A stretch of DNA of 59,673 bases, taken from contig JADFOW010000001.1 of the NCBI GenBank assembly GCA_022562615.1, forward strand, positions 1 through 59,673. Direction: 5' to 3'. This DNA is from Nitrososphaerota archaeon. Its GTDB lineage: Archaea; Thermoproteota; Nitrososphaeria; Nitrososphaerales; Nitrosopumilaceae. This document shows positions 1-59,673 of this stretch, piece by piece. How positions within the stretch are numbered: position 1 is the stretch's first letter; every line of letters begins with the position of its first letter. Made by a program: the position numbers and the translations under genes. The notes under the pieces are model-generated. The model did no database searches and was not told where the DNA came from. It saw nothing but the letters and a program-made list of their open reading frames with translations.

Positions 1-2
1 AA

Positions 3-227
3 AAATCTGGTTATTATGTTTATAGTGAACCATGTCATCCAAGAGATATGAATGGTAAAATAACAGAGATTGGAGCGTTTTCAGGAAGTTTATATATTAA
101 ATGGGATAATTGTGAAGTTGGACGGTATCGCCCTAATGATTTAAAATTAAGAGGTAATTATATTTCAGAAACAAGGGAAAGAATTGGAACTATGATGAAT
201 GGAAATCCAGTATTTGACAGGAGATAA
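3..227 (+). CDS. Unknown protein, C-terminal 74 residues (5' end outside window)
   Basis: An open frame enters from the left edge and stops at TAA 225-227. The visible residues are polar and mixed beta-like, with a central stretch (KITEIGAFSGSLYIKWDN) followed by RYRPNDLKL, which looks like a small SH3-like barrel. That resemblance is only an impression. No family is recognised. It runs convergently towards aglB, whose stop lies 43 bases further on. The true start and length cannot be seen. Confidence 0.5.
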   Translation, partial: KSGYYVYSEPCHPRDMNGKITEIGAFSGSLYIKWDNCEVGRYRPNDLKLRGNYISETRERIGTMMNGNPVFDRR

Positions 228-269
228 TATGGAAGAATATGAAATTAGTTATGAATATTTTTTCTTTGG

Positions 270-2402
270 TTATGTAATGTAATTATCATTTATTTCATAA
301 ATAAATACACCTAGCAAAACTCTGCCCTCATTCACAAATGATGGTGATGCATGAACAAGTCTAAATGGACCTTCGCCATTTGTGGGATATTTGATATCCT
401 TACCATAAACTGGTGAGAGTCCTGGTTTCCACGTTTGGGATTGTGTTTCTGTATCCCTTGGATCTATATATGCCAGAGTAGAAAATGGAAATAGTTTTCC
501 CAATAAAGTATCATTCCAAAAATAATCTGTCCCACTAGAACCATCTGGATGAACATATTTTTGTAGAGGCACGCCTGCAATACGCATAAACCATTGCTTT
601 TTTGATTCATCACCACCTCCATTAAGAAGATACACTGGTTCATCTTGTCCTTGATCAATCCTTTGACCTGCCACAAAAACCACTATATAGTCTGCACCCA
701 TCTCTTGGAGATTATTCCATGCTTCATCAGGAGGACTAAGTAGAGTTTTTGCAATTAATTCAATTCGAGTATGATTGCCAGTAAAATTATCTGCCAGGGT
801 AGTTCTATCTGACATTGTAGTAATCCAATATCCATAATCCCACCATGCAGCAACTACAGAATCTTCTGGAGTATTGTTTTTTATCCACTCCAATGGTTCC
901 GTCCAATCATTGGTGGAAACACCATAAGCTGAACCACCATTTAAGATAGTTGGAGGAGCCTTTGCAGCATTAATCCAGTTTGAGTTTGGGTACATAAGAG
1001 GTATTATAAGTAGAATTAGTATCACAGCCAAAAAAGAAACTTTGATGATTTTTCCCGTACGGAATTTTTCGTATATATTTTTATTGCCAAAAATTTCTTT
1101 AATTAAAATTGATAGTCCCAATGATGATAATATAATTAGTGAAATGGAAGCAAAAACTTCTAATCGAATGAAAGCAGAGCTAACATAAATTCCTGTTAAA
1201 CCAATTATTAAAGAAAAAGCTATCATGTCATTTCTTACATTTAAAATAGTTTTAGATTTTTTACTTAGAATAATCCAAATTCCAAGTCCAGCAAAAATCA
1301 TCAGAATGGAATGGAAGAAGAATGATTGTGCAAGAGTTGTAGTTGCATGTTCAGCTATGGAGTCAACTAATGGAATGGTTGTAGTAAGAAATGGATTTAT
1401 TGCATTTAAGTAACGAAAACTTGGTAATGGCAAAAATCGAGCTTCCTCATTAATTACCATCAAAGATGAACCAATGATTATTATCATAAACAAAAAGATC
1501 AATCCATTTCTTGTTTTATTCTCGATTTTGCTGAATTTTTGAATAATTATACAAGATACTAAAAATCCTGTAGGTACAATTAATGAAAAACCACCTAAAC
1601 CAAATACAAACTCTGTTCCAACAAATTCAAACATTAGCGCAGTCAACAAAAATGACGTTACAAAAATAGGGATACTCCAAATAATAAATTCATGATCTTT
1701 TCTAACAAATGGGAGTACTAGAATAAACATTCCAATTGGAATAACAAAAAATTGTATTCCTCCCCAAGAAGCAAGCCCCAATCCCAAGATTATTCCTCCT
1801 ACAATTAATTTAGAAATTGCAATTTTCTTATTTTCTGATTTTATTCCACTCAAAAAAAAGTATAGACCCAATACCCCATAAAATATTCCTAATGGTTCTG
1901 ATTTGAACCATCCAATAGTTCCTCTCATCAAAATTGGCATAGACACTGAAAACAGTATGGCTGCAAAAAGTCCTGCTGTTGTTCCCCCTATTGCTCTAAC
2001 TAGTGCAAAAATTACTATTACAGTTAATGAGCCAAAAATTACGGGAAATAAAATGGTAAAATCATACAGACTCAAATCTCCTCCAAATATCTGATAAGTT
2101 ACAGCAGCTGTCATGTGAAGCATAACCTGTGAAGTTGCAGAAATATTTCTTCCTCCAGGATACCAACTCTTATCATCATGCCAATCAAAATATTCTGAAT
2201 AGCCATTTTCTACAATGAATTCCGTTGCTCTAAAATTAAAAAAAGGATCAAATTCATTTAGTTCAGAACCAAATTCTGCGGCTTGAGATCTAATCAAAAA
2301 TGATATTGAAAATGATAAAACTAATACTCCAATCACCAAGAGGTGGTTTAATCTGAAATCAAAAGTACCAATTCTGAATAATCGAGCTTGAGTACTCATC
2401 AA
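270..2402 (-). CDS. aglB: Oligosaccharyltransferase AglB/STT3 (archaeal N-glycosylation)
   Basis: This 710-residue membrane enzyme transfers the lipid-linked glycan to Asn in N-x-S/T sequons on the outer face of the membrane. Seen directly: an N-terminal transmembrane helix (about 20-40), an acidic EFDPFFN motif near 50-56 in the first external loop, roughly a dozen hydrophobic segments to residue 470, a SIAEHATTT stretch near 348-356 matching the family's SVSE-type loop, and the signature WWDYGYW at 520-526 in the soluble C-terminal domain. The length fits the family. The start is MMST; either Met could be used. The neighbouring Tes-like gene is on the same strand about 65 bases upstream and also concerns the cell envelope. 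The identification is secure. Confidence 0.95.
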   Translation of the reverse strand: MMSTQARLFRIGTFDFRLNHLLVIGVLVLSFSISFLIRSQAAEFGSELNEFDPFFNFRATEFIVENGYSEYFDWHDDKSWYPGGRNISATSQVMLHMTAAVTYQIFGGDLSLYDFTILFPVIFGSLTVIVIFALVRAIGGTTAGLFAAILFSVSMPILMRGTIGWFKSEPLGIFYGVLGLYFFLSGIKSENKKIAISKLIVGGIILGLGLASWGGIQFFVIPIGMFILVLPFVRKDHEFIIWSIPIFVTSFLLTALMFEFVGTEFVFGLGGFSLIVPTGFLVSCIIIQKFSKIENKTRNGLIFLFMIIIIGSSLMVINEEARFLPLPSFRYLNAINPFLTTTIPLVDSIAEHATTTLAQSFFFHSILMIFAGLGIWIILSKKSKTILNVRNDMIAFSLIIGLTGIYVSSAFIRLEVFASISLIILSSLGLSILIKEIFGNKNIYEKFRTGKIIKVSFLAVILILLIIPLMYPNSNWINAAKAPPTILNGGSAYGVSTNDWTEPLEWIKNNTPEDSVVAAWWDYGYWITTMSDRTTLADNFTGNHTRIELIAKTLLSPPDEAWNNLQEMGADYIVVFVAGQRIDQGQDEPVYLLNGGGDESKKQWFMRIAGVPLQKYVHPDGSSGTDYFWNDTLLGKLFPFSTLAYIDPRDTETQSQTWKPGLSPVYGKDIKYPTNGEGPFRLVHASPSFVNEGRVLLGVFIYEINDNYIT

Positions 2403-2467
2403 ATTGACGCTAACTTTAGTGGTTATTACTCTTTTGAATAAAGAATTTTTAATTTTTTAAATCAGGT

Positions 2468-4132
2468 TTATGTCGTAGCTTGTGCTGCTTCATGGAACAT
2501 CTGGCTCTTTGCGCAACCAGCAGCTAGTTCATCTCCTGCTCCACGTCTCATTAATCCTCTATAAAGACCGTCTTCAAGTTTGACACCTTCCCTTTCCTCC
2601 CATTCTTCTACAGTGATGGAATATTTCTTTTGAATTCTGTCTCTATACCATTCTGGAATTACATTGAATGCACAGAATGGAACAATTCTAAGATCCGGTG
2701 TTACATAATGAATATCACATCTCTGTAATCTTTCGAGATCTTCATTGTATTTGTCTTGGAAGTGCATCATGCCTAAGAACAGTCCTTTGACATGCCATGA
2801 ACCAATTGATTCAAACGATCTTTTCATCAAGATATTTCCAAACATCTTTGCCATGTTTAATCCTGCAGGTTGTTTCTTTGTATCAACAAAGCCCTTTAGT
2901 TTTCTGACAACTTCAAGCATTGTAAAGTATTTGTTTTTACCAGAACGAATCTCTTCGGCTTTGTCTTCAAATAGTTCTAGCATTCCCTGAATATCACAGA
3001 ATCTTGTTAATGGCACAAACTTTTTTGTTTCTGCATCTTCAAAAACATATGTTCCTGCACCGCATGCAAAGTGTATTGATAGTTCATACTTTGGTTTACT
3101 TGAAAATGCTTCTATTACATTTGTTAGTGGCATACAACTTGGTACTGGGAACCAATCATCAATAGTTACTTCACCATTTGTTTGCTCTTCGATTCTTTGA
3201 ATACAATCTGGGACTGTAATTCTATATTTTTCACGCTCAGACTTGCCCATTCTTCCAGTTAGTGAAACTGGTTGGAAGTTAACAGCATGAACTATATCCA
3301 TGTTCTTTTGGGCATATCTAATGATACCACCTAACTCGTGATCATTAATTGATTTAATTACTGTTGGAACAAATACAACACTGGTTCCAGTTTTTCTACA
3401 ACTATCAAGCGCATAAGGAATTTCCCAGTGATTTTTAGGGTTTGTTCTAGGAGTTACACCATCAAAACTAAGATACAAATTGTTACATCCAGCAAGTCTT
3501 ACTTCTCTTGCTGCTTCAGGATCCATGGCATGTCTAATACCATTTGTGTTCATTTGGATATGATCGACCCCTTCTTCTTTCATTATTTTGATAATATCGG
3601 TAATGTCTTCTCTTAGCATTGGTTCACCACCAGTAATTTGCATAGAGTTTCCAGGAATTGGTCTTTCAGCCTTTAAAGTCTTCATCATTGCTCTAACTTG
3701 GTCATGATCTGGTTCGTACATGTAAGCTCCCTCAAGGCCTTTCTTTACATAAAAGAAACAATACCAACATGTCAAGTCACATCTATTAGTAACGATCATG
3801 TTTGCCAATCCGCTGTGAGATAAGTGGTTTGAGCATAATCCGCAATTATTTGGACATGAACACCTGTCAATCATAACATTTGGAGAATGGGCTCCTTTTC
3901 CATCTACCCAGTATGTGCTGAATTTTTTGTACAGTTGGTAAGAACCAAAGTATAATTCCTCACACTCACCGTGCGTTGGACAAATTTTTGTCATGTAGAC
4001 TTTGTCATCTCTTTCAAAAACTTCAGCATCCAAAATCATATTACAATCAGGACAAATACTTTGGGTGAATCTTATGGTAGATTTCTTGCTTAGATTTTTT
4101 GTTGATTGATTGGAAATCTGGATTAAAGCCAT
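2468..4132 (-). CDS. tes: Radical SAM protein of the tetraether lipid synthase (Tes) type
   Basis: Tes family enzymes join two archaeol-type lipids through biphytanyl chains to form GDGT membrane lipids. Seen: the radical-SAM cluster motif CDLTCWYC at 118-125, followed by an ITGGEPMLRED stretch (SAM binding) and NTNGIR. N-terminal cysteines (CPDC at 27-30, C51, C57, and CSCPNNCGLC at 91-100) fit extra iron-sulfur or zinc sites, as in Tes. The 554-residue length and the N-terminal CPxC...CPxHGE pattern are typical of the MJ0619/Tes group. Thaumarchaea make GDGTs such as crenarchaeol, so a Tes is expected. A paralogous radical SAM function cannot be excluded. A TATA element about 30 bases upstream suggests a very short leader. 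Confidence 0.8.
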   Translation of the reverse strand: MALIQISNQSTKNLSKKSTIRFTQSICPDCNMILDAEVFERDDKVYMTKICPTHGECEELYFGSYQLYKKFSTYWVDGKGAHSPNVMIDRCSCPNNCGLCSNHLSHSGLANMIVTNRCDLTCWYCFFYVKKGLEGAYMYEPDHDQVRAMMKTLKAERPIPGNSMQITGGEPMLREDITDIIKIMKEEGVDHIQMNTNGIRHAMDPEAAREVRLAGCNNLYLSFDGVTPRTNPKNHWEIPYALDSCRKTGTSVVFVPTVIKSINDHELGGIIRYAQKNMDIVHAVNFQPVSLTGRMGKSEREKYRITVPDCIQRIEEQTNGEVTIDDWFPVPSCMPLTNVIEAFSSKPKYELSIHFACGAGTYVFEDAETKKFVPLTRFCDIQGMLELFEDKAEEIRSGKNKYFTMLEVVRKLKGFVDTKKQPAGLNMAKMFGNILMKRSFESIGSWHVKGLFLGMMHFQDKYNEDLERLQRCDIHYVTPDLRIVPFCAFNVIPEWYRDRIQKKYSITVEEWEEREGVKLEDGLYRGLMRRGAGDELAAGCAKSQMFHEAAQATT

Positions 4133-4156
4133 CTTATAATTGAAAACTTTCTAAAA

Positions 4157-4168
4157 TAGTATATAATC
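4157..4168. promoter_or_regulatory. Divergent promoter element (TATA-like) between tes and the TrmB gene
   Basis: TAGTATATAATC is the most TATA-like stretch in the 70-base divergent gap. It lies about 31 bases from the tes ATG (minus strand) and about 40 bases from the TrmB ATG, so one near-symmetrical element could serve both directions. This is inferred from spacing only. Confidence 0.45.
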
Positions 4169-4202
4169 AATTTCATACTCACCCCCGTGTGGAATTTAGG
4201 TA

Positions 4203-5015
4203 ATGGACTTGTCGAATTTAAATAACAAAACAGATCGTTTAGATCGATTGAACATATCTGATAAAACCAGACGTGCTTTGGAGAAAATAGGCTTAACTAG
4301 TTATGAAATCAGGACATTTACTTCTTTACTAAAAGATGGGGAGCTAACAGCTTCTGACCTTAGCCAAAAATCTGGAGTTCCATATTCCAAAATTTATGAA
4401 GTACTAGGTACGCTTGAAGAAAAAGGATGGATAGGTTCTGATAATTCAAGGCCCACAAAATATTTTGCAAAGTCACCCTCTACAGGTTTAGAAACCACAA
4501 AACAAAATCAGGAAAAAGATTTTTCAACAAATCAAAAAATAATCTTGAGTGAATTAGTTCCATTATATGAAAAAAGTGGAACAAGTGAGAAACCAGAAAT
4601 TTGGGTACTTTCAGGTGCAGTAAATATTACTGCAAAAATTTTGGAAATGGTTGATTCCTGTAGAAAGGAAGTAATGATTGCAATTCCTGAAGCAGGGCAA
4701 GAATTGGTTAAATTGGCTTTACCAAAACTTAGATTACTTCACGATAAAGGGGTTGAAATTACTATTCTTACTTCTGATAAATTGGATAAAGATTCAACAG
4801 TTGCTATCAAAAGAGTGGCAAAGGTAAAAGTCAAAGAGGGATTGTTTGGAGGGGGGATAATTTGTGATAAAAGATATGTCGTAATTTTATTAGGCCCAGA
4901 TAGAGGAGACGTAAAATCGAGTGAAATAGTTGCAATATGGGCAGATCATGCTGGGTTGGCTGTTTTTGCAAGAGAATATTTCGAATATTTATTAAAAGAC
5001 TCAAAAGAGATCTAA
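4203..5015 (+). CDS. TrmB-family transcriptional regulator
   Basis: This 270-residue protein has an N-terminal winged helix-turn-helix (about 25-95; the SDLSQKSGVPYSKIYEVLGTLEEKGWI stretch is the recognition region in TrmB proteins). A C-terminal domain of about 130-265 resembles the PLD-like effector domain of TrmB regulators (IAIPEAGQELVKLALPKL, VEITILTSD). TrmB proteins usually sense sugars or other small ligands; the ligand here is unknown. The stop is one base before the ATG of the DtxR-type regulator, so the two are co-transcribed. It is divergent from tes, which makes tes a plausible target, but nothing in the sequence proves this. Confidence 0.85.
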   Translation: MDLSNLNNKTDRLDRLNISDKTRRALEKIGLTSYEIRTFTSLLKDGELTASDLSQKSGVPYSKIYEVLGTLEEKGWIGSDNSRPTKYFAKSPSTGLETTKQNQEKDFSTNQKIILSELVPLYEKSGTSEKPEIWVLSGAVNITAKILEMVDSCRKEVMIAIPEAGQELVKLALPKLRLLHDKGVEITILTSDKLDKDSTVAIKRVAKVKVKEGLFGGGIICDKRYVVILLGPDRGDVKSSEIVAIWADHAGLAVFAREYFEYLLKDSKEI

Positions 5016-5016
5016 T

Positions 5017-5475
5017 ATGGATAGATCAAAGGATGAAACTCTTTTTGTTGGAACTGCTGACGCAGAACACATTGAGATGTATCTAAAAGCTATTTGGAAC
5101 ATTAAGGCACAAGGGGGACAAGTGAAAATTAGTACCATTGCACAAATATTGAATGTTAGACAGCCAAGTGTTGTGCAAATGCTAAAAAAATTAAATGAAA
5201 AAACTTTGGTAAATTACAACAAAGCAGGAGTTTTTCTCACTGAAGAAGGTGAGAAAGTTGGGGCCAATATGATGAGGAATAGTAGATTATTAGAAGTTCT
5301 TATGGAGGATGCACTTAAGGTGGATATTGATGAAGAAATGGTGTGCGGTATTGAACATCATATGAACCAACAATTTACTGATGCGCTTTGTACAATGTTG
5401 AAACACCCTAGAAAATGTCCTCATGATCATGAAATTCCAATGGGTGAATGTTGTAAAACAGAAACTCAAAATTAA
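5017..5475 (+). CDS. DtxR/MntR-family metal-dependent transcriptional regulator
   Basis: This 152-residue protein has the DtxR layout: an N-terminal winged helix (DAEHIEMYLKAIW, then TIAQILNVRQPSVVQMLKKL at about 36-55) and a metal-binding dimerisation region (C-x2-IEHHM near 108-114, then a CPHDHEIP stretch near 131-138). The length matches the two-domain MntR type without a C-terminal SH3 domain. A Cys/His-rich tail (ECCKTETQN) is present. The family represses metal uptake genes when Fe or Mn is bound. It follows the TrmB gene with one base between them. Whether it senses Fe, Mn or another metal cannot be read from sequence. Confidence 0.88.
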   Translation: MDRSKDETLFVGTADAEHIEMYLKAIWNIKAQGGQVKISTIAQILNVRQPSVVQMLKKLNEKTLVNYNKAGVFLTEEGEKVGANMMRNSRLLEVLMEDALKVDIDEEMVCGIEHHMNQQFTDALCTMLKHPRKCPHDHEIPMGECCKTETQN

Positions 5476-5531
5476 ACTAAAGAATAGCTAATTATCCTAA
5501 AAGATATATCATCTGATAAAATAATAGAAAT

Positions 5532-5696
5532 ATGGGATGTTTTTGCGGTTGTAAAACCTTTCAAAAAAATGATGATGGCTTCAAAATTGCTTGTGTAAAA
5601 TGTGGTCACGGTCCCCAGAATCATGAGGATGCCTTTAGAGAGGCTGCAAGAAAAAATGAATCACAAAGTCAGAAAAGGGATGTAGACTTTGGATAG
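5532..5696 (+). CDS. Small Cys-rich protein, 54 residues, likely metal binding
   Basis: This short frame starts at ATG 5532 and ends TAG 5694-5696. It opens MGCFCGCKTF and carries a CVKCGHGP pair at 21-28, so five cysteines plus two histidines sit in the first 31 residues, consistent with a small zinc or iron site. The second half is a charged helix-like tail (EDAFREAARKN). It follows the DtxR-type regulator by 56 bases on the same strand and is convergent with the YjbQ gene five bases on. No family is recognised. Coding is supported by the ordered cysteine pairs and the compact fit between neighbours. Confidence 0.6.
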   Translation: MGCFCGCKTFQKNDDGFKIACVKCGHGPQNHEDAFREAARKNESQSQKRDVDFG

Positions 5697-5701
5697 GTTA
5701 A

Positions 5702-6121
5702 TTATTCACCAATAATTTTTACTAAAACTCTTTTTGGTCTGCGCCCATCAAATTCGCCATAGAAAATTTGTTCCCATGGACCAAAATCCAATTCACCTTT
5801 GGTTATTGCTACAACAACCTCTCGTCCCATGACCTGTCGTTTTAAGTGAGCATCTGCATTGTCCTCACCTGTTTTGTTGTGATCATATTGTTCTATTGGT
5901 TCGTGTGGTGCAAGTCCTTCTAGCCATTTTTCATAATCTTGATGTAAGCCACTTTCATTATCATTTATGAAAACACTAGCCGTGATATGCATTGCATTTA
6001 CAAGACATAGCCCTTCTTGGACATTGCTATTTGTAACTAATTTTCTAACCTCAGGTGTAATGTTTACAAATGCTCTTCGAGTTTTTATATTATATACAAG
6101 ATATTCTGTAAAGGATTTCAC
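5702..6121 (-). CDS. YjbQ/UPF0047 family protein
   Basis: This 139-residue protein spans the whole family length. Family landmarks are visible: the [19 protein letters not shown] stretch near 38-56, the [13 protein letters not shown] stretch near 92-104, and the closing [29 protein letters not shown]. Some members complement thiamine-phosphate synthase weakly, hence the label secondary thiamine-phosphate synthase, but the physiological reaction is unsettled. It is a single gene, convergent with the small Cys-rich protein. Confidence 0.88.
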
Positions 6122-6160
6122 GAATTAAACCAATCGTTCTACCATAAAAATTCTAGGGGC

Positions 6161-6217
6161 AGGCTCAGAACTCAAGATCCTCATCATCAATCATAGGGAT
6201 AAGAACATCACAGCCTG
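6161..6217 (-). ncRNA. Candidate C/D-box small guide RNA
   Basis: On the minus strand a 6-bp terminal stem (GCAGGC with GCCTGC) encloses a C-like box (GTGATGT, one or two bases from RUGAUGA), an internal TGATGAG that could be C', and a perfect D box (CTGA) just inside the 3' stem. The span of about 55 bases and this arrangement match archaeal C/D sRNAs. The ten or so bases before CTGA (GGATCTTGAGTT) would be the D guide. A competing hairpin, CCTGC-AAA-GCAGG, uses part of the same stem. Its target was not identified. Confidence 0.4.
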
Positions 6218-6293
6218 CAAAGCAGGATTCACTCTGATACTAATTGAGTCTTTCAAAAAGCTTGATAAATGGCGAATTGTTCAATCTTTCAAA

Positions 6294-6710
6294 ATGGTTA
6301 CAATTAATATGGCAAGTTCGTTGGAAAATTTTAGAAGATTTATCATATCAAGTACCTGTAAATCCTATGCCCCAAGGAGTTATTTGGATGACAATGAGGT
6401 TTTTGCTGAACGAGAAGAAGATCTTGGTTCGATCTACGTTGAAGCAGCCGATAAGGTCACTCTAAAAAAAATTCGAGACATAACTTTTGTTAATGCAAGA
6501 GATATACTCGGAATAATATACAACTCAAAAAGTGGGAATACTTCGTTAAAGTGGCGTCAGATCAAAAGGGATAACGGAAAAGTAACAGGAGAGGCCTCTT
6601 CAAACTCATTAACAAATCTAGCTGAATCAGGTGTTCTTACCTTAGATTGGGTGGAAAATTATCTAAGGAAAAAAACTGAGGATAAAAAACCTAAAGAAGT
6701 TACTAGCTAA
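6294..6710 (+). CDS. Hypothetical protein, 138 residues
   Basis: No family was recognised. The protein is soluble and charged, with a helical-looking N-terminus (SSLENFRRFIISST), a middle region with an AREEDLGSIYVEAADKVTLKKI-like pattern, and a lysine-rich tail. The start ATG 6294 lies about 31 bases from a TATA-like TTGATAAATGG near 6260, consistent with a leaderless transcript. A second Met at 6309 is possible. Pelota follows 32 bases downstream on the same strand, so co-transcription is likely. A role near translation or RNA is only a guess from that neighbour. Confidence 0.65.
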   Translation: MVTINMASSLENFRRFIISSTCKSYAPRSYLDDNEVFAEREEDLGSIYVEAADKVTLKKIRDITFVNARDILGIIYNSKSGNTSLKWRQIKRDNGKVTGEASSNSLTNLAESGVLTLDWVENYLRKKTEDKKPKEVTS

Positions 6711-6742
6711 ACTCTTTTTTCTTTGGATTCCAGAGGAATATC

Positions 6743-7792
6743 ATGATTTCAAAGATTATTGATGGAAATTCAATCTCTGTAATTCCTGAAGATTCTGATG
6801 ATTTATTCAATCTTAGACGGATAATCAAAGAGGGAGATACGGTAGTGGGTGACACTACACGGGTAATCAAACAAGAGAAGGATTATTCAAGACCTGATAA
6901 AGGAGAAAGGATTAAGATACGAGTTGTACTAACTGTAGAAAAAATTTCACTTGATGATGTTTTGGATAGATTAAGGATTGGGGGAACAATTTCTGAATCA
7001 AGTAATGAATTGGTACCTCATGGATCACATCATTCATTCATTCTTAAAATAAATGATGGCATTACAATTACAAAAAAGAATTGGTTATCTGTTGAAAAGA
7101 ATTTAGTTGAATCCAAAAATAAACAAACTGGTTTTTTGTTAGTTGCCATTGATACAGGTGATTGTGGAATTGCCAGATTGCAGGGAACCCATTTGCAGTT
7201 TATTCCAAATATTTATTCAGGGTCAGGGGGAAAAAGATACAAAACTAATTTTAATATCGAAAAATTTTTTGGTCAAGCCCAGCAAGCATTACTTTCAATT
7301 ATCAAAGAAGCAGACTCTATTGTTATTTTTGGACCTGGAGAAACAAAAAAGCGATTTGCGAATTTTCTTCAAAAACCTCAAACTCAGAAATATAAAATTC
7401 AGGTTGTAGAAGGAATTGACTCCGGAGGAGAAGATGGTATTTACACCTTTACTAAATCTCAGACTATGAAAGAGATAATGTCTGAAAGCAAGTTAGCCAA
7501 AGTTTTTTCCATTATTGATGAAATTATGATTATGGCCAACAAAAAAAGTCGAAAGTTTACTATGGGTTTTGAAGAGACATTCAAAGCAAATCAATTTGGT
7601 GCAGTTGAAACACTTGTTTTTTCAGATAAAATAATCCAAGCACATGATGAAAAGCAAATCATTGATTTTCTTAATGATGCAGAAAGCAAGGGTGTAAAAA
7701 TATACGGAGTTGATTCTTCAACTGATATTGGTCTTAGAGTAACTGGTCTGGGAGGAATTGTTTCTTTATTACGATTCCCTGTTGAATCCTAA
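6743..7792 (+). CDS. pelA: Pelota (aPelota), mRNA surveillance and ribosome rescue factor
   Basis: This 349-residue protein aligns along its full length with archaeal pelota. It has an Sm-like N-terminal domain (LFNLRRIIKEGDTV... and IRVVLTVEKISLDDVLDRLRIGG), a central eRF1-like domain (LLVAIDTGDCGIARLQG, then IVIFGPGETKKRF) and a C-terminal eRF1_3 domain (VFSDK..., VKIYGVDSSTDIGLRVTGLGGIVSLLRF). As expected for pelota, it lacks the GGQ peptide-release motif of eRF1. It enters the A site of stalled ribosomes, and in archaea it partners aEF1A and ABCE1. Its C-terminus overlaps the convergent cutA gene by four bases. Confidence 0.95.
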   Translation: MISKIIDGNSISVIPEDSDDLFNLRRIIKEGDTVVGDTTRVIKQEKDYSRPDKGERIKIRVVLTVEKISLDDVLDRLRIGGTISESSNELVPHGSHHSFILKINDGITITKKNWLSVEKNLVESKNKQTGFLLVAIDTGDCGIARLQGTHLQFIPNIYSGSGGKRYKTNFNIEKFFGQAQQALLSIIKEADSIVIFGPGETKKRFANFLQKPQTQKYKIQVVEGIDSGGEDGIYTFTKSQTMKEIMSESKLAKVFSIIDEIMIMANKKSRKFTMGFEETFKANQFGAVETLVFSDKIIQAHDEKQIIDFLNDAESKGVKIYGVDSSTDIGLRVTGLGGIVSLLRFPVES

Positions 7793-8100
7793 GTAGTTGA
7801 GCTCACTAACCAATCAAGATAAGGTTTGTTAATTGAAAGAACATCAATTTCGGCAATTTCAGGAACATCGTATGGATGAGTTGATTTGATTTTTTCTTTG
7901 AGAATTTTTTTGTTTTTGTTGGTGGTCTTGAATATAGCCAAATATTCAGATGTATTTTCAATTTTTCCTTGCCAGGCATAAATTGAAGAAATTTTGGTAA
8001 TGTTAACACATGCGACTAGTTTGGTTTTAACTAGCTCATTTGAAATTTTGATAATAGATTTTTTGTCTGGATAAGTTGAGATAATTATTATTGCCTTCAT
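7789..8100 (-). CDS. cutA: CutA1 divalent-cation tolerance protein
   Basis: At 103 residues it matches the CutA family throughout: KLVACVNITKISSIYAWQGKIE near 27-48 and a HPYDVPEIAEIDVLSINKPYLDWL stretch near the C-terminus. CutA proteins form tight trimers related in fold to PII proteins. The name comes from copper tolerance in bacteria, but the function in archaea is not settled. A single gene; convergent with pelota and divergent from the membrane protease. Confidence 0.92.
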   Translation of the reverse strand: MKAIIIISTYPDKKSIIKISNELVKTKLVACVNITKISSIYAWQGKIENTSEYLAIFKTTNKNKKILKEKIKSTHPYDVPEIAEIDVLSINKPYLDWLVSSTT

Positions 8101-8143
8101 AGTAAACGATAAATGGCCGAGGTTTAAAAAATTAACAATTAGT

Positions 8144-9364
8144 TTGGAATTTGATTTTATTACTCAGAATGCAATTATCTATGTGTTAATAGCTTGGGTT
8201 ATCATTTTTGTAACTGCAAAAGGTCTAAAATTACAAAAATACGGCGTTGAGATAAAGCCATACAGTCTTATTTACAAAAACAAACAAGTTAATTCAGTTC
8301 TCATTAAAATTCTAAGTAGAACAAGTAGAGGAATCAGGGTTTTTGCTGATGTAAGTGTAATTTCGGGTTTTATAATGATGGGTTATGCATTTTACTTTTT
8401 GCTAAATAATATATCAAACTTTTTTGTTGCACAAAATGAGTTTCAAGAATTAACAATACTTATTCCAGGAGTAACATTAACTTCTGCACCAGCTATTGCA
8501 TTCTTTTTACTATCAATACCAATTGTACTAGTTATGCATGAAGGAGCACATGGCATAGTAGCTGCATTAGAAAAAATAAAGATCAAGACAGGTGGATTTG
8601 CGATATTCATTGCTTTGTTTGCAGGATTTGTAGAACCAGATGAGGAAGATTTCAACAAGGCAAAAAAGATTTCAAAATTAAGAGTGATCGGAGCAGGTGC
8701 TACATCAAATGTAATGTTCGCAATTGTTTTAGGTGCTATTATGTTAACAAATCCAATTTTTGGAATGGTTTTAGAGGGCATTCCACTATTTGGAGAAATT
8801 ATTTCAAACACATTTTATGAATTACCTAATGGTGTTTTGATACTTGAAATCATAGAAAATTCGGGAGCAGAACAAGCTGGATTATTAGCAAATGACATTA
8901 TCACCTCAATAAATGGCATACCAATTTTGAGCCCGATAGATTTTCCCAGTCTAAGTCCGGGAGATACTGCACAGGTATCTGTACTAAGAGACGGACAAAA
9001 TTTAGATTATTTAATTGAAATTATGCCATCACCTGAAGATCCTGAAAGAGGATTAATAGGAATTATGAGAGACAGCTCATCTGCTTACAAACCTGTAATG
9101 AATTTCATTGACTGGACAAATGTGGATTTCAATGTGACAATGTTCTTGTTATGGTTATGGATGATTTCCTTTTTCATAGGTATAATCAACATGCTGCCAT
9201 TACCAATATTGGATGGTGGAAAATTCATTCATACCATCATTGACAAGAGGGTATCAGAAAAAGCAGTTAATGGAATAATGTGGGGAATCTATGGTCTTAC
9301 CTTTACGATATTTGGATTAAACATTGCATTATCATATATCAAAACTGGCTGGTTTACAATCTAG
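8144..9364 (+). CDS. Site-2 protease family (M50) membrane metalloprotease with PDZ domain
   Basis: This 406-residue membrane protein carries the zinc-binding HEGAH motif at 132-136 and the second S2P motif NMLPLPILDGG near 352-362. A PDZ-like region of about 235-300 lies between them (VLILEIIENSGAEQAGLLANDIITSING). Hydrophobic segments occur near 10-25, 70-90, 110-135, 180-205, 335-355 and 380-400. The family cuts transmembrane helices within the membrane, often in signalling. The start is a TTG at 8144; no better in-frame ATG precedes the first helix. The substrate is unknown. Confidence 0.9.
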   Translation: MEFDFITQNAIIYVLIAWVIIFVTAKGLKLQKYGVEIKPYSLIYKNKQVNSVLIKILSRTSRGIRVFADVSVISGFIMMGYAFYFLLNNISNFFVAQNEFQELTILIPGVTLTSAPAIAFFLLSIPIVLVMHEGAHGIVAALEKIKIKTGGFAIFIALFAGFVEPDEEDFNKAKKISKLRVIGAGATSNVMFAIVLGAIMLTNPIFGMVLEGIPLFGEIISNTFYELPNGVLILEIIENSGAEQAGLLANDIITSINGIPILSPIDFPSLSPGDTAQVSVLRDGQNLDYLIEIMPSPEDPERGLIGIMRDSSSAYKPVMNFIDWTNVDFNVTMFLLWLWMISFFIGIINMLPLPILDGGKFIHTIIDKRVSEKAVNGIMWGIYGLTFTIFGLNIALSYIKTGWFTI

Positions 9365-9408
9365 TAAATTCCTAACGAATAATTACTTAAAAATTTTAAG
9401 CGAGTTTA

Positions 9409-10323
9409 ATGAAATGTGATAGATGTGAAAACCAGATAGCATATACTCGAAAATATTCTGGAGAGAAATTATGTTCTGAATGTTTTTCAAATTCTATACT
9501 TCGAAAAACAGCTAAAACTATTTCAAAATATAAAATGATTCAGAATGACGAACTTGTAGCAGTTGCAGTTTCTGGTGGAAAAGATTCGCTTGCACTACTA
9601 AATATTATGAATAAAATGGCTGCAAATCATAACTTCAGAATTAAAGTAATCACAATAGATGAAGGAATACCAGGCTACAGAGACGAGGCATTAGGAATTG
9701 TAGAAAAATTTTGTAAAAATCTAAATGTCGATCTAAAGGTATATTCCTATAAAGAATTATTTGAATTGTCGTTAGATGAGGCCTTAGACTTGAGGGGAAA
9801 TGAAAAAATATCATCTTGTTCTATTTGTGGAACTTTACGGAGAAGAGCCATGGAATACGCAGCAAAAGATATTTGTGCAAATGTAATAGCTACGGGTCAT
9901 AATTTAGATGATACTTTACAGACTTTTATCATAAACATGTTATCTGGTGATACAAGTAAGGTTGGTTGGATGGATCCGGATACTTCTGGAAATTCTTTAA
10001 GAAAAATAAAGCCATTTTGTGAAATTTATGAATCAGAAATTGTATTTTATGCATTTACAAATGATATTCCTTTTCAATCAGAACCATGTCCACACATGAA
10101 TGAAGGGATTAGAACAGAAATTCGTGAGTTTCTAAATTCTTTAGAAAAACGACATAGTGGAATTAAAAATAATCTATATCAATCAATAATCAAGGTATCT
10201 CGAATTGTTAAAGGTTCAAATCAAAAACAGAAGATGATTTGTGAAAAGTGTGGAAGTGAATGCACTGGAACTACTTGTTCCGTCTGTAATATGGTTTTAA
10301 AACTAAAAGAAAACAAAACCTAA
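9409..10323 (+). CDS. ncsA: tRNA-thiolation ATPase of the NcsA/TtuA (Ncs6/CTU1) family
   Basis: This 304-residue enzyme has the adenylating PP-loop SGGKDS at 55-60, an N-terminal zinc-ribbon-like pair (CDRC at 3-6, CSEC at 22-25), a central CSICG motif near 141-145, and a C-terminal zinc ribbon (CEKCGSECTGTTC-x2-C). Members activate a uridine in tRNA for 2-thiolation, either at wobble U34 (Ncs6/NcsA) or at T54 (TtuA), using a thiocarboxylated ubiquitin-like sulfur donor. Which position is modified cannot be decided here. It follows the protease by 44 bases. Confidence 0.87.
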   Translation: MKCDRCENQIAYTRKYSGEKLCSECFSNSILRKTAKTISKYKMIQNDELVAVAVSGGKDSLALLNIMNKMAANHNFRIKVITIDEGIPGYRDEALGIVEKFCKNLNVDLKVYSYKELFELSLDEALDLRGNEKISSCSICGTLRRRAMEYAAKDICANVIATGHNLDDTLQTFIINMLSGDTSKVGWMDPDTSGNSLRKIKPFCEIYESEIVFYAFTNDIPFQSEPCPHMNEGIRTEIREFLNSLEKRHSGIKNNLYQSIIKVSRIVKGSNQKQKMICEKCGSECTGTTCSVCNMVLKLKENKT

Positions 10324-10326
10324 TGC

Positions 10327-10335
10327 AAATATAAC
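10327..10335 (+). promoter_or_regulatory. TATA-like element for SRP RNA
   Basis: AAATATAAC is centred about 25 bases upstream of the first base of the SRP RNA stem at 10356, the spacing expected for an archaeal promoter. It was identified by position and sequence only. Confidence 0.45.
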
Positions 10336-10355
10336 AATAACTTTGAAGAAAAAAT

Positions 10356-10671
10356 GGTAGTAGGGAGGATCAGGGTGCTAGCCGTGCCCTATTCTGAAAC
10401 CGGCTATATGCAGAGATCAGTAACTGTTGGGTAAATCTCTAGATAAGTAATTCCCGCTTGGTGTGCGGAAATGAAATCACGCCGAGGCGGGTGGTTGCAG
10501 GTCTAGAATTATCCGAAGGGATAACTTCTAAGACCGAACCATCGAAAGGGATGAGGTCCGGGAGGGAGCAATCCTAAGATGGAGCATCCACGCTTCCTCG
10601 TCAACGTGGCGGATCTTGTATGCCTTGAAATGGGGTTATTCGTCTAGACTGGAGCCAGCAGATCTGCTACC
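10356..10671 (+). ncRNA. Signal recognition particle RNA (7S RNA)
   Basis: This non-coding region is GC-richer than its surroundings. It is closed by a terminal stem (5' GGTAG with 3' CTACC), has archaeal helix-1 pairing near the ends, and contains the universally conserved SRP54-binding helix-8 core (AGGTCCGGGAGGGAGCA near 10553-10569). GGGTGCTAGCCGTGCCC near the 5' end fits the Alu-domain loops. At about 316 bases it has the usual archaeal length. It is the scaffold for SRP19 and SRP54 and directs membrane and secreted proteins to the translocon. The ends are set from the stem and could be off by a few bases. Confidence 0.93.
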
Positions 10672-10687
10672 ATTAATTTTATCATTC

Positions 10688-10738
10688 GTTTTGTATTAAA
10701 TTCAAAATCAAAAATAAAGTTATTTGTTAATACAAAAC
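10688..10738. terminator. 12-bp perfect inverted repeat between convergent SRP RNA and acylphosphatase genes
   Basis: GTTTTGTATTAA at 10688-10699 is repeated in inverted orientation as TTAATACAAAAC at 10727-10738, with a 27-base AT-rich loop. It sits where the SRP RNA and the convergent acylphosphatase gene end, and the second arm includes the acylphosphatase stop codon. A bidirectional termination or 3'-end processing role is inferred. The hairpin is AT-rich and modest in stability. Confidence 0.4.
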
Positions 10739-11008
10739 ATCAAACTTTGAAAATTCATTTGAAAACTTTTCATTTCTAATTTCTATATCTTCAACTCTAG
10801 CATTAGCTGGTCCACCATGACACCATTCAACTAAATTATTTACATTCTCTTCATCACCCTCAAGAATAGCTTCTACACGTCCATCAGTAAGATTTTTTAC
10901 ACATCCGAAGACATTCTTTTGTTTAGCTTTTACTTTTAGAGCTTGTCGAAAAAATACACCTTGTACTTTTCCTTTAATAAGAACTCTAACTCTTTGCTCA
11001 GCCATCAA
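10727..11008 (-). CDS. acyP: Acylphosphatase
   Basis: A 93-residue (or 92, from the second Met) protein with the acylphosphatase signature near the N-terminus: GKVQGVFFRQALKVKA, which holds the catalytic Arg (FFRQ), and a later GRVEAILEGDEENV with the downstream substrate Asn region (KNLTDGRVEA). The enzyme hydrolyses carboxyl-phosphate bonds of small acyl phosphates. The gene is 55 bases downstream of rpl2 on the same strand and may be read from it. Its 3' end enters the inverted repeat shared with the SRP RNA. Confidence 0.93.
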   Translation of the reverse strand: MMAEQRVRVLIKGKVQGVFFRQALKVKAKQKNVFGCVKNLTDGRVEAILEGDEENVNNLVEWCHGGPANARVEDIEIRNEKFSNEFSKFDVLY

Positions 11009-11063
11009 GAATTTTGAATTATCTAGTCATTAATCAGTTTTGGGTTTTGCATGAACACATAAC

Positions 11064-11798
11064 TTACCTTCTTTCTTTAATTCTAGCTCGACCAGTTTTT
11101 CTTGCAGCAATACTTCCCACTTTTGCACCTGGTGGCGCATTACGAGAAACTGTAGAACTCTGTCCAACATGTTGATGTCTACCACCACCATGTGGATGAA
11201 CATATGCTGCTTGTGCCACACCTCTTACAATTGGATACTTTAGTCCTTTTGCTCGAAAACTACGCCACTTGTTACCTGCTAACATAAAGGGTCTATCAGT
11301 AGAACCCCCTCCAGCAAGGGTACCAATCATTGCTCGATTTTTGGGGTTGAGAGTAATGAATTTTCCGGAAGGAAGTTTTAATGTTACCCCCTCTTCACCG
11401 TGAGAGAAAATGGTGGCATCGGTTCCAGCAGATTTTACAATAGCACCACCATCACCAAAATGCCTTTCAACATTACAAACAGTAGTTCCATCAGGAATAT
11501 TCTGGATACTGATAACATTTCCCTGTTCAAGGTTAGATTTTAAGCCAAAATTCCAAGTTGTTCCTACTTTTGTTCCAAGTATTGCAGGGACGAAAGAAAC
11601 AGAACCATCTTCAAATCTCACTTTGGCTAGTGGAGCCTCTCTACCACGCTCATGAACTAAGTCGATTATTTCACCTGCATGTTGTTCAGATAATGAAAAA
11701 CGTGGATACTTTGCTTTATGTCCTACTTTACCAGTTGAAGTTGACCTAAATTGATGTCCTCCGCGGCCACGTCTTCTTACTAATGGTCTTTTGCCCAA
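11064..11798 (-). CDS. rpl2: Ribosomal protein uL2 (L2)
   Basis: A 244-residue large-subunit protein that binds 23S rRNA near the peptidyl-transferase centre. The hallmarks GGRHQHVGQ near the C-terminus and GEIIDLVHE-x-GREAPLAKV are present. The open frame extends upstream to a GTG at 11867, but that codon lies within about ten bases of the TATA element at 11871-11882, so it cannot be transcribed from that promoter. TTG 11796-11798 gives MGKRPLVRRRGRGG, which matches the usual archaeal uL2 N-terminus, and is preferred. The gene stands alone here instead of within the S10 ribosomal operon. Confidence 0.93.
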   Translation of the reverse strand: MGKRPLVRRRGRGGHQFRSTSTGKVGHKAKYPRFSLSEQHAGEIIDLVHERGREAPLAKVRFEDGSVSFVPAILGTKVGTTWNFGLKSNLEQGNVISIQNIPDGTTVCNVERHFGDGGAIVKSAGTDATIFSHGEEGVTLKLPSGKFITLNPKNRAMIGTLAGGGSTDRPFMLAGNKWRSFRAKGLKYPIVRGVAQAAYVHPHGGGRHQHVGQSSTVSRNAPPGAKVGSIAARKTGRARIKERR

Positions 11799-11870
11799 GT
11801 AGATCGTTCCCTTTTTACTGGAAATTTTAAGCTTGTGATTGTTTAATGTTTTCAATTTAGATACCACAAA

Positions 11871-11882
11871 GGTATAAAAATT
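11871..11882. promoter_or_regulatory. TATA element serving divergent cdc48 and rpl2
   Basis: TATAAAAA at 11873-11880 is 26-29 bases upstream of the cdc48 ATG, which implies a leaderless cdc48 mRNA. Read on the minus strand the same block is TTTTTATA, which would start rpl2 transcription near 11850 and give a leader of about 50 bases before the TTG start. Shared use is inferred from spacing. Confidence 0.5.
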
Positions 11883-11901
11883 AGGCGACTAAATTTCCAA
11901 T

Positions 11902-14088
11902 ATGAGTCAAAATGCCCTTTCTTTGAAAGTACTAGAAGCTTATACACGAGATGTTGGTCGTGGAGTCGCAAGAATTGATTATGACTCTATGGATACACTT
12001 GGGGCATCAACTGGTGATGTTATTGAAATTAAAGGTAAAAGAAGAACTGTAGCAAAATGTCTTCCACTTTATCCCTCAGATGAAGGAAAGGGAATTATTA
12101 GAATTGATGGTTTAGGTCGGAATAATTCAGGAATTGCAATAGGCGATACTATTACTGTAAGAAAAATCAAAGCAGTTGCTGCTGAAAAAGTTGTGGTAGC
12201 CCCACTTGAAGCAATTCCTCCAATTGATGAACGATATCTAGCAGATGCATTAGAAAGCGTTCCTTTAATCAAGGGCGATAATGTGATGGTTCCATATTTT
12301 GGTGGACGTCTAACTTTTCAAGTTATTGGCGTTACGCCCGCAGCTGATGCAGTATTGATTACTCAAAAGACCGTATTCCATATCGCAGAAAAGGGAGAAA
12401 CATTACGAGGAGTTCCACAAGTAACCTATGAAGATATTGGTGGAATTGGAGATGAAATTAAAAAAGTCAGAGAAATGATAGAGTTGCCATTAAGACATCC
12501 TGAAATATTTGAAAAGTTAGGAATCGAAGCCCCAAAAGGTGTTTTGTTATTTGGCCCTCCTGGAACTGGAAAAACTTTACTTGCAAAGGCCGTCGCAAAT
12601 GAGAGTCAAGCTCATTTTATTAGCATATCAGGTCCTGAAATTATGAGTAAGTTTTACGGTGAAAGTGAAGCTAGATTACGTGAAATTTTCAAGGAAGCTA
12701 GAGAAAAATCACCTTCTATAATTTTTATAGATGAAATAGATTCCATTGCACCAAAAAGAGAAGAAGTGACTGGGGAAGTGGAAAGAAGGGTTGTTTCACA
12801 GATGTTGTCCTTAATGGATGGTTTAGAGTCCAGAGGTAAAGTAATTGTAATAGCTGCCACAAATAGGCCAAACGCCATTGATCCTGCTCTAAGAAGACCA
12901 GGAAGATTTGACAGAGAAATTGAAATCAAAGTTCCAGACAAAAAAGGAAGAAAGGACATTCTTTTAATTCACAGCAGAAACATGCCACTAACTGAAGAGG
13001 TTGACATTGACAAAATTGCTTCTGTAAGCCATGGTTATGTTGGAGCAGATTTAGAATACCTTTGTAAAGAAGCTGCAATGAAATGTTTGAGAAGATTACT
13101 CCCTGAAATAAGTTTGGAGGAGGAAAAGGTATCTTCAGAAACTCTTGATAAACTTATTGTAAACCAAGAAGATTTCCAAAAAGCTTTGATTGAAGTTACT
13201 CCATCTGGAATGAGAGAAGTTTTCATTGAAAATCCAGATGTTCATTGGGATCAAGTTGGAGGATTAGAAGATGTAAAACGAGAGCTCCAAGAAGCCGTTG
13301 AGTGGCCAATGAAGTATCCTGCACTTTACGAAAAATTAGGACATAAAATGCCAAGGGGAATTTTGCTTCACGGTCCTAGTGGTACAGGAAAAACACTTTT
13401 AGCTAAAGCAGTTGCCACAGAAAGTGAGGCAAATTTTGTTTCTGTGAGAGGTCCTGAACTATTATCAAAATGGGTTGGAGAATCTGAACGAGGAATAAGA
13501 GAAATTTTTAGAAGAGCAAGACAAGCATCACCATGTGTAATATTCTTTGATGAAATTGATTCAATTGCGCCCGTTAGAGGTGCAGGTGGCGAAACGGCTG
13601 TTACTGAAAGAGTTGTTAGTCAATTACTAACTGAATTAGATGGTATGGAAAATATGCATGGAGTAGTGGTTTTAGCGGCTACTAACAGAGCAGATATGAT
13701 TGATCCTGCGCTACTCAGACCAGGAAGATTTGATAAAATTATTCAAATTCCACTTCCAGATAAAGAAAGTAGGAAGAAGATTATCCAACTTGGTGCAGAA
13801 GGAATCCCAACTATCGATGAAATTAGCGACCCACAACATATTGATTATGATAAGCTTGCAGAATTAACAGATAGATTAAGTGGTGCAGATGTTGCAGCAA
13901 TTTCCAACACTGCTGTTTCATTAGTCATCCATGAATTTTTAGATAAAAATCCAGACCTTAAGGCAGTTGATAAGAACTCGGAGAATGCCAAGGTTGGAAT
14001 GAAACATTTTGAGGAAGCAGTAAAGAAAGTGAAGGATCAAAAAGACCTCAAGCTGGGCGAAAAACTAGTGGCTTCCTATTATAGGTAG
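11902..14088 (+). CDS. cdc48: CDC48/VAT family double AAA+ ATPase
   Basis: This 728-residue unfoldase has the full p97/VAT plan: an N-domain (1-180) with a double-psi barrel, a D1 ring with Walker A GPPGTGKT at 218-225 and Walker [10 protein letters not shown] near 273-281, and a D2 ring with Walker A GPSGTGKT near 493-500, where the usual Pro is Ser, and Walker [10 protein letters not shown]. Arginine-finger and sensor motifs ([20 protein letters not shown]) are present in both. The C-terminus ends YYR, compatible with the HbYX motif that docks ATPases on the 20S proteasome. It is divergent from rpl2 with a leaderless start. Confidence 0.96.
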
Positions 14089-14122
14089 TTTTTATTAATT
14101 AGACAAAACGTAATTCTCGTAA

Positions 14123-15412
14123 ATGCCTGAATATACCGGATACGTTGGAAGGTCATTGGAGTTTCTAAAATCAAATGATATTGCAGTTGGTGATACAGTC
14201 AAATTAGTAGGAGACCTAACCTATTCTGGAATAATTATGCCCAGATATGAGCATAGTGATGATAAACACATTGTTCTCAAATTGAGTAGTGGATATAATG
14301 TTGGACTAGAGATAGACAAACTTGAAAAAATCGAAAAATTATTTACGTCTGGAAAAAGTATAGATACATTCCAAAAATTAGAAGAAAATCCTTCTTTGCC
14401 CAAAGTTCTGCTTTTATCTACAGGTGGAACAATTGCCAGTAAAGTTGATTATAGAACAGGGGCTGTTACTCCAATTTTAACTGCTGAAGAATTAAATTTG
14501 TCTGTACCTGAACTTGCCAAAATTGCTAATATAGATACCGAAGTCATATTTTCCGAATATTCGGAAAATATTGTACCAGATCATTGGCTACAAATTGCAA
14601 AAAAACTAATTGAATATTCAAATTCGGATTATTCCGGGATTATTATTGCACATGGAACAGATACAATGCACTACACATCATCATTTCTTTCCTTTGCATT
14701 AGCAGGATATCCTATTCCCATTGTGCTTGTTGGTTCTCAAAGATCCTCAGATCGTGCTTCTTCCGATGCTGCTCTTAATCTTATTGGGGCAACAAAATTT
14801 CTTGTGGAATGTAAAACTAATGGGGTTTATGTTATAATGCATCATAATGAAAGTGATGAAACTATTGCATGTCATTTTGGTACAAGGGTAAGAAAAAATC
14901 ATACAAGTAAAAGAAGCGCGTTTCAAACAATTGGAGGTGACCCGGCATATATTATCATCAACAATAAAATTCAGAGAAACGTTAAAGATGATTTTTTTAA
15001 AGTAAAAGAATTCAAACCTAAAATTAATCTGGATACAAAAGTGGCTTTAGTAAAATATCATCCAGGATATGACCCAAGGCTTTTGGACAAAATTATTGAC
15101 ATGGGTTTTAAGGCAATAATCTTCGAAGGAACTGGGCTTGGGCATATTGGAAAAACTATGTACGATTGTGTAAAAAAAGCGCACGGGAAAAACATTTTCC
15201 TAGGAATGACTTCGCAGTGTATTGATGGTAGAATAGGTATGACTGTATATGAAAGTGGACGAGATTTGCTTGATTTAGGAATAATCCCATTGGAGAATAT
15301 GATACCTGAAGTAGCTTTGGTTAAAGCAATGTGGGCATTAGGTAATTCACAGAATAATGAAGAAATAAAGAAAATTATGCTTGAAAATATTGCCTCTGAG
15401 ATGTCGTACTAA
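14123..15412 (+). CDS. gatD: Glu-tRNA(Gln) amidotransferase subunit D
   Basis: This 429-residue protein has a small N-terminal beta domain (about 1-80) and an asparaginase-like domain with the catalytic Thr motifs LLSTGGTIAS (about 97-106) and AHGTDTMHYTSSF (about 173-185), then QRSSDRASSDAALNL. It supplies ammonia from glutamine for conversion of Glu-tRNA(Gln) to Gln-tRNA(Gln), working only with GatE. The gatE gene follows 44 bases on. Archaea use GatDE for Gln, so this pair is core metabolism. Confidence 0.95.
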   Translation: MPEYTGYVGRSLEFLKSNDIAVGDTVKLVGDLTYSGIIMPRYEHSDDKHIVLKLSSGYNVGLEIDKLEKIEKLFTSGKSIDTFQKLEENPSLPKVLLLSTGGTIASKVDYRTGAVTPILTAEELNLSVPELAKIANIDTEVIFSEYSENIVPDHWLQIAKKLIEYSNSDYSGIIIAHGTDTMHYTSSFLSFALAGYPIPIVLVGSQRSSDRASSDAALNLIGATKFLVECKTNGVYVIMHHNESDETIACHFGTRVRKNHTSKRSAFQTIGGDPAYIIINNKIQRNVKDDFFKVKEFKPKINLDTKVALVKYHPGYDPRLLDKIIDMGFKAIIFEGTGLGHIGKTMYDCVKKAHGKNIFLGMTSQCIDGRIGMTVYESGRDLLDLGIIPLENMIPEVALVKAMWALGNSQNNEEIKKIMLENIASEMSY

Positions 15413-15456
15413 AAAAATGAGTGTGAAAAGAATCGTCTGAATTTTCAATTGAAAAT

Positions 15457-17337
15457 GTGGGGTTAAAAGTTGGATTGGAAATTCATCAGCAGCTAGATAC
15501 CAACAAAAAACTATTTTGTAATTGTACACCAATAGAATCAGATGAATATACTAAAAAATTTCAAAGAAATTTCCGAGCTGTAAAAAGTGAATTAGGAGAA
15601 TATGATCCTGCCTCATTATTTGAAAAATCAAAGTCTAAAACAATAATGTATTATGTAAATCCTCAAAGTAGTTGTCTAGTAGAACAAGATGAGGAACCAC
15701 CACATAATTTAGATAAAGATGCAAAAGAAATTGCTCTGGTTATTGCTTGTTCTCTAAAATCAAATATTTTTAGTGAAATTTATCCGATGAGAAAAACAGT
15801 AATTGATGGGTCAAACACCACAGGTTTTCAGCGAACTATGTTAATTTCACAAGGAGGATATATCGATGTTGACGGTGAGAAAATTGGTGTACAATCAATT
15901 TGTCTAGAAGAAGATTCTGCAAAGCTCCTTGGAGACAAGGGATCGATAAGGGAATATAGTCTTGATCGCCTTGGAATACCACTTGTTGAGATTGCACTAG
16001 ATCCGGTTGAAGCCAAGCCATCAAAAATTAAAAAAATTGCATTGTCTCTTGGCAAGCTCCTAAGGAGTACAAAAAAAGTCACAAGAGGTATTGGTTCAAT
16101 AAGACAAGATGTTAATGTATCCGTAAAAAATGGCGGAGCAGTAGTTGAGATAAAAGGAGTACAACAACTAGGTCAATTAGAAAAGATAGTAGAGTTTGAG
16201 GCTAAAAGGCAGCATGGAATGGTCAAAATTGCTGAAAAATTACAAAATTCTAATTTTGACGGAATTTCAAGGGACCATATTTTCGAGATAACAGATGATT
16301 GGAAAAATTGTCAATCAAAAATAATTCAAAAAGCAATAAGAGATAATTCTTTAATCAAGGCAATAAAAATACCAAATTTTGCAGGAATGTTTGAATATTC
16401 TCCATATGACGGAATTAGATTAGGAAAAGAAATTGGCCAATTGGTAAAATTTTATGGAATTGGAGGAGTTTTTCATTCAGATGAATTGCCAAATTACGGT
16501 ATAGAAGAAAGCGACCTTTCTATTGTAAGGAATATTTTGAGTATTAATGAAAAGGATGCTTTTTTGATAATTGCAGCACCTTCATCAAAAATAGATTTCG
16601 CAATTGAATCAATAAGAATAAGAATTAATCATGCGATTAAGGGAGTTCCAGCAGAAACTAGACTAGCCACTTCAAATGGTGAAACAGTGTTTCTTAGACC
16701 ACGTCCTGGAGCTTCGAGAATGTATCCTGAAACTGATATTCCACTTATTCTTGTAACAAAAAATGAATTTGAAACTGCAGAAAATAATGTTCCCAAGCCT
16801 TGGGATGAATCACTTGCTGAACTACAAAGAAAATATGGTTTGAATGTTCAGCTTGCCGAACAAATTTTTGATTCCAAGTATATTGACTTGTTTGAAAAAA
16901 TTATAGAGAAAACTAAAGTTAATCCAACTTTTATTGCGTCAGTACTTTGTTCTTCAATAACCAATTTAGAAAGAAGTGGTTTAAATTCATATTTACTAAA
17001 AAATGAGGAGATTTCAAAATCATTTGAATATTTGGAAAGCGGAAAAATAACCAAAGAATCTATTGAAATAATTTTTGAAAATATAATGGCTGGCAAATCA
17101 AGGACTGTTGAAGAATCCATGAAAAATACTTCAATTGAGACCCTTGATGATTTCAAATTGGAGAAAATCATTGAAAAGATAATCAATGATAATAAAGAAA
17201 TTATTCAAAAACAAAAAGAAAGAGCGGTTGGTCCTTTAATGGGAATTGCTATGAAGGACTTGAGAGGAAAGGCTTCAGGAGAGATGATAAATAATCTTCT
17301 TTTGAAGAAGATTAGGAAAATCTTAGAAAATGAGTAA
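15457..17337 (+). CDS. gatE: Glu-tRNA(Gln) amidotransferase subunit E
   Basis: This 626-residue kinase/transamidase subunit starts near its conserved GLKVGLEIHQQLDT motif and contains LVEIALDPVEAKPS, IGSIRQDVNVS and a GVPAETRLATSNGETVFLRPRPGASRMYPETDIP stretch, which lies in the AspRS-like insertion typical of GatE. A YqeY-like tail follows from about 460. It phosphorylates Glu-tRNA(Gln) and amidates it with ammonia from GatD. The chosen start is GTG 15457; homologues often have a few more residues, and an ATT at 15448 is the only other in-frame option. Its stop is close to the convergent tRNA-Leu. Confidence 0.95.
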   Translation: MGLKVGLEIHQQLDTNKKLFCNCTPIESDEYTKKFQRNFRAVKSELGEYDPASLFEKSKSKTIMYYVNPQSSCLVEQDEEPPHNLDKDAKEIALVIACSLKSNIFSEIYPMRKTVIDGSNTTGFQRTMLISQGGYIDVDGEKIGVQSICLEEDSAKLLGDKGSIREYSLDRLGIPLVEIALDPVEAKPSKIKKIALSLGKLLRSTKKVTRGIGSIRQDVNVSVKNGGAVVEIKGVQQLGQLEKIVEFEAKRQHGMVKIAEKLQNSNFDGISRDHIFEITDDWKNCQSKIIQKAIRDNSLIKAIKIPNFAGMFEYSPYDGIRLGKEIGQLVKFYGIGGVFHSDELPNYGIEESDLSIVRNILSINEKDAFLIIAAPSSKIDFAIESIRIRINHAIKGVPAETRLATSNGETVFLRPRPGASRMYPETDIPLILVTKNEFETAENNVPKPWDESLAELQRKYGLNVQLAEQIFDSKYIDLFEKIIEKTKVNPTFIASVLCSSITNLERSGLNSYLLKNEEISKSFEYLESGKITKESIEIIFENIMAGKSRTVEESMKNTSIETLDDFKLEKIIEKIINDNKEIIQKQKERAVGPLMGIAMKDLRGKASGEMINNLLLKKIRKILENE

Positions 17338-17348
17338 TGATATTTGTA

Positions 17349-17433
17349 TGCGGGAAGTGGGATTTGAACCCACGAACTCCTAGAAGATAAGGATCTGAAC
17401 CTTACACCGTTGGCCAGGCTGGGTGATTCCCGC
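17349..17433 (-). tRNA. tRNA-Leu (anticodon CAG)
   Basis: Read on the minus strand the cloverleaf begins GCGGGAA and pairs with TTCCCGC, followed by discriminator A. The anticodon stem TAAGG/CCTTA holds the loop TTCAGAT, giving anticodon CAG. A long variable arm (TCTTCTAGGAGTTC) confirms a class II tRNA, and the T-arm GTGGG-TTCAAAT-CCCAC is perfect. No CCA is encoded and no intron is seen. It decodes CUG. Confidence 0.96.
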
Positions 17434-17511
17434 AGTTTAAAACTTGAAAATCTAGAATAAGTTTCTTTATTACCTGGCTTTTTAAAATGTGTTTCAATAA
17501 CTTGTGATAAA

Positions 17512-17676
17512 ATGAAATTCAAAGAAATTTATTGTTTCAACTGCAAAAAAATGCTAGGTCGATATAATACAAAATACTATGATAATGAAAAGATTAAAGA
17601 GATATTGAAATCTTTCCACTCATTACATGTAAGGAAAGGTCATCAAGTAATAATTAGAGATTTTATCAAAAAATAA
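17512..17676 (+). CDS. Small basic protein, 54 residues
   Basis: A short frame from ATG 17512 to TAA 17674-17676 encodes MKFKEIYCFN... with a single YCFNCKK pair at 8-12, then a region (YYDNEKIKEILKSFHSLHVRKGHQV) that reads as a short amphipathic helix plus strand. A zinc hook or an RNA-binding mini-domain is possible, but no family is recognised. It stands alone between tRNA-Leu and dnaJ, convergent with dnaJ. Support comes from plausible composition and its fit in an otherwise empty gap. Confidence 0.5.
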   Translation: MKFKEIYCFNCKKMLGRYNTKYYDNEKIKEILKSFHSLHVRKGHQVIIRDFIKK

Positions 17677-17748
17677 ACCTGGCCGAATTTCCGAATTCAG
17701 TTGATTAACAGCATCAATATCTAATACAATCTTTAATTTAATTTCTAA

Positions 17749-18831
17749 CTATTCAAATGAATTTTGAAATTCTTCTAACAGACTTTGTTGATGTTTACTG
17801 AGTTTTTTTGGGATATTTACTACAACCCTTACATATTGATCACCACGTCCCCTAGAATTTATTCGTGGTAATCCCTTTCCTTTTAGTTTGATGATAGTAT
17901 TTGGTTGAATGCCTGAATCTATTTTTATTTTTTCAGTTCCATTCAAGATTGGTACAATTACCTTGCGACCAAGAGCAGCATCAATCATAGATATGTTCTG
18001 ATCATAAAAAATATCGGCGTTATCTCGTTTGAAGTTCTGATGAGGTTGGACACGAATTCGTACAATTAGATCTCCATTAATACCACCAGGAATTTCATCA
18101 CCCTCATTGGGAATAGTATAATCTCCATTATCAACACCAGGAGGAATATCAAACGTTATTTTTTTTGTTCCTTTTTTCTTTCCGCTGCCTTTACATTCAC
18201 TACAAGGTGTTTCAATTACTGATCCTCTTCCCCTGCATGAGGAGCATGGTTCAACTGTTACAAAAGAAGCAAAACCCATGCTTCTGGTTCTACGAACTTG
18301 GCCTTGCCCATTACAAGTATTGCATGTTTTTTGGTTTGTTCCAGGTTTACAACCAGAACCATTACAAATATTACATTCAATAATTTTTTTCAATTCAATT
18401 TCCATTTTTTTGCCAGAAAGCACATCCTCTAAGGTAATCAAAGTTTGGTAAAGAAGATCGGAACCTCTTTGTTGTCGTTCTCCAAAACCTCCTCCTCTGC
18501 CAAATATTGATTCAAAAATAGAATCAAATCCTCCTCCAGAACGTCCAAAAACATCGCTGAAATTAGCACTGGCGCTTTGGAAAATATCCTCTGTACTATA
18601 TCTACCGTCTACCCCGGCATGACCATATTGATCGTAAATCTGCTTTTTTTCAGGGTCTGAAATTACCGCATATGCCTCAGAAATTTCTTTAAAATGCTCT
18701 GGTGCCTCTTTTGATTTATTTCGATCAGGGTGAAATTTTAAAGCTAATTTACGATATTGTGATTTAATTTCATTAATAGGTGTGGTTTTTGAAACTCCTA
18801 AAACCTCATAATAATCACGTTTTGCAGTCAT
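17749..18831 (-). CDS. dnaJ: Chaperone DnaJ (Hsp40)
   Basis: This 360-residue type I J-protein has a J domain (1-70) with the HPD tripeptide (KFHPDRN), a Gly/Phe-rich linker near 75-120, a zinc domain with four CxxCxGxG-type repeats (CNICNGSG, CNTCNGQG, CSSCRGRG, CSECKGSG at about 150-215), and a C-terminal substrate-binding region. It stimulates the ATPase of DnaK. It is the last gene of the grpE-dnaK-dnaJ order on the minus strand, 49 bases after dnaK. Such bacterial-type chaperone sets are thought to have entered archaea by transfer. Confidence 0.96.
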   Translation of the reverse strand: MTAKRDYYEVLGVSKTTPINEIKSQYRKLALKFHPDRNKSKEAPEHFKEISEAYAVISDPEKKQIYDQYGHAGVDGRYSTEDIFQSASANFSDVFGRSGGGFDSIFESIFGRGGGFGERQQRGSDLLYQTLITLEDVLSGKKMEIELKKIIECNICNGSGCKPGTNQKTCNTCNGQGQVRRTRSMGFASFVTVEPCSSCRGRGSVIETPCSECKGSGKKKGTKKITFDIPPGVDNGDYTIPNEGDEIPGGINGDLIVRIRVQPHQNFKRDNADIFYDQNISMIDAALGRKVIVPILNGTEKIKIDSGIQPNTIIKLKGKGLPRINSRGRGDQYVRVVVNIPKKLSKHQQSLLEEFQNSFE

Positions 18832-18880
18832 GAATTATTCTTTAATCATTATTAATGTATAAACGAATGATCTTTCAGAA

Positions 18881-20836
18881 CTAGTTATTTTTTTTTTCAT
18901 CGGTTGAGGATGAATCAGAATTCTGTCCTTCCGTGGTTTGCTCTTGTTGTCCTTCCGTGGTTTGCTCTTGTTGTCCTTCCGTGGTTTGCTCTTGTTGTCC
19001 TTCCGTGGTTTGCTCTTGTTGTCCTTCCGTGGTTTGCTCTTGTTGTCCTTCCGTGGTTTGCTGATCTGCACTTGGCGAAGGTGTAACATTCTTGTAAAGT
19101 TCGGTAGTTATTTCATTTACAGTTGATTTTAATGCTTCAAGTTTTGGTTTGAGTTCTTCTACATCTTTATTCAGTACTTCTTTTACTTCTTTAATAGCAT
19201 CAGTTGCTTTGATTCCTTGTTCTTGTGAAATTTTATCTTTAAGATCATGATTAACTAATTTTTCTGTGGTGTAAATGAAACTTTCAGCTTCGTTTTTAAG
19301 TTCAATTTTTTCTTTTTTCTTTTTATCTTCTTCAGAGTATCTTTCTGCATCCTTTTTGAGTTTCTCAATCTCATCTTTAGATAGTTTTGTAGTAGACTCG
19401 ATAGTAATTTGGGATTCTTTTTGAGTTCCTAGATCTTTTGCTGTTACATTGATTATTCCGTTTGCATCAATGTCAAATTTCACATCAATTTGAGGAATAC
19501 CTCTTGGAGCAGGAGGTAGTTCAGTTAGGTTAAAGCTTCCTAAAGATACATTATCATTAGCCATTGGTCGTTCTCCTTGGACTACATGAATTGTGACTGT
19601 AGTTTGATTATCTGCCGCTGTTGTGAATATTTTACTTTTTGAAGTTGGAATTGTTGTGTTACGCTCGATAAGGGGTTCTCTCACCCCTCCCATAGTTTCA
19701 ATTCCCAAAGTTAATGGAGTTACATCCAATAATACAATATCACTAGATACATCTCCTGCAATTATACCGGCTTGAATAGCTGCACCCATGGCAACTGCTT
19801 CCATGGGATCTACTCCAGATTCAACATTTTTTCCAATTAATTCGCTAACAAATTTTTTCACTAATGGAATTCTTGTAGGACCCCCAACCATTACAATTTT
19901 GTTGATTTCTGATTTACTTAGTTTGGAATCTTCAAAAGCCTTTTCTATCGAAGGTCTACAACGTTTAATGATAGGTTCAATTAATTCATCAAGTTTAGCT
20001 CTTGTTATTCTTAATTCAAGATTCTTAGCACCTGAGGAAGGATCTTGTGCAATAAAGGGAAGATTAAGGTCGGTTTCCATAACTGTTGAAAGTTCAATTT
20101 TTGCTTTTTCTGCTGCTTCTCTAATTCTGGCCATTGCAGTGCTATCTTGTGAAAGATCCAAACCTTCTTTTTTCTTAAATTCATCAAGAACATAATCAAT
20201 TAGAACTGTATCCATATCAGTTCCACCTAATTGGGTATCACCAGAAGTACTCATTACTTCAAACACACCACCACCCATTTCCATAATGGTAACATCTAAA
20301 GTTCCTCCTCCAAAATCAAAAACAAGAATTTTCATATCTTCTTTAGATCTATCTAGGCCAAAGGCTAGTGATGCAGCTGTTGGTTCATTAATTATTCTGA
20401 CCACATCTAGACCAGCGATAGTACCCGCATCCTTAGTTGCTTGTCTTTGGTTATCATCAAAATATGCTGGAACAGTAATTACAGCTTTTTCAATGGATTC
20501 ACCGATAAAAGATTCTGCATCTTTTTTTATTTTCTGAAGGATAAAGCCAGATATTTGTTGGGGTTTGTACTCTTTATCTTGAATTTTAAAAACGTAGTCA
20601 GTACCCATTTTTCTTTTGGCTGCAACTATAGTACCATCAGGATTTGTTACTGCCTGCCTTCTTGCAGGTTCACCAACTAAAAGCTCCCCATCTTTTGAAA
20701 AGGCTACCACCGAAGGAAATGCTTTACCACCTACTGTAACCCCTTCGGCTGCGGGAATAATTGTTGGCTTTCCACCCATAATTACTGATGCGGCAGAATT
20801 ACTTGTTCCTAAATCGATTCCTATTATTTTAGACAT
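18881..20836 (-). CDS. dnaK: Chaperone DnaK (Hsp70) with repetitive Gln/Glu tail
   Basis: This 651-residue Hsp70 has an N-terminal ATPase domain opening with [13 protein letters not shown], the phosphate motif [17 protein letters not shown] near 170-186, and a substrate-binding domain. The lid (about 490-590) is followed by an acidic, Gln-rich tail made of TTEGQQEQ repeats and ending TDEKKNN. The tail repeat is unusual; typical DnaK tails are short and acidic. The ATG overlaps the grpE end by eight bases, so the two are translationally coupled. DnaK is not universal in archaea, and its presence here fits acquisition by an ancestor. Confidence 0.97.
18925..19062 (-). repeat. 24-bp tandem repeat (5 full units plus 18 bases) in the dnaK 3' end
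   Basis: Five exact head-to-tail copies of a 24-base unit start at 18925, 18949, 18973, 18997 and 19021, with a partial sixth from 19045. The unit encodes TTEGQQEQ in the DnaK tail, giving six TTEGQ blocks. It is an in-frame coding minisatellite: there are no spacers, so it is not a CRISPR array. The exact identity of copies suggests recent expansion or ongoing slippage. Confidence 0.95.
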
Positions 20837-21406
20837 CTAAAGTTTCTCCTTGTTTTTTTGAAATTTCTACTAACGATGGTCTAATAACCTTAGTTTGAGA
20901 AATATATCCCTTCCTGATTTCTTTTGTAATTGTATTGTCATCTAGCTTGGGATCATTAATTATCGAAATTGCCTCATGTAGTTTAGGATCGAAGATTTCT
21001 CCTAAAGCATCAATTGGGTTTACATTATTCTTATCAAGTAACGAATCCATGTTTTTTACAATAGAATCTAATCCTTCGATGTTTCCTTCATTTTTTGAAA
21101 AAACTTCTTTTGCCCTAATAAAATCATCATAGATTTTAAGAAATTCTATCATAAATTGAGTAATTCTTGTATTTATTCCATTTTGGATTTCTGCTTGTGT
21201 TTTTTTATTTAAATTTTGAAAATCAGCTAATGCATATTTTAATTTGTTTTCTAGATCTTCAGATTTTTTTTTTCTTCTTCAAGAAGATTTTGAAGTTCTT
21301 CTAAAGAAAAAGTGTCACTGTTTTCTTCCTTTAACTCATTACTTGTGTTAGCCTCATCTTCAGGTATTACATTAGCAGAAATTTCAGAATTCTTTTCATT
21401 AGACAT
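20829..21406 (-). CDS. grpE: GrpE nucleotide exchange factor, interrupted by an apparent one-base frameshift
   Basis: From ATG 21404-21406 the frame encodes an acidic N-terminus ([18 protein letters not shown]...) and a coiled-coil start, but meets a stop at 21251-21253. Adding one A to the ten-A tract (T10 at 21264-21273 on the plus strand) restores the frame: [19 protein letters not shown], then the conserved GrpE helix and beta domain to 20829, about 192 residues in all. The tract lies in A-AAA-AAA frame context, a -1 slippery site, so programmed or transcriptional slippage, a real mutation, or a sequencing error are all possible. dnaK needs GrpE and overlaps it by eight bases. Confidence 0.85.
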
Positions 21407-21441
21407 TTCAAACACAATAATTGATAAGCTAATTTATACTA

Positions 21442-22581
21442 TTATTGAACAGTTTCGCATAAAGGATTTGCTTTTACAATAATAAGATTAGAATCTTTTT
21501 TATTTTTTTCAATATTTTTAAAATCTTGTTTTGAGCAAGCTACCACAATTGTAGTTTTGTCACTATGAAATAGATTTAGATGAGGATCCTCATAAGCTTC
21601 AACATCTCCAATATAATCACGTAACCGAGAAGTTAGATTTTGTAACATCTCAATTTTATCTCCTCGCATTGCATGTTGATCAATGGTCCAAGATATTGCG
21701 ATCTTAGTTCTACTAGCTTTTAGATCATTTTTCTTCAATGTGGCACGAATTTCATCAATTAATCTTTTAATGTATCCATCTATTCCTTTAACGCTCCCAT
21801 TAATTAGATACATTAGAGTATTTGTGCCTTCAAATGAGGAGCCTAATGATTTAAGATCATATAATCCTGTAACCATATCATCTAAGAAAATTTCTTGAAA
21901 ATTATTTGAAGAAAGTTCATTTTTAGTAATATCATCTTGGACATATTTACAAACTTCTAAAATACTACAAAGGCTAGAAAACCTAGACAATACATTGATT
22001 GCATGAAAATGTTCAGATGAAGAAATTGCTACAAATTTTATTTCATTTTTCTCTGTAAATAGGAGTTCTGCCAGCTTAGGATCTTCTTTTCCATTAAATG
22101 AGCCAATTATTTTTGGGGGTGGAGTTTGATTTTCTAAAGGATAGTAAAAGTAAGTGATTTGTTTTCCAATTTCCAAACCTGTAACATGTTCTAATAATGA
22201 AATATTTTCATTATTTCCCCCAAATCCTGTAGGTAGGGTATAGATTACGGCGCTATTTTTCTTTAAAGATTTAGTAGCATCTTTGAATTTAGAGTGAATT
22301 TCTGTTTTGATGTCTTGTCCAGTTTTTCTAACTCTTGGGGCAAAAAAAAGATATTGAGCCTTAGAAATTGCAATGTCAATGGGTTCCATTGCTAATAATG
22401 GTTCATCTTCTTTAAGGGAAGCAACATTTGGATAGATTTTAGCGATTTCCGCTTTAAGTGATATAGCAGACGGGTTGGATTCATCAATTATGTAGACATC
22501 AGCACCCTTCATTGCCATTTGAGAGGCAATTGCATACCCTTCGGTGCTAAGTCCATAAACTACAACTTTAGATCCGCCCAT
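21442..22581 (-). CDS. Rossmann-fold protein distantly like UDP-sugar dehydrogenases, function unknown
   Basis: A 379-residue protein opening MGGSKVVVYGLSTEGYAIA, a beta-alpha-beta nucleotide-binding fold with a degenerate glycine motif. It is followed by ADVYIIDE, whose acidic end suggests NAD(H) preference. The middle region (YLFFAPRVRKTG..., IYTLPTGFGG) recalls nucleotide-sugar dehydrogenases, but their catalytic Cys motif was not found. The open frame runs further upstream to 22668. That extension is hydrophobic and overlaps a likely promoter (TATTTATCATTTT on the minus strand near 22640), so Met 22581 is chosen. Its stop is followed 35 bases later by grpE. Confidence 0.7.
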   Translation of the reverse strand: MGGSKVVVYGLSTEGYAIASQMAMKGADVYIIDESNPSAISLKAEIAKIYPNVASLKEDEPLLAMEPIDIAISKAQYLFFAPRVRKTGQDIKTEIHSKFKDATKSLKKNSAVIYTLPTGFGGNNENISLLEHVTGLEIGKQITYFYYPLENQTPPPKIIGSFNGKEDPKLAELLFTEKNEIKFVAISSSEHFHAINVLSRFSSLCSILEVCKYVQDDITKNELSSNNFQEIFLDDMVTGLYDLKSLGSSFEGTNTLMYLINGSVKGIDGYIKRLIDEIRATLKKNDLKASRTKIAISWTIDQHAMRGDKIEMLQNLTSRLRDYIGDVEAYEDPHLNLFHSDKTTIVVACSKQDFKNIEKNKKDSNLIIVKANPLCETVQ

Positions 22582-22668
22582 TACATCAAAACCTATGCAA
22601 TAGACTAAGAAAAACTTATGGAACGTGATTAAAATGATAAATACTTGAAAATTTGTTTGTAAATTCAA

Positions 22669-23125
22669 ACTCCTAAACAGCTATTGTCTTCGTAATCTAT
22701 CATTCAGAAATGGAGTATAAAGCATAAAATTCCGTGTAGATTTGATAATTAGGTTTTTCTCTCCAGACAGCAAAAATTTTATTGGGTTTTGTTATTAAAC
22801 ATATTTCATTTTGTAATTCTCCTCAAGCTAATGTCGTAATGAGGTGAACATTGTCCCAAATTCAGAAATTGCTTATACCATAGATTATTCCTAAAAAAAA
22901 TTTGTAAAAAGAGAATTAAATACCAAAAGATTTTGAAACCCATTAAAAATTATATTGAATCATTTACTGATAAAGTAGAAAATAAGGGAAAAAGAATTTT
23001 AAATCAAATGGAGGATCCAATTCATAAATTATTTAATATAATTTAGGAATTCTAATGGATTGTAATTTGAAAAAATAAAGATAATAAAAAGTTCATTAAG
23101 GGAAATAATCTGCTGAATTTTAGAA
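22669..23125. other. 457-base region without a convincing gene
   Basis: It lies between the upstream end of the Rossmann-protein frame and tRNA-Gln. Base composition is very AT-rich. The only tidy open frame is TTG 22933 to TAG 23046, which would encode 37 residues (MKPIKNYIESFTDKVENKGK...). That is helical and basic-acidic but has no family, no clear promoter and no ribosome site, so it is not called as a gene. No convincing RNA fold was seen by eye. Confidence 0.5.
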
Positions 23126-23198
23126 AGCCCGGTAGTGTAGCGGTCAAGCATAGGGGCCTTTGAAGCCCTTGACCCCAGTTCGAGTCTGGGCCGGGCTA
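23126..23198 (+). tRNA. tRNA-Gln (anticodon TTG)
   Basis: Acceptor AGCCCGG pairs perfectly with CCGGGCT, and discriminator A is at 23198. The anticodon stem GGGGC/GCCCT encloses loop CTTTGAA, giving anticodon TTG. T-arm CCCAG-TTCGAGT-CTGGG. An A1-U72 pair is typical of archaeal tRNA-Gln and is recognised by GatDE, which is encoded about 6 kb away. No CCA and no intron. Confidence 0.95.
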
Positions 23199-23210
23199 CT
23201 AAATCACATT

Positions 23211-23972
23211 TTAAAAATCTAATTTAGTAAGAAGCTTAGTTGCAATTATGAAAAGTATTGTTGCAATTATTACAAGAATTCCCATTTCCATAATTACAAA
23301 TTCGTTAAATTCTCCAAAAATTCCGGCACGAATAACATCAACCAAATAGGTTAGAGGATTTAGATAAAAAGCAGTTCTTAGAGGTTCTGGTGCACCAGCA
23401 GCTGGATAAAATGCTGTACTAACAAAAGCAAAGAAAAGAAATGCTGTATTAAGAATTACATTAAATCCTTCACTAGATCTTAATTTAGTCGCAATAATTG
23501 AGGCTAATGAACCAAACAAAACTGAACCAGTTACAGCAGCAAAAACTATCAAAGGTATTGTAACTAAAGAGAATTCGATTGAATCAAAGAATACTGGATA
23601 ACCAATTAGTGCAATCAATGCTGCACTTACCAAGCCTATAATTCCAATAGTAAAAATATTACTCAAAATATAATGTACCCTGGTAAATGGTCCCGACATC
23701 ATTTGTTCAAACATACCATATTTTCTATCATTCCAAATAATTATACCAGAAATCAAAGTACTATTCATAATGTTAAATCCAATCATCCCTGAGGCTAAAA
23801 AAGCAGGATAGGCTAAATCTCTAGAACCAAAAGGAACTTCTTTAATTAATGATCCATAAGCGAATCCGGCAATAAAGATGTAAATTACTGGAAAAAGTAT
23901 TTGCCAAAGTAAAAAGGCAGGATTAATAGAGATTGTTAAATTTCTATTTACAAGTCTAATGATTGGATACAT
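23211..23972 (-). CDS. ABC-2 type transporter permease
   Basis: This 253-residue integral membrane protein has about six hydrophobic helices (near 25-40, 55-80, 105-130, 135-165, 170-195 and 225-250). It carries the ABC-2 feature of a long loop with NDRKYGMFEQMMSGPFTRVHYILSNI after helix two. The family exports drugs, lipids or polysaccharides together with an ATPase. Its first 17 bases overlap the 3' end of the ATPase gene on the same strand, so the pair is one exporter. The substrate is unknown. The final Leu-Asp-Phe end is close to tRNA-Gln. Confidence 0.92.
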   Translation of the reverse strand: MYPIIRLVNRNLTISINPAFLLWQILFPVIYIFIAGFAYGSLIKEVPFGSRDLAYPAFLASGMIGFNIMNSTLISGIIIWNDRKYGMFEQMMSGPFTRVHYILSNIFTIGIIGLVSAALIALIGYPVFFDSIEFSLVTIPLIVFAAVTGSVLFGSLASIIATKLRSSEGFNVILNTAFLFFAFVSTAFYPAAGAPEPLRTAFYLNPLTYLVDVIRAGIFGEFNEFVIMEMGILVIIATILFIIATKLLTKLDF

Positions 23973-24894
23973 TTGCCTCCACCATTTTTAAGAAAATTTC
24001 TTCAAGATTTGTGGGAACTGCAGATAGATCATCTATTTCGATACCATTATCATTTAAAATTTGTAATATTTTCATTAATACTAATTCTGATTGTTTCGAG
24101 TGTATTGTGATATTTGTTCCAGTATTGAAATCAATTTTACAATCAGTAATACCAGAAAGAAGGGACTTAATCTCTTGTTGATTTTTAAGTAAATGAATTT
24201 TGATTGTTTTTTCCTTACCAAATCTTTTTTTTAATGCATCAGGTGTATCGATTGCGAGGATTTTGCCTTTGTCAATTATAGCTATTTCATCACAAAGATA
24301 TTCAGCTTCGGTCAGAATATGCGTTGTAAAAAATATTGTTAATCCAGTTTTTACCTTATTTCTCAAATAATCTAATAGTTTTCTTCTGGCACTTGGATCT
24401 AAACCAACAGTTGGTTCATCTAAAAATAAAAGATCCATATCATGCATAAATTCGCGAGCTACTTGGACTCTCCTTCTTTGCCCAATGGATAAATCTTCAT
24501 TTCGCTTTTTGCGAATTTCAATCAGTTCAAAATCCTTAAGGAGTTTTTCCATCCTACTTTTACGCTCAATTTTAGGTACATTCCACATCATTCCATATTT
24601 TTCAAGTGATTTTTCAACAGTTAATGTTGGTTCATAACTTGGTTGTTGTAAAACGACTCCAATCTTATGACGTACTTTTAAGGGATTTTTTATAGCATCT
24701 ATTCCTAGAATGGTAAGGGAGCCACCTGAAGGTTGAATTAGTGTGGTAAGAAGTTTGATTGTAGTAGATTTGCCAGCACCATTTGGCCCCAAAAACCCGA
24801 AAACTTGACCACTCTTTATTGACATTGTGATATCGTTAACCGCTTTTACTGATCCATAAGATTTCGATAAACTTTCAACCTTAATACAAGTCAT
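23956..24894 (-). CDS. ABC transporter ATP-binding protein (DrrA-like)
   Basis: This 312-residue ATPase has Walker A GPNGAGKST at about 36-44, the Q-loop (VVLQQPSYEP), the signature LSIGQRRRVQVAREF in a slightly altered LSGGQ form, Walker B DLLFLDEPTVGLDP and the H-loop FFTTHIL. A C-terminal extension from about 225 matches the accessory domain of DrrA-type exporters. It overlaps its permease partner by 17 bases. The promoter region is shared with the divergent RPA gene. Confidence 0.95.
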   Translation of the reverse strand: MTCIKVESLSKSYGSVKAVNDITMSIKSGQVFGFLGPNGAGKSTTIKLLTTLIQPSGGSLTILGIDAIKNPLKVRHKIGVVLQQPSYEPTLTVEKSLEKYGMMWNVPKIERKSRMEKLLKDFELIEIRKKRNEDLSIGQRRRVQVAREFMHDMDLLFLDEPTVGLDPSARRKLLDYLRNKVKTGLTIFFTTHILTEAEYLCDEIAIIDKGKILAIDTPDALKKRFGKEKTIKIHLLKNQQEIKSLLSGITDCKIDFNTGTNITIHSKQSELVLMKILQILNDNGIEIDDLSAVPTNLEEIFLKMVEANVSNH

Positions 24895-24935
24895 GAACCA
24901 ATTGTGATCTTCTTATTAATTTAGGTAATGAAATT

Positions 24936-24944
24936 TTTATAAAT
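24936..24944 (+). promoter_or_regulatory. TATA box for the RPA gene
   Basis: TTTATAAAT is centred about 28 bases upstream of ATG 24968, so transcription would begin at or next to that codon and give a leaderless mRNA. The longer frame's GTG at 24950 would fall upstream of the transcription start. Confidence 0.55.
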
Positions 24945-24967
24945 AGAATGTGTTTACAAACAATGAA

Positions 24968-26365
24968 ATGTCTGAATTTGAAAATCTTCTAAATAAATTA
25001 CTTGAACAAAAGACAGATTTAACCAGATCTGAGATTGAAGAAATGATTAAACAGAAAAAAGAAAAAATTGGTGCAGGTTACCTTACCGATCAAGGAGCAA
25101 TTTTCTTAATTGCCTCTGATTTTGGGATTTCACTGTCTGAACCACTAAAAATTGAAATGAGGTTAAAAGATCTTTATGCTGGTGCCAAAGAGATTTCCTT
25201 GGAAACTAGAGTTCTAAACATGTCCCCTGCCAAACAATTTTCTAGAAAAGACGGTTCCCCATTTTACCTAAGAACTATGACAGTTTATGATACTAATTCT
25301 ACAGCTAGTGTAAAACTGTGGGATGAAAAAGCAAATATTCCTGGAATTGAAAATATTAAACCAGGCGACCTGATAAAAATTATCAAAGCATATGTAAAAT
25401 CAGATCTTAACGGAGAACCTACAATCAATATTGGTTCAGGTTCTAATTTGGAAGCAATCGATAATGAAAGTGATATTCCTGACATTGATAGTATAACAAA
25501 AGATGTCAGTGAATCAAAAGAAGGTGAGAAAGATTTGGTATTATCAGGAATAATTGATGGAATGATAACAGGCATGGAATTTACAAATTCTCGTGGCCAA
25601 CCTGGAAAAGCCATTAGAATGAGACTAAAAGGAAAAGATGGAAATGCCATGAAAGTGGTTCTTTGGGGACAAGATGAATCTGTCATTCCAAATATGATTT
25701 CTCAACATGCTAAGGTAAGACTCCTTGGAGTGAAAGTAAGATCAGGAAATCAAGGAATGGAAATTCATGGAAATGAATCTACCATTATTGAAATTGAAGG
25801 AGGTAAAGAGATAGAACCAATTATCACCAGAATTATTTCAATTTCAACAAATGAGAATGGGAAAAAAATGATTTTAGGAGTTGACAAAAATAAAAACTTG
25901 CTCAATATTAGTGATTTTTCAAATTCTACAAATATCTTCAATGAAGGAGATGTAATAGAGTTAATGCCATCAAAAGTTTATGGGAATTCTATTACACTAG
26001 ATGATAATTCATTTGTTAGAAAATTAGATGAGGATAATACAATTTCCTCCCTGTCAAAACTTAGAACGAAAATAAATGATGTAAAAGTCGATGAGAATTA
26101 TTGTATCGAGGCAATAGTGTTGAAAGTTCCAGAAAGACGAGAGGTTCAAACCAAATCGGGCGAATCTATTGCATTGTCTGAGATATTTGTAGAAGATGAC
26201 ACAGGTCAAATTTGGGTCAAAGGATGGAGGAACCAAGCTAGATTAATTGAAAAATGTGAACTTGGAGAAATTATTTCAATAACTGGACTTAATGCAAGAG
26301 CTGGACTAGAAGGAAGAATAGAACTATTCTTAACCCCATTTTCAAAAATTACTAGGAAAAATTAG
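24968..26365 (+). CDS. rpa: Replication protein A-like single-stranded DNA-binding protein
   Basis: A 465-residue protein built of several OB-folds. The first (about 65-150; VLNMSPAKQFSRKDGSPFYLRTMTVYD, then VKLWDEKA and IKPGDLIKIIKAYVKS) has the RPA OB pattern. A second follows near 175-270 (VLSGIIDGMITGMEFTN..., MKVVLWGQDE), and a third near 375-465 (IEAIVLKVPERREVQTKSGE..., IWVKGWRNQARLIEKCELGEIISITGL). The N-terminal 60 residues form a small helical domain. It coats single-stranded DNA in replication and repair. GTG 24950 would add six residues but lies too near the TATA box. It is convergent with the Lhr helicase, with four bases of overlap. Confidence 0.9.
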   Translation: MSEFENLLNKLLEQKTDLTRSEIEEMIKQKKEKIGAGYLTDQGAIFLIASDFGISLSEPLKIEMRLKDLYAGAKEISLETRVLNMSPAKQFSRKDGSPFYLRTMTVYDTNSTASVKLWDEKANIPGIENIKPGDLIKIIKAYVKSDLNGEPTINIGSGSNLEAIDNESDIPDIDSITKDVSESKEGEKDLVLSGIIDGMITGMEFTNSRGQPGKAIRMRLKGKDGNAMKVVLWGQDESVIPNMISQHAKVRLLGVKVRSGNQGMEIHGNESTIIEIEGGKEIEPIITRIISISTNENGKKMILGVDKNKNLLNISDFSNSTNIFNEGDVIELMPSKVYGNSITLDDNSFVRKLDEDNTISSLSKLRTKINDVKVDENYCIEAIVLKVPERREVQTKSGESIALSEIFVEDDTGQIWVKGWRNQARLIEKCELGEIISITGLNARAGLEGRIELFLTPFSKITRKN

Positions 26366-29115
26366 GAGTCCCAAAATCCTCTTGTTATAATATATTGCCT
26401 TTCTGCTTCATAGATTTGTTTGAATATTATTTCCTCGTCAACCATATTTCTTAAAATTCTAGCTGCAGTATCTGCGCCAATTCCATATCCAGACATTACA
26501 GTAATGGCTAATTTTCCAAAATTTTCTATCAGAGATGCTACTTTCCAGGCTCGATCAATCTTATGTTTTTCATCTGAAGATATCTTTTTCCCTTCATGCT
26601 TTTTACGGATAATTTTTGGTAGATCATAGTCTGAATAAAAAGTTGCAGTAATTTGTCTTGATTTACAGTAAGGACAAATTAGGAGTTTTTTTACTTCGTT
26701 TGTTTCAACTACTCGTTCCCATTTTCCACATCTAGCACAAATTAAACGGTGTTTTGTTTTTTCAAGTCTAGCTTTGACAAGATCAAGAATACCTTTATCG
26801 ATATTAATTGGAGATGAATAATATTTTGTGGTATGATCTAAAATAGGTTCAGCTAGCTTTGAAAAGTGATCAACTTCTAACCATTTAATAGAAATAATAT
26901 TTTCATTAATTTTTTTTAAAATTTTTTCGGTATTTTTTAGATCATACTTATCATGAAATAATTCTCGTAATGCTTCATTTACAAGAGGAGTTTTTAAATA
27001 TCTTTCATATAAAAATCGTGCTGATTTTTTCTCATAAACTGCACCTCGTCTAACAACTCCAAATTTTTTGGCAACACACCAAGTTCTCCAATTTACGTTA
27101 TGTGTTCCCTTCAAAGAAGCTGTTACCATTGAGTAAAGATCATAATCATCTTTTAATACTTCAAGAAATAGTTTTTCTGAAATTCGAGAACTTGAAGATA
27201 AAACAATTCTGTAACCATCAGATTGCGAATCAACCGTAAATCCAAGAATTGAAGATAACATTGAAGAAAGTAAGGTGGATAGTGTTGAATTTATTTTTGT
27301 TCCTAAACAAGAGTGTACAACTATTTTTCCTTCGGATCTGCAAGATTCTATTACAATTGTATTATCATTTGGGACCTCATCAAAACCTAAATTTTCAATA
27401 GTTTGGTTAATTAATTTCAAAGAACCCTCCTTTACTTTAGTTCTGAAATTTCCTACTTTTTTTGCCGTTTGATAATCAATAGGAATGCTTTCTCCTTGCC
27501 AATAGGGAACAGTTATCCTTCCACCTCTAAATGGTTCTACGTTGACAGAAAATGATTTTTCATCAACGTTAAGAATTCTCCATTGTGAGCCTTTGAGAAC
27601 AAAAATATTTCCTGAATCGCCAAAATCTCCTACGAATCTTTGATCCAATGAACCAATGATTTTTTTTCCTACACTATCAAAAACCTTGAATTTAAGTATA
27701 TCAGGTATAGTAGATAAATTTTCAAAATAATACTTGAAAGCACCACCCTTTTTCCTAAAACTCATTTTGATCCTGTCAAAAAATATTAGATAATTAGAAT
27801 CAAGTAAATCTAAAACACTCGTTAAATCTTCTAGTTTTAAATTTCTAAAAGAATATGCTTGTGTTACTATTTCAAACGCTGTATCAACTTGAATTTCACC
27901 TAATTGCATAGTCATTCCTACTAGATGGTGAGCAAGCACATCAAGAGAACCTTCATGAATTTTTTGAGATTCAATTGAACCTTCTTTGATACGGTCAAGT
28001 ATTGCATTAGCTTCAAATTCGTCATCCGAATTATTTGTAATAATCAAACCTTTAGCTGATGTATTTCTATTGTGTCTACTTCTACCAATTCTTTGTACTA
28101 ATTTTGAAACTTGTCTTGGAGAACCATAGTGAATAACCAATTCTACTGATCCAATATCTAAACCCAATTCAAGGGAGGAAGTACAAACCACAATACCTCG
28201 TTTGCCTTCCCTCAGTGAAATCTCCGTATCTTCTCTTACTTCCTTTGATAATGAACCATGATGTAGTTCAATGTTAATGGAAGATTTGTCTTTAAGAATA
28301 GAAGCAATGAATTCTGCTTCGCCTCTGGTGTTTGTAAAAAGTAGTATGGGTGAATTTAGGTTTAGATCTAGAACATATTCTACAATTTTTCCAGCTACAT
28401 CTGAAATTGTTCCATCTACATATTTTACTTCTACATCATATTTTCTAATCGAGTAATCTCTAATTATTTTACATTTTCTTTTAGTTCCAACAAGAAATTT
28501 ACCAGCCTCTTCAAAATTACCCACAGTAGCAGATAATCCAATTCTAGTTAGAGGATACTTTGAATTTAGTTGGAGTCTCTCGAGGCTTATTGATAGTTGA
28601 GAACCCCTTTCACTCCCAAGTAATTCATGTACTTCATCGATGACAATCCATTCAAGATCAGATAATGCGTTTAAAATCTTAATTTGAGTGAGTAAAATGA
28701 CTAGAGTTTCTGGAGTAGTTATTAGAATGTCAGGAGGATTTTCAGTAATTTTTCTCCTGGCTAGTTGAGTGGTATCACCATGTCTAATTTCTATTGAGAG
28801 ATCATTGTTTTGTGCATATTTGGTAATCCTCCTAAAGATATCTCGATTTAGGGCTCGTAAGGGAGTAATGTAAAGCACTTTAATTTTTCCATGTTTTTTT
28901 GAATTTTTCACTAGGGAAAAAATTGGAATTATAACGCATTCAGTTTTTCCAGAACCAGTAGGGGCAATAACTAAAGAATCTTTTTTTTGTAATATTATTG
29001 GGGAGGCTTTTTTTTGAATTTCTGTAAGATTGGTAAATCCCAGATTACTAAATAAGGAATAAAGATTTGAGTTAGGAATTAGATTCTTCAATTGTTTTTG
29101 ATCGTGATTTTTCAT
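26362..29115 (-). CDS. Lhr-type superfamily 2 helicase
   Basis: This 917-residue helicase has Walker A APTGSGKT at 51-58 and the DEVH box at 160-163. Motif III is SATVGNF, and motif VI is VQRIGRSRHNRNTSAKG. A winged-helix and Lhr-core C-terminal half follows (VHSCLGTKINSTLSTLLSSML). A zinc-ribbon-like CARCGKWERV-x11-CPYC sits near 785-810. The family unwinds DNA-DNA or DNA-RNA duplexes in archaeal repair. It is convergent with RPA. The 5' end is overlapped by a small membrane-protein frame on the same strand, and the next gene upstream is the RadB-like ATPase. Confidence 0.92.
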   Translation of the reverse strand: MKNHDQKQLKNLIPNSNLYSLFSNLGFTNLTEIQKKASPIILQKKDSLVIAPTGSGKTECVIIPIFSLVKNSKKHGKIKVLYITPLRALNRDIFRRITKYAQNNDLSIEIRHGDTTQLARRKITENPPDILITTPETLVILLTQIKILNALSDLEWIVIDEVHELLGSERGSQLSISLERLQLNSKYPLTRIGLSATVGNFEEAGKFLVGTKRKCKIIRDYSIRKYDVEVKYVDGTISDVAGKIVEYVLDLNLNSPILLFTNTRGEAEFIASILKDKSSINIELHHGSLSKEVREDTEISLREGKRGIVVCTSSLELGLDIGSVELVIHYGSPRQVSKLVQRIGRSRHNRNTSAKGLIITNNSDDEFEANAILDRIKEGSIESQKIHEGSLDVLAHHLVGMTMQLGEIQVDTAFEIVTQAYSFRNLKLEDLTSVLDLLDSNYLIFFDRIKMSFRKKGGAFKYYFENLSTIPDILKFKVFDSVGKKIIGSLDQRFVGDFGDSGNIFVLKGSQWRILNVDEKSFSVNVEPFRGGRITVPYWQGESIPIDYQTAKKVGNFRTKVKEGSLKLINQTIENLGFDEVPNDNTIVIESCRSEGKIVVHSCLGTKINSTLSTLLSSMLSSILGFTVDSQSDGYRIVLSSSSRISEKLFLEVLKDDYDLYSMVTASLKGTHNVNWRTWCVAKKFGVVRRGAVYEKKSARFLYERYLKTPLVNEALRELFHDKYDLKNTEKILKKINENIISIKWLEVDHFSKLAEPILDHTTKYYSSPINIDKGILDLVKARLEKTKHRLICARCGKWERVVETNEVKKLLICPYCKSRQITATFYSDYDLPKIIRKKHEGKKISSDEKHKIDRAWKVASLIENFGKLAITVMSGYGIGADTAARILRNMVDEEIIFKQIYEAERQYIITRGFWDS

Positions 29116-29191
29116 AAACCATTACGCCGACTAGCCCAATTATAAATAAGGTTACAGTGATTGCCGGAATAGCATCAAAAATTCCTGCCAT
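29072..29191 (-). CDS. Small single-pass membrane protein, 39 residues
   Basis: ATG at 29189-29191 opens a frame to TAA at 29072. The peptide is MAGIFDAIPAITV... with one long hydrophobic stretch at about 6-25, a basic anchor (YEKSRSK) at 26-32 and a polar tail. It lies between the RadB-like gene and lhr and overlaps the lhr start by 44 bases in another frame. The clean transmembrane plus positive-inside layout argues for a real microprotein, but no homologue is recognised and the overlap is a caution. Confidence 0.4.
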   Translation of the reverse strand: MAGIFDAIPAITVTLFIIGLVGVMVYEKSRSKTIEESNS

Positions 29192-29213
29192 ATTTTAATT
29201 ATTACAGTGATCA

Positions 29214-29873
29214 TTAAAAATCTTCAGTATGTTCAGATAAACCACAAGTATCTATAATATACGAAAAGGTGTGATGGTTTAATAACCAATTTACTTCTCC
29301 ATGATATTTTGAAGAATTCTTAGATAGTTTAATTTTGATATGCGTAAAAAGATCTATTGCTTTTCTCATATTTTCTACCTCTTTACCATCAATATTTCTA
29401 ATCATATTGGTAATAATAATTGGAATATTGTTGGTAATTGCAATTAAAGATAGATCATGCATATGTTTCATAAATAAAGAATTTTTTTTGAAGATTGACT
29501 TTTCTGTTTTGTACTCATAAGAAAATAAATCAGTGATATTATCAATTACTACAAGAGAAAATTTTACCTGCTTAAGATTCTTAATTAAATTTATCTGCTC
29601 GGATGTATTTGTTATTCTAGAAACTGTAATTTTATCTAAAATATCCACCTCTAAATTTTGATATTTTTGCATCTCAAGAATTCGTTCTGGTCTAAATCCT
29701 CCTGTTGTATCTAGATAAAGAATGGTTCCTCCATTTTTTATGACATTGATAGAAATTTGAAATAGTAATTGGGTCTTACCTGTCCCATTAGAACCATAGA
29801 TATCGGTGATTACGCTGGAGGGAATTCCACCTGATAGAAATTCATCTAATTTTTGTAATCCTGTTGAAATCAT
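29214..29873 (-). CDS. RadB-like RecA-superfamily ATPase
   Basis: This 219-residue protein has a RecA core only, without the N-terminal helix-hairpin-helix domain of RadA. Walker A is GSNGTGKT at 27-34, the LYLDTTGGFRPERILEM stretch near 53-69 matches RadA/RadB, and a Walker B-like LVVIDNITDL follows near 105-114. The size and lack of an HhH domain fit the archaeal paralogue RadB, thought to modulate recombination. It could instead be another RecA-like accessory ATPase. The microprotein frame and lhr lie downstream on the same strand. Confidence 0.75.
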   Translation of the reverse strand: MISTGLQKLDEFLSGGIPSSVITDIYGSNGTGKTQLLFQISINVIKNGGTILYLDTTGGFRPERILEMQKYQNLEVDILDKITVSRITNTSEQINLIKNLKQVKFSLVVIDNITDLFSYEYKTEKSIFKKNSLFMKHMHDLSLIAITNNIPIIITNMIRNIDGKEVENMRKAIDLFTHIKIKLSKNSSKYHGEVNWLLNHHTFSYIIDTCGLSEHTEDF

Positions 29874-29982
29874 TTAGTTAGTTATAGAAAAACAGAGAAA
29901 AAATTTAAGGGATTTCATAAATTTGCAAAGAGGTAAGGCTTTTATTCAAGATAACAACGATGCCAAATTAAGTGAGTAATTA

Positions 29983-30225
29983 TTGTCACAAAGTAGCGCA
30001 AAAAGACCATTAACTGTGCTTCAAAAAAGTACAAAAAAGAGAGTTACAGTTAGACTGAAAAATGAAGTGGAGTACAAGGGAAAAATGGATAATGTTGATT
30101 CATACATGAATCTGATAATGACTGATGCCGAGGAAATTCAAGGGGACAAAGTAATTGCAAATTATGGTAGAGTAATAGTCAGAGGTAATAACGTCTTATT
30201 TATCAAAATTGAAAATGAACTCTAA
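29983..30225 (+). CDS. Archaeal Sm-like protein (SmAP/LSm)
   Basis: This 80-residue protein carries both Sm motifs: RVTVRLKNEVEYKGKMDNVDSYMNLIM (Sm1, residues 20-46) and VIANYGRVIVRGNNVLFI (Sm2, near 57-74), with the family's RG-N pair. It forms a heptameric ring that binds U-rich RNA. The start is TTG 29983; the following MSQSSAKRPLTVLQKS gives the normal N-terminal extension. MetK starts 16 bases after the stop. Confidence 0.95.
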   Translation: MSQSSAKRPLTVLQKSTKKRVTVRLKNEVEYKGKMDNVDSYMNLIMTDAEEIQGDKVIANYGRVIVRGNNVLFIKIENEL

Positions 30226-30240
30226 GATCTAGAGGTTCCA

Positions 30241-31407
30241 TTGACCAATAGTTTTCTGTTTACATCTGAATCAGTAACTGAAGGACATCCAGATAAGATA
30301 TGTGATCAGATTTCAGATGCTTTTTTAGATGAATTTCTTAGACAAGATCCGGATTCAAGAGTTGCAATTGAAACACTTGTTACAACTGATTTTGTAGCTG
30401 TGGTGGGGGAAGTAACCTCAAAAGCAAATTTTGATAAAAAGGCGCAAGAAGAACTAGTAAGAAAAACTATTAGAGAGATTGGTTACAACAACAAAGATTT
30501 GATGTTTGACACTGACTCCTGTGAAATAACACTTAGACTTCACGCTCAGAGTCCAGATATTAGTCAAGGTGTTTCAGCAACAGGAGAAAAAGAACAAGGA
30601 GCAGGAGATCAAGGGTTAATGTTTGGATATGCAACAAATGAAACGGAGGAATTGATGCCTATGCCAATTTTGCTTTCCCAAAAACTTGCTCAAGAACTAG
30701 CGAAAGTTAGAAAAAATAATGTTTTACCGTGGGTTAGACCTGATGGAAAAACCCAAGTTTCTGTAAAATACGAAAATGATAAGCCAACAAAAATAGAAAC
30801 AATTGTAGTTGCAGTCCAACATGCTCCAGAAATTTCTAAAGAGGAAATAACAAAGGAGATGATAGATAAAGTAATCAAACCTGTTTTAGGAAACCTTTGG
30901 AATGATGAAATAAAAATTCACATTAATCCAACAGGAAAATTTGTAATTGGAGGTCCACATGGAGATGCTGGTCTGACAGGAAGAAAAATAATTGTTGATA
31001 CTTATGGTGGATTTGGACGACATGGCGGAGGGGCTTTTTCAGGAAAAGATCCATCTAAAGTTGACAGATCAGCCTCTTACATGTGTAGATATATTGCAAA
31101 AAATATTGTAGCAGCAGAACTAGCAGAAAGATGTGAAGTGCAATTAGCTTATGTAATAGGAGTTGCCGAGCCCGTTTCGTTGTATGTTAATACTTTTGGA
31201 ACAAACAAAATCCCAGAAAAAGATATCGAGGAACTAGTTAGGAAGAATTTTGACATGAAACCTTCAGAAATTATCTCACATTTGGATTTGAAAAGACCCA
31301 TCTATAGAAAAACTGCAGCAAATGGTCCTTTTGGAAGAAATGAGCCTGAATTCAATTGGGAAAAAACTGACAAAGTAGATGTCCTAAAACAGTCTGCCGG
31401 ACTTTAA
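30241..31407 (+). CDS. metK: S-adenosylmethionine synthase, bacterial/eukaryotic type
   Basis: This 388-residue enzyme makes SAM from methionine and ATP. Motifs [17 protein letters not shown] (11-27), [12 protein letters not shown] (about 121-132) and [21 protein letters not shown] (about 239-259) are those of the bacterial/eukaryotic MetK family. Many archaea instead use a divergent MAT (COG1812), so this version is worth noting. The start is TTG 30241, preceded by the Sm-like gene. The 3' end overlaps the convergent epimerase gene by 24 bases. Confidence 0.95.
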
Positions 31408-32259
31408 CAGTTCACTTATAGATTGAAGCGGAAATTTTGTAATCTTTTGTAATTTTCGATAATTTCCTTTAAAATCACCAACCAAAAGATTAAGATCATC
31501 AACTCCAAACTCACTTTTAGTGTTAGATATTGCATCATGATAAGCAGATTCTAGACTGATTTTTTTTATTTTAGTTGGTGTTTTCTTGGAGAAAAGTTTC
31601 ACATATTTTTGGAAAGAAATTGATTCGGGACCTACAAGATCAAGAGTTTGTTTCTTAAAATTTTTGTCGATTAGGGATTTAGATATTATTTGGCAAACAT
31701 CATTAATGTAGATTGGTTGAATAGAATAATTCCCGCTGCCAGGAATTTGGATTTCTCCTTTTTTAATTTGCCTTTTCAGATATTTTGTGAAAAGATCGTC
31801 TTTCCCAACAATATAAGAAGGTCTAAAAATTGTGTAATCCAAACCAGACTCTATTAACAGTTTTTCTGCTTCATATTTTGAAATAAAATAACCAATTGAG
31901 TTTGTTTTATACACGCCTAAGCCACTATTATAAACAATTTTTTTTATTTTGGCTTTTTTACATAAATTAATAATTTTATTAGTAAACTCTACATTAACCA
32001 GATTATAATTATTTTTAATGGATTGTTTTCCTATCCCAACCAGATGTATTAACCCAAAAGAATTTTTAATTTTGGGAAGAATTATTCTTTCATCATAGTT
32101 CTTGGAAATAATTTTTGTTTCATTTTTTAATTTTTTAAAATTTTTCCTGGATATTGAAATTAATTTTACATTGTTTTCAGAAAGGTACTTTCTAACGTTT
32201 TTAGCCACAAATCCACTTGCACCAGTAACAACTATTTGAAAATCTTTTGTCATGTTCAT
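31384..32259 (-). CDS. NAD(P)-binding atypical SDR/epimerase-like protein
   Basis: This 291-residue protein starts with a Rossmann [14 protein letters not shown] motif (about 13-26), followed by [10 protein letters not shown] and [29 protein letters not shown] truncated SDR active-site region has [20 protein letters not shown], whose YFISK gives a Tyr-xxx-Lys pair. The pattern resembles complex I NDUFA9-like or NmrA-type SDRs. The substrate is unknown. The start could be Met 1 or Met 3. It is convergent with metK and divergent from cbiD. Confidence 0.82.
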
Positions 32260-32326
32260 TTCTAAATGGTTTTGATTTTAAATATATTTCAAAAAATCAA
32301 ACAAGAATTAATACGTCAATGTAGAC

Positions 32327-33421
32327 ATGGGTATTGTGGAAAAACCAGAAAAAAAAAAATTAAGAACAGGATTTACTACAGGTACTTCAGCTACCGCTGG
32401 AGCGATGGCTGCATTATTATCAATTATTAAACAAACAAAAATTGAAAGTGTTGAGGTTAAATTACCTAAGGGAAGTTTTATAAAAATTCCAATTCATTTA
32501 TGTAAATTTGAAAAAATTAAGGCTCGCTGTTCTGTAATTAAGGATGGAGGAGATGATCCAGATGTCACACATGGTGCTGAAATTATTGTTGATCTGTCCT
32601 TAACAGATAAGAAAACTGAGATTGAGATAGATGGAGGAGAAGGAGTAGGAATTGTTACTAAACCCGGATTGGGCCTGGAAATCAACAAAGCAGCAATTAA
32701 TCCAGTTCCAAAAAAAATGATTAAAGAGAATTTAACAGAGTTGGCTGGTAATCTTTTGTTAGAAAAAGGAATCAAAGTTATAATTTCTGTTCCAAAGGGA
32801 AAAGAATTAGGTCCAAAAACAGACAATCCACGAATTGGAATACTGCATGGAATTTCTATTTTAGGAACTAGTGGTATTGTTATACCATTTTCTACTGCAT
32901 CCTATGCTGCCTCTATTAGACAAAATCTGGATGTCGCTATTGCAATGGGAAACGATACGGTTGTTCTCACAACTGGAGGAAGAAGTGAAGATTTTGCTAA
33001 AAAAATAATAGATTTACCCGATCATTGTTTTGTTCAAATGGGAGATTTTTCAGGGTATACAATCCAACAATGCTCAAAAAAAAATATCAAGAAGGCGTAT
33101 GTAGTTGGATTTATTGGTAAATTAGCAAAAATGGCCGCTGGAGTAAAGCAAACTCACGTCAAGGGATCTAAGGTTGACATGAAATTTTTATCGAAATTAG
33201 CTGGAAATTGTGGGGCAAATAAAACTATAATTGAAAAAATTCAAAAAGCAAATACTGCTAGACATGTTTCAGAAATAATTAGAGAAAATGAAATAACTGG
33301 ATTTTTTGAGCAAATTTGTGATGAAACAAACAAACACATGAAGAAACATTCAGAGGAAAAGGTTTCTTTAGAAGTAATATTGTTTGATTTTGATGGAAAC
33401 ATACTGGCAAGAAAATCTTAG
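32327..33421 (+). CDS. cbiD: Cobalt-precorrin-5B (C1)-methyltransferase CbiD
   Basis: This 364-residue enzyme has the CbiD opening RTGFTTGTSATAGAMAALLS, then GDDPDVTHGAEI, GVGIVTKPGL and LGTSGIVIPFSTASYAASI. It methylates C1 of the corrin ring with SAM in the anaerobic route. It is the first gene of the forward block cbiD-cbiG-cbiX-cbiC; 37 bases separate it from cbiG. The start is ATG 32327, and a TATA-like AAATATATTT lies in the divergent gap with the epimerase gene. Confidence 0.95.
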   Translation: MGIVEKPEKKKLRTGFTTGTSATAGAMAALLSIIKQTKIESVEVKLPKGSFIKIPIHLCKFEKIKARCSVIKDGGDDPDVTHGAEIIVDLSLTDKKTEIEIDGGEGVGIVTKPGLGLEINKAAINPVPKKMIKENLTELAGNLLLEKGIKVIISVPKGKELGPKTDNPRIGILHGISILGTSGIVIPFSTASYAASIRQNLDVAIAMGNDTVVLTTGGRSEDFAKKIIDLPDHCFVQMGDFSGYTIQQCSKKNIKKAYVVGFIGKLAKMAAGVKQTHVKGSKVDMKFLSKLAGNCGANKTIIEKIQKANTARHVSEIIRENEITGFFEQICDETNKHMKKHSEEKVSLEVILFDFDGNILARKS

Positions 33422-33458
33422 TAGTAAGGTATTTTATTAATTTTAGAACGCTCTGAGT

Positions 33459-34508
33459 GTGGAAAAAGTTTCAGTTCTTGCAATTACTAAAAATGGAGTA
33501 AATATTGCTGCCAAATTAAAAGAGATTTTTCCAAATTGGAATGTTTATGCTCCCTCTAAATTTTCAAACGATAAGGAAATCATTTGGTATTCGGAACCTA
33601 CCTCTGAAAAAATTATTGAGTTATTTAAGAATAATAAAGCGTTAATTTGTATATTTTCATTAGGAGCGGTAATTAGATTAATTGCTCCACATTTGAAAGA
33701 TAAGAAAAATGATCCTGCAGTAATAGTTATTGACGATAAAACTAATTTTGTAATTAGCGTATTATCAGGCCATTTAGGTGGTGCTAATGAATTAACACAA
33801 ACTATTGCTGAAAAACTTAATGCAATGCCAGTAATTACAACAGCGGCAGATGTAAACAAAACCATCGCTGTAGATCTTTTAGGAAAAAATTTAGGATGGA
33901 AGATTGATAATGATTCTACAGTTACAAAAATAAGTGCACATATGGTAAACGAGGAAAAAATTGGGGTTTATCAAGACGCAGGAAAAACAACGTGGTTTAA
34001 AGAATTACCAAAAAATGTTAAAATTTATGATAGCTTGGAGGATTTGAAAGAATCTAATTCCAAAGGGCACTTAATTATTTCTGATAAAATTATGAATGAT
34101 AATTTTCTTAAAGATTCCGTAATCTATCGCCCTCCTACTTTGGTAATAGGAATTGGTTTGCATTGGGAAACATCAAAGCAAAAAATTAAGGATGGCATCG
34201 ATATTTGCCTAACAAAATTTAATCTTAGCCCAAAATCTATTGCAAAGTTGGTCTCGATAAAAAAACCAAGTGATGTTCAGGGACTAATTGATATTGGAAA
34301 GGAAATGGGAGTTCCAGTTGAATATGTAAACAAAGAAGAATTATCACATGTTTATGTGCCGAACCCATCAAAGACAGTTAAAGCCTTTGAGGGTACTTCC
34401 AGTGTTTCAGAAGCAGCTGCAATTAAAGTATCAGGAGGCAAATTAATTGTGGAAAAGCAAAAATTCCCACCTGATTTGACCATAGCAATAGCGAGGATTT
34501 TAGATTGA
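33459..34508 (+). CDS. cbiG: Cobalt-precorrin-5A hydrolase CbiG
   Basis: A 349-residue protein with the CbiG N-terminal and core pattern: CIFSLGAVIRLIAPHLKDKKNDPAVIVIDDK and VISVLSGHLGGANELTQTIA near 64-115, and a C-terminal domain (VIGIGLHW..., VQGLIDIGKEMGVPVEYVNKEEL, FEGTSSVSEAAAI) used to open the delta-lactone and release acetaldehyde. The start is GTG 33459. Its stop TGA shares bases with the TTG start of cbiX (TTGA at 34505-34508), giving translational coupling. Confidence 0.93.
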   Translation: MEKVSVLAITKNGVNIAAKLKEIFPNWNVYAPSKFSNDKEIIWYSEPTSEKIIELFKNNKALICIFSLGAVIRLIAPHLKDKKNDPAVIVIDDKTNFVISVLSGHLGGANELTQTIAEKLNAMPVITTAADVNKTIAVDLLGKNLGWKIDNDSTVTKISAHMVNEEKIGVYQDAGKTTWFKELPKNVKIYDSLEDLKESNSKGHLIISDKIMNDNFLKDSVIYRPPTLVIGIGLHWETSKQKIKDGIDICLTKFNLSPKSIAKLVSIKKPSDVQGLIDIGKEMGVPVEYVNKEELSHVYVPNPSKTVKAFEGTSSVSEAAAIKVSGGKLIVEKQKFPPDLTIAIARILD

Positions 34509-35257
34509 AACGAGGCTTATTGCTAATAGATAGGGGAAGTAGAGAAAGGGAAGTCTCTGAAGAATTAGAGGTAATTTGTAAGGAGATCAAGGCAAAGAGG
34601 GATTATATTTTTACAGATTATTGTTTTCTTGAGGTAGAGCCACCATATATTGAAGATGTAATCAAAAAAGTATTGAAACAGGATATCGACTCGCTTACTA
34701 TTGTTCCTTATTTTCTCTATCCTGGAAGAAAAGTAAAACTAGCAGTTTTTGAGGTAATGAAATTTCAGAAAGATACTGACGTAAAATTTGTTGTAACAAA
34801 ACCAATGAGTATGCATAAAACTTTGATAAATCTTGTTGAAAATAGAATATCAACATCTTTAGAAAATAATAACATTTCAATTTCAAAAAAAAATATTGAC
34901 GTTTTGATGATCGGTCATGGTAGTAAGGATCCAAATGCACAAATGTCACTGAATTATGTTGTAGATGGATTAAAGGAAAAGTATGGAAATGTAAGTCGCT
35001 GTTTCTTGGAATTAGAGCATCCAGATATTTTTGAAGGGATAAAAGATTGTAAAAAAAATGATCCAGAAGTTCTTGTAGTTGTTTTTTATTTTTTGCATGA
35101 AGGGGCACATGTTAAAACAGACATCAATAATGATCTTAAACCAGCTCTTGAAAAATCAAATTTAAAAAAAGTATGTATCACTAAACACTTGGGAGCAGAT
35201 GAGAAAATGATTGATTTGATAATTGAAAGGGCAAATGAGGTTGAAGGTGCAAACTGA
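34505..35257 (+). CDS. cbiX: Sirohydrochlorin cobaltochelatase CbiX, two-domain with one degenerate half
   Basis: This 250-residue protein is a tandem of two chelatase halves. The C-terminal half keeps the metal-site motifs IGHGSK (His138) and FLHEGAHVKTD (His202, Asp206). In the N-terminal half the matching places read IDRGSR (Arg10) and FLYPGRKVKLA (Lys76, Ala80), so both histidines are lost. The enzyme inserts cobalt into sirohydrochlorin, the first anaerobic B12 step. Only one active site is expected. The start is TTG 34505, and its end overlaps cbiC by 23 bases. Confidence 0.9.
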   Translation: MKRGLLLIDRGSREREVSEELEVICKEIKAKRDYIFTDYCFLEVEPPYIEDVIKKVLKQDIDSLTIVPYFLYPGRKVKLAVFEVMKFQKDTDVKFVVTKPMSMHKTLINLVENRISTSLENNNISISKKNIDVLMIGHGSKDPNAQMSLNYVVDGLKEKYGNVSRCFLELEHPDIFEGIKDCKKNDPEVLVVVFYFLHEGAHVKTDINNDLKPALEKSNLKKVCITKHLGADEKMIDLIIERANEVEGAN

Positions 35258-35888
35258 AAAGGGTCAATCAATAGAAGATGCAAGCATGGAGATAATTGAA
35301 AATGAAATTGGAAACCATGATTATAATGAGAAAGAATGGCCTATAGTCAGACGAATAATTCATTCAACTGCTGATTTTGATTTTGCAGGTAAAAACAAGA
35401 TAATTTTTTCCAAAAATGCCGTTGAGAGTGGAATTGATGCCCTCAAGAATGGATGTAGTGTAATAGTAGATGTTAATGGTGTTATCGGTGGCTTGAATAA
35501 ACAGAATCCCAAAGATTTTGGAAATAAGATAATTTGCAATATTTCCAGCCCAGAAGTGATGGAACTAGCTAAAAAACAGAATAAAACACGTTCTCAGGTG
35601 TCAATGAGAATTGCATCCTCTGATATTGATGGTGGAATAGTGGTGATAGGAAATGCCCCAACGGCACTTTTGGAGTTAATTCAGATGGTAAAGGAAGATC
35701 TTGTCAAGCCTGCCCTGATTATTGGAATTCCCGTAGGCTTCATTAGCGCACCAGAATCAAAGGAAGAACTTTCCAAAATTACGCAAGTTCCCTTTATTAC
35801 AAATATTGGAAGAAAAGGAGGTAGTTCGTCGGCTTCTGCTATTGTAAATGCACTCTATAATCTCCTTAGGTTAGAATCAGCGTCTTGA
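35235..35888 (+). CDS. cbiC: Precorrin-8X methylmutase CbiC
   Basis: About 217 residues. The catalytic histidine motif is in VRRIIHSTADFDF, followed by IVDVNGVIGGL and a GNAPTALLELIQM stretch, ending FITNIGRKGGSSSASAIVNAL. The enzyme moves a methyl group from C11 to C12. The start is uncertain: ATG 35235 is given here, but GTG 35247 has a GAGG ribosome site (35237-35240) at good spacing, and a TTG further upstream (35223) is also open. The gene overlaps cbiX and is convergent with cbiA, whose stop lies 12 bases inside it. Confidence 0.93.
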   Translation: MRLKVQTEKGQSIEDASMEIIENEIGNHDYNEKEWPIVRRIIHSTADFDFAGKNKIIFSKNAVESGIDALKNGCSVIVDVNGVIGGLNKQNPKDFGNKIICNISSPEVMELAKKQNKTRSQVSMRIASSDIDGGIVVIGNAPTALLELIQMVKEDLVKPALIIGIPVGFISAPESKEELSKITQVPFITNIGRKGGSSSASAIVNALYNLLRLESAS

Positions 35889-37232
35889 TGCTTTAATACA
35901 ATTGTTTACAAAAATTTTTGCGTAATCTGAACTATCAAAATATAGATGCCCATAAGAGGCTAAAGTGTTATTTTGAATCAGGCCATCAAAATGATTATGT
36001 ATTCCTTCACCTATTTTTAATTCGTAAGCAAATTTTGAATCAGAAGAGATAGACTCAAGTTTAGAATAGTGAAATTCATGACCTTGAATTGCATGTTTTT
36101 TATTTGATATGATATTTTTTGAAATTATATTTCCTTGTGTATAATTTAATTTCATTTTTTTTGTCATCTTTGTTTCAGCATCAAAAATACCAACCATTTT
36201 GCTTGTTTTTCCGCCAAAATCAATTGATTTTGTTAGATACATTAGTCCTCCACATTCAGCATAAATGGGAACATTTTCTTCTGATAATTTTTTAATTTTT
36301 TTCCTCATCCCTTGATTTTTCTCTAAAGCTTCTCCAAGAATTTCAGGGAATCCACCACCAATGTAAATTCCATCAGACTGGGGTAATTCTTTATCTTCAA
36401 TTGGACTAAAAAATTTAAGATTAGCTCCTTCTCGTTTTAGTGCTTCCAAATTATCAAGGTAATAGAAATTAAAGGAGTTATCAAGAGCAATTGCAATGTT
36501 AGTTTTTGGTTTTTTATGAGGTTTTTTATCGGGAGTTTTAAGAGGAGGAGGAGTTTGTATAATTTCAAGAATTTTTTCAATATCTAATGAACTAGAAATA
36601 ATTTTTGATGTTTGTTTAATTTTTTGTTTAAGAGTTTTATCTTCCTTTGTAGGTATTAATCCTAGATGTCTTGACTGTAAATCAAGATCAGGATTTTTTT
36701 GGATTACTCCCATTATGGGTAGCTTTGTCTTTTCAATTGCTTTTCTGCACAGAATCTCATGTTTTTTACTCCCGATTTTGTTTAGAATAACTCCTTTTAT
36801 TCGTGAATTACTATGAAATTTAATAAAACCTAAAGCCGTAGCAGCAATGGATCTAGCTGCTTTACTAGCATCTATTATTAGGATTACCGGAGATTTGGTT
36901 ATTGAAGCCACATGGTGAGTGCTTGCAAAATTGGAATCACCACCAAATCCATCATAAAATCCCATTACCCCCTCAATAATTGAGATATTTGATTTTGAGT
37001 TTGTAACAAAACTTTCCAAAAGGTGATTTTTACCCATCAACCAAACATCGAGATTAAATGTATCTTTTCTCGCAATCGATGATAGATAGCTTGGGTCAAT
37101 ATAATCAGGACCGACCTTAAATGGTTGTACTGAAAAACCTTTTTTTTGTAATGCATGAATAATGGCACAGGTAATTGATGTTTTTCCTACTCCACTAGTA
37201 ACACCTGCTAAAACAAGTCTTGGGATTTTCAA
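35877..37232 (-). CDS. cbiA: Cobyrinate a,c-diamide synthase CbiA
   Basis: This 451-residue enzyme has an N-terminal P-loop GVTSGVGKTS (about 10-19), KVGPDYIDPSYL (39-50) and a DVWLMGKNHL stretch, and a C-terminal class I glutamine amidotransferase domain with IYIGGGFPE and YAECGGLMYL (nucleophile Cys). It uses glutamine and ATP to amidate the a and c side chains. The 12-base convergent overlap with cbiC is a common packing feature. It is divergent from the adenosyltransferase gene. Confidence 0.96.
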   Translation of the reverse strand: MKIPRLVLAGVTSGVGKTSITCAIIHALQKKGFSVQPFKVGPDYIDPSYLSSIARKDTFNLDVWLMGKNHLLESFVTNSKSNISIIEGVMGFYDGFGGDSNFASTHHVASITKSPVILIIDASKAARSIAATALGFIKFHSNSRIKGVILNKIGSKKHEILCRKAIEKTKLPIMGVIQKNPDLDLQSRHLGLIPTKEDKTLKQKIKQTSKIISSSLDIEKILEIIQTPPPLKTPDKKPHKKPKTNIAIALDNSFNFYYLDNLEALKREGANLKFFSPIEDKELPQSDGIYIGGGFPEILGEALEKNQGMRKKIKKLSEENVPIYAECGGLMYLTKSIDFGGKTSKMVGIFDAETKMTKKMKLNYTQGNIISKNIISNKKHAIQGHEFHYSKLESISSDSKFAYELKIGEGIHNHFDGLIQNNTLASYGHLYFDSSDYAKIFVNNCIKASRR

Positions 37233-37317
37233 TTAAATGTGTAAATATTTTTTTTTATTTAAATGATACATTTGAAAAAATCTGAATGTTTTTACTACGA
37301 GAAATAAGAAAAAAATT

Positions 37318-37851
37318 GTGAGTGAATCAGGTCTAATCATTGTATATACTGGAAATGGTAAAGGAAAAACTACCGCTGCATTAGGAATTGCTTTAAGGGC
37401 AACTGGTTATGGTAAAAAAATTTGTATGATTCAATTCATTAAAGGTTCATGGCACTATGGTGAAATGACATCATCCAAAAGATTAGAGCCAGAATTTGAA
37501 ATGATCGCTATTGGAAAAGGATTTGTAGGAATAATAGATGATAAAAGTTCTATAGAAGAACACAAGAAAATTGCAAGTGAAGCAATTAAAATAAGCGCCA
37601 CTAAAATTCAATCAGGAAATTACGATATTATGATTTTAGATGAAATAAATTATGCTGTAAATTTAGGTTTAGTAAAATTAGAAGAAGTTCTAACTTTAAT
37701 TAAATCTAAACCTACACATTTAGATCTTATTTTAACTGGAAATTATGCAAAAGCTGAGATAATTGAATTGGCAGATTTAGTAACAGAGATGAAGGAAATC
37801 AAACACCCATTTCAGCAGGGTAAAAAAGCTAAAAAAGGGATTGATTTCTAA
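37318..37851 (+). CDS. cobO: Cob(I)yrinic acid a,c-diamide adenosyltransferase (CobA/CobO type)
   Basis: This 177-residue P-loop enzyme (VYTGNGKGKTTAALG at 9-23, MIQFIKGSW near 38-46, IMILDEINYAV near 103-113) transfers the adenosyl group of ATP to cobalt. The start is GTG 37318. It is divergent from cbiA by 85 bases and upstream of the aIF2 alpha gene by 40 bases on the same strand. A CobA-type enzyme rather than PduO is indicated by the P-loop motif. Confidence 0.94.
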   Translation: MSESGLIIVYTGNGKGKTTAALGIALRATGYGKKICMIQFIKGSWHYGEMTSSKRLEPEFEMIAIGKGFVGIIDDKSSIEEHKKIASEAIKISATKIQSGNYDIMILDEINYAVNLGLVKLEEVLTLIKSKPTHLDLILTGNYAKAEIIELADLVTEMKEIKHPFQQGKKAKKGIDF

Positions 37852-37891
37852 CTCGCAACATTAAATTACGCATAATAAAATTTAAGAAGAA

Positions 37892-38689
37892 ATGTCTACA
37901 GAAATCCAAGAGATGCCTGAGCAAGGAGAAATTGTTCTTGCTACTGTAACCAAAGTGATGGATCATGGTGCTTATGTGACGTTAGATGAATATGATGAGA
38001 TTCAAGGATTTTTACATATCTCAGAGATTGCACCTGGATGGATTAGATCAATTAATAGATTTGTAAAAGAAAATGAAAAAAAGGTTCTACTTGTAAAAAA
38101 GGTTAATGCAAGAAGAGGAGATATAGATCTTTCATTAAAACAGATATCAAAAGAACAAAAAAAACATAAACTAAAAGAGGTAAAAAAATATGAAAAAGGA
38201 AAAACGTTGTTACAAAATGTTCAAGAAAAAGCCCACCTTTCAGATAAAGAAATAGAAAATTTAGAAGATGATATTTATTCTAATTTTGATTCAGTTTATG
38301 ATGCCTTTATTGAAATAGGAAGAAATGGAATAGATTCTATAAAAAATCTAAAACTATCTAAAAAAACAGCAAGTGTTATTGAAGAAATATGTTCTAAAAT
38401 CAAACTACCGTCAGTTGAGATTAGAGGTATTATGGAAATTACAAATAATCAATCAAATGGAATTGAAATTATTAAAAAAATTCTTCTAGATGTTCTAAAA
38501 AAAGATCCCTCGATAAAAATCACTTATTTGGGAGCTCCAAAATATAGAATTGCTATAACCTCAGATAATTTCAAATCAGCCGAAAAAACATTGAAACCAA
38601 TACTACAAGAGGTTCAGCAAAATATTGAAAAAAAGAAAGGCGAATTTAAATTTACAAGAGAAGATTCAAGGAAAACTAGAGAGAATTAA
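37892..38689 (+). CDS. aif2a: Translation initiation factor aIF2 subunit alpha
   Basis: This 265-residue protein has an N-terminal S1/OB fold (EIVLATVTKVMDHGAYVTLDEYDEIQGFLHISEI, 13-47), a helical middle domain, and a C-terminal alpha-beta domain (IKITYLGAPKYRIAI). Together with the beta and gamma subunits it delivers initiator tRNA; the gamma gene lies about 1 kb away on the opposite strand. Nop10 follows two bases after its stop, an arrangement common in archaea. Confidence 0.96.
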   Translation: MSTEIQEMPEQGEIVLATVTKVMDHGAYVTLDEYDEIQGFLHISEIAPGWIRSINRFVKENEKKVLLVKKVNARRGDIDLSLKQISKEQKKHKLKEVKKYEKGKTLLQNVQEKAHLSDKEIENLEDDIYSNFDSVYDAFIEIGRNGIDSIKNLKLSKKTASVIEEICSKIKLPSVEIRGIMEITNNQSNGIEIIKKILLDVLKKDPSIKITYLGAPKYRIAITSDNFKSAEKTLKPILQEVQQNIEKKKGEFKFTREDSRKTREN

Positions 38690-38690
38690 A

Positions 38691-38849
38691 TTGCGATTTC
38701 AATTAAGAAAATGCCCTAAATGTTATCATTACACACTCAAAGAAAAGTGTCCGTTATGCAAAGAGGACACAATTTCTGCTCATCCAGCAAAATTTTCGCC
38801 TGATGACAAGTACATGAAATATAGATTACCGGAACGCTATAATCAATAA
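38691..38849 (+). CDS. nop10: Nop10, H/ACA RNP protein
   Basis: A 52-residue zinc-ribbon protein. Starting at TTG 38691, it reads MRFQLRKCPKCYHYTLKEKC... with the CPKC and CPLC pairs, then a HPAKFSPDDKYMKYR stretch, the Nop10 consensus. The longer open frame to 38625 lies inside the aIF2 alpha gene, so it is not used. Nop10 works with Cbf5, Gar1 and L7Ae in RNA-guided pseudouridylation. It is translationally close-coupled to aIF2 alpha. Confidence 0.95.
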   Translation: MRFQLRKCPKCYHYTLKEKCPLCKEDTISAHPAKFSPDDKYMKYRLPERYNQ

Positions 38850-38866
38850 AAATAATTTATACCACT

Positions 38867-39319
38867 TTAGGGCGCGTATCTACCTTCTAGTCTAGATTCG
38901 GCAATTACATGATTTTTCATTGCTTCTTCTACTTGTGATTTTTTAGATCCTTCATCAAGACTCAGCTTATCTCCTAGTGCATACAATTTGAAAATATACG
39001 TGTGTTCTTTGTCTGGAGGTGCAGGTCCGCCATAAGCAATTTCTCCAAAATCAGTTTTTCCTTGAATAGAATTTTCAGGTATTGAATTTTCTTTGATTTC
39101 ACCAGTACTTGGATTTATGTTCCATATAACCCAATGAACCCATATTTTTCCGACAGCCCCCATGGCATCAGGATCGTCCATTATGAGAACCAAGGATTTG
39201 GCATCTGTTGGTACATCTTTAATTATTAGTGGTGGATTTACGTTGTCTTTTTTATAACCATACTTTCGAGGAATTTCACCTCCGTTTTGAAATGCATTGC
39301 TTTCGATTTTCATGAACAT
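38867..39319 (-). CDS. PEBP/YbhB family protein (Raf-kinase-inhibitor-like)
   Basis: This 150-residue protein contains the PEBP signatures VLIMDDPDAMG (about 45-55), VHWVIWNI (about 61-68) and a GGPAPPDKEHTYIFKLYAL stretch. The ligand and function of prokaryotic members are uncertain; some bind phospholipid head groups or anions. A single gene, convergent with Nop10 with a 17-base gap. The start is ATG 39319; no promoter was assigned. Confidence 0.92.
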   Translation of the reverse strand: MFMKIESNAFQNGGEIPRKYGYKKDNVNPPLIIKDVPTDAKSLVLIMDDPDAMGAVGKIWVHWVIWNINPSTGEIKENSIPENSIQGKTDFGEIAYGGPAPPDKEHTYIFKLYALGDKLSLDEGSKKSQVEEAMKNHVIAESRLEGRYAP

Positions 39320-39352
39320 ATCTTTAATTCAAGTTGATCCAGTTAAATTTTA

Positions 39353-39721
39353 CTACGATTCCAAAACTATCCTATCGTTTGAAAATGAAACAATTGAACC
39401 TCTATTTTTTTTGATTTCTTGTTTTAATTTTTTGTCCATTGTTGCGATAATACCACCATTATTTTTTATGTAATTAATTAATTCTTTATCAGCAAATTTA
39501 CCATAAATTGGGATAATTTTAAAATTTTTAATAAACTTAAGAGTAACAAGTATTTCTGATTTTTTTTTACTATCATTTTTTAAATTAAATAATTCATCTT
39601 GAACTACTTTTGGAACTACAAAAGAGATTAATCCAATTTCGACATCAATATTATCGATATTTTTGATTCTTTTTGTAGCTAAGTGAATTAAGAAATTTGT
39701 ATCACAGATTACTTCAACCAA
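39353..39721 (-). CDS. PIN-domain protein of the translation-linked archaeal type
   Basis: A 122-residue PIN domain: CDTNFLIHLATKR at about 6-18 with the first Asp, KVVQDELFNLK near 37-47 with the Glu, and IATMDKKLKQEI with the third acidic residue near 99. Such proteins sit beside aIF2 gamma in many archaea and are often called Fcf1-like or VapC9-like; the nuclease activity is untested here. The TTG start overlaps the aIF2 gamma stop by eight bases, so it is co-translated with aIF2 gamma and follows eS6. Confidence 0.85.
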   Translation of the reverse strand: MVEVICDTNFLIHLATKRIKNIDNIDVEIGLISFVVPKVVQDELFNLKNDSKKKSEILVTLKFIKNFKIIPIYGKFADKELINYIKNNGGIIATMDKKLKQEIKKNRGSIVSFSNDRIVLES

Positions 39722-40976
39722 CTACTCCGGCTCCAATTAGTCTCCATCTATCAGAGATTCGTCTACTAATAGCCACATTTCCACCCTCAAAGATACAAGC
39801 TGGTCTTCTGAGTTCAATTTCCACATTTTTTGATTTTATTTTGGAGACTTTACCTAGGATGGGAGCGGTTCCAATGTTTAATCTTAAAAGTTCATCTTTT
39901 TGTATTGGAAGCACTTTGGTATCTTCGATTATTCCAACTGCAGAATCAAAGAGATTTATTTCAAGTTTAATTTTATTGGAATTTTCGGGAATAGTATTAG
40001 GTTTTCCGATTACTGATCCAATAAAGGAATCACTTCGGGTCATTGCTGGATCTAGTTTGGTACCAATTGCTACTAGACCTCCTGGTTTAACTGAATCTAC
40101 CATTCCGGCACTAGTACCTAATGAGGTAATCTCAGTGTATAATGGCTCATAAGTTTTCTTTTTATCATCCATTACACCTGGTTTAATTTCAATTTCATCA
40201 CCTACGTTAAATTTTCCTTGAGTAAGACTTCCTCCTATTACTCCTCCTTTGATGTTTTTTAATTTAGTACCAGGTTTGTTGACATCAAATGACCTTAACA
40301 CATGCATTACCGCATCTTTAGATTCGTCTCTTTCTGGAGTTTTAATTGTAGACTCTATGGATCCAATTAATGCATCAATATTTAATCCGGATTGGGCGGA
40401 AATTGGAATTATTGGAGCTTTTGTAACATGTGTTTCTTTAATAAATTTAGCAATGTCTTGATAATTGGAAACAGCTTCCTCATAGGAGATTAAGTCTACC
40501 TTGTTTTGGACTATTACAATTTGTTGTATACCTAGGGTTTGGAGTGCTAAGAGATGCTCTTTAGTTTGAGGTCTTGGTACTTTTTCATTTGCGGCTACCA
40601 ACAATAATGCTCCGTCCATCAAGGCTGAACCAGAGAGCATGTTTGCCATTAGACTTTCATGACCCGGACTATCTACAAAACTTACAACTCTGGATAATTC
40701 ACTTTCTTTTCCACAGTTATTACATTTGGGAGCTGTTGAATATCCCAAAGGTTCTTCACAATCAGCACACTTGTAAAATGCAGCATCAGAATATCCTACA
40801 CGAATGGTAATTCCACGTTTTAATTCTTGGCTATGAACACTAGTCCAAGATCCAGTTAATGCCTGAATTAGAGTTGTTTTACCGTGATCTACATGACCAG
40901 CGGTGCCAATGTTTACACATGGTTGATACCCATATTTTTTAACATACCATTCAGGAAGTGTATCTCGCCATTGCAT
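39714..40976 (-). CDS. aif2g: Translation initiation factor aIF2 subunit gamma
   Basis: This 420-residue GTPase has G1 GTAGHVDHGKTTL near 24-36, G3 VDSPGHESLM and G4 VQNKVDLI. A zinc-knuckle region (CADCEEPLGYSTAPKCNNC near 54-72) is inserted in the G domain, as in eukaryotic and archaeal gamma subunits. EF-Tu-like domains II and III follow. It binds initiator Met-tRNA and mRNA 5' ends. The gene comes after eS6 and overlaps the PIN gene. Confidence 0.97.
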   Translation of the reverse strand: MQWRDTLPEWYVKKYGYQPCVNIGTAGHVDHGKTTLIQALTGSWTSVHSQELKRGITIRVGYSDAAFYKCADCEEPLGYSTAPKCNNCGKESELSRVVSFVDSPGHESLMANMLSGSALMDGALLLVAANEKVPRPQTKEHLLALQTLGIQQIVIVQNKVDLISYEEAVSNYQDIAKFIKETHVTKAPIIPISAQSGLNIDALIGSIESTIKTPERDESKDAVMHVLRSFDVNKPGTKLKNIKGGVIGGSLTQGKFNVGDEIEIKPGVMDDKKKTYEPLYTEITSLGTSAGMVDSVKPGGLVAIGTKLDPAMTRSDSFIGSVIGKPNTIPENSNKIKLEINLFDSAVGIIEDTKVLPIQKDELLRLNIGTAPILGKVSKIKSKNVEIELRRPACIFEGGNVAISRRISDRWRLIGAGVVG

Positions 40977-41007
40977 GAGTCAAAATGTAGGGCCGGTATA
41001 TGTTAAG

Positions 41008-41406
41008 TTATTCTTTTTTTTCTTTAGAATTTTCAGTTGTTTTCTCGGCAGGAGCTTCAACTGAAAGTTCCCCGTCGTATTTGCAGTTTACTTGATAAAT
41101 TTCTTCAGAGATTATATTTCCTCTCATAAGCTTTCTTACTCTTTGTCCAGTTTCTGCGTCTTGTAAACCAACACCTCTGGTGATAAGAACCCTTTTTCTT
41201 GCGGGACCATGAATATCGCTTCTCATAGGGACTCCAGATTTATCACTTCCACCAGTGATTTTTAATTTTCCTTTTAATCCAACAATTGCAGCATCGGTTT
41301 CATTTCCCAGTTGTAAACCTAGCAAGGGACTGGCATCACTATCTTTCAATTCTTTGGTTATAGATTTTCCTTTAATGTCAGATACTGTAAGTTTGAAGTT
41401 TGTCAA
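41008..41406 (-). CDS. rps6e: Ribosomal protein eS6
   Basis: A 132-residue small-subunit protein with the eS6 landmarks: FKLTVSDIKGKSITKELKD, ITGGSDKSGVPM, a VLITRGVGL stretch and RKLMRGNIIS. The C-terminus is Glu/Lys-rich and unstructured. The start is TTG 41406; no ATG is available upstream before the shared promoter. It heads the unit eS6 - aIF2 gamma - PIN, a known archaeal order. The promoter at 41451-41460 also faces the divergent zinc-ribbon gene. Confidence 0.95.
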   Translation of the reverse strand: MTNFKLTVSDIKGKSITKELKDSDASPLLGLQLGNETDAAIVGLKGKLKITGGSDKSGVPMRSDIHGPARKRVLITRGVGLQDAETGQRVRKLMRGNIISEEIYQVNCKYDGELSVEAPAEKTTENSKEKKE

Positions 41407-41450
41407 TTATTCGAAAACCAAGTTGAACGACTAATTAACGTTTGGGCATT

Positions 41451-41460
41451 ATTTTTAAAT
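41451..41460. promoter_or_regulatory. Symmetric TATA element between eS6 and a zinc-ribbon gene
   Basis: ATTTTTAAAT is centred 26 bases from ATG 41481 (plus) and about 49 bases from the eS6 TTG (minus). The centre TTTTTAAA reads nearly the same on both strands, so it can bind TBP in either orientation. A leaderless start is expected for the plus-strand gene and a leader of about 24 bases for eS6. Confidence 0.5.
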
Positions 41461-41480
41461 CAAGGTCTTGAATAAAGTAC

Positions 41481-41603
41481 ATGGACAAGGAATTAAGATG
41501 TCCTATATGTGATAATAAGATGGTAGACATGCAGACCTGCCATATGTTTTGTCCGACCTGTGGTGCACATTTGGATTGCTCAGATAAAGGAAATTTTTGG
41601 TGA
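41481..41603 (+). CDS. Zinc-ribbon microprotein, 40 residues
   Basis: MDKELRCPICDNKMV... has two CxxC pairs (7-10 and 24-27) and an extra Cys-His at 20-21 and Cys33, a classic zinc ribbon with little else. The TATA at 41451 gives a leaderless ATG. It is convergent with the next gene, and the two stop codons abut without a gap at 41601-41606 (TGATCA). No family is recognised. The strict zinc-ribbon spacing supports a real protein, perhaps an RNA or transcription accessory. Confidence 0.65.
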   Translation: MDKELRCPICDNKMVDMQTCHMFCPTCGAHLDCSDKGNFW

Positions 41604-41777
41604 TCAAAGACCAGGTCTATCTGGTATATAATCAACTGACATGTTAATGGCTTTTTCTTTCATGATTTCAAGATAGGTGTCATAATCTTCTTCAAAATTG
41701 CAAAAAGGACATTTTACACTAGTAACTTCGTCATTCAGAACGGCAACCTTTTCGCATTGGGGACAACGTGCATCCAT
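41604..41777 (-). CDS. Zinc-ribbon microprotein, 57 residues
   Basis: Starts MDARCPQCEK and has a second CPFC pair at 23-26, so it is another zinc ribbon, with an acidic helix (EEDYDTYLEIMKEKA) and a tail ending DRPGL. It is divergent from tRNA-Gly with a shared promoter about 26 bases away, implying a leaderless start, and convergent with the 40-residue protein with abutting stops. No family is recognised. Confidence 0.65.
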   Translation of the reverse strand: MDARCPQCEKVAVLNDEVTSVKCPFCNFEEDYDTYLEIMKEKAINMSVDYIPDRPGL

Positions 41778-41791
41778 GAATTCATTATGTG

Positions 41792-41807
41792 TTTAAGATA
41801 TTTAATC
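41792..41807. promoter_or_regulatory. Symmetric TATA element between the 57-residue gene and tRNA-Gly
   Basis: TTTAAGATATTTAATC lies centred about 27 bases from ATG 41777 (minus) and about 27 bases from the tRNA 5' end at 41831 (plus); the midpoint of the two starts is 41804, within the element. Shared divergent use is inferred. Confidence 0.5.
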
Positions 41808-41830
41808 ATAATTAGAGCAATTATTGTAAG

Positions 41831-41903
41831 CGGAGTTAGTTTAGCCTGGTATGACGTCAGCTTCCCAAGCTGAAGGTCGCGGGTTCGAATCCCGCACTCC
41901 GCA
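41831..41903 (+). tRNA. tRNA-Gly (anticodon CCC)
   Basis: Acceptor GCGGAGT pairs with ACTCCGC, and discriminator A is at 41903. The anticodon stem TCAGC/GCTGA holds loop TTCCCAA, giving anticodon CCC. T-arm GCGGG-TTCGAAT-CCCGC. No CCA, no intron. It decodes GGG. Confidence 0.96.
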
Positions 41904-41910
41904 TTTTTTT
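41904..41910 (+). terminator. Oligo-T terminator of tRNA-Gly
   Basis: Seven T residues follow the tRNA discriminator directly, the usual archaeal termination signal. The last two Ts are also part of the stop codon of the convergent C39-TPR gene. Confidence 0.5.
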
Positions 41911-42919
41911 ACAATTCTCTAATTACTTGTTCGATAACTCCCCTATCTTCTGCTTTTGGAGTTAGTTTCAGATAATTTTTCAGATCGTCTCTTGCCTGGA
42001 GATTCTTTTTTTGTTTTTCTCGAATATATGCCCGATTTTTGAAAATCTTGGCTGATCGTTTGGAATTGATTTCTATGGCTTTGGTATAACATAATTCAGC
42101 TTTATCAAACTGATTGGATTTCAAATAAAAATTGCCAAGTCCATTATAAGATAAATAGTATCTATTATTGAGTTCAATACTTTTTTGATAATATTTTATG
42201 CAATCTGTTGAATTTTGAGAATTAAGTAATCCGCCTAGCAAATTTAATGCTGTAAGATTGTTATTATTTATTCCAATAGCTTTTTTTAGATATTCTGCAG
42301 CTTTTGATGTATCCTTTTGAATATTAAATTTCTCAGAAATAAAACATAGACGGTTAGATTCCTGATCTGAATTTTTTGTAAGGTCTAAGGATGACATGAT
42401 ATCTTGTGGAGCTAAAATTATCAATAATCTTCCTTCTTCAGACCATCCTTTATCAAATATTTCCTGAGGAATAGCACCTTCTTGTTGTTCTCCTTCTTGA
42501 GTTCCTTTTTGGATGTAATGAAGAAAGGTATTTTCTTTTTCATCATATCCTGAAATTACGGATGCATGTTGAGTAATTTCTGGAATTCCAGGTAAAATTA
42601 CAATTGGTGGAATACCACTATCTATTATTTTTTTTAATTCAGATATTGACGAATGAAGTATTTTGCAAAACAAACCATTTCGTTCAGCAAGTTCAATTCC
42701 TTCTATCAAGATACTTCCAGCATTAGTTGGATATTGTTTTGCAATTTCTTTAGCCTCTATTATTGGAAGATCAATATTCCAATATTTGGATACCACGTTA
42801 ATTGGTAAAGGCAGACAAATATTTTCTTCTTGAACCAAAGGGAGTAAAAGTTCATGGTTTGAGGGTTCCAATAAACAAAATGGATTCTGAGAGTTATTAA
42901 AACTAATCAGAGTAAACAA
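41909..42919 (-). CDS. C39-peptidase-like plus TPR protein
   Basis: A 336-residue protein. The N-terminal 170 residues look like a papain-fold C39-type domain: VQEENICLPLPINVVSKYW places a candidate nucleophile at Cys35, and QHASVISGYDEKEN near 116-129 supplies the His and Asp, although the usual CGPA after the nucleophile reads CLPL. The C-terminal half (about 195-330) has TPR repeats (AAEYLKKAIGINNNNLTALNLLG, YYLSYNGLGNFYLKSNQFDKAELCYTKAIEIN). No signal peptide is evident. The first 13 bases overlap the amidotransferase gene on the same strand, so the two form one unit. Confidence 0.75.
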   Translation of the reverse strand: MFTLISFNNSQNPFCLLEPSNHELLLPLVQEENICLPLPINVVSKYWNIDLPIIEAKEIAKQYPTNAGSILIEGIELAERNGLFCKILHSSISELKKIIDSGIPPIVILPGIPEITQHASVISGYDEKENTFLHYIQKGTQEGEQQEGAIPQEIFDKGWSEEGRLLIILAPQDIMSSLDLTKNSDQESNRLCFISEKFNIQKDTSKAAEYLKKAIGINNNNLTALNLLGGLLNSQNSTDCIKYYQKSIELNNRYYLSYNGLGNFYLKSNQFDKAELCYTKAIEINSKRSAKIFKNRAYIREKQKKNLQARDDLKNYLKLTPKAEDRGVIEQVIREL

Positions 42920-43449
42920 AATTTATGGATTAGATCTTTGCCATCGGAAGTCATCTCAGGATGAAATTGTGTTCCAAAAATATATTTCCCAGCATATTGA
43001 ATAATTTCATATTTACAATTTTTCGAATCTGCTAATGAGATTAATAAATCTGGTAATTTAGAAATCTCAAATCCATGACTTTCAAAAGCTTTTATGTTTT
43101 TATCAGTAAGTACATTTTTTCTTTGAATTGAAATTTCTTCATCACCTTTTTGAGGAAATTCCAGTTTTCTTATAGTTCCTCCCAAAGTGAGAGATAAAAT
43201 TTCAGCACCATAACAAATTCCTAATAATTTTTTGTTGTTTTGGATACTATGTATTACCACTTTGGAGTTAATTTGGTTAGTTTTTTTTTCATTTTTTTGC
43301 CGTCCTGAAAGAATAAAAGAATCATATTTCTCAAGGAACTTTAACTCTAATTGGTTTGGTGATATTTTTTCAAATAAAATTTTTATTCCTCTTAGAAAAT
43401 CGATCAAGTTTTGAGTGTAAATGGAACCATTATCAACAACTAATAGCAA
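42907..43449 (-). CDS. Class I glutamine amidotransferase-like protein
   Basis: A 180-residue stand-alone GATase1 domain. The nucleophile elbow GICYGAE has Cys79, and the catalytic pair is in GTQFHPEM (His163, Glu165), so the triad is intact. It most resembles the amidotransferase part of GMP or anthranilate synthases. SGRQKNEKKTN replaces the usual SGGP at the oxyanion region, so its partner is unclear. The start is TTG 43449. Its last 13 bases overlap the C39-TPR gene. Confidence 0.82.
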   Translation of the reverse strand: MLLVVDNGSIYTQNLIDFLRGIKILFEKISPNQLELKFLEKYDSFILSGRQKNEKKTNQINSKVVIHSIQNNKKLLGICYGAEILSLTLGGTIRKLEFPQKGDEEISIQRKNVLTDKNIKAFESHGFEISKLPDLLISLADSKNCKYEIIQYAGKYIFGTQFHPEMTSDGKDLIHKFCLL

Positions 43450-43578
43450 TAAGAAAAAGAGAGTTTATTGTTAATTTAGGTTTTCACCAATAATGGATAA
43501 TTTTAGTAGTTGTAATCAATTGTCCATCCCCATAATTCAAGGCTAAATTGCCCTTATTTTTAAAAAAATTCAGAAAAA

Positions 43579-43731
43579 TTATTTCATGGTTGCTAAATGA
43601 TCTTCCATATCTTTAACAAATTTCTCCCGATGATCGATTTGGTTTTGGATTTTAATTTTTTTAGGAATATTTCCATCGTTTATTTTTTTAATTAAATTTT
43701 CTTTTTCTTTGTTAGCCTCGTGTATGTTTTT
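43579..43731 (-). pseudogene. Gene remnant or missed small ORF, no start codon
   Basis: On the minus strand an open frame of about 50 codons ends at TAA 43579-43581 and reads NIHEANKEKENLIKK..., then IDHREKFVKDMEDHLATMK. It looks like a helical charged protein, but stops (TGA TAA) precede it immediately, next to an A7 run, and no ATG, GTG or TTG opens it. It could be a decayed gene. The rest of the 43450-43819 gap holds only AT-rich sequence and a small hairpin (AAGGC-TAAATT-GCCCTT near 43540-43557). Confidence 0.3.
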
Positions 43732-43819
43732 TTATCAGGGCAAAAATTGTTATTTTATCATCACAGTGTATTTTTTGTATTTGAAATTAAAATGAACCTT
43801 ACTTTCACATGTATAGTTA

Positions 43820-46678
43820 CTAAACACCTACTTCAATGGAGATATAATGCAATTCTGGGATACTATCCTTAACAACTATTGTACCAACATTGAATCGGTT
43901 TTCTTCTTCCCACATGAATAATCTTTCACTTCTTGGTTTTACTAAATCGTCTATGAATTCTAATAAGAATGCCTCAGTGTCTTCCCGATCCTTTTCAGTG
44001 AAGAAGAAAATCTCCCCTTCCTTAAATGAAAGTGGAACTTGTATTGAAGTAGGTTCTAAAATCTCTAATCCTTCATTTTCAATTATAGATTTTATAATAT
44101 CAATCCTATCTTGTCTCACCAATTCTATGGTTTCACTCAATGTAGATTTTATGTCTATTACTCCTGAAACTTTTTGTAAGTATGCTTCAAAGGCCTCTTC
44201 TTGAGTACTACCCAAACCAACATAATATTCTCCTGTAAATGCCGCGCCCACAGCTGCAATTGTACCAAGCTGGGCTACTACTCCTCCTGCTCCTGCGGTA
44301 TATACTGGAATAAAGTAAACATCATGCTCACCTATCCTATACAAAATATTATCACCAATTCTTGGATTTCTTAAAAGGGTCTTTAATTGGGCAAAATCTG
44401 GATCTCTATCTAAGGCTTCTCTGACGGCAGTTGGACCAATTAATTTGTTGGTTGAGTTTAATGAAACTTCATAGAATTGCAACTTTCCTAGGTTTGAAAG
44501 ATCATTTTCAACTATCATGTAACCTGCAAGGTTTCTCCCTTGAGATCCTCTTAATTCTAGAGAAAGTAAGCCTACAAACTCGGTGGTTTCAAATCCAGGA
44601 GGTTTAGCTTCAATATAGTAAGTGTCTAAACCAACTGGGATTTCATAAAATTCATTGGCTTGAATAAATGTTTCAACATTAGTTATGTGATAGATATTAT
44701 ACATTTCTGTCTTCCAATTAAATAGTTCAGCTGGATATCGTGTTTGCTCTTCAAGCCAATCTGGAATTGGTATAAACCGTTCAGAGTATTGTTCATAGAA
44801 TACATCAGTAAAGAAGTCATCACCTGTTTTCATTAATTGAATATTACCATCTTGGGTAGAAACTAAGGCATATCCTACTAATCGCAAGTATGGATTTCCT
44901 ACAGACCATGGTACACCACTTGTATCAAATCCAATGATCAGTGGAACTAACCAATATGTATTTTCACCATCAGTTACAGGAATAGAATCGAGTTCCTTTC
45001 CAAATAAGTCATATAAGAAATAAGGATACAAAATTTCCATTCTATCATGCACATCTTTGTATCTCATAATATGAATAGAGTCTGTTGGAAATGAAAGCAA
45101 AAAGTTTGGTTCAAAAGTCCAACTTAATGGTGGTGGTACGTCTACTCCACCGCTACCGTCATAAAATACTCCTCCTAATTCGGCACTAACATCTCCTCTA
45201 GAAAGTGGATATGCCGACCAAGTTTGTTCAAAAAGGCCCCCTTCACCATAATAGATTTCTCTTTGATTGAAAAGTTCACTGCTGTCAACAATTTGACCTC
45301 CAGTGGCATCAAGTGTAAGAAATCCATTTGGAACATGGGTGTAAACCAAGTGTTCATTGTACCATCTGTTTTCAGCTGCTACGGTTGATGGTAAAACTGG
45401 TTTCATAGAAGCAGTCCAATACAATTTGTTATCAAAACGAAGAATGTCGTTATCTTCAAAGTCTACATATGGTATCAAACCAATTTCAGGCTTTAATTTT
45501 GCAAAAGCTGCTTCCCAATCCCAAATTCTAATAACATCTAAAACATCACTATTTTGTATAATGTAATTTTTTATGTTATTTGGAGATATATTTGGAAGTA
45601 TAACTTCATGATTATTTTCTTGTATTAGGTCTAGTTCACCAAGATATCTGTTAACCCCTATTTGTTGAGCCGTATATGGACCCAAATATTCTATTTTTCT
45701 AGAATCTGCAATGCTGTTATTTACCGAAATGATAGCTATTATTATAATCCCCATCACTAAAATTGTAAAAATTCTAATGTATACGTCTCTTTTGAACATA
45801 TGAGTAAGAACTCTAGATCTTATTCTATCTGCAAATGAAAAAGCTAGAAAGGCAAATCCAATAACTAAAGTTCCCCCTATAACATATCTTGAATTGTAAT
45901 CGATCTGATCTGTAAAAAATAGGTTAAATCCTATCCAAATAATTCCTATACCAAAAATAGATTCTATAGTTGAGACATAGTTTAGGTATCTAGGTTTTCC
46001 TTCCCTAGTATCCTGAATAAACAAAGTAATTACATTAATTATTCTATGGATTCCAACATACAAAACTAAACGAAGAGCGATTGCTCCCAATACAGATGGA
46101 AATAAAACTAACAAAGCAGGAATCATTGGAATAACTTTTTCTGTTGCGTAGTCGGGATTAGTATCTGGAGTTACAAATGGCAAGGAGAATAATGTTGGTA
46201 AGTTTTCAATACCGAAAGAATTTCCATCAAGGAAAGAAACTACTGCAAATCCAAACATTATATTTACAAAAAATGCGCCAAAAAGCAAAACCTTGGTAAT
46301 TTGCCATATCACAAATTGTGGTGTACTTAGCTTGAAATCTTTAAAACTAGGAATGTTATTTACTATTGATTGTTGTGGCCCTTGAGCGATGACCCCTATA
46401 GCAGTTTTTATTGCATACCAAAAGATTGAAGATCTGGATAAAATATTTACTCGTATTAGTGCAATAGCCGAAAGTACTACACCTGATACAAGGGAGAAGT
46501 ATAGAGGCTTGGTGAACAGGTCTCCAAATTCAGAAAAATTCATTGAAAAGATAACTCCCTGATTTCCTATGATGACGGCAATGGCAATTACAATTATTGC
46601 CACCACGCCTAAACGAATGTATTTCCCAGCATCAGGAGGTGGAGTTTTCTTTTCAGTAGCGGCGCTATACAAAATCAA
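43820..46678 (-). CDS. UPF0182 family large membrane protein
   Basis: A 952-residue protein of the UPF0182 (COG1615) family. It has about seven N-terminal transmembrane segments (near 20-40, 50-75, 130-155, 185-210, 240-260, 265-290 and 305-325) and a large extracytoplasmic part with recurrent motifs (WNEHLVYTHVPNGF-like, ITNVETFIQANEFYEIP, RIGEHDVYFIPVYTAG). The biochemical function is unknown. The start is TTG 46678, with another TTG six bases on. It stands alone between the amidotransferase and primase genes. Confidence 0.9.
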   Translation of the reverse strand: MILYSAATEKKTPPPDAGKYIRLGVVAIIVIAIAVIIGNQGVIFSMNFSEFGDLFTKPLYFSLVSGVVLSAIALIRVNILSRSSIFWYAIKTAIGVIAQGPQQSIVNNIPSFKDFKLSTPQFVIWQITKVLLFGAFFVNIMFGFAVVSFLDGNSFGIENLPTLFSLPFVTPDTNPDYATEKVIPMIPALLVLFPSVLGAIALRLVLYVGIHRIINVITLFIQDTREGKPRYLNYVSTIESIFGIGIIWIGFNLFFTDQIDYNSRYVIGGTLVIGFAFLAFSFADRIRSRVLTHMFKRDVYIRIFTILVMGIIIIAIISVNNSIADSRKIEYLGPYTAQQIGVNRYLGELDLIQENNHEVILPNISPNNIKNYIIQNSDVLDVIRIWDWEAAFAKLKPEIGLIPYVDFEDNDILRFDNKLYWTASMKPVLPSTVAAENRWYNEHLVYTHVPNGFLTLDATGGQIVDSSELFNQREIYYGEGGLFEQTWSAYPLSRGDVSAELGGVFYDGSGGVDVPPPLSWTFEPNFLLSFPTDSIHIMRYKDVHDRMEILYPYFLYDLFGKELDSIPVTDGENTYWLVPLIIGFDTSGVPWSVGNPYLRLVGYALVSTQDGNIQLMKTGDDFFTDVFYEQYSERFIPIPDWLEEQTRYPAELFNWKTEMYNIYHITNVETFIQANEFYEIPVGLDTYYIEAKPPGFETTEFVGLLSLELRGSQGRNLAGYMIVENDLSNLGKLQFYEVSLNSTNKLIGPTAVREALDRDPDFAQLKTLLRNPRIGDNILYRIGEHDVYFIPVYTAGAGGVVAQLGTIAAVGAAFTGEYYVGLGSTQEEAFEAYLQKVSGVIDIKSTLSETIELVRQDRIDIIKSIIENEGLEILEPTSIQVPLSFKEGEIFFFTEKDREDTEAFLLEFIDDLVKPRSERLFMWEEENRFNVGTIVVKDSIPELHYISIEVGV

Positions 46679-46800
46679 GATTTGTTATGGCTTGGTAAAT
46701 TAATGTCTTACCAGAACTAGCTAAATTTTCTGGTAATTTCTCTTTGTTAACTAAGTAAAAGATCAAATTTTTTACAAAAATTTATTGATACTGAAGAAAT

Positions 46801-47922
46801 CTAAGAGATTGTTGCTAAATTTTTGCAAATCATGTATGCTGCAGCATAAGTTGGTACTGTAGCAATTTCATTATCATAAGGACCAAATTTCTTGTTTTTT
46901 AATTTAAACTCAATAGGACAATTGGCCGTAATTTCAACAGTGTTTTCATTTAGAAAGGAAGCTTCAGAATAAGGATCAAATTTTTGAAGGTCTTTACAAA
47001 AAATTTTGGTTAATCCACTTTTACTGTTTAACGAACCAGGAAGTCTAAAGATTCTATGTATATCCATAGTAACATTAGGATCTACTTGAGCACCAATTTT
47101 ACAAGAAATATTTTTCAAATTTTTTTGAAAATCTAAATATCCATTAGAAATTAAATCTGAGATTATTTTTGATCTTTTTGATTGTGAACCAAAAATTTCC
47201 TTAGACAATCGACCTCTCCAGCCTTTTTCCTCAAATTTAGGAAATAATGAGCGGTTTGGTTTTAACTTTTTCATTCCAAAAGTTTCAGGGATTGCCCCTC
47301 TAAACATTATATAATCTACTAATTCTGCTCTTTCTCTTGAGCCAAGCTCTTGAAATTGAGAATTATAAACATAAACATGAAATCCCTCATTTCCAGAAAA
47401 ATATACATGAATATTGTTTCTTTCTACACCTAAATCATCAATTAAAATGTTTGATAATTTGATAATCTCTTTTTTTGATGCATCAATACAATTTTTGCAT
47501 GGTAAGGATTTGGTATCTAGTTTTGTAGAATTACATTTTGAACAATGATCATTTAAATTCGATACTTGATTACATTCATTGCACTTAGTAACACAGTGAT
47601 TTTGCCTACAATCTAAATGAAGATCTTTAGCATCAATATCAAAAATAAGATCAGCTCCCTTCCAATCTTTTTCATTCATCGCCAGGTTCGGAAATGAGTA
47701 ATAAGCATTTGAACAGTAAACATCAGAAGGAATATTTTGCATAAATAATAGATGTAATTCCTTGTCATCTTTTAAGGAGATATGTCGTGTCATGCCGGAA
47801 TTAAATTTTTGAAATCCAAATTCCCGTTCAGAAGTTCTTTCAGGTACATGAATAAGCTCAAAATTATCAAAATAGTATTTTTTGAAGGATTCTTCTAAAA
47901 ATTTAATTTCTTTCTCTTCCAT
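46801..47922 (-). CDS. priS: DNA primase small subunit PriS
   Basis: This 373-residue catalytic primase has the metal-binding DID at 95-97 (ADLIFDIDAKD), a zinc cluster (CRQNHC-x3-C-x2-C..., then CSKC and CKNC near 106-150), and a SGNEGFHVYVY motif near 180. It makes RNA or DNA primers. It begins directly after the PriL stop (no intergenic base), so both subunits are co-expressed. Confidence 0.96.
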   Translation of the reverse strand: MEEKEIKFLEESFKKYYFDNFELIHVPERTSEREFGFQKFNSGMTRHISLKDDKELHLLFMQNIPSDVYCSNAYYSFPNLAMNEKDWKGADLIFDIDAKDLHLDCRQNHCVTKCNECNQVSNLNDHCSKCNSTKLDTKSLPCKNCIDASKKEIIKLSNILIDDLGVERNNIHVYFSGNEGFHVYVYNSQFQELGSRERAELVDYIMFRGAIPETFGMKKLKPNRSLFPKFEEKGWRGRLSKEIFGSQSKRSKIISDLISNGYLDFQKNLKNISCKIGAQVDPNVTMDIHRIFRLPGSLNSKSGLTKIFCKDLQKFDPYSEASFLNENTVEITANCPIEFKLKNKKFGPYDNEIATVPTYAAAYMICKNLATIS

Positions 47923-48948
47923 TTACTTTCTTTTTTTTCCAAATTGAATAGGGTTTATGATATTGTCACATTCAGGAATAGCAAAACAAAGATTTTGAGT
48001 TTTTAATTTTTCACAGGATGGGCATGAATATTTGGTGCCACTTCCTGATGTTCCGGATAAATGATTTAACTGATACAGTGTAACTCTCTCATTGTAATCT
48101 GGTGCGTTTTTGAATAATGGTGCAATTTGTTCTATGGATTGATTTCTTGCTAACAAAAATGTGCCCAACATGAATCTTCCAGAGTGGGGAAGATTCTCAC
48201 CTTTTTCCAGAACTTCAATGGCATGTTTAATGCAAGGTGGATATTCACCTGTAGTAACGGTGTAGGTTACAAATTTTTTAGATAAAGAAATTAATTTGTC
48301 AACTGGCTCTTCAAATCCTGAAATCATAGAAGGGGTTTTTGCATTAATTATTTTAGAACTAATATAATTACTCAATTCTTTTCGAATTAACCTAACAGTT
48401 TCATGTGGAGTTAGAAAAACAAATCCATTTCCAACATGTCTGTTAATTAATTTCCATTCTCGTTCATAAAAATTAACGGAATGTTTTAGATAATTTGAAA
48501 TTGGAATTATAAAGTAATCGTCCTGTTTTTTTATTTGGATGGAAAATAAATCATCAATAATTTTTATTGCTAATTCTTTTTTTGATCCATCGGTAATATT
48601 TGCAAGATCTTTTTCTAGATATTTTTCTGCTCGTCTTGCTTCTGCAAGAGCAAATCTTTTGATCAAGGTAGTCATCTTAGTTAATTTTAGTAAGACAATG
48701 GCTAAGAGAAACGAAAAAACTTCTCTTTCCAGAACATAGTCTTTTGAGGCTTCACCACCTATTAGGTCTGACTTGTAGATTTTCCCTTCAGTAGAAACTT
48801 GAACTCTATTGAAGGCTTTTTCTAATGATATTTTTAGATCTGGATCCGTTCCAAATTGTTCAAGTGTAAAACCTTTGTCTTTTAGATATTGACCTGCATC
48901 TGCTAAGAATGGATATTTTGCAATTTCGTCTTTTCCTAGTGTAATCAT
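47923..48948 (-). CDS. priL: DNA primase large subunit PriL
   Basis: This 341-residue protein has an N-terminal helical part and a C-terminal domain with conserved cysteines for the 4Fe-4S cluster: a PPCIKHAIEVL Cys near 238 and CPSC, C321 and C327 near the end. It contacts template and helps PriS start synthesis. It lies immediately before priS on the minus strand. The promoter (48971-48980) is 24-32 bases from its ATG, so the message is leaderless. Confidence 0.95.
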   Translation of the reverse strand: MITLGKDEIAKYPFLADAGQYLKDKGFTLEQFGTDPDLKISLEKAFNRVQVSTEGKIYKSDLIGGEASKDYVLEREVFSFLLAIVLLKLTKMTTLIKRFALAEARRAEKYLEKDLANITDGSKKELAIKIIDDLFSIQIKKQDDYFIIPISNYLKHSVNFYEREWKLINRHVGNGFVFLTPHETVRLIRKELSNYISSKIINAKTPSMISGFEEPVDKLISLSKKFVTYTVTTGEYPPCIKHAIEVLEKGENLPHSGRFMLGTFLLARNQSIEQIAPLFKNAPDYNERVTLYQLNHLSGTSGSGTKYSCPSCEKLKTQNLCFAIPECDNIINPIQFGKKRK

Positions 48949-48970
48949 GAATAATGATTAATGATATTGA

Positions 48971-48980
48971 CTTAAAAATC
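48971..48980 (-). promoter_or_regulatory. TATA element for priL-priS
   Basis: GATTTTTAAG (minus strand) is centred about 28 bases upstream of the priL ATG, giving a predicted leaderless transcript. Identified from sequence and spacing. Confidence 0.45.
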
Positions 48981-49005
48981 TGGTTTTATTTTAAGACTAT
49001 TTGTG

Positions 49006-49016
49006 ATTTAAATAAT
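49006..49016 (+). promoter_or_regulatory. TATA element for endonuclease IV gene
   Basis: ATTTAAATAAT is centred about 27 bases upstream of ATG 49038, again implying a leaderless mRNA. The element is distinct from the priL one 35 bases away. Confidence 0.45.
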
Positions 49017-49037
49017 GTTTAATTAAAATCATCAAAC

Positions 49038-49877
49038 ATGCAGATAGGTTGCCATGTTTCTATTTCTGGTTCAATAGACAAGGCAATAGATAATGCTGTT
49101 GAAAGAGAATGCTCAGCTTTTCAGATTTTTACCAGAAACCCAAGAGGATGGGCTGCAAAAGAACTAGTGGATTATGACATTAAAAATTTCAAAGAGAAAC
49201 TAAAGGCTAGTAAAATTGAAAGATTTGCAACTTGTGCTCATATGCCATATTTACCTAATCTTTCTTCTCCCAAGGACGAAGGCTTTGAAAAATCTGTAAA
49301 TTCCTTAATTGAGGAATTGGAGAGATGTGGAAAATTAGGAATACCGTATCTTGTGACCCATCTTGGTAGTCATTTGGGAACGGGTGAGGAAGTAGGAATG
49401 AAAAGGCTTGTAAAAGGATTAACAAAAGCTGGTCAAGTAAAAAATGATGTGATGATTTTATTGGAAAATACAGCTGGGCAAAAAAATTCTGTTGGAGCAG
49501 ATTTTGCACAACTTGGTGAAATTTTCAGGCAATTAAAACCTGCAAACAAATTTGGTATATGTTTTGATACATGTCATGCATTTGTTTCAGGTTATGATTT
49601 AAGAACAGAGAATGATGTCAAAGAAACTTTTAAGGAATTTGAAAAGCATGTAGGAATGGAAAACCTAAAAATTTTACATCTTAATGACGCCAAGGGAGAA
49701 TTAGGTTGTAATCTAGATAGACATTATCATATTGGTTTAGGAAGTATTGGAGCAGAAGGAATGGCAGCAGTAATTAAATTAATAACAAAGAAAAAGATTC
49801 CAATTGTGTTAGAAACTCCAATTGATGATACGAGAGATGATTTTGAGAATGTTAGAATCGTAAAGGAGTTAGCGTAA
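49038..49877 (+). CDS. nfo: Endonuclease IV (AP endonuclease)
   Basis: This 279-residue TIM-barrel enzyme has the zinc-site motifs HMPYLPNL, VTHLGSHLG, LENTAGQ, ICFDTCHAF and HLNDAKGE...LDRHYHIGLG. It cuts DNA 5' to abasic sites in base-excision repair. It is divergent from primase and followed 32 bases later by glyS on the same strand. Confidence 0.96.
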   Translation: MQIGCHVSISGSIDKAIDNAVERECSAFQIFTRNPRGWAAKELVDYDIKNFKEKLKASKIERFATCAHMPYLPNLSSPKDEGFEKSVNSLIEELERCGKLGIPYLVTHLGSHLGTGEEVGMKRLVKGLTKAGQVKNDVMILLENTAGQKNSVGADFAQLGEIFRQLKPANKFGICFDTCHAFVSGYDLRTENDVKETFKEFEKHVGMENLKILHLNDAKGELGCNLDRHYHIGLGSIGAEGMAAVIKLITKKKIPIVLETPIDDTRDDFENVRIVKELA

Positions 49878-49909
49878 AGAATTTTTTCAAGAATGAGGGA
49901 ATAATTAAA

Positions 49910-51367
49910 ATGAATTATGAAAATGTAATGAAATTGGCACTTGAACGTGGATTTTATTTCCCTAGTTGTGAGGTTTATGCAGATGCACAAGCAGGATTTT
50001 GGGAATATGGTCCATGTGGTGTAGGATTGAAAAATAAATTTCTTGAATTATGGAGAAGAGAATTGATTAGAAGAGATGGAATGCTTGAGATAGATGGCTC
50101 ACAAATAATGTCAAAATCCGTTTTTGAGGCCTCTGGACATTTAGGAAGTTTTGCAGACCCTATCATAAAGTGTACAAATTGTAAAGCGACCTTTAGAGCA
50201 GATAGAATAATAGCTGAAGTTTCCAAAATAGAGATTCCTGAAAGTGCCGATTTAATAGAATTTGATAAGGCAATTAATGAAAATGACATTAAATGTCCAA
50301 AATGTAAAGGTGTTTTTGAGAATACTAAAAAATTTAACATGATGTTTAAAGTAGGAATAGGCCCAGAAGGAGAGACTGCTTACCTAAGACCTGAAACCTG
50401 TCAATCTATTTTTGTGGATTTCCCAAGACTGTTTAAAATTATGCGTGGAAAATTACCACTTGGAATCGCACAAGTTGGTAAAAGTTTCAGAAATGAGATA
50501 GCACCAAGACAGAGTTTACTTCGACTCAGAGAATTTTATCAAGCAGAAATTGAAGTATTTTGTAATCCAGCAAAATTAAATGAGATAGAAAAATTCTCAG
50601 AAATTCAAAATACTGTAATAAGAGTTCAAATTGATTCTGAACCTGTATCTATGACCTGCAAAGAGGCTGTTGAAACAGGAGTGATTCCAAACAAGTTTGT
50701 TGCGTATTATTTGGGAATTTTAATTGAATTTTATGAAAAAACAGGAATTGACATTACCAAAAGTAGATTTAGAAAACTTGGTGATAAAGAAAAAGCGTTT
50801 TACGCAGAAATTGCATTTGATTTTGAAGTTGAAACAGATGTTGGATGGCTTGAATTAGTTGCATGCAACTATAGATCAGATTATGATCTTTCAAGTCATG
50901 CTAAAAAAAGTAAAGAGAAATTTGAAGTAATGGATAATGACGAAAAAGTTCTTCCCCACGTATTTGAGATTTCAATGGGAATTGATCGAAGTTTGTATAC
51001 TATTTTAGAACACAGTTTAAGAGATGATAAAGAAAATGAAAGAATAGTTTTGTCCCTTAAACCCTATCTTTCTCCAATTCACGTTGGAGTTTTGTCTCTA
51101 GTAAAAAAAGATGGGTTAAAAGAAAAAACAGATGAGATTTATTGTCAGATAAAAAGAAAATTTGATGTTTTTTTGGATCATTCTGGAGCAATAGGTAGAA
51201 GGTATAGAAGATTAGATGAAATTGGCACACCATTTGCGATTACTGTTGATCATCAAACCTTAGAAGATGATACCATTACCATACGAATGAGAGATAGTAT
51301 GGAACAAAAAAGAATTAAAATTTCAGAGCTGGAATTTATTCTTACGGAATTTACCGCTTATCCTTAA
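49910..51367 (+). CDS. glyS: Glycyl-tRNA synthetase (alpha2 type)
   Basis: A 485-residue class II synthetase. It has an N-terminal catalytic entry (EYGPCGVGLKNKFLELW), a zinc-binding pair (CTNC and CPKC), motif 2 region (GKSFRNEIAPRQSLLRLREFYQAE) and motif 3 (EISMGIDRSLYTILE), then an anticodon-binding domain (LSPIHVGVLSL, SGAIGRRYRRLDEIGTPFAI). It charges tRNA-Gly, one of which (CCC) lies about 8 kb away. ATG 49910 is near the end of the endonuclease IV gene, so joint transcription is likely. Confidence 0.96.
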   Translation: MNYENVMKLALERGFYFPSCEVYADAQAGFWEYGPCGVGLKNKFLELWRRELIRRDGMLEIDGSQIMSKSVFEASGHLGSFADPIIKCTNCKATFRADRIIAEVSKIEIPESADLIEFDKAINENDIKCPKCKGVFENTKKFNMMFKVGIGPEGETAYLRPETCQSIFVDFPRLFKIMRGKLPLGIAQVGKSFRNEIAPRQSLLRLREFYQAEIEVFCNPAKLNEIEKFSEIQNTVIRVQIDSEPVSMTCKEAVETGVIPNKFVAYYLGILIEFYEKTGIDITKSRFRKLGDKEKAFYAEIAFDFEVETDVGWLELVACNYRSDYDLSSHAKKSKEKFEVMDNDEKVLPHVFEISMGIDRSLYTILEHSLRDDKENERIVLSLKPYLSPIHVGVLSLVKKDGLKEKTDEIYCQIKRKFDVFLDHSGAIGRRYRRLDEIGTPFAITVDHQTLEDDTITIRMRDSMEQKRIKISELEFILTEFTAYP

Positions 51368-51471
51368 TCCAGTTGTATATAGAAACCGACTATTTTGACG
51401 ATTTTAATCATATTAAAATAGAAAAATTTTGGTTGGAGGGTTTTATTAAGAATTAATAACCCACGATTTTT

Positions 51472-51477
51472 GGAGGG
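51472..51477 (+). promoter_or_regulatory. Strong Shine-Dalgarno (GGAGGG) for the GT2-GtrA gene
   Basis: GGAGGG lies five bases before ATG 51483. It is one of the few clear ribosome sites in this window, where many genes appear leaderless, and it fixes the start of the gene. A TATA-like ATATTAAAAT near 51411-51420 would start the transcript near 51441. Confidence 0.6.
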
Positions 51478-51482
51478 AACGT

Positions 51483-52658
51483 ATGTCTGCTGCGGAGGGA
51501 GTTATTTTAAGAGAGAATGCTCAAGTTTCTATAATAATTCCTACCTATAACGAGTCCAGAAATATTATTGGGATCCTGAAATCAATAGGTGAAAATTTAC
51601 CCAAAAATATTACTGCCGAAGCCATTGTAGTTGATGATAATTCTCCAGATTCAACAGGTAAGATTGTAGATGAATATCTAAAAAATGTAAAGAAAATTGC
51701 AGGATATACCATGGACGTAATCCACAGAACCTCCAAAAATGGTCTAAGTTCTGCCATTCTAAGTGGTATTCAACGATCTAGAGGAGATACAATTATTGTA
51801 ATGGATAGTGATTTTTCTCATCCTCCACAGATTATTCCAAAATTGATAGAATCATTAAAAAAATATCAATGCGATTTAGTGATAGCTTCCCGATATATCA
51901 GTGGAGGTAAAATAAACGGCTGGACATTAAAGAGAAAAATAATGAGTAAATTTGCGACTTTAATTGCCAAGAAAGGGTTGGGCGTTAAAACAAAAGATCC
52001 AATGTCGGGATTTTTTGCATTTAAAAAACATGTGTTAAAAGGAATTAATTTTGATGCAATTGGCTACAAAATTTTATTAGAAATTCTGGTGAAGAAAAGT
52101 GGAATTGCTATCAAGGAGATACCTTATACATTTGAAAATAGAAGGGTTGGTTCAAGTAAATTAGATATCTCAACTGCTACAGATTATTTAAAGTCAGTAT
52201 GGAAGTTGTATAAATTTGGAAAACCTAAGGAAAGAGAAGAAAAACGTAGTTCTGTTCGTTTTCTTTCAAAAGCAAGTAGATTTTACACAGTTGGATTATC
52301 TGGATTTGGAGTAAATTATATTATTTCATTGCTTTTTGTAGGTGGAATATCAGATTTATGGTATTTACATGCTACCTTGATAGGAATTATAGCGTCAATT
52401 ACCACTAACTTTCTATTGAATAAGACTTGGACATTTCATGATAGAGACTTTTCAAAGAAAAGAACATTCAAACAATATGGAAAATTTGTTACATTCAGTT
52501 CTCTTGGAGGTTTGGTCCAATTAGTAATGGTATTTTATCTAGTCGATGAATATCAGCTATCTTATCCAATTGCTCTAGTTTTAGCAGTTCTTTCAGCTGC
52601 TTTCGGAAATTTTGTGTTAAACAAAAAGTACACATTCAAAGAGAAAGTTTGGGGATAA
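51483..52658 (+). CDS. Dolichol-phosphate mannosyltransferase-like GT2 enzyme with GtrA membrane domain
   Basis: A 391-residue fusion. The N-terminal GT2 domain has VSIIIPTYNESRNI, the VVDDNSPDSTG stretch near 49-59 and MDSDFSHPP (metal-binding DxD) near 103-111, with SRYISGGKINGWTLKRKIMSK matching dolichyl-phosphate sugar synthases. From about 260 a GtrA-type membrane domain has about four helices (FGVNYIISLLFV, TLIGIIASITTNFLL, GGLVQLVMVFYLV, ALVLAVLSAAFGNFVL). It likely makes or moves lipid-phosphate sugar for the AglB pathway. The sugar is not known. Confidence 0.88.
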   Translation: MSAAEGVILRENAQVSIIIPTYNESRNIIGILKSIGENLPKNITAEAIVVDDNSPDSTGKIVDEYLKNVKKIAGYTMDVIHRTSKNGLSSAILSGIQRSRGDTIIVMDSDFSHPPQIIPKLIESLKKYQCDLVIASRYISGGKINGWTLKRKIMSKFATLIAKKGLGVKTKDPMSGFFAFKKHVLKGINFDAIGYKILLEILVKKSGIAIKEIPYTFENRRVGSSKLDISTATDYLKSVWKLYKFGKPKEREEKRSSVRFLSKASRFYTVGLSGFGVNYIISLLFVGGISDLWYLHATLIGIIASITTNFLLNKTWTFHDRDFSKKRTFKQYGKFVTFSSLGGLVQLVMVFYLVDEYQLSYPIALVLAVLSAAFGNFVLNKKYTFKEKVWG

Positions 52659-52706
52659 ATTAAGAAAAGAAAACAAAAAGAGTGACTATTCGCCTAAATC
52701 CTCTAT

Positions 52707-53354
52707 TCAAAATGTTGAAGATGAAGATTGAGACGAAAGGCCAGTTTGAGTGGGTACAGATGGGAATTTTTCTCCAATCTGTTGTTCAGCAACTGCAGAA
52801 GCTTCTTGAAGAATCTTATCAGTTTCTTCACTTGCAGAATCAGTCTCTAGGCTAAACGAGTCTCCTGCCAAGGAGTCCATCATTAATCCATTAAGCGTCT
52901 GTGTCATTGAATTCAATTCTGCGTCTGCTTCTGGCATGAATCGGCCAAGTGATGACTTCAATCCCTTCATTGTAGACATCGCAGGTCCTATTGCTACCAT
53001 TGCATCGCCAAGGTCATGAATAGTTGTCAATCGTAATTGAACTTGTTCTAATGACATTCTTGCATTGCCGAGCATTTTTGTAACTTTACGAATTTCAGCT
53101 AATTCGTTTGACAAAACCTTACTTGTGCTAGTATCATGTTGCTGCATTGCATTCACGATTCTCTTGAAGAGTTTTGCATCTCTTTCGTGCAGTTTTCCTA
53201 ACATCGAGTCCATTTTGCTAATTTGGACTTGAAGTTTATTTACTGCTGTTTGAATTCGTGGTTTTAATGCACCTTGTGGTTGTACTGCATCACGTATTCT
53301 GCCAGTTACACTTTGAGTCTCTTGTCGAGACCAAGTCTTGTCGAAGTTTGGCAT
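52707..53354 (-). CDS. cdvB: ESCRT-III-like cell-division protein CdvB
   Basis: A 215-residue Snf7-like protein. Long helices from about 20-140 (RIQTAVNKLQVQISKMDSMLGKLHERDAKLFKRI, SNELAEIRKVTKMLGNARMSLEQVQLRL) carry the alternating charge and hydrophobic pattern of archaeal ESCRT-III. A shorter amphipathic helix (MPEADAELNSMTQTLNGLM) follows. The tail is Ser/Gln-rich (SSQSSSSTF) and no C-terminal winged helix is seen, so this may be a shorter paralogue. Cdv proteins form the division machinery in many thaumarchaea. It is divergent from the racemase-like gene. Confidence 0.88.
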   Translation of the reverse strand: MPNFDKTWSRQETQSVTGRIRDAVQPQGALKPRIQTAVNKLQVQISKMDSMLGKLHERDAKLFKRIVNAMQQHDTSTSKVLSNELAEIRKVTKMLGNARMSLEQVQLRLTTIHDLGDAMVAIGPAMSTMKGLKSSLGRFMPEADAELNSMTQTLNGLMMDSLAGDSFSLETDSASEETDKILQEASAVAEQQIGEKFPSVPTQTGLSSQSSSSTF

Positions 53355-53460
53355 GTTGGTTAATTTAGAAATTGATTCTTAATGAGAGGTGTGTATTTAG
53401 ATCAACTTTAGACTAAATTTAGCTAACAAACTATTATTCGGGTTTAAGAAATTGACATCC

Positions 53461-54225
53461 ATGGCTAGAATTGTTGTTTTTGATTCAGGGTTAGGGTCTT
53501 TATCTATAATCAAATCCATACAAAAGATCTGTAAGATAGAAATAATCTATTTTGCTGATCAACAAAACTTCCCATACGGAAATAAATCAAAAAAACAATT
53601 AGAGCAAATAATTAAAAAGTCCATTGAATTACTTGAAAAAAAATTCAACCCAGAGTTAATTGTAATAGGATCAAACACCCCTACCATAATGCTTGATATA
53701 ACGAATGAGAGAATTATTGGAGTAAATCCCCCCCTCAAAGAAGCTGTCAATAAATCCAGAACCAAAAATATAGCAATACTAGCTACGGAAACTGTGATAA
53801 AAAGTAAAAATTTATCAAATTATATAATAAATTGTAAATTATCAAGAAAAATTAAAGTCCATAAAATTAATGCGTCAAATCTTATTCAACTAGTAGAATC
53901 TGGAAAATTTATTAAAAATAAAAAATATTGTAAAAAAATAATTAAAAATTCATTAAATGATGTTTTTTTAAAAAACAACATAGATATCGTAACTTTATCA
54001 AGTACTCATTTGTCATTCTTAAAAACTATTTTAGAATTTGAATTTCCTAACATTCAGTTTATTGATCCGGCAGATAATATTGCAAGAAAAATTTTTAAAA
54101 AAATAAAAACTAAACAATCTAAAAGAAATTTATTGAGAATTTTTTCTTCAGATAAAACTAAAAATTTTCAAAGTAATTTAAGTAAACTTGGTATTAAAAA
54201 TAAAATAAAATTTCTATCTATTTAA
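53461..54225 (+). CDS. Glutamate racemase-like protein lacking both catalytic cysteines
   Basis: About 254 residues aligning along most of MurI: VFDSGLGSLS (usually DSGxGGLS), YFADQQNFPYG, then VIGSNTPT where racemases have ACNTA, and LSSTHLSFL where they have LGCTHYP. Thus both acid/base cysteines are Ser (codons TCA at 53671 and AGT at 54001). A proline-containing PPLKEAV and DPADNIARKI also fit the fold. A normal racemase activity is unlikely; a serine-based or non-catalytic role is possible. The longer TTG 53452 start adds three residues. Its 3' end overlaps cbiF by eight bases, convergently. Confidence 0.85.
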   Translation: MARIVVFDSGLGSLSIIKSIQKICKIEIIYFADQQNFPYGNKSKKQLEQIIKKSIELLEKKFNPELIVIGSNTPTIMLDITNERIIGVNPPLKEAVNKSRTKNIAILATETVIKSKNLSNYIINCKLSRKIKVHKINASNLIQLVESGKFIKNKKYCKKIIKNSLNDVFLKNNIDIVTLSSTHLSFLKTILEFEFPNIQFIDPADNIARKIFKKIKTKQSKRNLLRIFSSDKTKNFQSNLSKLGIKNKIKFLSI

Positions 54226-54982
54226 TTTTTGATTTTCTATATCCATGACTAAATTTTTTATCATAAAGCCTTGAATATTCATACGATTTAGAATCAATTA
54301 CATTACTAATAATTACAATCGCTGTTCTGGTAATTTTTTCATCTCTAACCTTTTTTGTAATATTATCAAGTGTACCTTTAACAATTTTTTGATCTTTCCA
54401 CGTTGCCCTATACACTACAGCTACCGGAGTTGATTTTTTATATCCTCCCGCAAGTGATTCTTTTACGATATCAGACAATAGATGAACGCTCAGATAAAAA
54501 ATCAAGGTAGCCTTGTGTTTTGCCAATTCAGAAATTTTTTCTCTTGTTGGTACCTTTGTTCTTGATTCTGCCCTAGTCACAATAATCGTTTGAGTTACGC
54601 CTGGAAGAGAAAGTTGGGTTCCTAATTCAGCAGCTGCGGCTAAAAAAGCAGTCACACCAGGTACAACTACTGAGGATATTCCTTTTTTTTGTAGGTTATC
54701 AATTTGCTCTTTTATTGCTCCATAGATTGAGGGATCTCCATCATGTAATCGTACGACAAATTTGTTTTTTTTTGCATTTTTATACAAAATGTCAAAAATT
54801 TCTTCTCTTACTAAACCGGCAGCATTATGTAGTTTTCCTTTTTTGCAGAGTTTTAGGATTGTAGGAGGAATTAAAGAACCTGAATAAACTACAATGTCTG
54901 CTTTTTGAATTAATTTTTTTGCTTTAACTGTGATTAGTTCTGGATCACCTGGACCACATCCAACAAAGAAAACATTAGACAC
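54218..54982 (-). CDS. cbiF: Cobalt-precorrin-4 C11-methyltransferase CbiF
   Basis: This 254-residue SAM enzyme has the tetrapyrrole-methylase motifs VFFVGCGPGDPELITVKA (4-21), VVYSGSLIP near 31-39 and VVRLHDGDPSIYGAI near 76-90, and an SLPGVTQTIIVTRAESRT stretch typical of CbiF. It methylates C11. The first eight bases overlap the CbiL stop. It is convergent with the racemase-like gene. Confidence 0.95.
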   Translation of the reverse strand: MSNVFFVGCGPGDPELITVKAKKLIQKADIVVYSGSLIPPTILKLCKKGKLHNAAGLVREEIFDILYKNAKKNKFVVRLHDGDPSIYGAIKEQIDNLQKKGISSVVVPGVTAFLAAAAELGTQLSLPGVTQTIIVTRAESRTKVPTREKISELAKHKATLIFYLSVHLLSDIVKESLAGGYKKSTPVAVVYRATWKDQKIVKGTLDNITKKVRDEKITRTAIVIISNVIDSKSYEYSRLYDKKFSHGYRKSKIK

Positions 54983-55697
54983 GTTTTACCACCAATATTG
55001 AAAAGTATTTTGTAGTTAAAGTTCCGTCATTAACTTCACCTAAAGTTAATTTTCTAATTATTTCATTTTCAGTTCCAAGGTCTTGTCCAATTGCAAAAAT
55101 AGAGTTATCAGGAAACCCTGCCTCTTTTAGTAATTCAATAACTTTATCAAAATACCTGCCATCTTTAAGAAAAACCATTGTTTCAGAATTTTTGGCAATT
55201 TCTTTAACAGTGCTCAAATCATAACAAGAGGGAATGATGGAAACTTTTTCTGCACCCTCTGCAATACTTATACCAACTTTTGCAGCAAATGTAAACATTG
55301 AAACAATCCCAGGAATTGCACTTATTTTCATAGTAGGATGGTTTCTCTCAATTTCCCTATGCATGTAAATCCATGTACTATACAAATAGGGATCACCTAT
55401 TGTGAGATAAACTACATTTTTTCCTAACAAAACCTTTTCTGCCATTATTTTTGCATTTTTTTTCCAAGTATCGTCAAGTACTTCTTTATCTTTAGTCATT
55501 GGAAAAATTAACTTAACAATTTCCTGATTTTTAGATTTATCAATTAAGGATAATACTACCGTTAAAGCAATACTAGGTCTATCTTCTCTTGAGGCGGGAC
55601 ACATTATTACATCGGCATTGTGAATTGCTTTAACAGCCTTTACTGTAAGTAATTCTGGATCACCTGGTCCTACCCCAATTCCTATTAATTCAGGCAT
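54975..55697 (-). CDS. cbiL: Cobalt-precorrin-2 C20-methyltransferase CbiL
   Basis: A 240-residue SAM enzyme opening IGIGVGPGDPELLTVKAVKAI, with VVYLTIGDPYLYSTWIYM near 95-112 and SAIPGIVSMFTFAAKVGISIAEGAEKVSII, the CbiL pattern. It adds the C20 methyl to cobalt-factor II. Same strand as CbiF, eight-base overlap, and 35 bases after CbiT. Confidence 0.94.
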   Translation of the reverse strand: MPELIGIGVGPGDPELLTVKAVKAIHNADVIMCPASREDRPSIALTVVLSLIDKSKNQEIVKLIFPMTKDKEVLDDTWKKNAKIMAEKVLLGKNVVYLTIGDPYLYSTWIYMHREIERNHPTMKISAIPGIVSMFTFAAKVGISIAEGAEKVSIIPSCYDLSTVKEIAKNSETMVFLKDGRYFDKVIELLKEAGFPDNSIFAIGQDLGTENEIIRKLTLGEVNDGTLTTKYFSILVVKRV

Positions 55698-55732
55698 GAG
55701 AAATATGATTTTGTTCCCAATTAAAAGCTAGA

Positions 55733-56323
55733 TTAGACTTTGGTCGCTGAAATAATAGTTACAGGATTTCTAGCGAGCATCATAGTCCCTTTAGTTGTTT
55801 TCTTACTCTTTGAAATTGTAACTTGAGTTATATCAACAGAATCAAATTTCAATTTATCAAGAATTTGTAAAACGGAATATAGAGTCTCAATTAGAATAAT
55901 TGCAATTACAATTCTTCCACCAGATTTTAATTTATTCTGACTTAATTCTACAATTTCTTTAGTATCTCCACCGGTACCTCCAATAAAAATAGCATCTGCT
56001 TTTTCTAATTCTAAGATTTTTTCTTTTGCATTACCAAAAATTACTGAAATGTTAGAAACTCCAAACTTTTCAATATTTTTCTTTGTTAACTCAATAGCAT
56101 TTGAATCATAGTCAATTGCAATAACTTTACCTGTATTTTCTACTTGAAGTGCAGCTTCAATAGAAATAGAACCACTTCCACATCCAATGTCATATATAAT
56201 TTGTCCAACAGTTAGTCTGGCTTTACTTAATTGAATTGTCCTTACTTCTTCTTTTGTAATAGGTACTTTTTCAGTTCGTTCAAAAAATTCATCTGGAATT
56301 CCTGGAGTTTTATAATTCCACAT
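55733..56323 (-). CDS. cbiT: Cobalt-precorrin-6B/7 C15-methyltransferase (decarboxylating) CbiT
   Basis: This 196-residue class I methyltransferase has PGIPDEFFERTEKVPITKEEVRTI, then the SAM motif YDIGCGSGSISIEAA near 44-58 and an AIFIGGTGGDTKEIV stretch near 111-125. CbiT methylates C15 and decarboxylates the C12 acetate. The stand-alone form without a fused CbiE domain is typical of archaea. It heads the cbiT-cbiL-cbiF unit. Confidence 0.94.
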   Translation of the reverse strand: MWNYKTPGIPDEFFERTEKVPITKEEVRTIQLSKARLTVGQIIYDIGCGSGSISIEAALQVENTGKVIAIDYDSNAIELTKKNIEKFGVSNISVIFGNAKEKILELEKADAIFIGGTGGDTKEIVELSQNKLKSGGRIVIAIILIETLYSVLQILDKLKFDSVDITQVTISKSKKTTKGTMMLARNPVTIISATKV

Positions 56324-56354
56324 TCACTATCTTCCTTTTATTTTAATTATAAAA

Positions 56355-56831
56355 TTATAAATTAATTCCAAGTGGAATCCTTCCTACATGAACCAATGTG
56401 TAAGTCACTATCCAAGTAAACAAATACAAGAAAATATAGCTACCAATACCTTGTGTAACAAATTTTTTCCTATCAGAACGTGGTAATTGCATTTTCAATG
56501 ACTTTGCAACGAATAATGTTGCAGCAAAAATGATAATCATAAAACCAATTGAAGCCCAGCGTCTTTCCTCTCCTTGTATATCTTCAAAGATAAAGGTAGC
56601 AGCAGTACCTGCCATAATGGCAAGGCTAACTCTCAACCAAAATAATGTGTTTAGTTTTCTATTTTGTTCAAAATTCTCAGCCTGATTTGTAGAAGAGTTA
56701 GTTGGAGGTATATCCATTGAAGTTTTAGATTCGATTTCTGGAGTTTCCTCAGGTTTACTCTCAATGGATTCCTTTTTAGAATCCTCAGGCTTTGGAGTTG
56801 GTTCTGATTTTTTCTTTTTATGTTTTGCCAA
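56355..56831 (-). CDS. Hypothetical membrane protein, 158 residues
   Basis: The first 60 residues are very polar, rich in Lys, Pro, Glu and Ser (KHKKKKSEPTPKPEDSKKES) and probably disordered. Three hydrophobic segments follow (about 65-80, 92-108 and 128-150). The pattern suggests a small anchored protein with a long cytoplasmic tail. No family was recognised. It is on the same strand as CbiT, 31 bases before its ATG; divergent from the RqcH-like gene. Confidence 0.75.
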   Translation of the reverse strand: MAKHKKKKSEPTPKPEDSKKESIESKPEETPEIESKTSMDIPPTNSSTNQAENFEQNRKLNTLFWLRVSLAIMAGTAATFIFEDIQGEERRWASIGFMIIIFAATLFVAKSLKMQLPRSDRKKFVTQGIGSYIFLYLFTWIVTYTLVHVGRIPLGINL

Positions 56832-56935
56832 GTAAATTTCTAGTGTGTCTCAATTTACCCTCGTTTAAAATCTTTGGCAAGAAAATAAGCATAAAGAACA
56901 GCAAGAATATAATTTCACATATAGAATAAGCTAAT

Positions 56936-58849
56936 ATGACCCTTGCAGGCATAGAGCTAAATTATCTGGTAAATAAGATTTCAGACGAAGTTCAGTGCTA
57001 TTATGTAAGTAATATCTGGGCAGTCAACAAAGACAGTATATTATTCAAATTGCATCATCCAGAAAAATCAGATATTTTTATGATGATTTCTACTTCAGGG
57101 GTTTGGTTAACTTCCGTGAAAATAGATCAAATTGAACCAAATAAATTATTAAAAAGATTACGAAGTGATCTTCTTAGATTCAAAATAAAAAAAATTGAAC
57201 AAATAGGCTCTGAAAGAATTGCATATTTTACATTTTCGGGATTTGATAAGGAATTTGTAATAATAGGTGAATTTTTTGCTGACGGAAATATTTTGCTTTG
57301 TAATGAAGAAATGAAAATTCTTGCTCTACAGCACTCTATTGATGTAAGACATCGAAGGTTAGGTGTAGGAATGAAATATGCTACTCCACCTCAAAGTGAG
57401 TTAGATATATTCCACATAACAGAATTGGATTTTAAAGATCTTAAAACATCAGATTTGATTGCAGGAAAGTGGGTAGGTAGAACTTTAGGTTTACCAAAAA
57501 AATATGTTGAAGGAATATTTAATTTGGCAAAAATAGATTCCAAAACAATCGGAAAAAATTTAAGGGAAGATGAAATCACAAAAATTTTTCATACAACAAA
57601 AACAATTGTTACAGATATTACCACAGGAAATCATGATCCTGTAATAATTCGTAGTGATAAAACTGAAGTGATACCTATCAAATTAGGTGAATTAGATGAA
57701 AATTGTTCATCTGTTAATAGCTTCATGGAGGGATTAGATACTGTTTTTACAGAAACCATTGTAGAAAAAGGACGAACCATTCAAACTAGTGAATCCGACA
57801 AAAAAATTAAGGACATTGAAACACAATTATCTGAGCAAGAAAAGGCCATAGAACTAGTCAAAGAAAAATCAAAATATGTAACAAATTTGGCCAATTCCCT
57901 ATATGAGATGGTATCAAAAGGCATAATTTCAATTGAGGATGTCAATGCTCAAAATATTTTAGCTGAGCATAAAGCAAAATTATCCAAAGAAAAAGGAATT
58001 TCTTTAATTGTTATCAAAGACGAAAAAATAAAAATCAACTCACAGGCTTCTCTGCAATCAATTGCTTCAATTTTGTTTAATGAAGCTAAACGTCAATCGG
58101 GTGCCATCAAGTCAATTGAGCAAGTAAAAGAAAAAACCAAGAAAAAACTTGAGAAATTTAAAAACAAATCAGATACCGAAAAAAAAGAAATTTTAGTTTC
58201 AGAGGTTAGGAAAAAAAATTGGTATGAGCGATACAGATGGTTTTTTACCTCCGATGGAATGCTTGCCATTGGAGGACGAGATGCTCCATCAAATTCTGCA
58301 GTTGTAAGAAAACATCTTGGAAAGACGGATAAAATTTTTCATGGTGATATCTTTGGATCCCCGTTTTTTATACTAAAAAATGCAGAAAACCCATCTACCA
58401 ACAGTATGAATGAGGTTGCACATGCCACTGTTTGTTTTAGTAGAGCTTGGAGAGAGGGATTACATGGTCTAAGTGCCTATTGGGTAAATCCTGATCAGGT
58501 AAAAAAATCGGCTCCTAGTGGACAATTTCTTCCAAAGGGATCGTTTTTAATTGAAGGTAAAAGAAATTTTGTAAATATACCATCACTTAGGTTATCTGTT
58601 GGCATCATACCACAAGATGATCATTATCTCTTGACGTCAGGTCCTCCAGCAACAATTAAAAAAAATTCTATTTGTTATGCAATTATTGAACCACATGGTT
58701 CCGAAATGGTTGAAGTAGCAAAGAAAATCAAATTAGAATTTTCTAAACTAGAAGAAGAAATTACAAAAAATATAAGCATAGATGACTTTGTTCGTGTTCT
58801 TCCAGCGGGACAAAGTCAGATAAAAGAAGTGGGTTTTGGAGATGCCTGA
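56936..58849 (+). CDS. rqcH: NFACT-family protein RqcH/NEMF (Tae2-like)
   Basis: This 637-residue protein has an NFACT-N domain (1-230), helix-hairpin and coiled-coil parts (about 275-430; EKAIELVKEKSKYVTNLANSLYE and EAKRQSGAIKSIEQVKEKTKKKLEKFKNK), and an NFACT-R domain (WYERYRWFFTSDGMLAIGGRDAPSNSAVVRKHLGKTD). This matches archaeal homologues of Rqc2/RqcH, which binds obstructed large subunits and, in bacteria, directs C-terminal Ala tailing. Its end overlaps the Mut7-C gene by 14 bases. Confidence 0.93.
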   Translation: MTLAGIELNYLVNKISDEVQCYYVSNIWAVNKDSILFKLHHPEKSDIFMMISTSGVWLTSVKIDQIEPNKLLKRLRSDLLRFKIKKIEQIGSERIAYFTFSGFDKEFVIIGEFFADGNILLCNEEMKILALQHSIDVRHRRLGVGMKYATPPQSELDIFHITELDFKDLKTSDLIAGKWVGRTLGLPKKYVEGIFNLAKIDSKTIGKNLREDEITKIFHTTKTIVTDITTGNHDPVIIRSDKTEVIPIKLGELDENCSSVNSFMEGLDTVFTETIVEKGRTIQTSESDKKIKDIETQLSEQEKAIELVKEKSKYVTNLANSLYEMVSKGIISIEDVNAQNILAEHKAKLSKEKGISLIVIKDEKIKINSQASLQSIASILFNEAKRQSGAIKSIEQVKEKTKKKLEKFKNKSDTEKKEILVSEVRKKNWYERYRWFFTSDGMLAIGGRDAPSNSAVVRKHLGKTDKIFHGDIFGSPFFILKNAENPSTNSMNEVAHATVCFSRAWREGLHGLSAYWVNPDQVKKSAPSGQFLPKGSFLIEGKRNFVNIPSLRLSVGIIPQDDHYLLTSGPPATIKKNSICYAIIEPHGSEMVEVAKKIKLEFSKLEEEITKNISIDDFVRVLPAGQSQIKEVGFGDA

Positions 58850-59333
58850 TGAAGAAGAAAATGAGCCAACATTTTTTGTTGATGCCATGTTAGGAAATAT
58901 TGCAAATAAATTAAGATTAATGGGTTATGATTCTAGATATTTGGCCGATATTGAAGATGATGAATTAATTACATTAGCAAAAATTGATAATCGAATTATA
59001 ATTTCTAGAGACAAAGATTTGATAAGAAAAGCCCTAAAGTATGATATAAAGTCCATTTTTATAAAAAATAAAGAAGAAATTGAACAATTTCGTGAGATAA
59101 TTAACAAATCAAATTTGAAAATAATTAAAATTGATGGCCATAGAGCAAGGTGTCCAAAATGTAATTCTAAAACCAAATTAATTAATAAAAAAAATATTCA
59201 GAAAAAAATTCCAGACAGAGTTTTAGATTTTAATGATAAGTTTTGGCAATGTAAGAATTGTGATCAAATTTTTTGGGAAGGCACACATATAAAAAATCTG
59301 CAGAAATTTGTAGGTCAATTAAATGAAAGATAA
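58836..59333 (+). CDS. Mut7-C RNase domain protein
   Basis: A 165-residue protein with the Mut7-C N-terminal PIN-like fold (FFVDAMLGNIANKLRLMGYDSRYL, residues 12-35, with the catalytic Asp; then IISRDKDLIRKA near 54-65) and a C-terminal zinc ribbon (CPKC near 107-110 and CKNC near 147-150). The family is predicted to cut RNA. The start ATG 58836 lies inside the RqcH end, and its stop lies inside the AMMECR1 start, so all three are coupled. Confidence 0.88.
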   Translation: MEMPDEEENEPTFFVDAMLGNIANKLRLMGYDSRYLADIEDDELITLAKIDNRIIISRDKDLIRKALKYDIKSIFIKNKEEIEQFREIINKSNLKIIKIDGHRARCPKCNSKTKLINKKNIQKKIPDRVLDFNDKFWQCKNCDQIFWEGTHIKNLQKFVGQLNER

Positions 59334-59673
59334 TATCAAGATCTCAGAGAAAGAAGGTTATAATCTCGTAAAGACTGCAAGGAGGATAGTTACTGAATAT
59401 CTAAAGAACGGATCAAAGATAGAATTAGAAAAAGATTTCCAGCAAGATTTTTCGTTTAAATCTGGAGTTTTTGTTACATTGAAAAATCCATCAGGATTAC
59501 GTGGATGTGTAGGATACCCACTACCTGATAAAAAATTGTTTAATGCCCTTGAAGATGCAGTTATAGCAGCAGCAACTGAGGATCCAAGATTTCCTCCAGT
59601 CAAATTTGAAGATCTTGATTCAATAACCTTTGAGGTAACTGTCCTTACGTCACCCACAAAAATTGAAGTAAGT
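59323..59673 (+). CDS. AMMECR1-domain protein (truncated by the window end)
   Basis: The first 117 residues are visible, starting MKDNIKISEKEGYNLVK. The hallmark LRGCVGYPLPD is at about 66-76, followed by AATEDPRFPPV and EDLDSITFEVTVLTSP. AMMECR1 proteins are widespread and of unknown biochemical role. The ATG overlaps the Mut7-C stop by 11 bases. The C-terminal part continues beyond the window. Confidence 0.93.
   Translation, partial: MKDNIKISEKEGYNLVKTARRIVTEYLKNGSKIELEKDFQQDFSFKSGVFVTLKNPSGLRGCVGYPLPDKKLFNALEDAVIAAATEDPRFPPVKFEDLDSITFEVTVLTSPTKIEVS

Follow-up and report, generated by a model that had tools for sequence, protein, structure and literature searches.

The window, by which we mean the whole stretch of 59,673 nucleotides that was analysed, encodes a protein with the predicted fold of the glutamate racemase MurI in which both catalytic cysteine residues are replaced by serine (Ser71 and Ser181). 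In MurI these two cysteine residues act as proton acceptor and donor. The replacement was found without exception among homologues from ammonia-oxidizing archaea, a group whose cells rank with the most abundant of ocean and soil. We give an even chance to the reading, suggested by the sequence, that the protein is an enzyme acting on a glutamate-like acid through serine hydroxyls and is no working two-thiolate glutamate racemase.

The 'GLUR' protein of ammonia-oxidizing archaea (A9A551 of N. maritimus), whose gene presence and bacterial ancestry have been published (PMC12363236), belongs to the same family as the window protein. In that 2025 study, D-glutamate cycling was built on this gene, which in Mariana Trench sediment was counted as 32-72% of glutamate racemase; the archaeal protein was said to have the necessary catalytic residues, and its use of D-glutamate was inferred. 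The sequence contradicts this claim, because both catalytic cysteine residues are serine and published cysteine-to-serine mutants of such racemases lose ~10^3-fold activity or more. Judged by these residues, the databases and the 2025 study are probably mistaken in taking the family for a D-glutamate enzyme. The main text of PMC12363236 is silent on the double serine, and our literature search found no paper noting it, although one may exist. As far as the literature searched goes, the family was known, as were its bacterial origin and its occurrence in ammonia-oxidizing archaea, and the double serine is new here. If the protein lacks the proton-transferring residues, both the inference of D-glutamate cycling and the K01776 annotation need revision.

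Fold and active-site positions of the window protein

In an alignment with B. subtilis RacE (1zuw) and Aquifex MurI (1b73), Ser71 (in GSNTPT) and Ser181 (in LSSTHLS) fell exactly on the two catalytic cysteine residues, and DSGLGSLS stood in place of the MurI loop DSGxGGL[ST]. The preliminary description of this DNA had claimed both replacements, the altered loop and an intact frame. All three were borne out, the first by this alignment and by 120 homologues, the second by the presence of Ser13 throughout the clade and the third by a frame open from end to end (Table 1). Of the core landmarks that it listed, PYG proved invariant, whereas PADNIARKI lies in a variable stretch and is no MurI landmark; the invariant landmarks are Asp8, Gly10, Gly12, PYG (38-40), Glu146 and Thr182-His183.

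Table 1. Positions in the window of the gene, its active-site motifs and its neighbours
Feature	Position	Strand	Remarks
Double-serine glutamate-racemase-fold protein, 254 aa	53461..54225	+	Intact ORF, ATG at 53461, stop ends at 54225
DSGLGSLS loop, residues 8-15; S13 in place of MurI Gly	53482..53505	+	Ser13 throughout the clade (120/120); Gly in canonical MurI (11/11)
P38-Y39-G40, carboxylate-binding loop of MurI	53572..53580	+	Invariant in the clade and in canonical MurI
G70-S71-N72-T73-P74	53668..53682	+	S71 (TCA, 53671-53673) at the site of the first catalytic Cys
E146, counterpart of the MurI catalytic-site Glu	53896..53898	+	120/120
L179-S180-S181-T182-H183-L184	53995..54012	+	S181 (AGT, 54001-54003) at the site of the second catalytic Cys
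Snf7/CdvB-like (ESCRT-III) paralogue, divergent neighbour	52707..53354	-	Pfam Snf7 0.00059, below the curated cut-off
CbiF-like tetrapyrrole methylase, convergent, 8 bp overlap	54218..54982	-	Pfam TP_methylase 4.6e-51

Profile searches placed the protein next to glutamate racemase. It matched the NCBIfam glutamate racemase equivalog TIGR00067 at 1.5e-35 with 122.8 bits, below the cut-off of 146.65 bits; some f3 relatives score above this cut-off, yet are also Ser/Ser. Pfam gave no match for the window protein, and PF01177 (Asp/Glu/hydantoin racemase) matched neither this protein nor any other of the window genome; a Fusobacterium member of the family (see below) reached 25 bits against PF01177, for which the gathering cut-off is 31. 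A sequence search of the PDB returned only glutamate racemases (1zuw at 2.6e-17). The predicted structure (pLDDT 77, pTM 0.73) was compared with the PDB using Foldseek, and the best 47 matches were all glutamate racemase chains (E-values down to 1.6e-13, TM-scores up to 0.77), with identities mostly of 20-24%. In the model, Ser71 and Ser181 are predicted to lie just after strand ends (E66-70 and E176-179), the usual place of both cysteine residues. As the pocket loops 38-40 and 72-76 were modelled with pLDDT under 50, the model was used for the fold and not for pocket geometry. By this prediction the window protein is a MurI fold; it has the helper and anchor residues of MurI (Asp, PYG, Glu and Thr-His) and lacks the two catalytic cysteine residues.

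Conservation of the double serine

We compared 120 distinct relatives, 118 from ammonia-oxidizing archaea and two from bacteria; one of the 120 sequences is truncated ahead of the second site. Position 71 was serine in 120 of 120 and position 181 in 119 of 119, with no alanine, glycine, threonine or cysteine at either, whereas all 11 canonical MurI sequences (from bacteria, a phage record and one Thermoproteota genome) had Cys/Cys and a glycine at position 13. Ser13, Asp8, Gly10, Gly12, Tyr30, Asp33, Pro38-Tyr39-Gly40, Glu146, Leu179, Thr182 and His183 were equally invariant, the Thr182-His183 pair in 119 of 119, and the invariance of Ser71, Ser181, Asp8, Glu146, Thr182, His183 and PYG held down to ~30% identity. 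The rest of the pocket was fully conserved, all MurI pocket residues being kept except both cysteine residues, S13, P74 and L184. Thus the two findings that, according to the preliminary description, would have counted against it, namely cysteine-bearing homologues and an unconserved pocket, were not encountered in the clade. The serine pair is fixed across the ammonia-oxidizing archaea and is no oddity of one genome. The presumed Nitrosopumilus maritimus SCM1 protein has it too, within VASNTPSL (ASNTPS) and LSSTHLPF.

The codons were as uniform as the residues, with TCN at Ser71 in every scored sequence (119) and AGY always at Ser181, as expected if each site changed once. Cysteine is one base away from AGY (AGY to TGY) at Ser181 and from TCY at Ser71, and no reversal was seen.

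Some variation was found around the two sites. Position 72, asparagine in MurI, is isoleucine or valine at six loci (L049, L036, L054, L105, L107 and L057), which suggests from the sequences that the ligand-binding side changed within the clade in several lineages. The equivalents of Ser9 and Thr73 are alanine in both bacterial members. Because of these substitutions, with isoleucine at position 72 in several lineages, the ligand may differ among members. In one soil subgroup (L045, L048, L051 and L054) the motif reads LCSTH, with a cysteine at the equivalent of residue 180, one before Ser181 and a non-catalytic position.

Distribution, origin and selection

Of 121 sampled genomes from the family to which the window belongs (Nitrosopumilaceae by tree labels), 97 have the gene. 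Across the class it was detected in 124 of 200 genomes, only two of which lie outside the order with the ammonia oxidizers, and these two matched weakly (1e-4 to 4e-5). The double serine also occurs beyond the archaea, as both Phyllobacterium zundukense (WP_262291953.1) and Fusobacterium vincentii encode Ser/Ser proteins with the motifs FDAGxGS, ASNAPS and LSSTHLP. These two scored 217 bits against the archaeal profile, compared with 108 for a canonical MurI of the same phylum. The Fusobacterium record also encodes a canonical MurI (219 bits), so its double-serine copy is a second, different protein. This record (NZ_CP084075.1; L178/L179) is a 2.1 Mb F. vincentii chromosome filed as a plasmid and almost without annotation. 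Spread by viruses or mobile elements was considered and rejected: no relatives were found in viral contigs, and the plasmid matches consisted of the two bacterial members and of sequences of canonical MurI type.

In a tree built from an alignment with the three motif blocks removed, a branch supported at 100/99.6 separated 24 of 24 sampled double-serine proteins from the other sequences. On these sequences, the double-serine clade is an old, thiol-free offshoot of glutamate racemase with a single origin.

Purifying selection on the gene is evident, with dN/dS of ~0.03-0.28 in the closest pairs and a median of 0.29 over all pairs with dS of 0.2-1.5. The gene was frameshifted in place in two complete genomes (L108 and L109) and reduced to a short remnant of 22-32 codons in a third (L193); in the complete genome of L196 it was cleanly gone, CdvB and CbiF flanking the empty site. 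The losses at L108, L109, L193 and L196 were independent. At L100 the copy looks broken, and the cbi genes there are frameshifted too, suggesting a sequence error. Since several good genomes lack an intact copy, the function is dispensable; the gene is useful but not essential.

Genome context

The CbiF-like gene next to the racemase-like gene opens a cbiF-cbiL-cbiT run, an order found in most f1 loci, not all. In nearly all f1 and f2 loci the CdvB paralogue lies directly on the other side in divergent orientation, and it is kept in many lineages whose cbi genes moved away; most f3 loci do not have this pairing. In the window the two divergent genes are separated by an intergenic stretch of ~106 bp (52707-53461 with the CdvB/Snf7-like gene). 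A link to cobalamin synthesis through cbiF/L/T is unsupported, since in several lineages the gene and cbiF lie apart and L196 keeps CbiF without it, and a family-4 UDG gene, convergent in some lineages, was judged incidental.

Nitrososphaeraceae-like genomes have different surroundings. At four such loci a HyuA-like hydantoinase/oxoprolinase gene (Pfam Hydantoinase_A 5.5e-52) follows on the same strand 38-85 bp downstream; in the soil-type loci L136 (1812-3974), L137, L139 and L141 the HyuA-like gene is often followed by PRPP synthetase and an RNase Z-like gene. The window genome encodes no Hydantoinase_A protein. It also has no protein with the Mur ligase domain PF08245 that could make use of D-glutamate, a domain for which control genomes gave matches; a search for D-glutamate cyclase gave no match in any control genome. 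The neighbours differ between families, and the context thus gives leads and names no substrate.

Possible activity of the double-serine protein

Cysteine-to-serine changes have proved costly in such racemases. In L. fermenti MurI they reduced activity 10^3-fold, as quoted in PMC6927343, and in OpaE the C90S mutant kept 4.8% of the activity and the C199S and double mutants ≤0.3% (PMC12661438). A glutamate racemase with two serine residues is therefore expected to be very poor. At the same time, the invariant Asp8, Glu146, Thr182, His183 and PYG are more than a mere structural relic needs. Both serine residues and the proton-transfer helpers have been held without exception and with no return to cysteine, which favours a different chemistry over either a relic or a slow racemase. 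In the reading that we infer, racemase activity would have been lost, a glutamate-like dicarboxylic or ureido acid would be bound between both domains, and the hydroxyls of Ser71 and Ser181 would do the chemistry, polarised by Asp8 and by Glu146/His183. Isomerisation, elimination or hydrolysis would be likely reactions, on a substrate that surpasses glutamate in the acidity of its C-H or in its leaving group. That an altered racemase had been retained for another role, as the preliminary description proposed, is supported by the conserved pocket and by the lack of cysteine at both sites throughout the clade; nothing decides between its three options of a new substrate, a serine-based reaction and a binding role. 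More tentatively, and a little short of an even chance, we propose a cofactor-free and thiol-free family that would have arisen from glutamate racemase by the double cysteine-to-serine change, with a reaction new to the superfamily. Such a family would be fixed in ammonia-oxidizing archaea and scattered among bacteria, and would so far have passed for a D-glutamate enzyme.

Next in rank, and rather unlikely, is a relic without catalytic activity that would bind glutamate or a similar acid and thereby act as sensor or regulator for a partner protein. The loss of both thiolates, the retained pocket anchors PYG and Asp8, the dispensability of the gene and the conserved ESCRT-III paralogue divergent from it in most loci would fit such a role. 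However, pure binding is not expected to hold both serine residues, Glu146 and His183 invariant over 120 sequences, the protein has no effector domain, and most f3 loci lack the CdvB pairing.

Less probable still is a true glutamate racemase that works slowly, with serine doing the proton transfers, as PMC12363236 implies. The MurI pocket is kept apart from the few positions named above, slow-growing cells might tolerate a 1000-fold slower enzyme, and a good AlphaFold superposition on 2GZM has been reported (PMC12363236). The catalytic-residue claim of that paper nevertheless conflicts with ASNTPS and LSSTHLP in the presumed SCM1 sequence, and the measured cysteine-to-serine mutants are ~10^3-fold down or dead. 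Moreover, selection for racemisation should in time bring back cysteine, which is often one base off, and the window genome is without a Mur ligase domain.

A place in a hydantoin/5-oxoproline pathway, where the protein would racemise or isomerise a cyclic ureide or lactam with a C-H acidic enough for non-thiol catalysis, is suggested by the HyuA-like gene in the four Nitrososphaeraceae-like loci and is very unlikely; it cannot be the general role, because the pairing is missing from other loci and no Hydantoinase_A is encoded in the window genome. Local decay, a sequencing error or an assembly error, to which the broken copies in some genomes might point, is refuted by Ser/Ser fixed in 120 distinct sequences with intact frames under purifying selection.

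Comparison with known systems

Allantoin and hydantoin racemases and OpaE share with the window protein the two-domain fold and two facing catalytic residues; unlike it, they need Cys/Cys, and serine mutants of OpaE are nearly dead (PMC12661438). Arylmalonate decarboxylase (AMDase), of the same superfamily, is a case in which replacement of a catalytic cysteine resulted in a different reaction, one cysteine-to-glycine change accompanying it (PMC4996985). However, AMDase keeps one cysteine (Gly74/Cys188), a signature of glycine at the first site and cysteine at the second that is found neither in the window protein nor in its clade, which is Ser/Ser with a MurI-like pocket. The closest likeness is to MurI/RacE (EC 5.1.1.3, TIGR00067), with the same fold, length, DSGxG, PYG, (S/C)-N-T, Glu146 and (S/C)-T-H layout. 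The window family differs from it by serine for cysteine twice, Gly13 to Ser, Ala74 to Pro and Tyr/Phe184 to Leu, and the window protein by a score below the family cut-off and by a host without murein or a Mur ligase domain. The family is thus a natural version of the classical mutagenesis, a two-thiolate racemase fold from which both thiols have long gone under selection.
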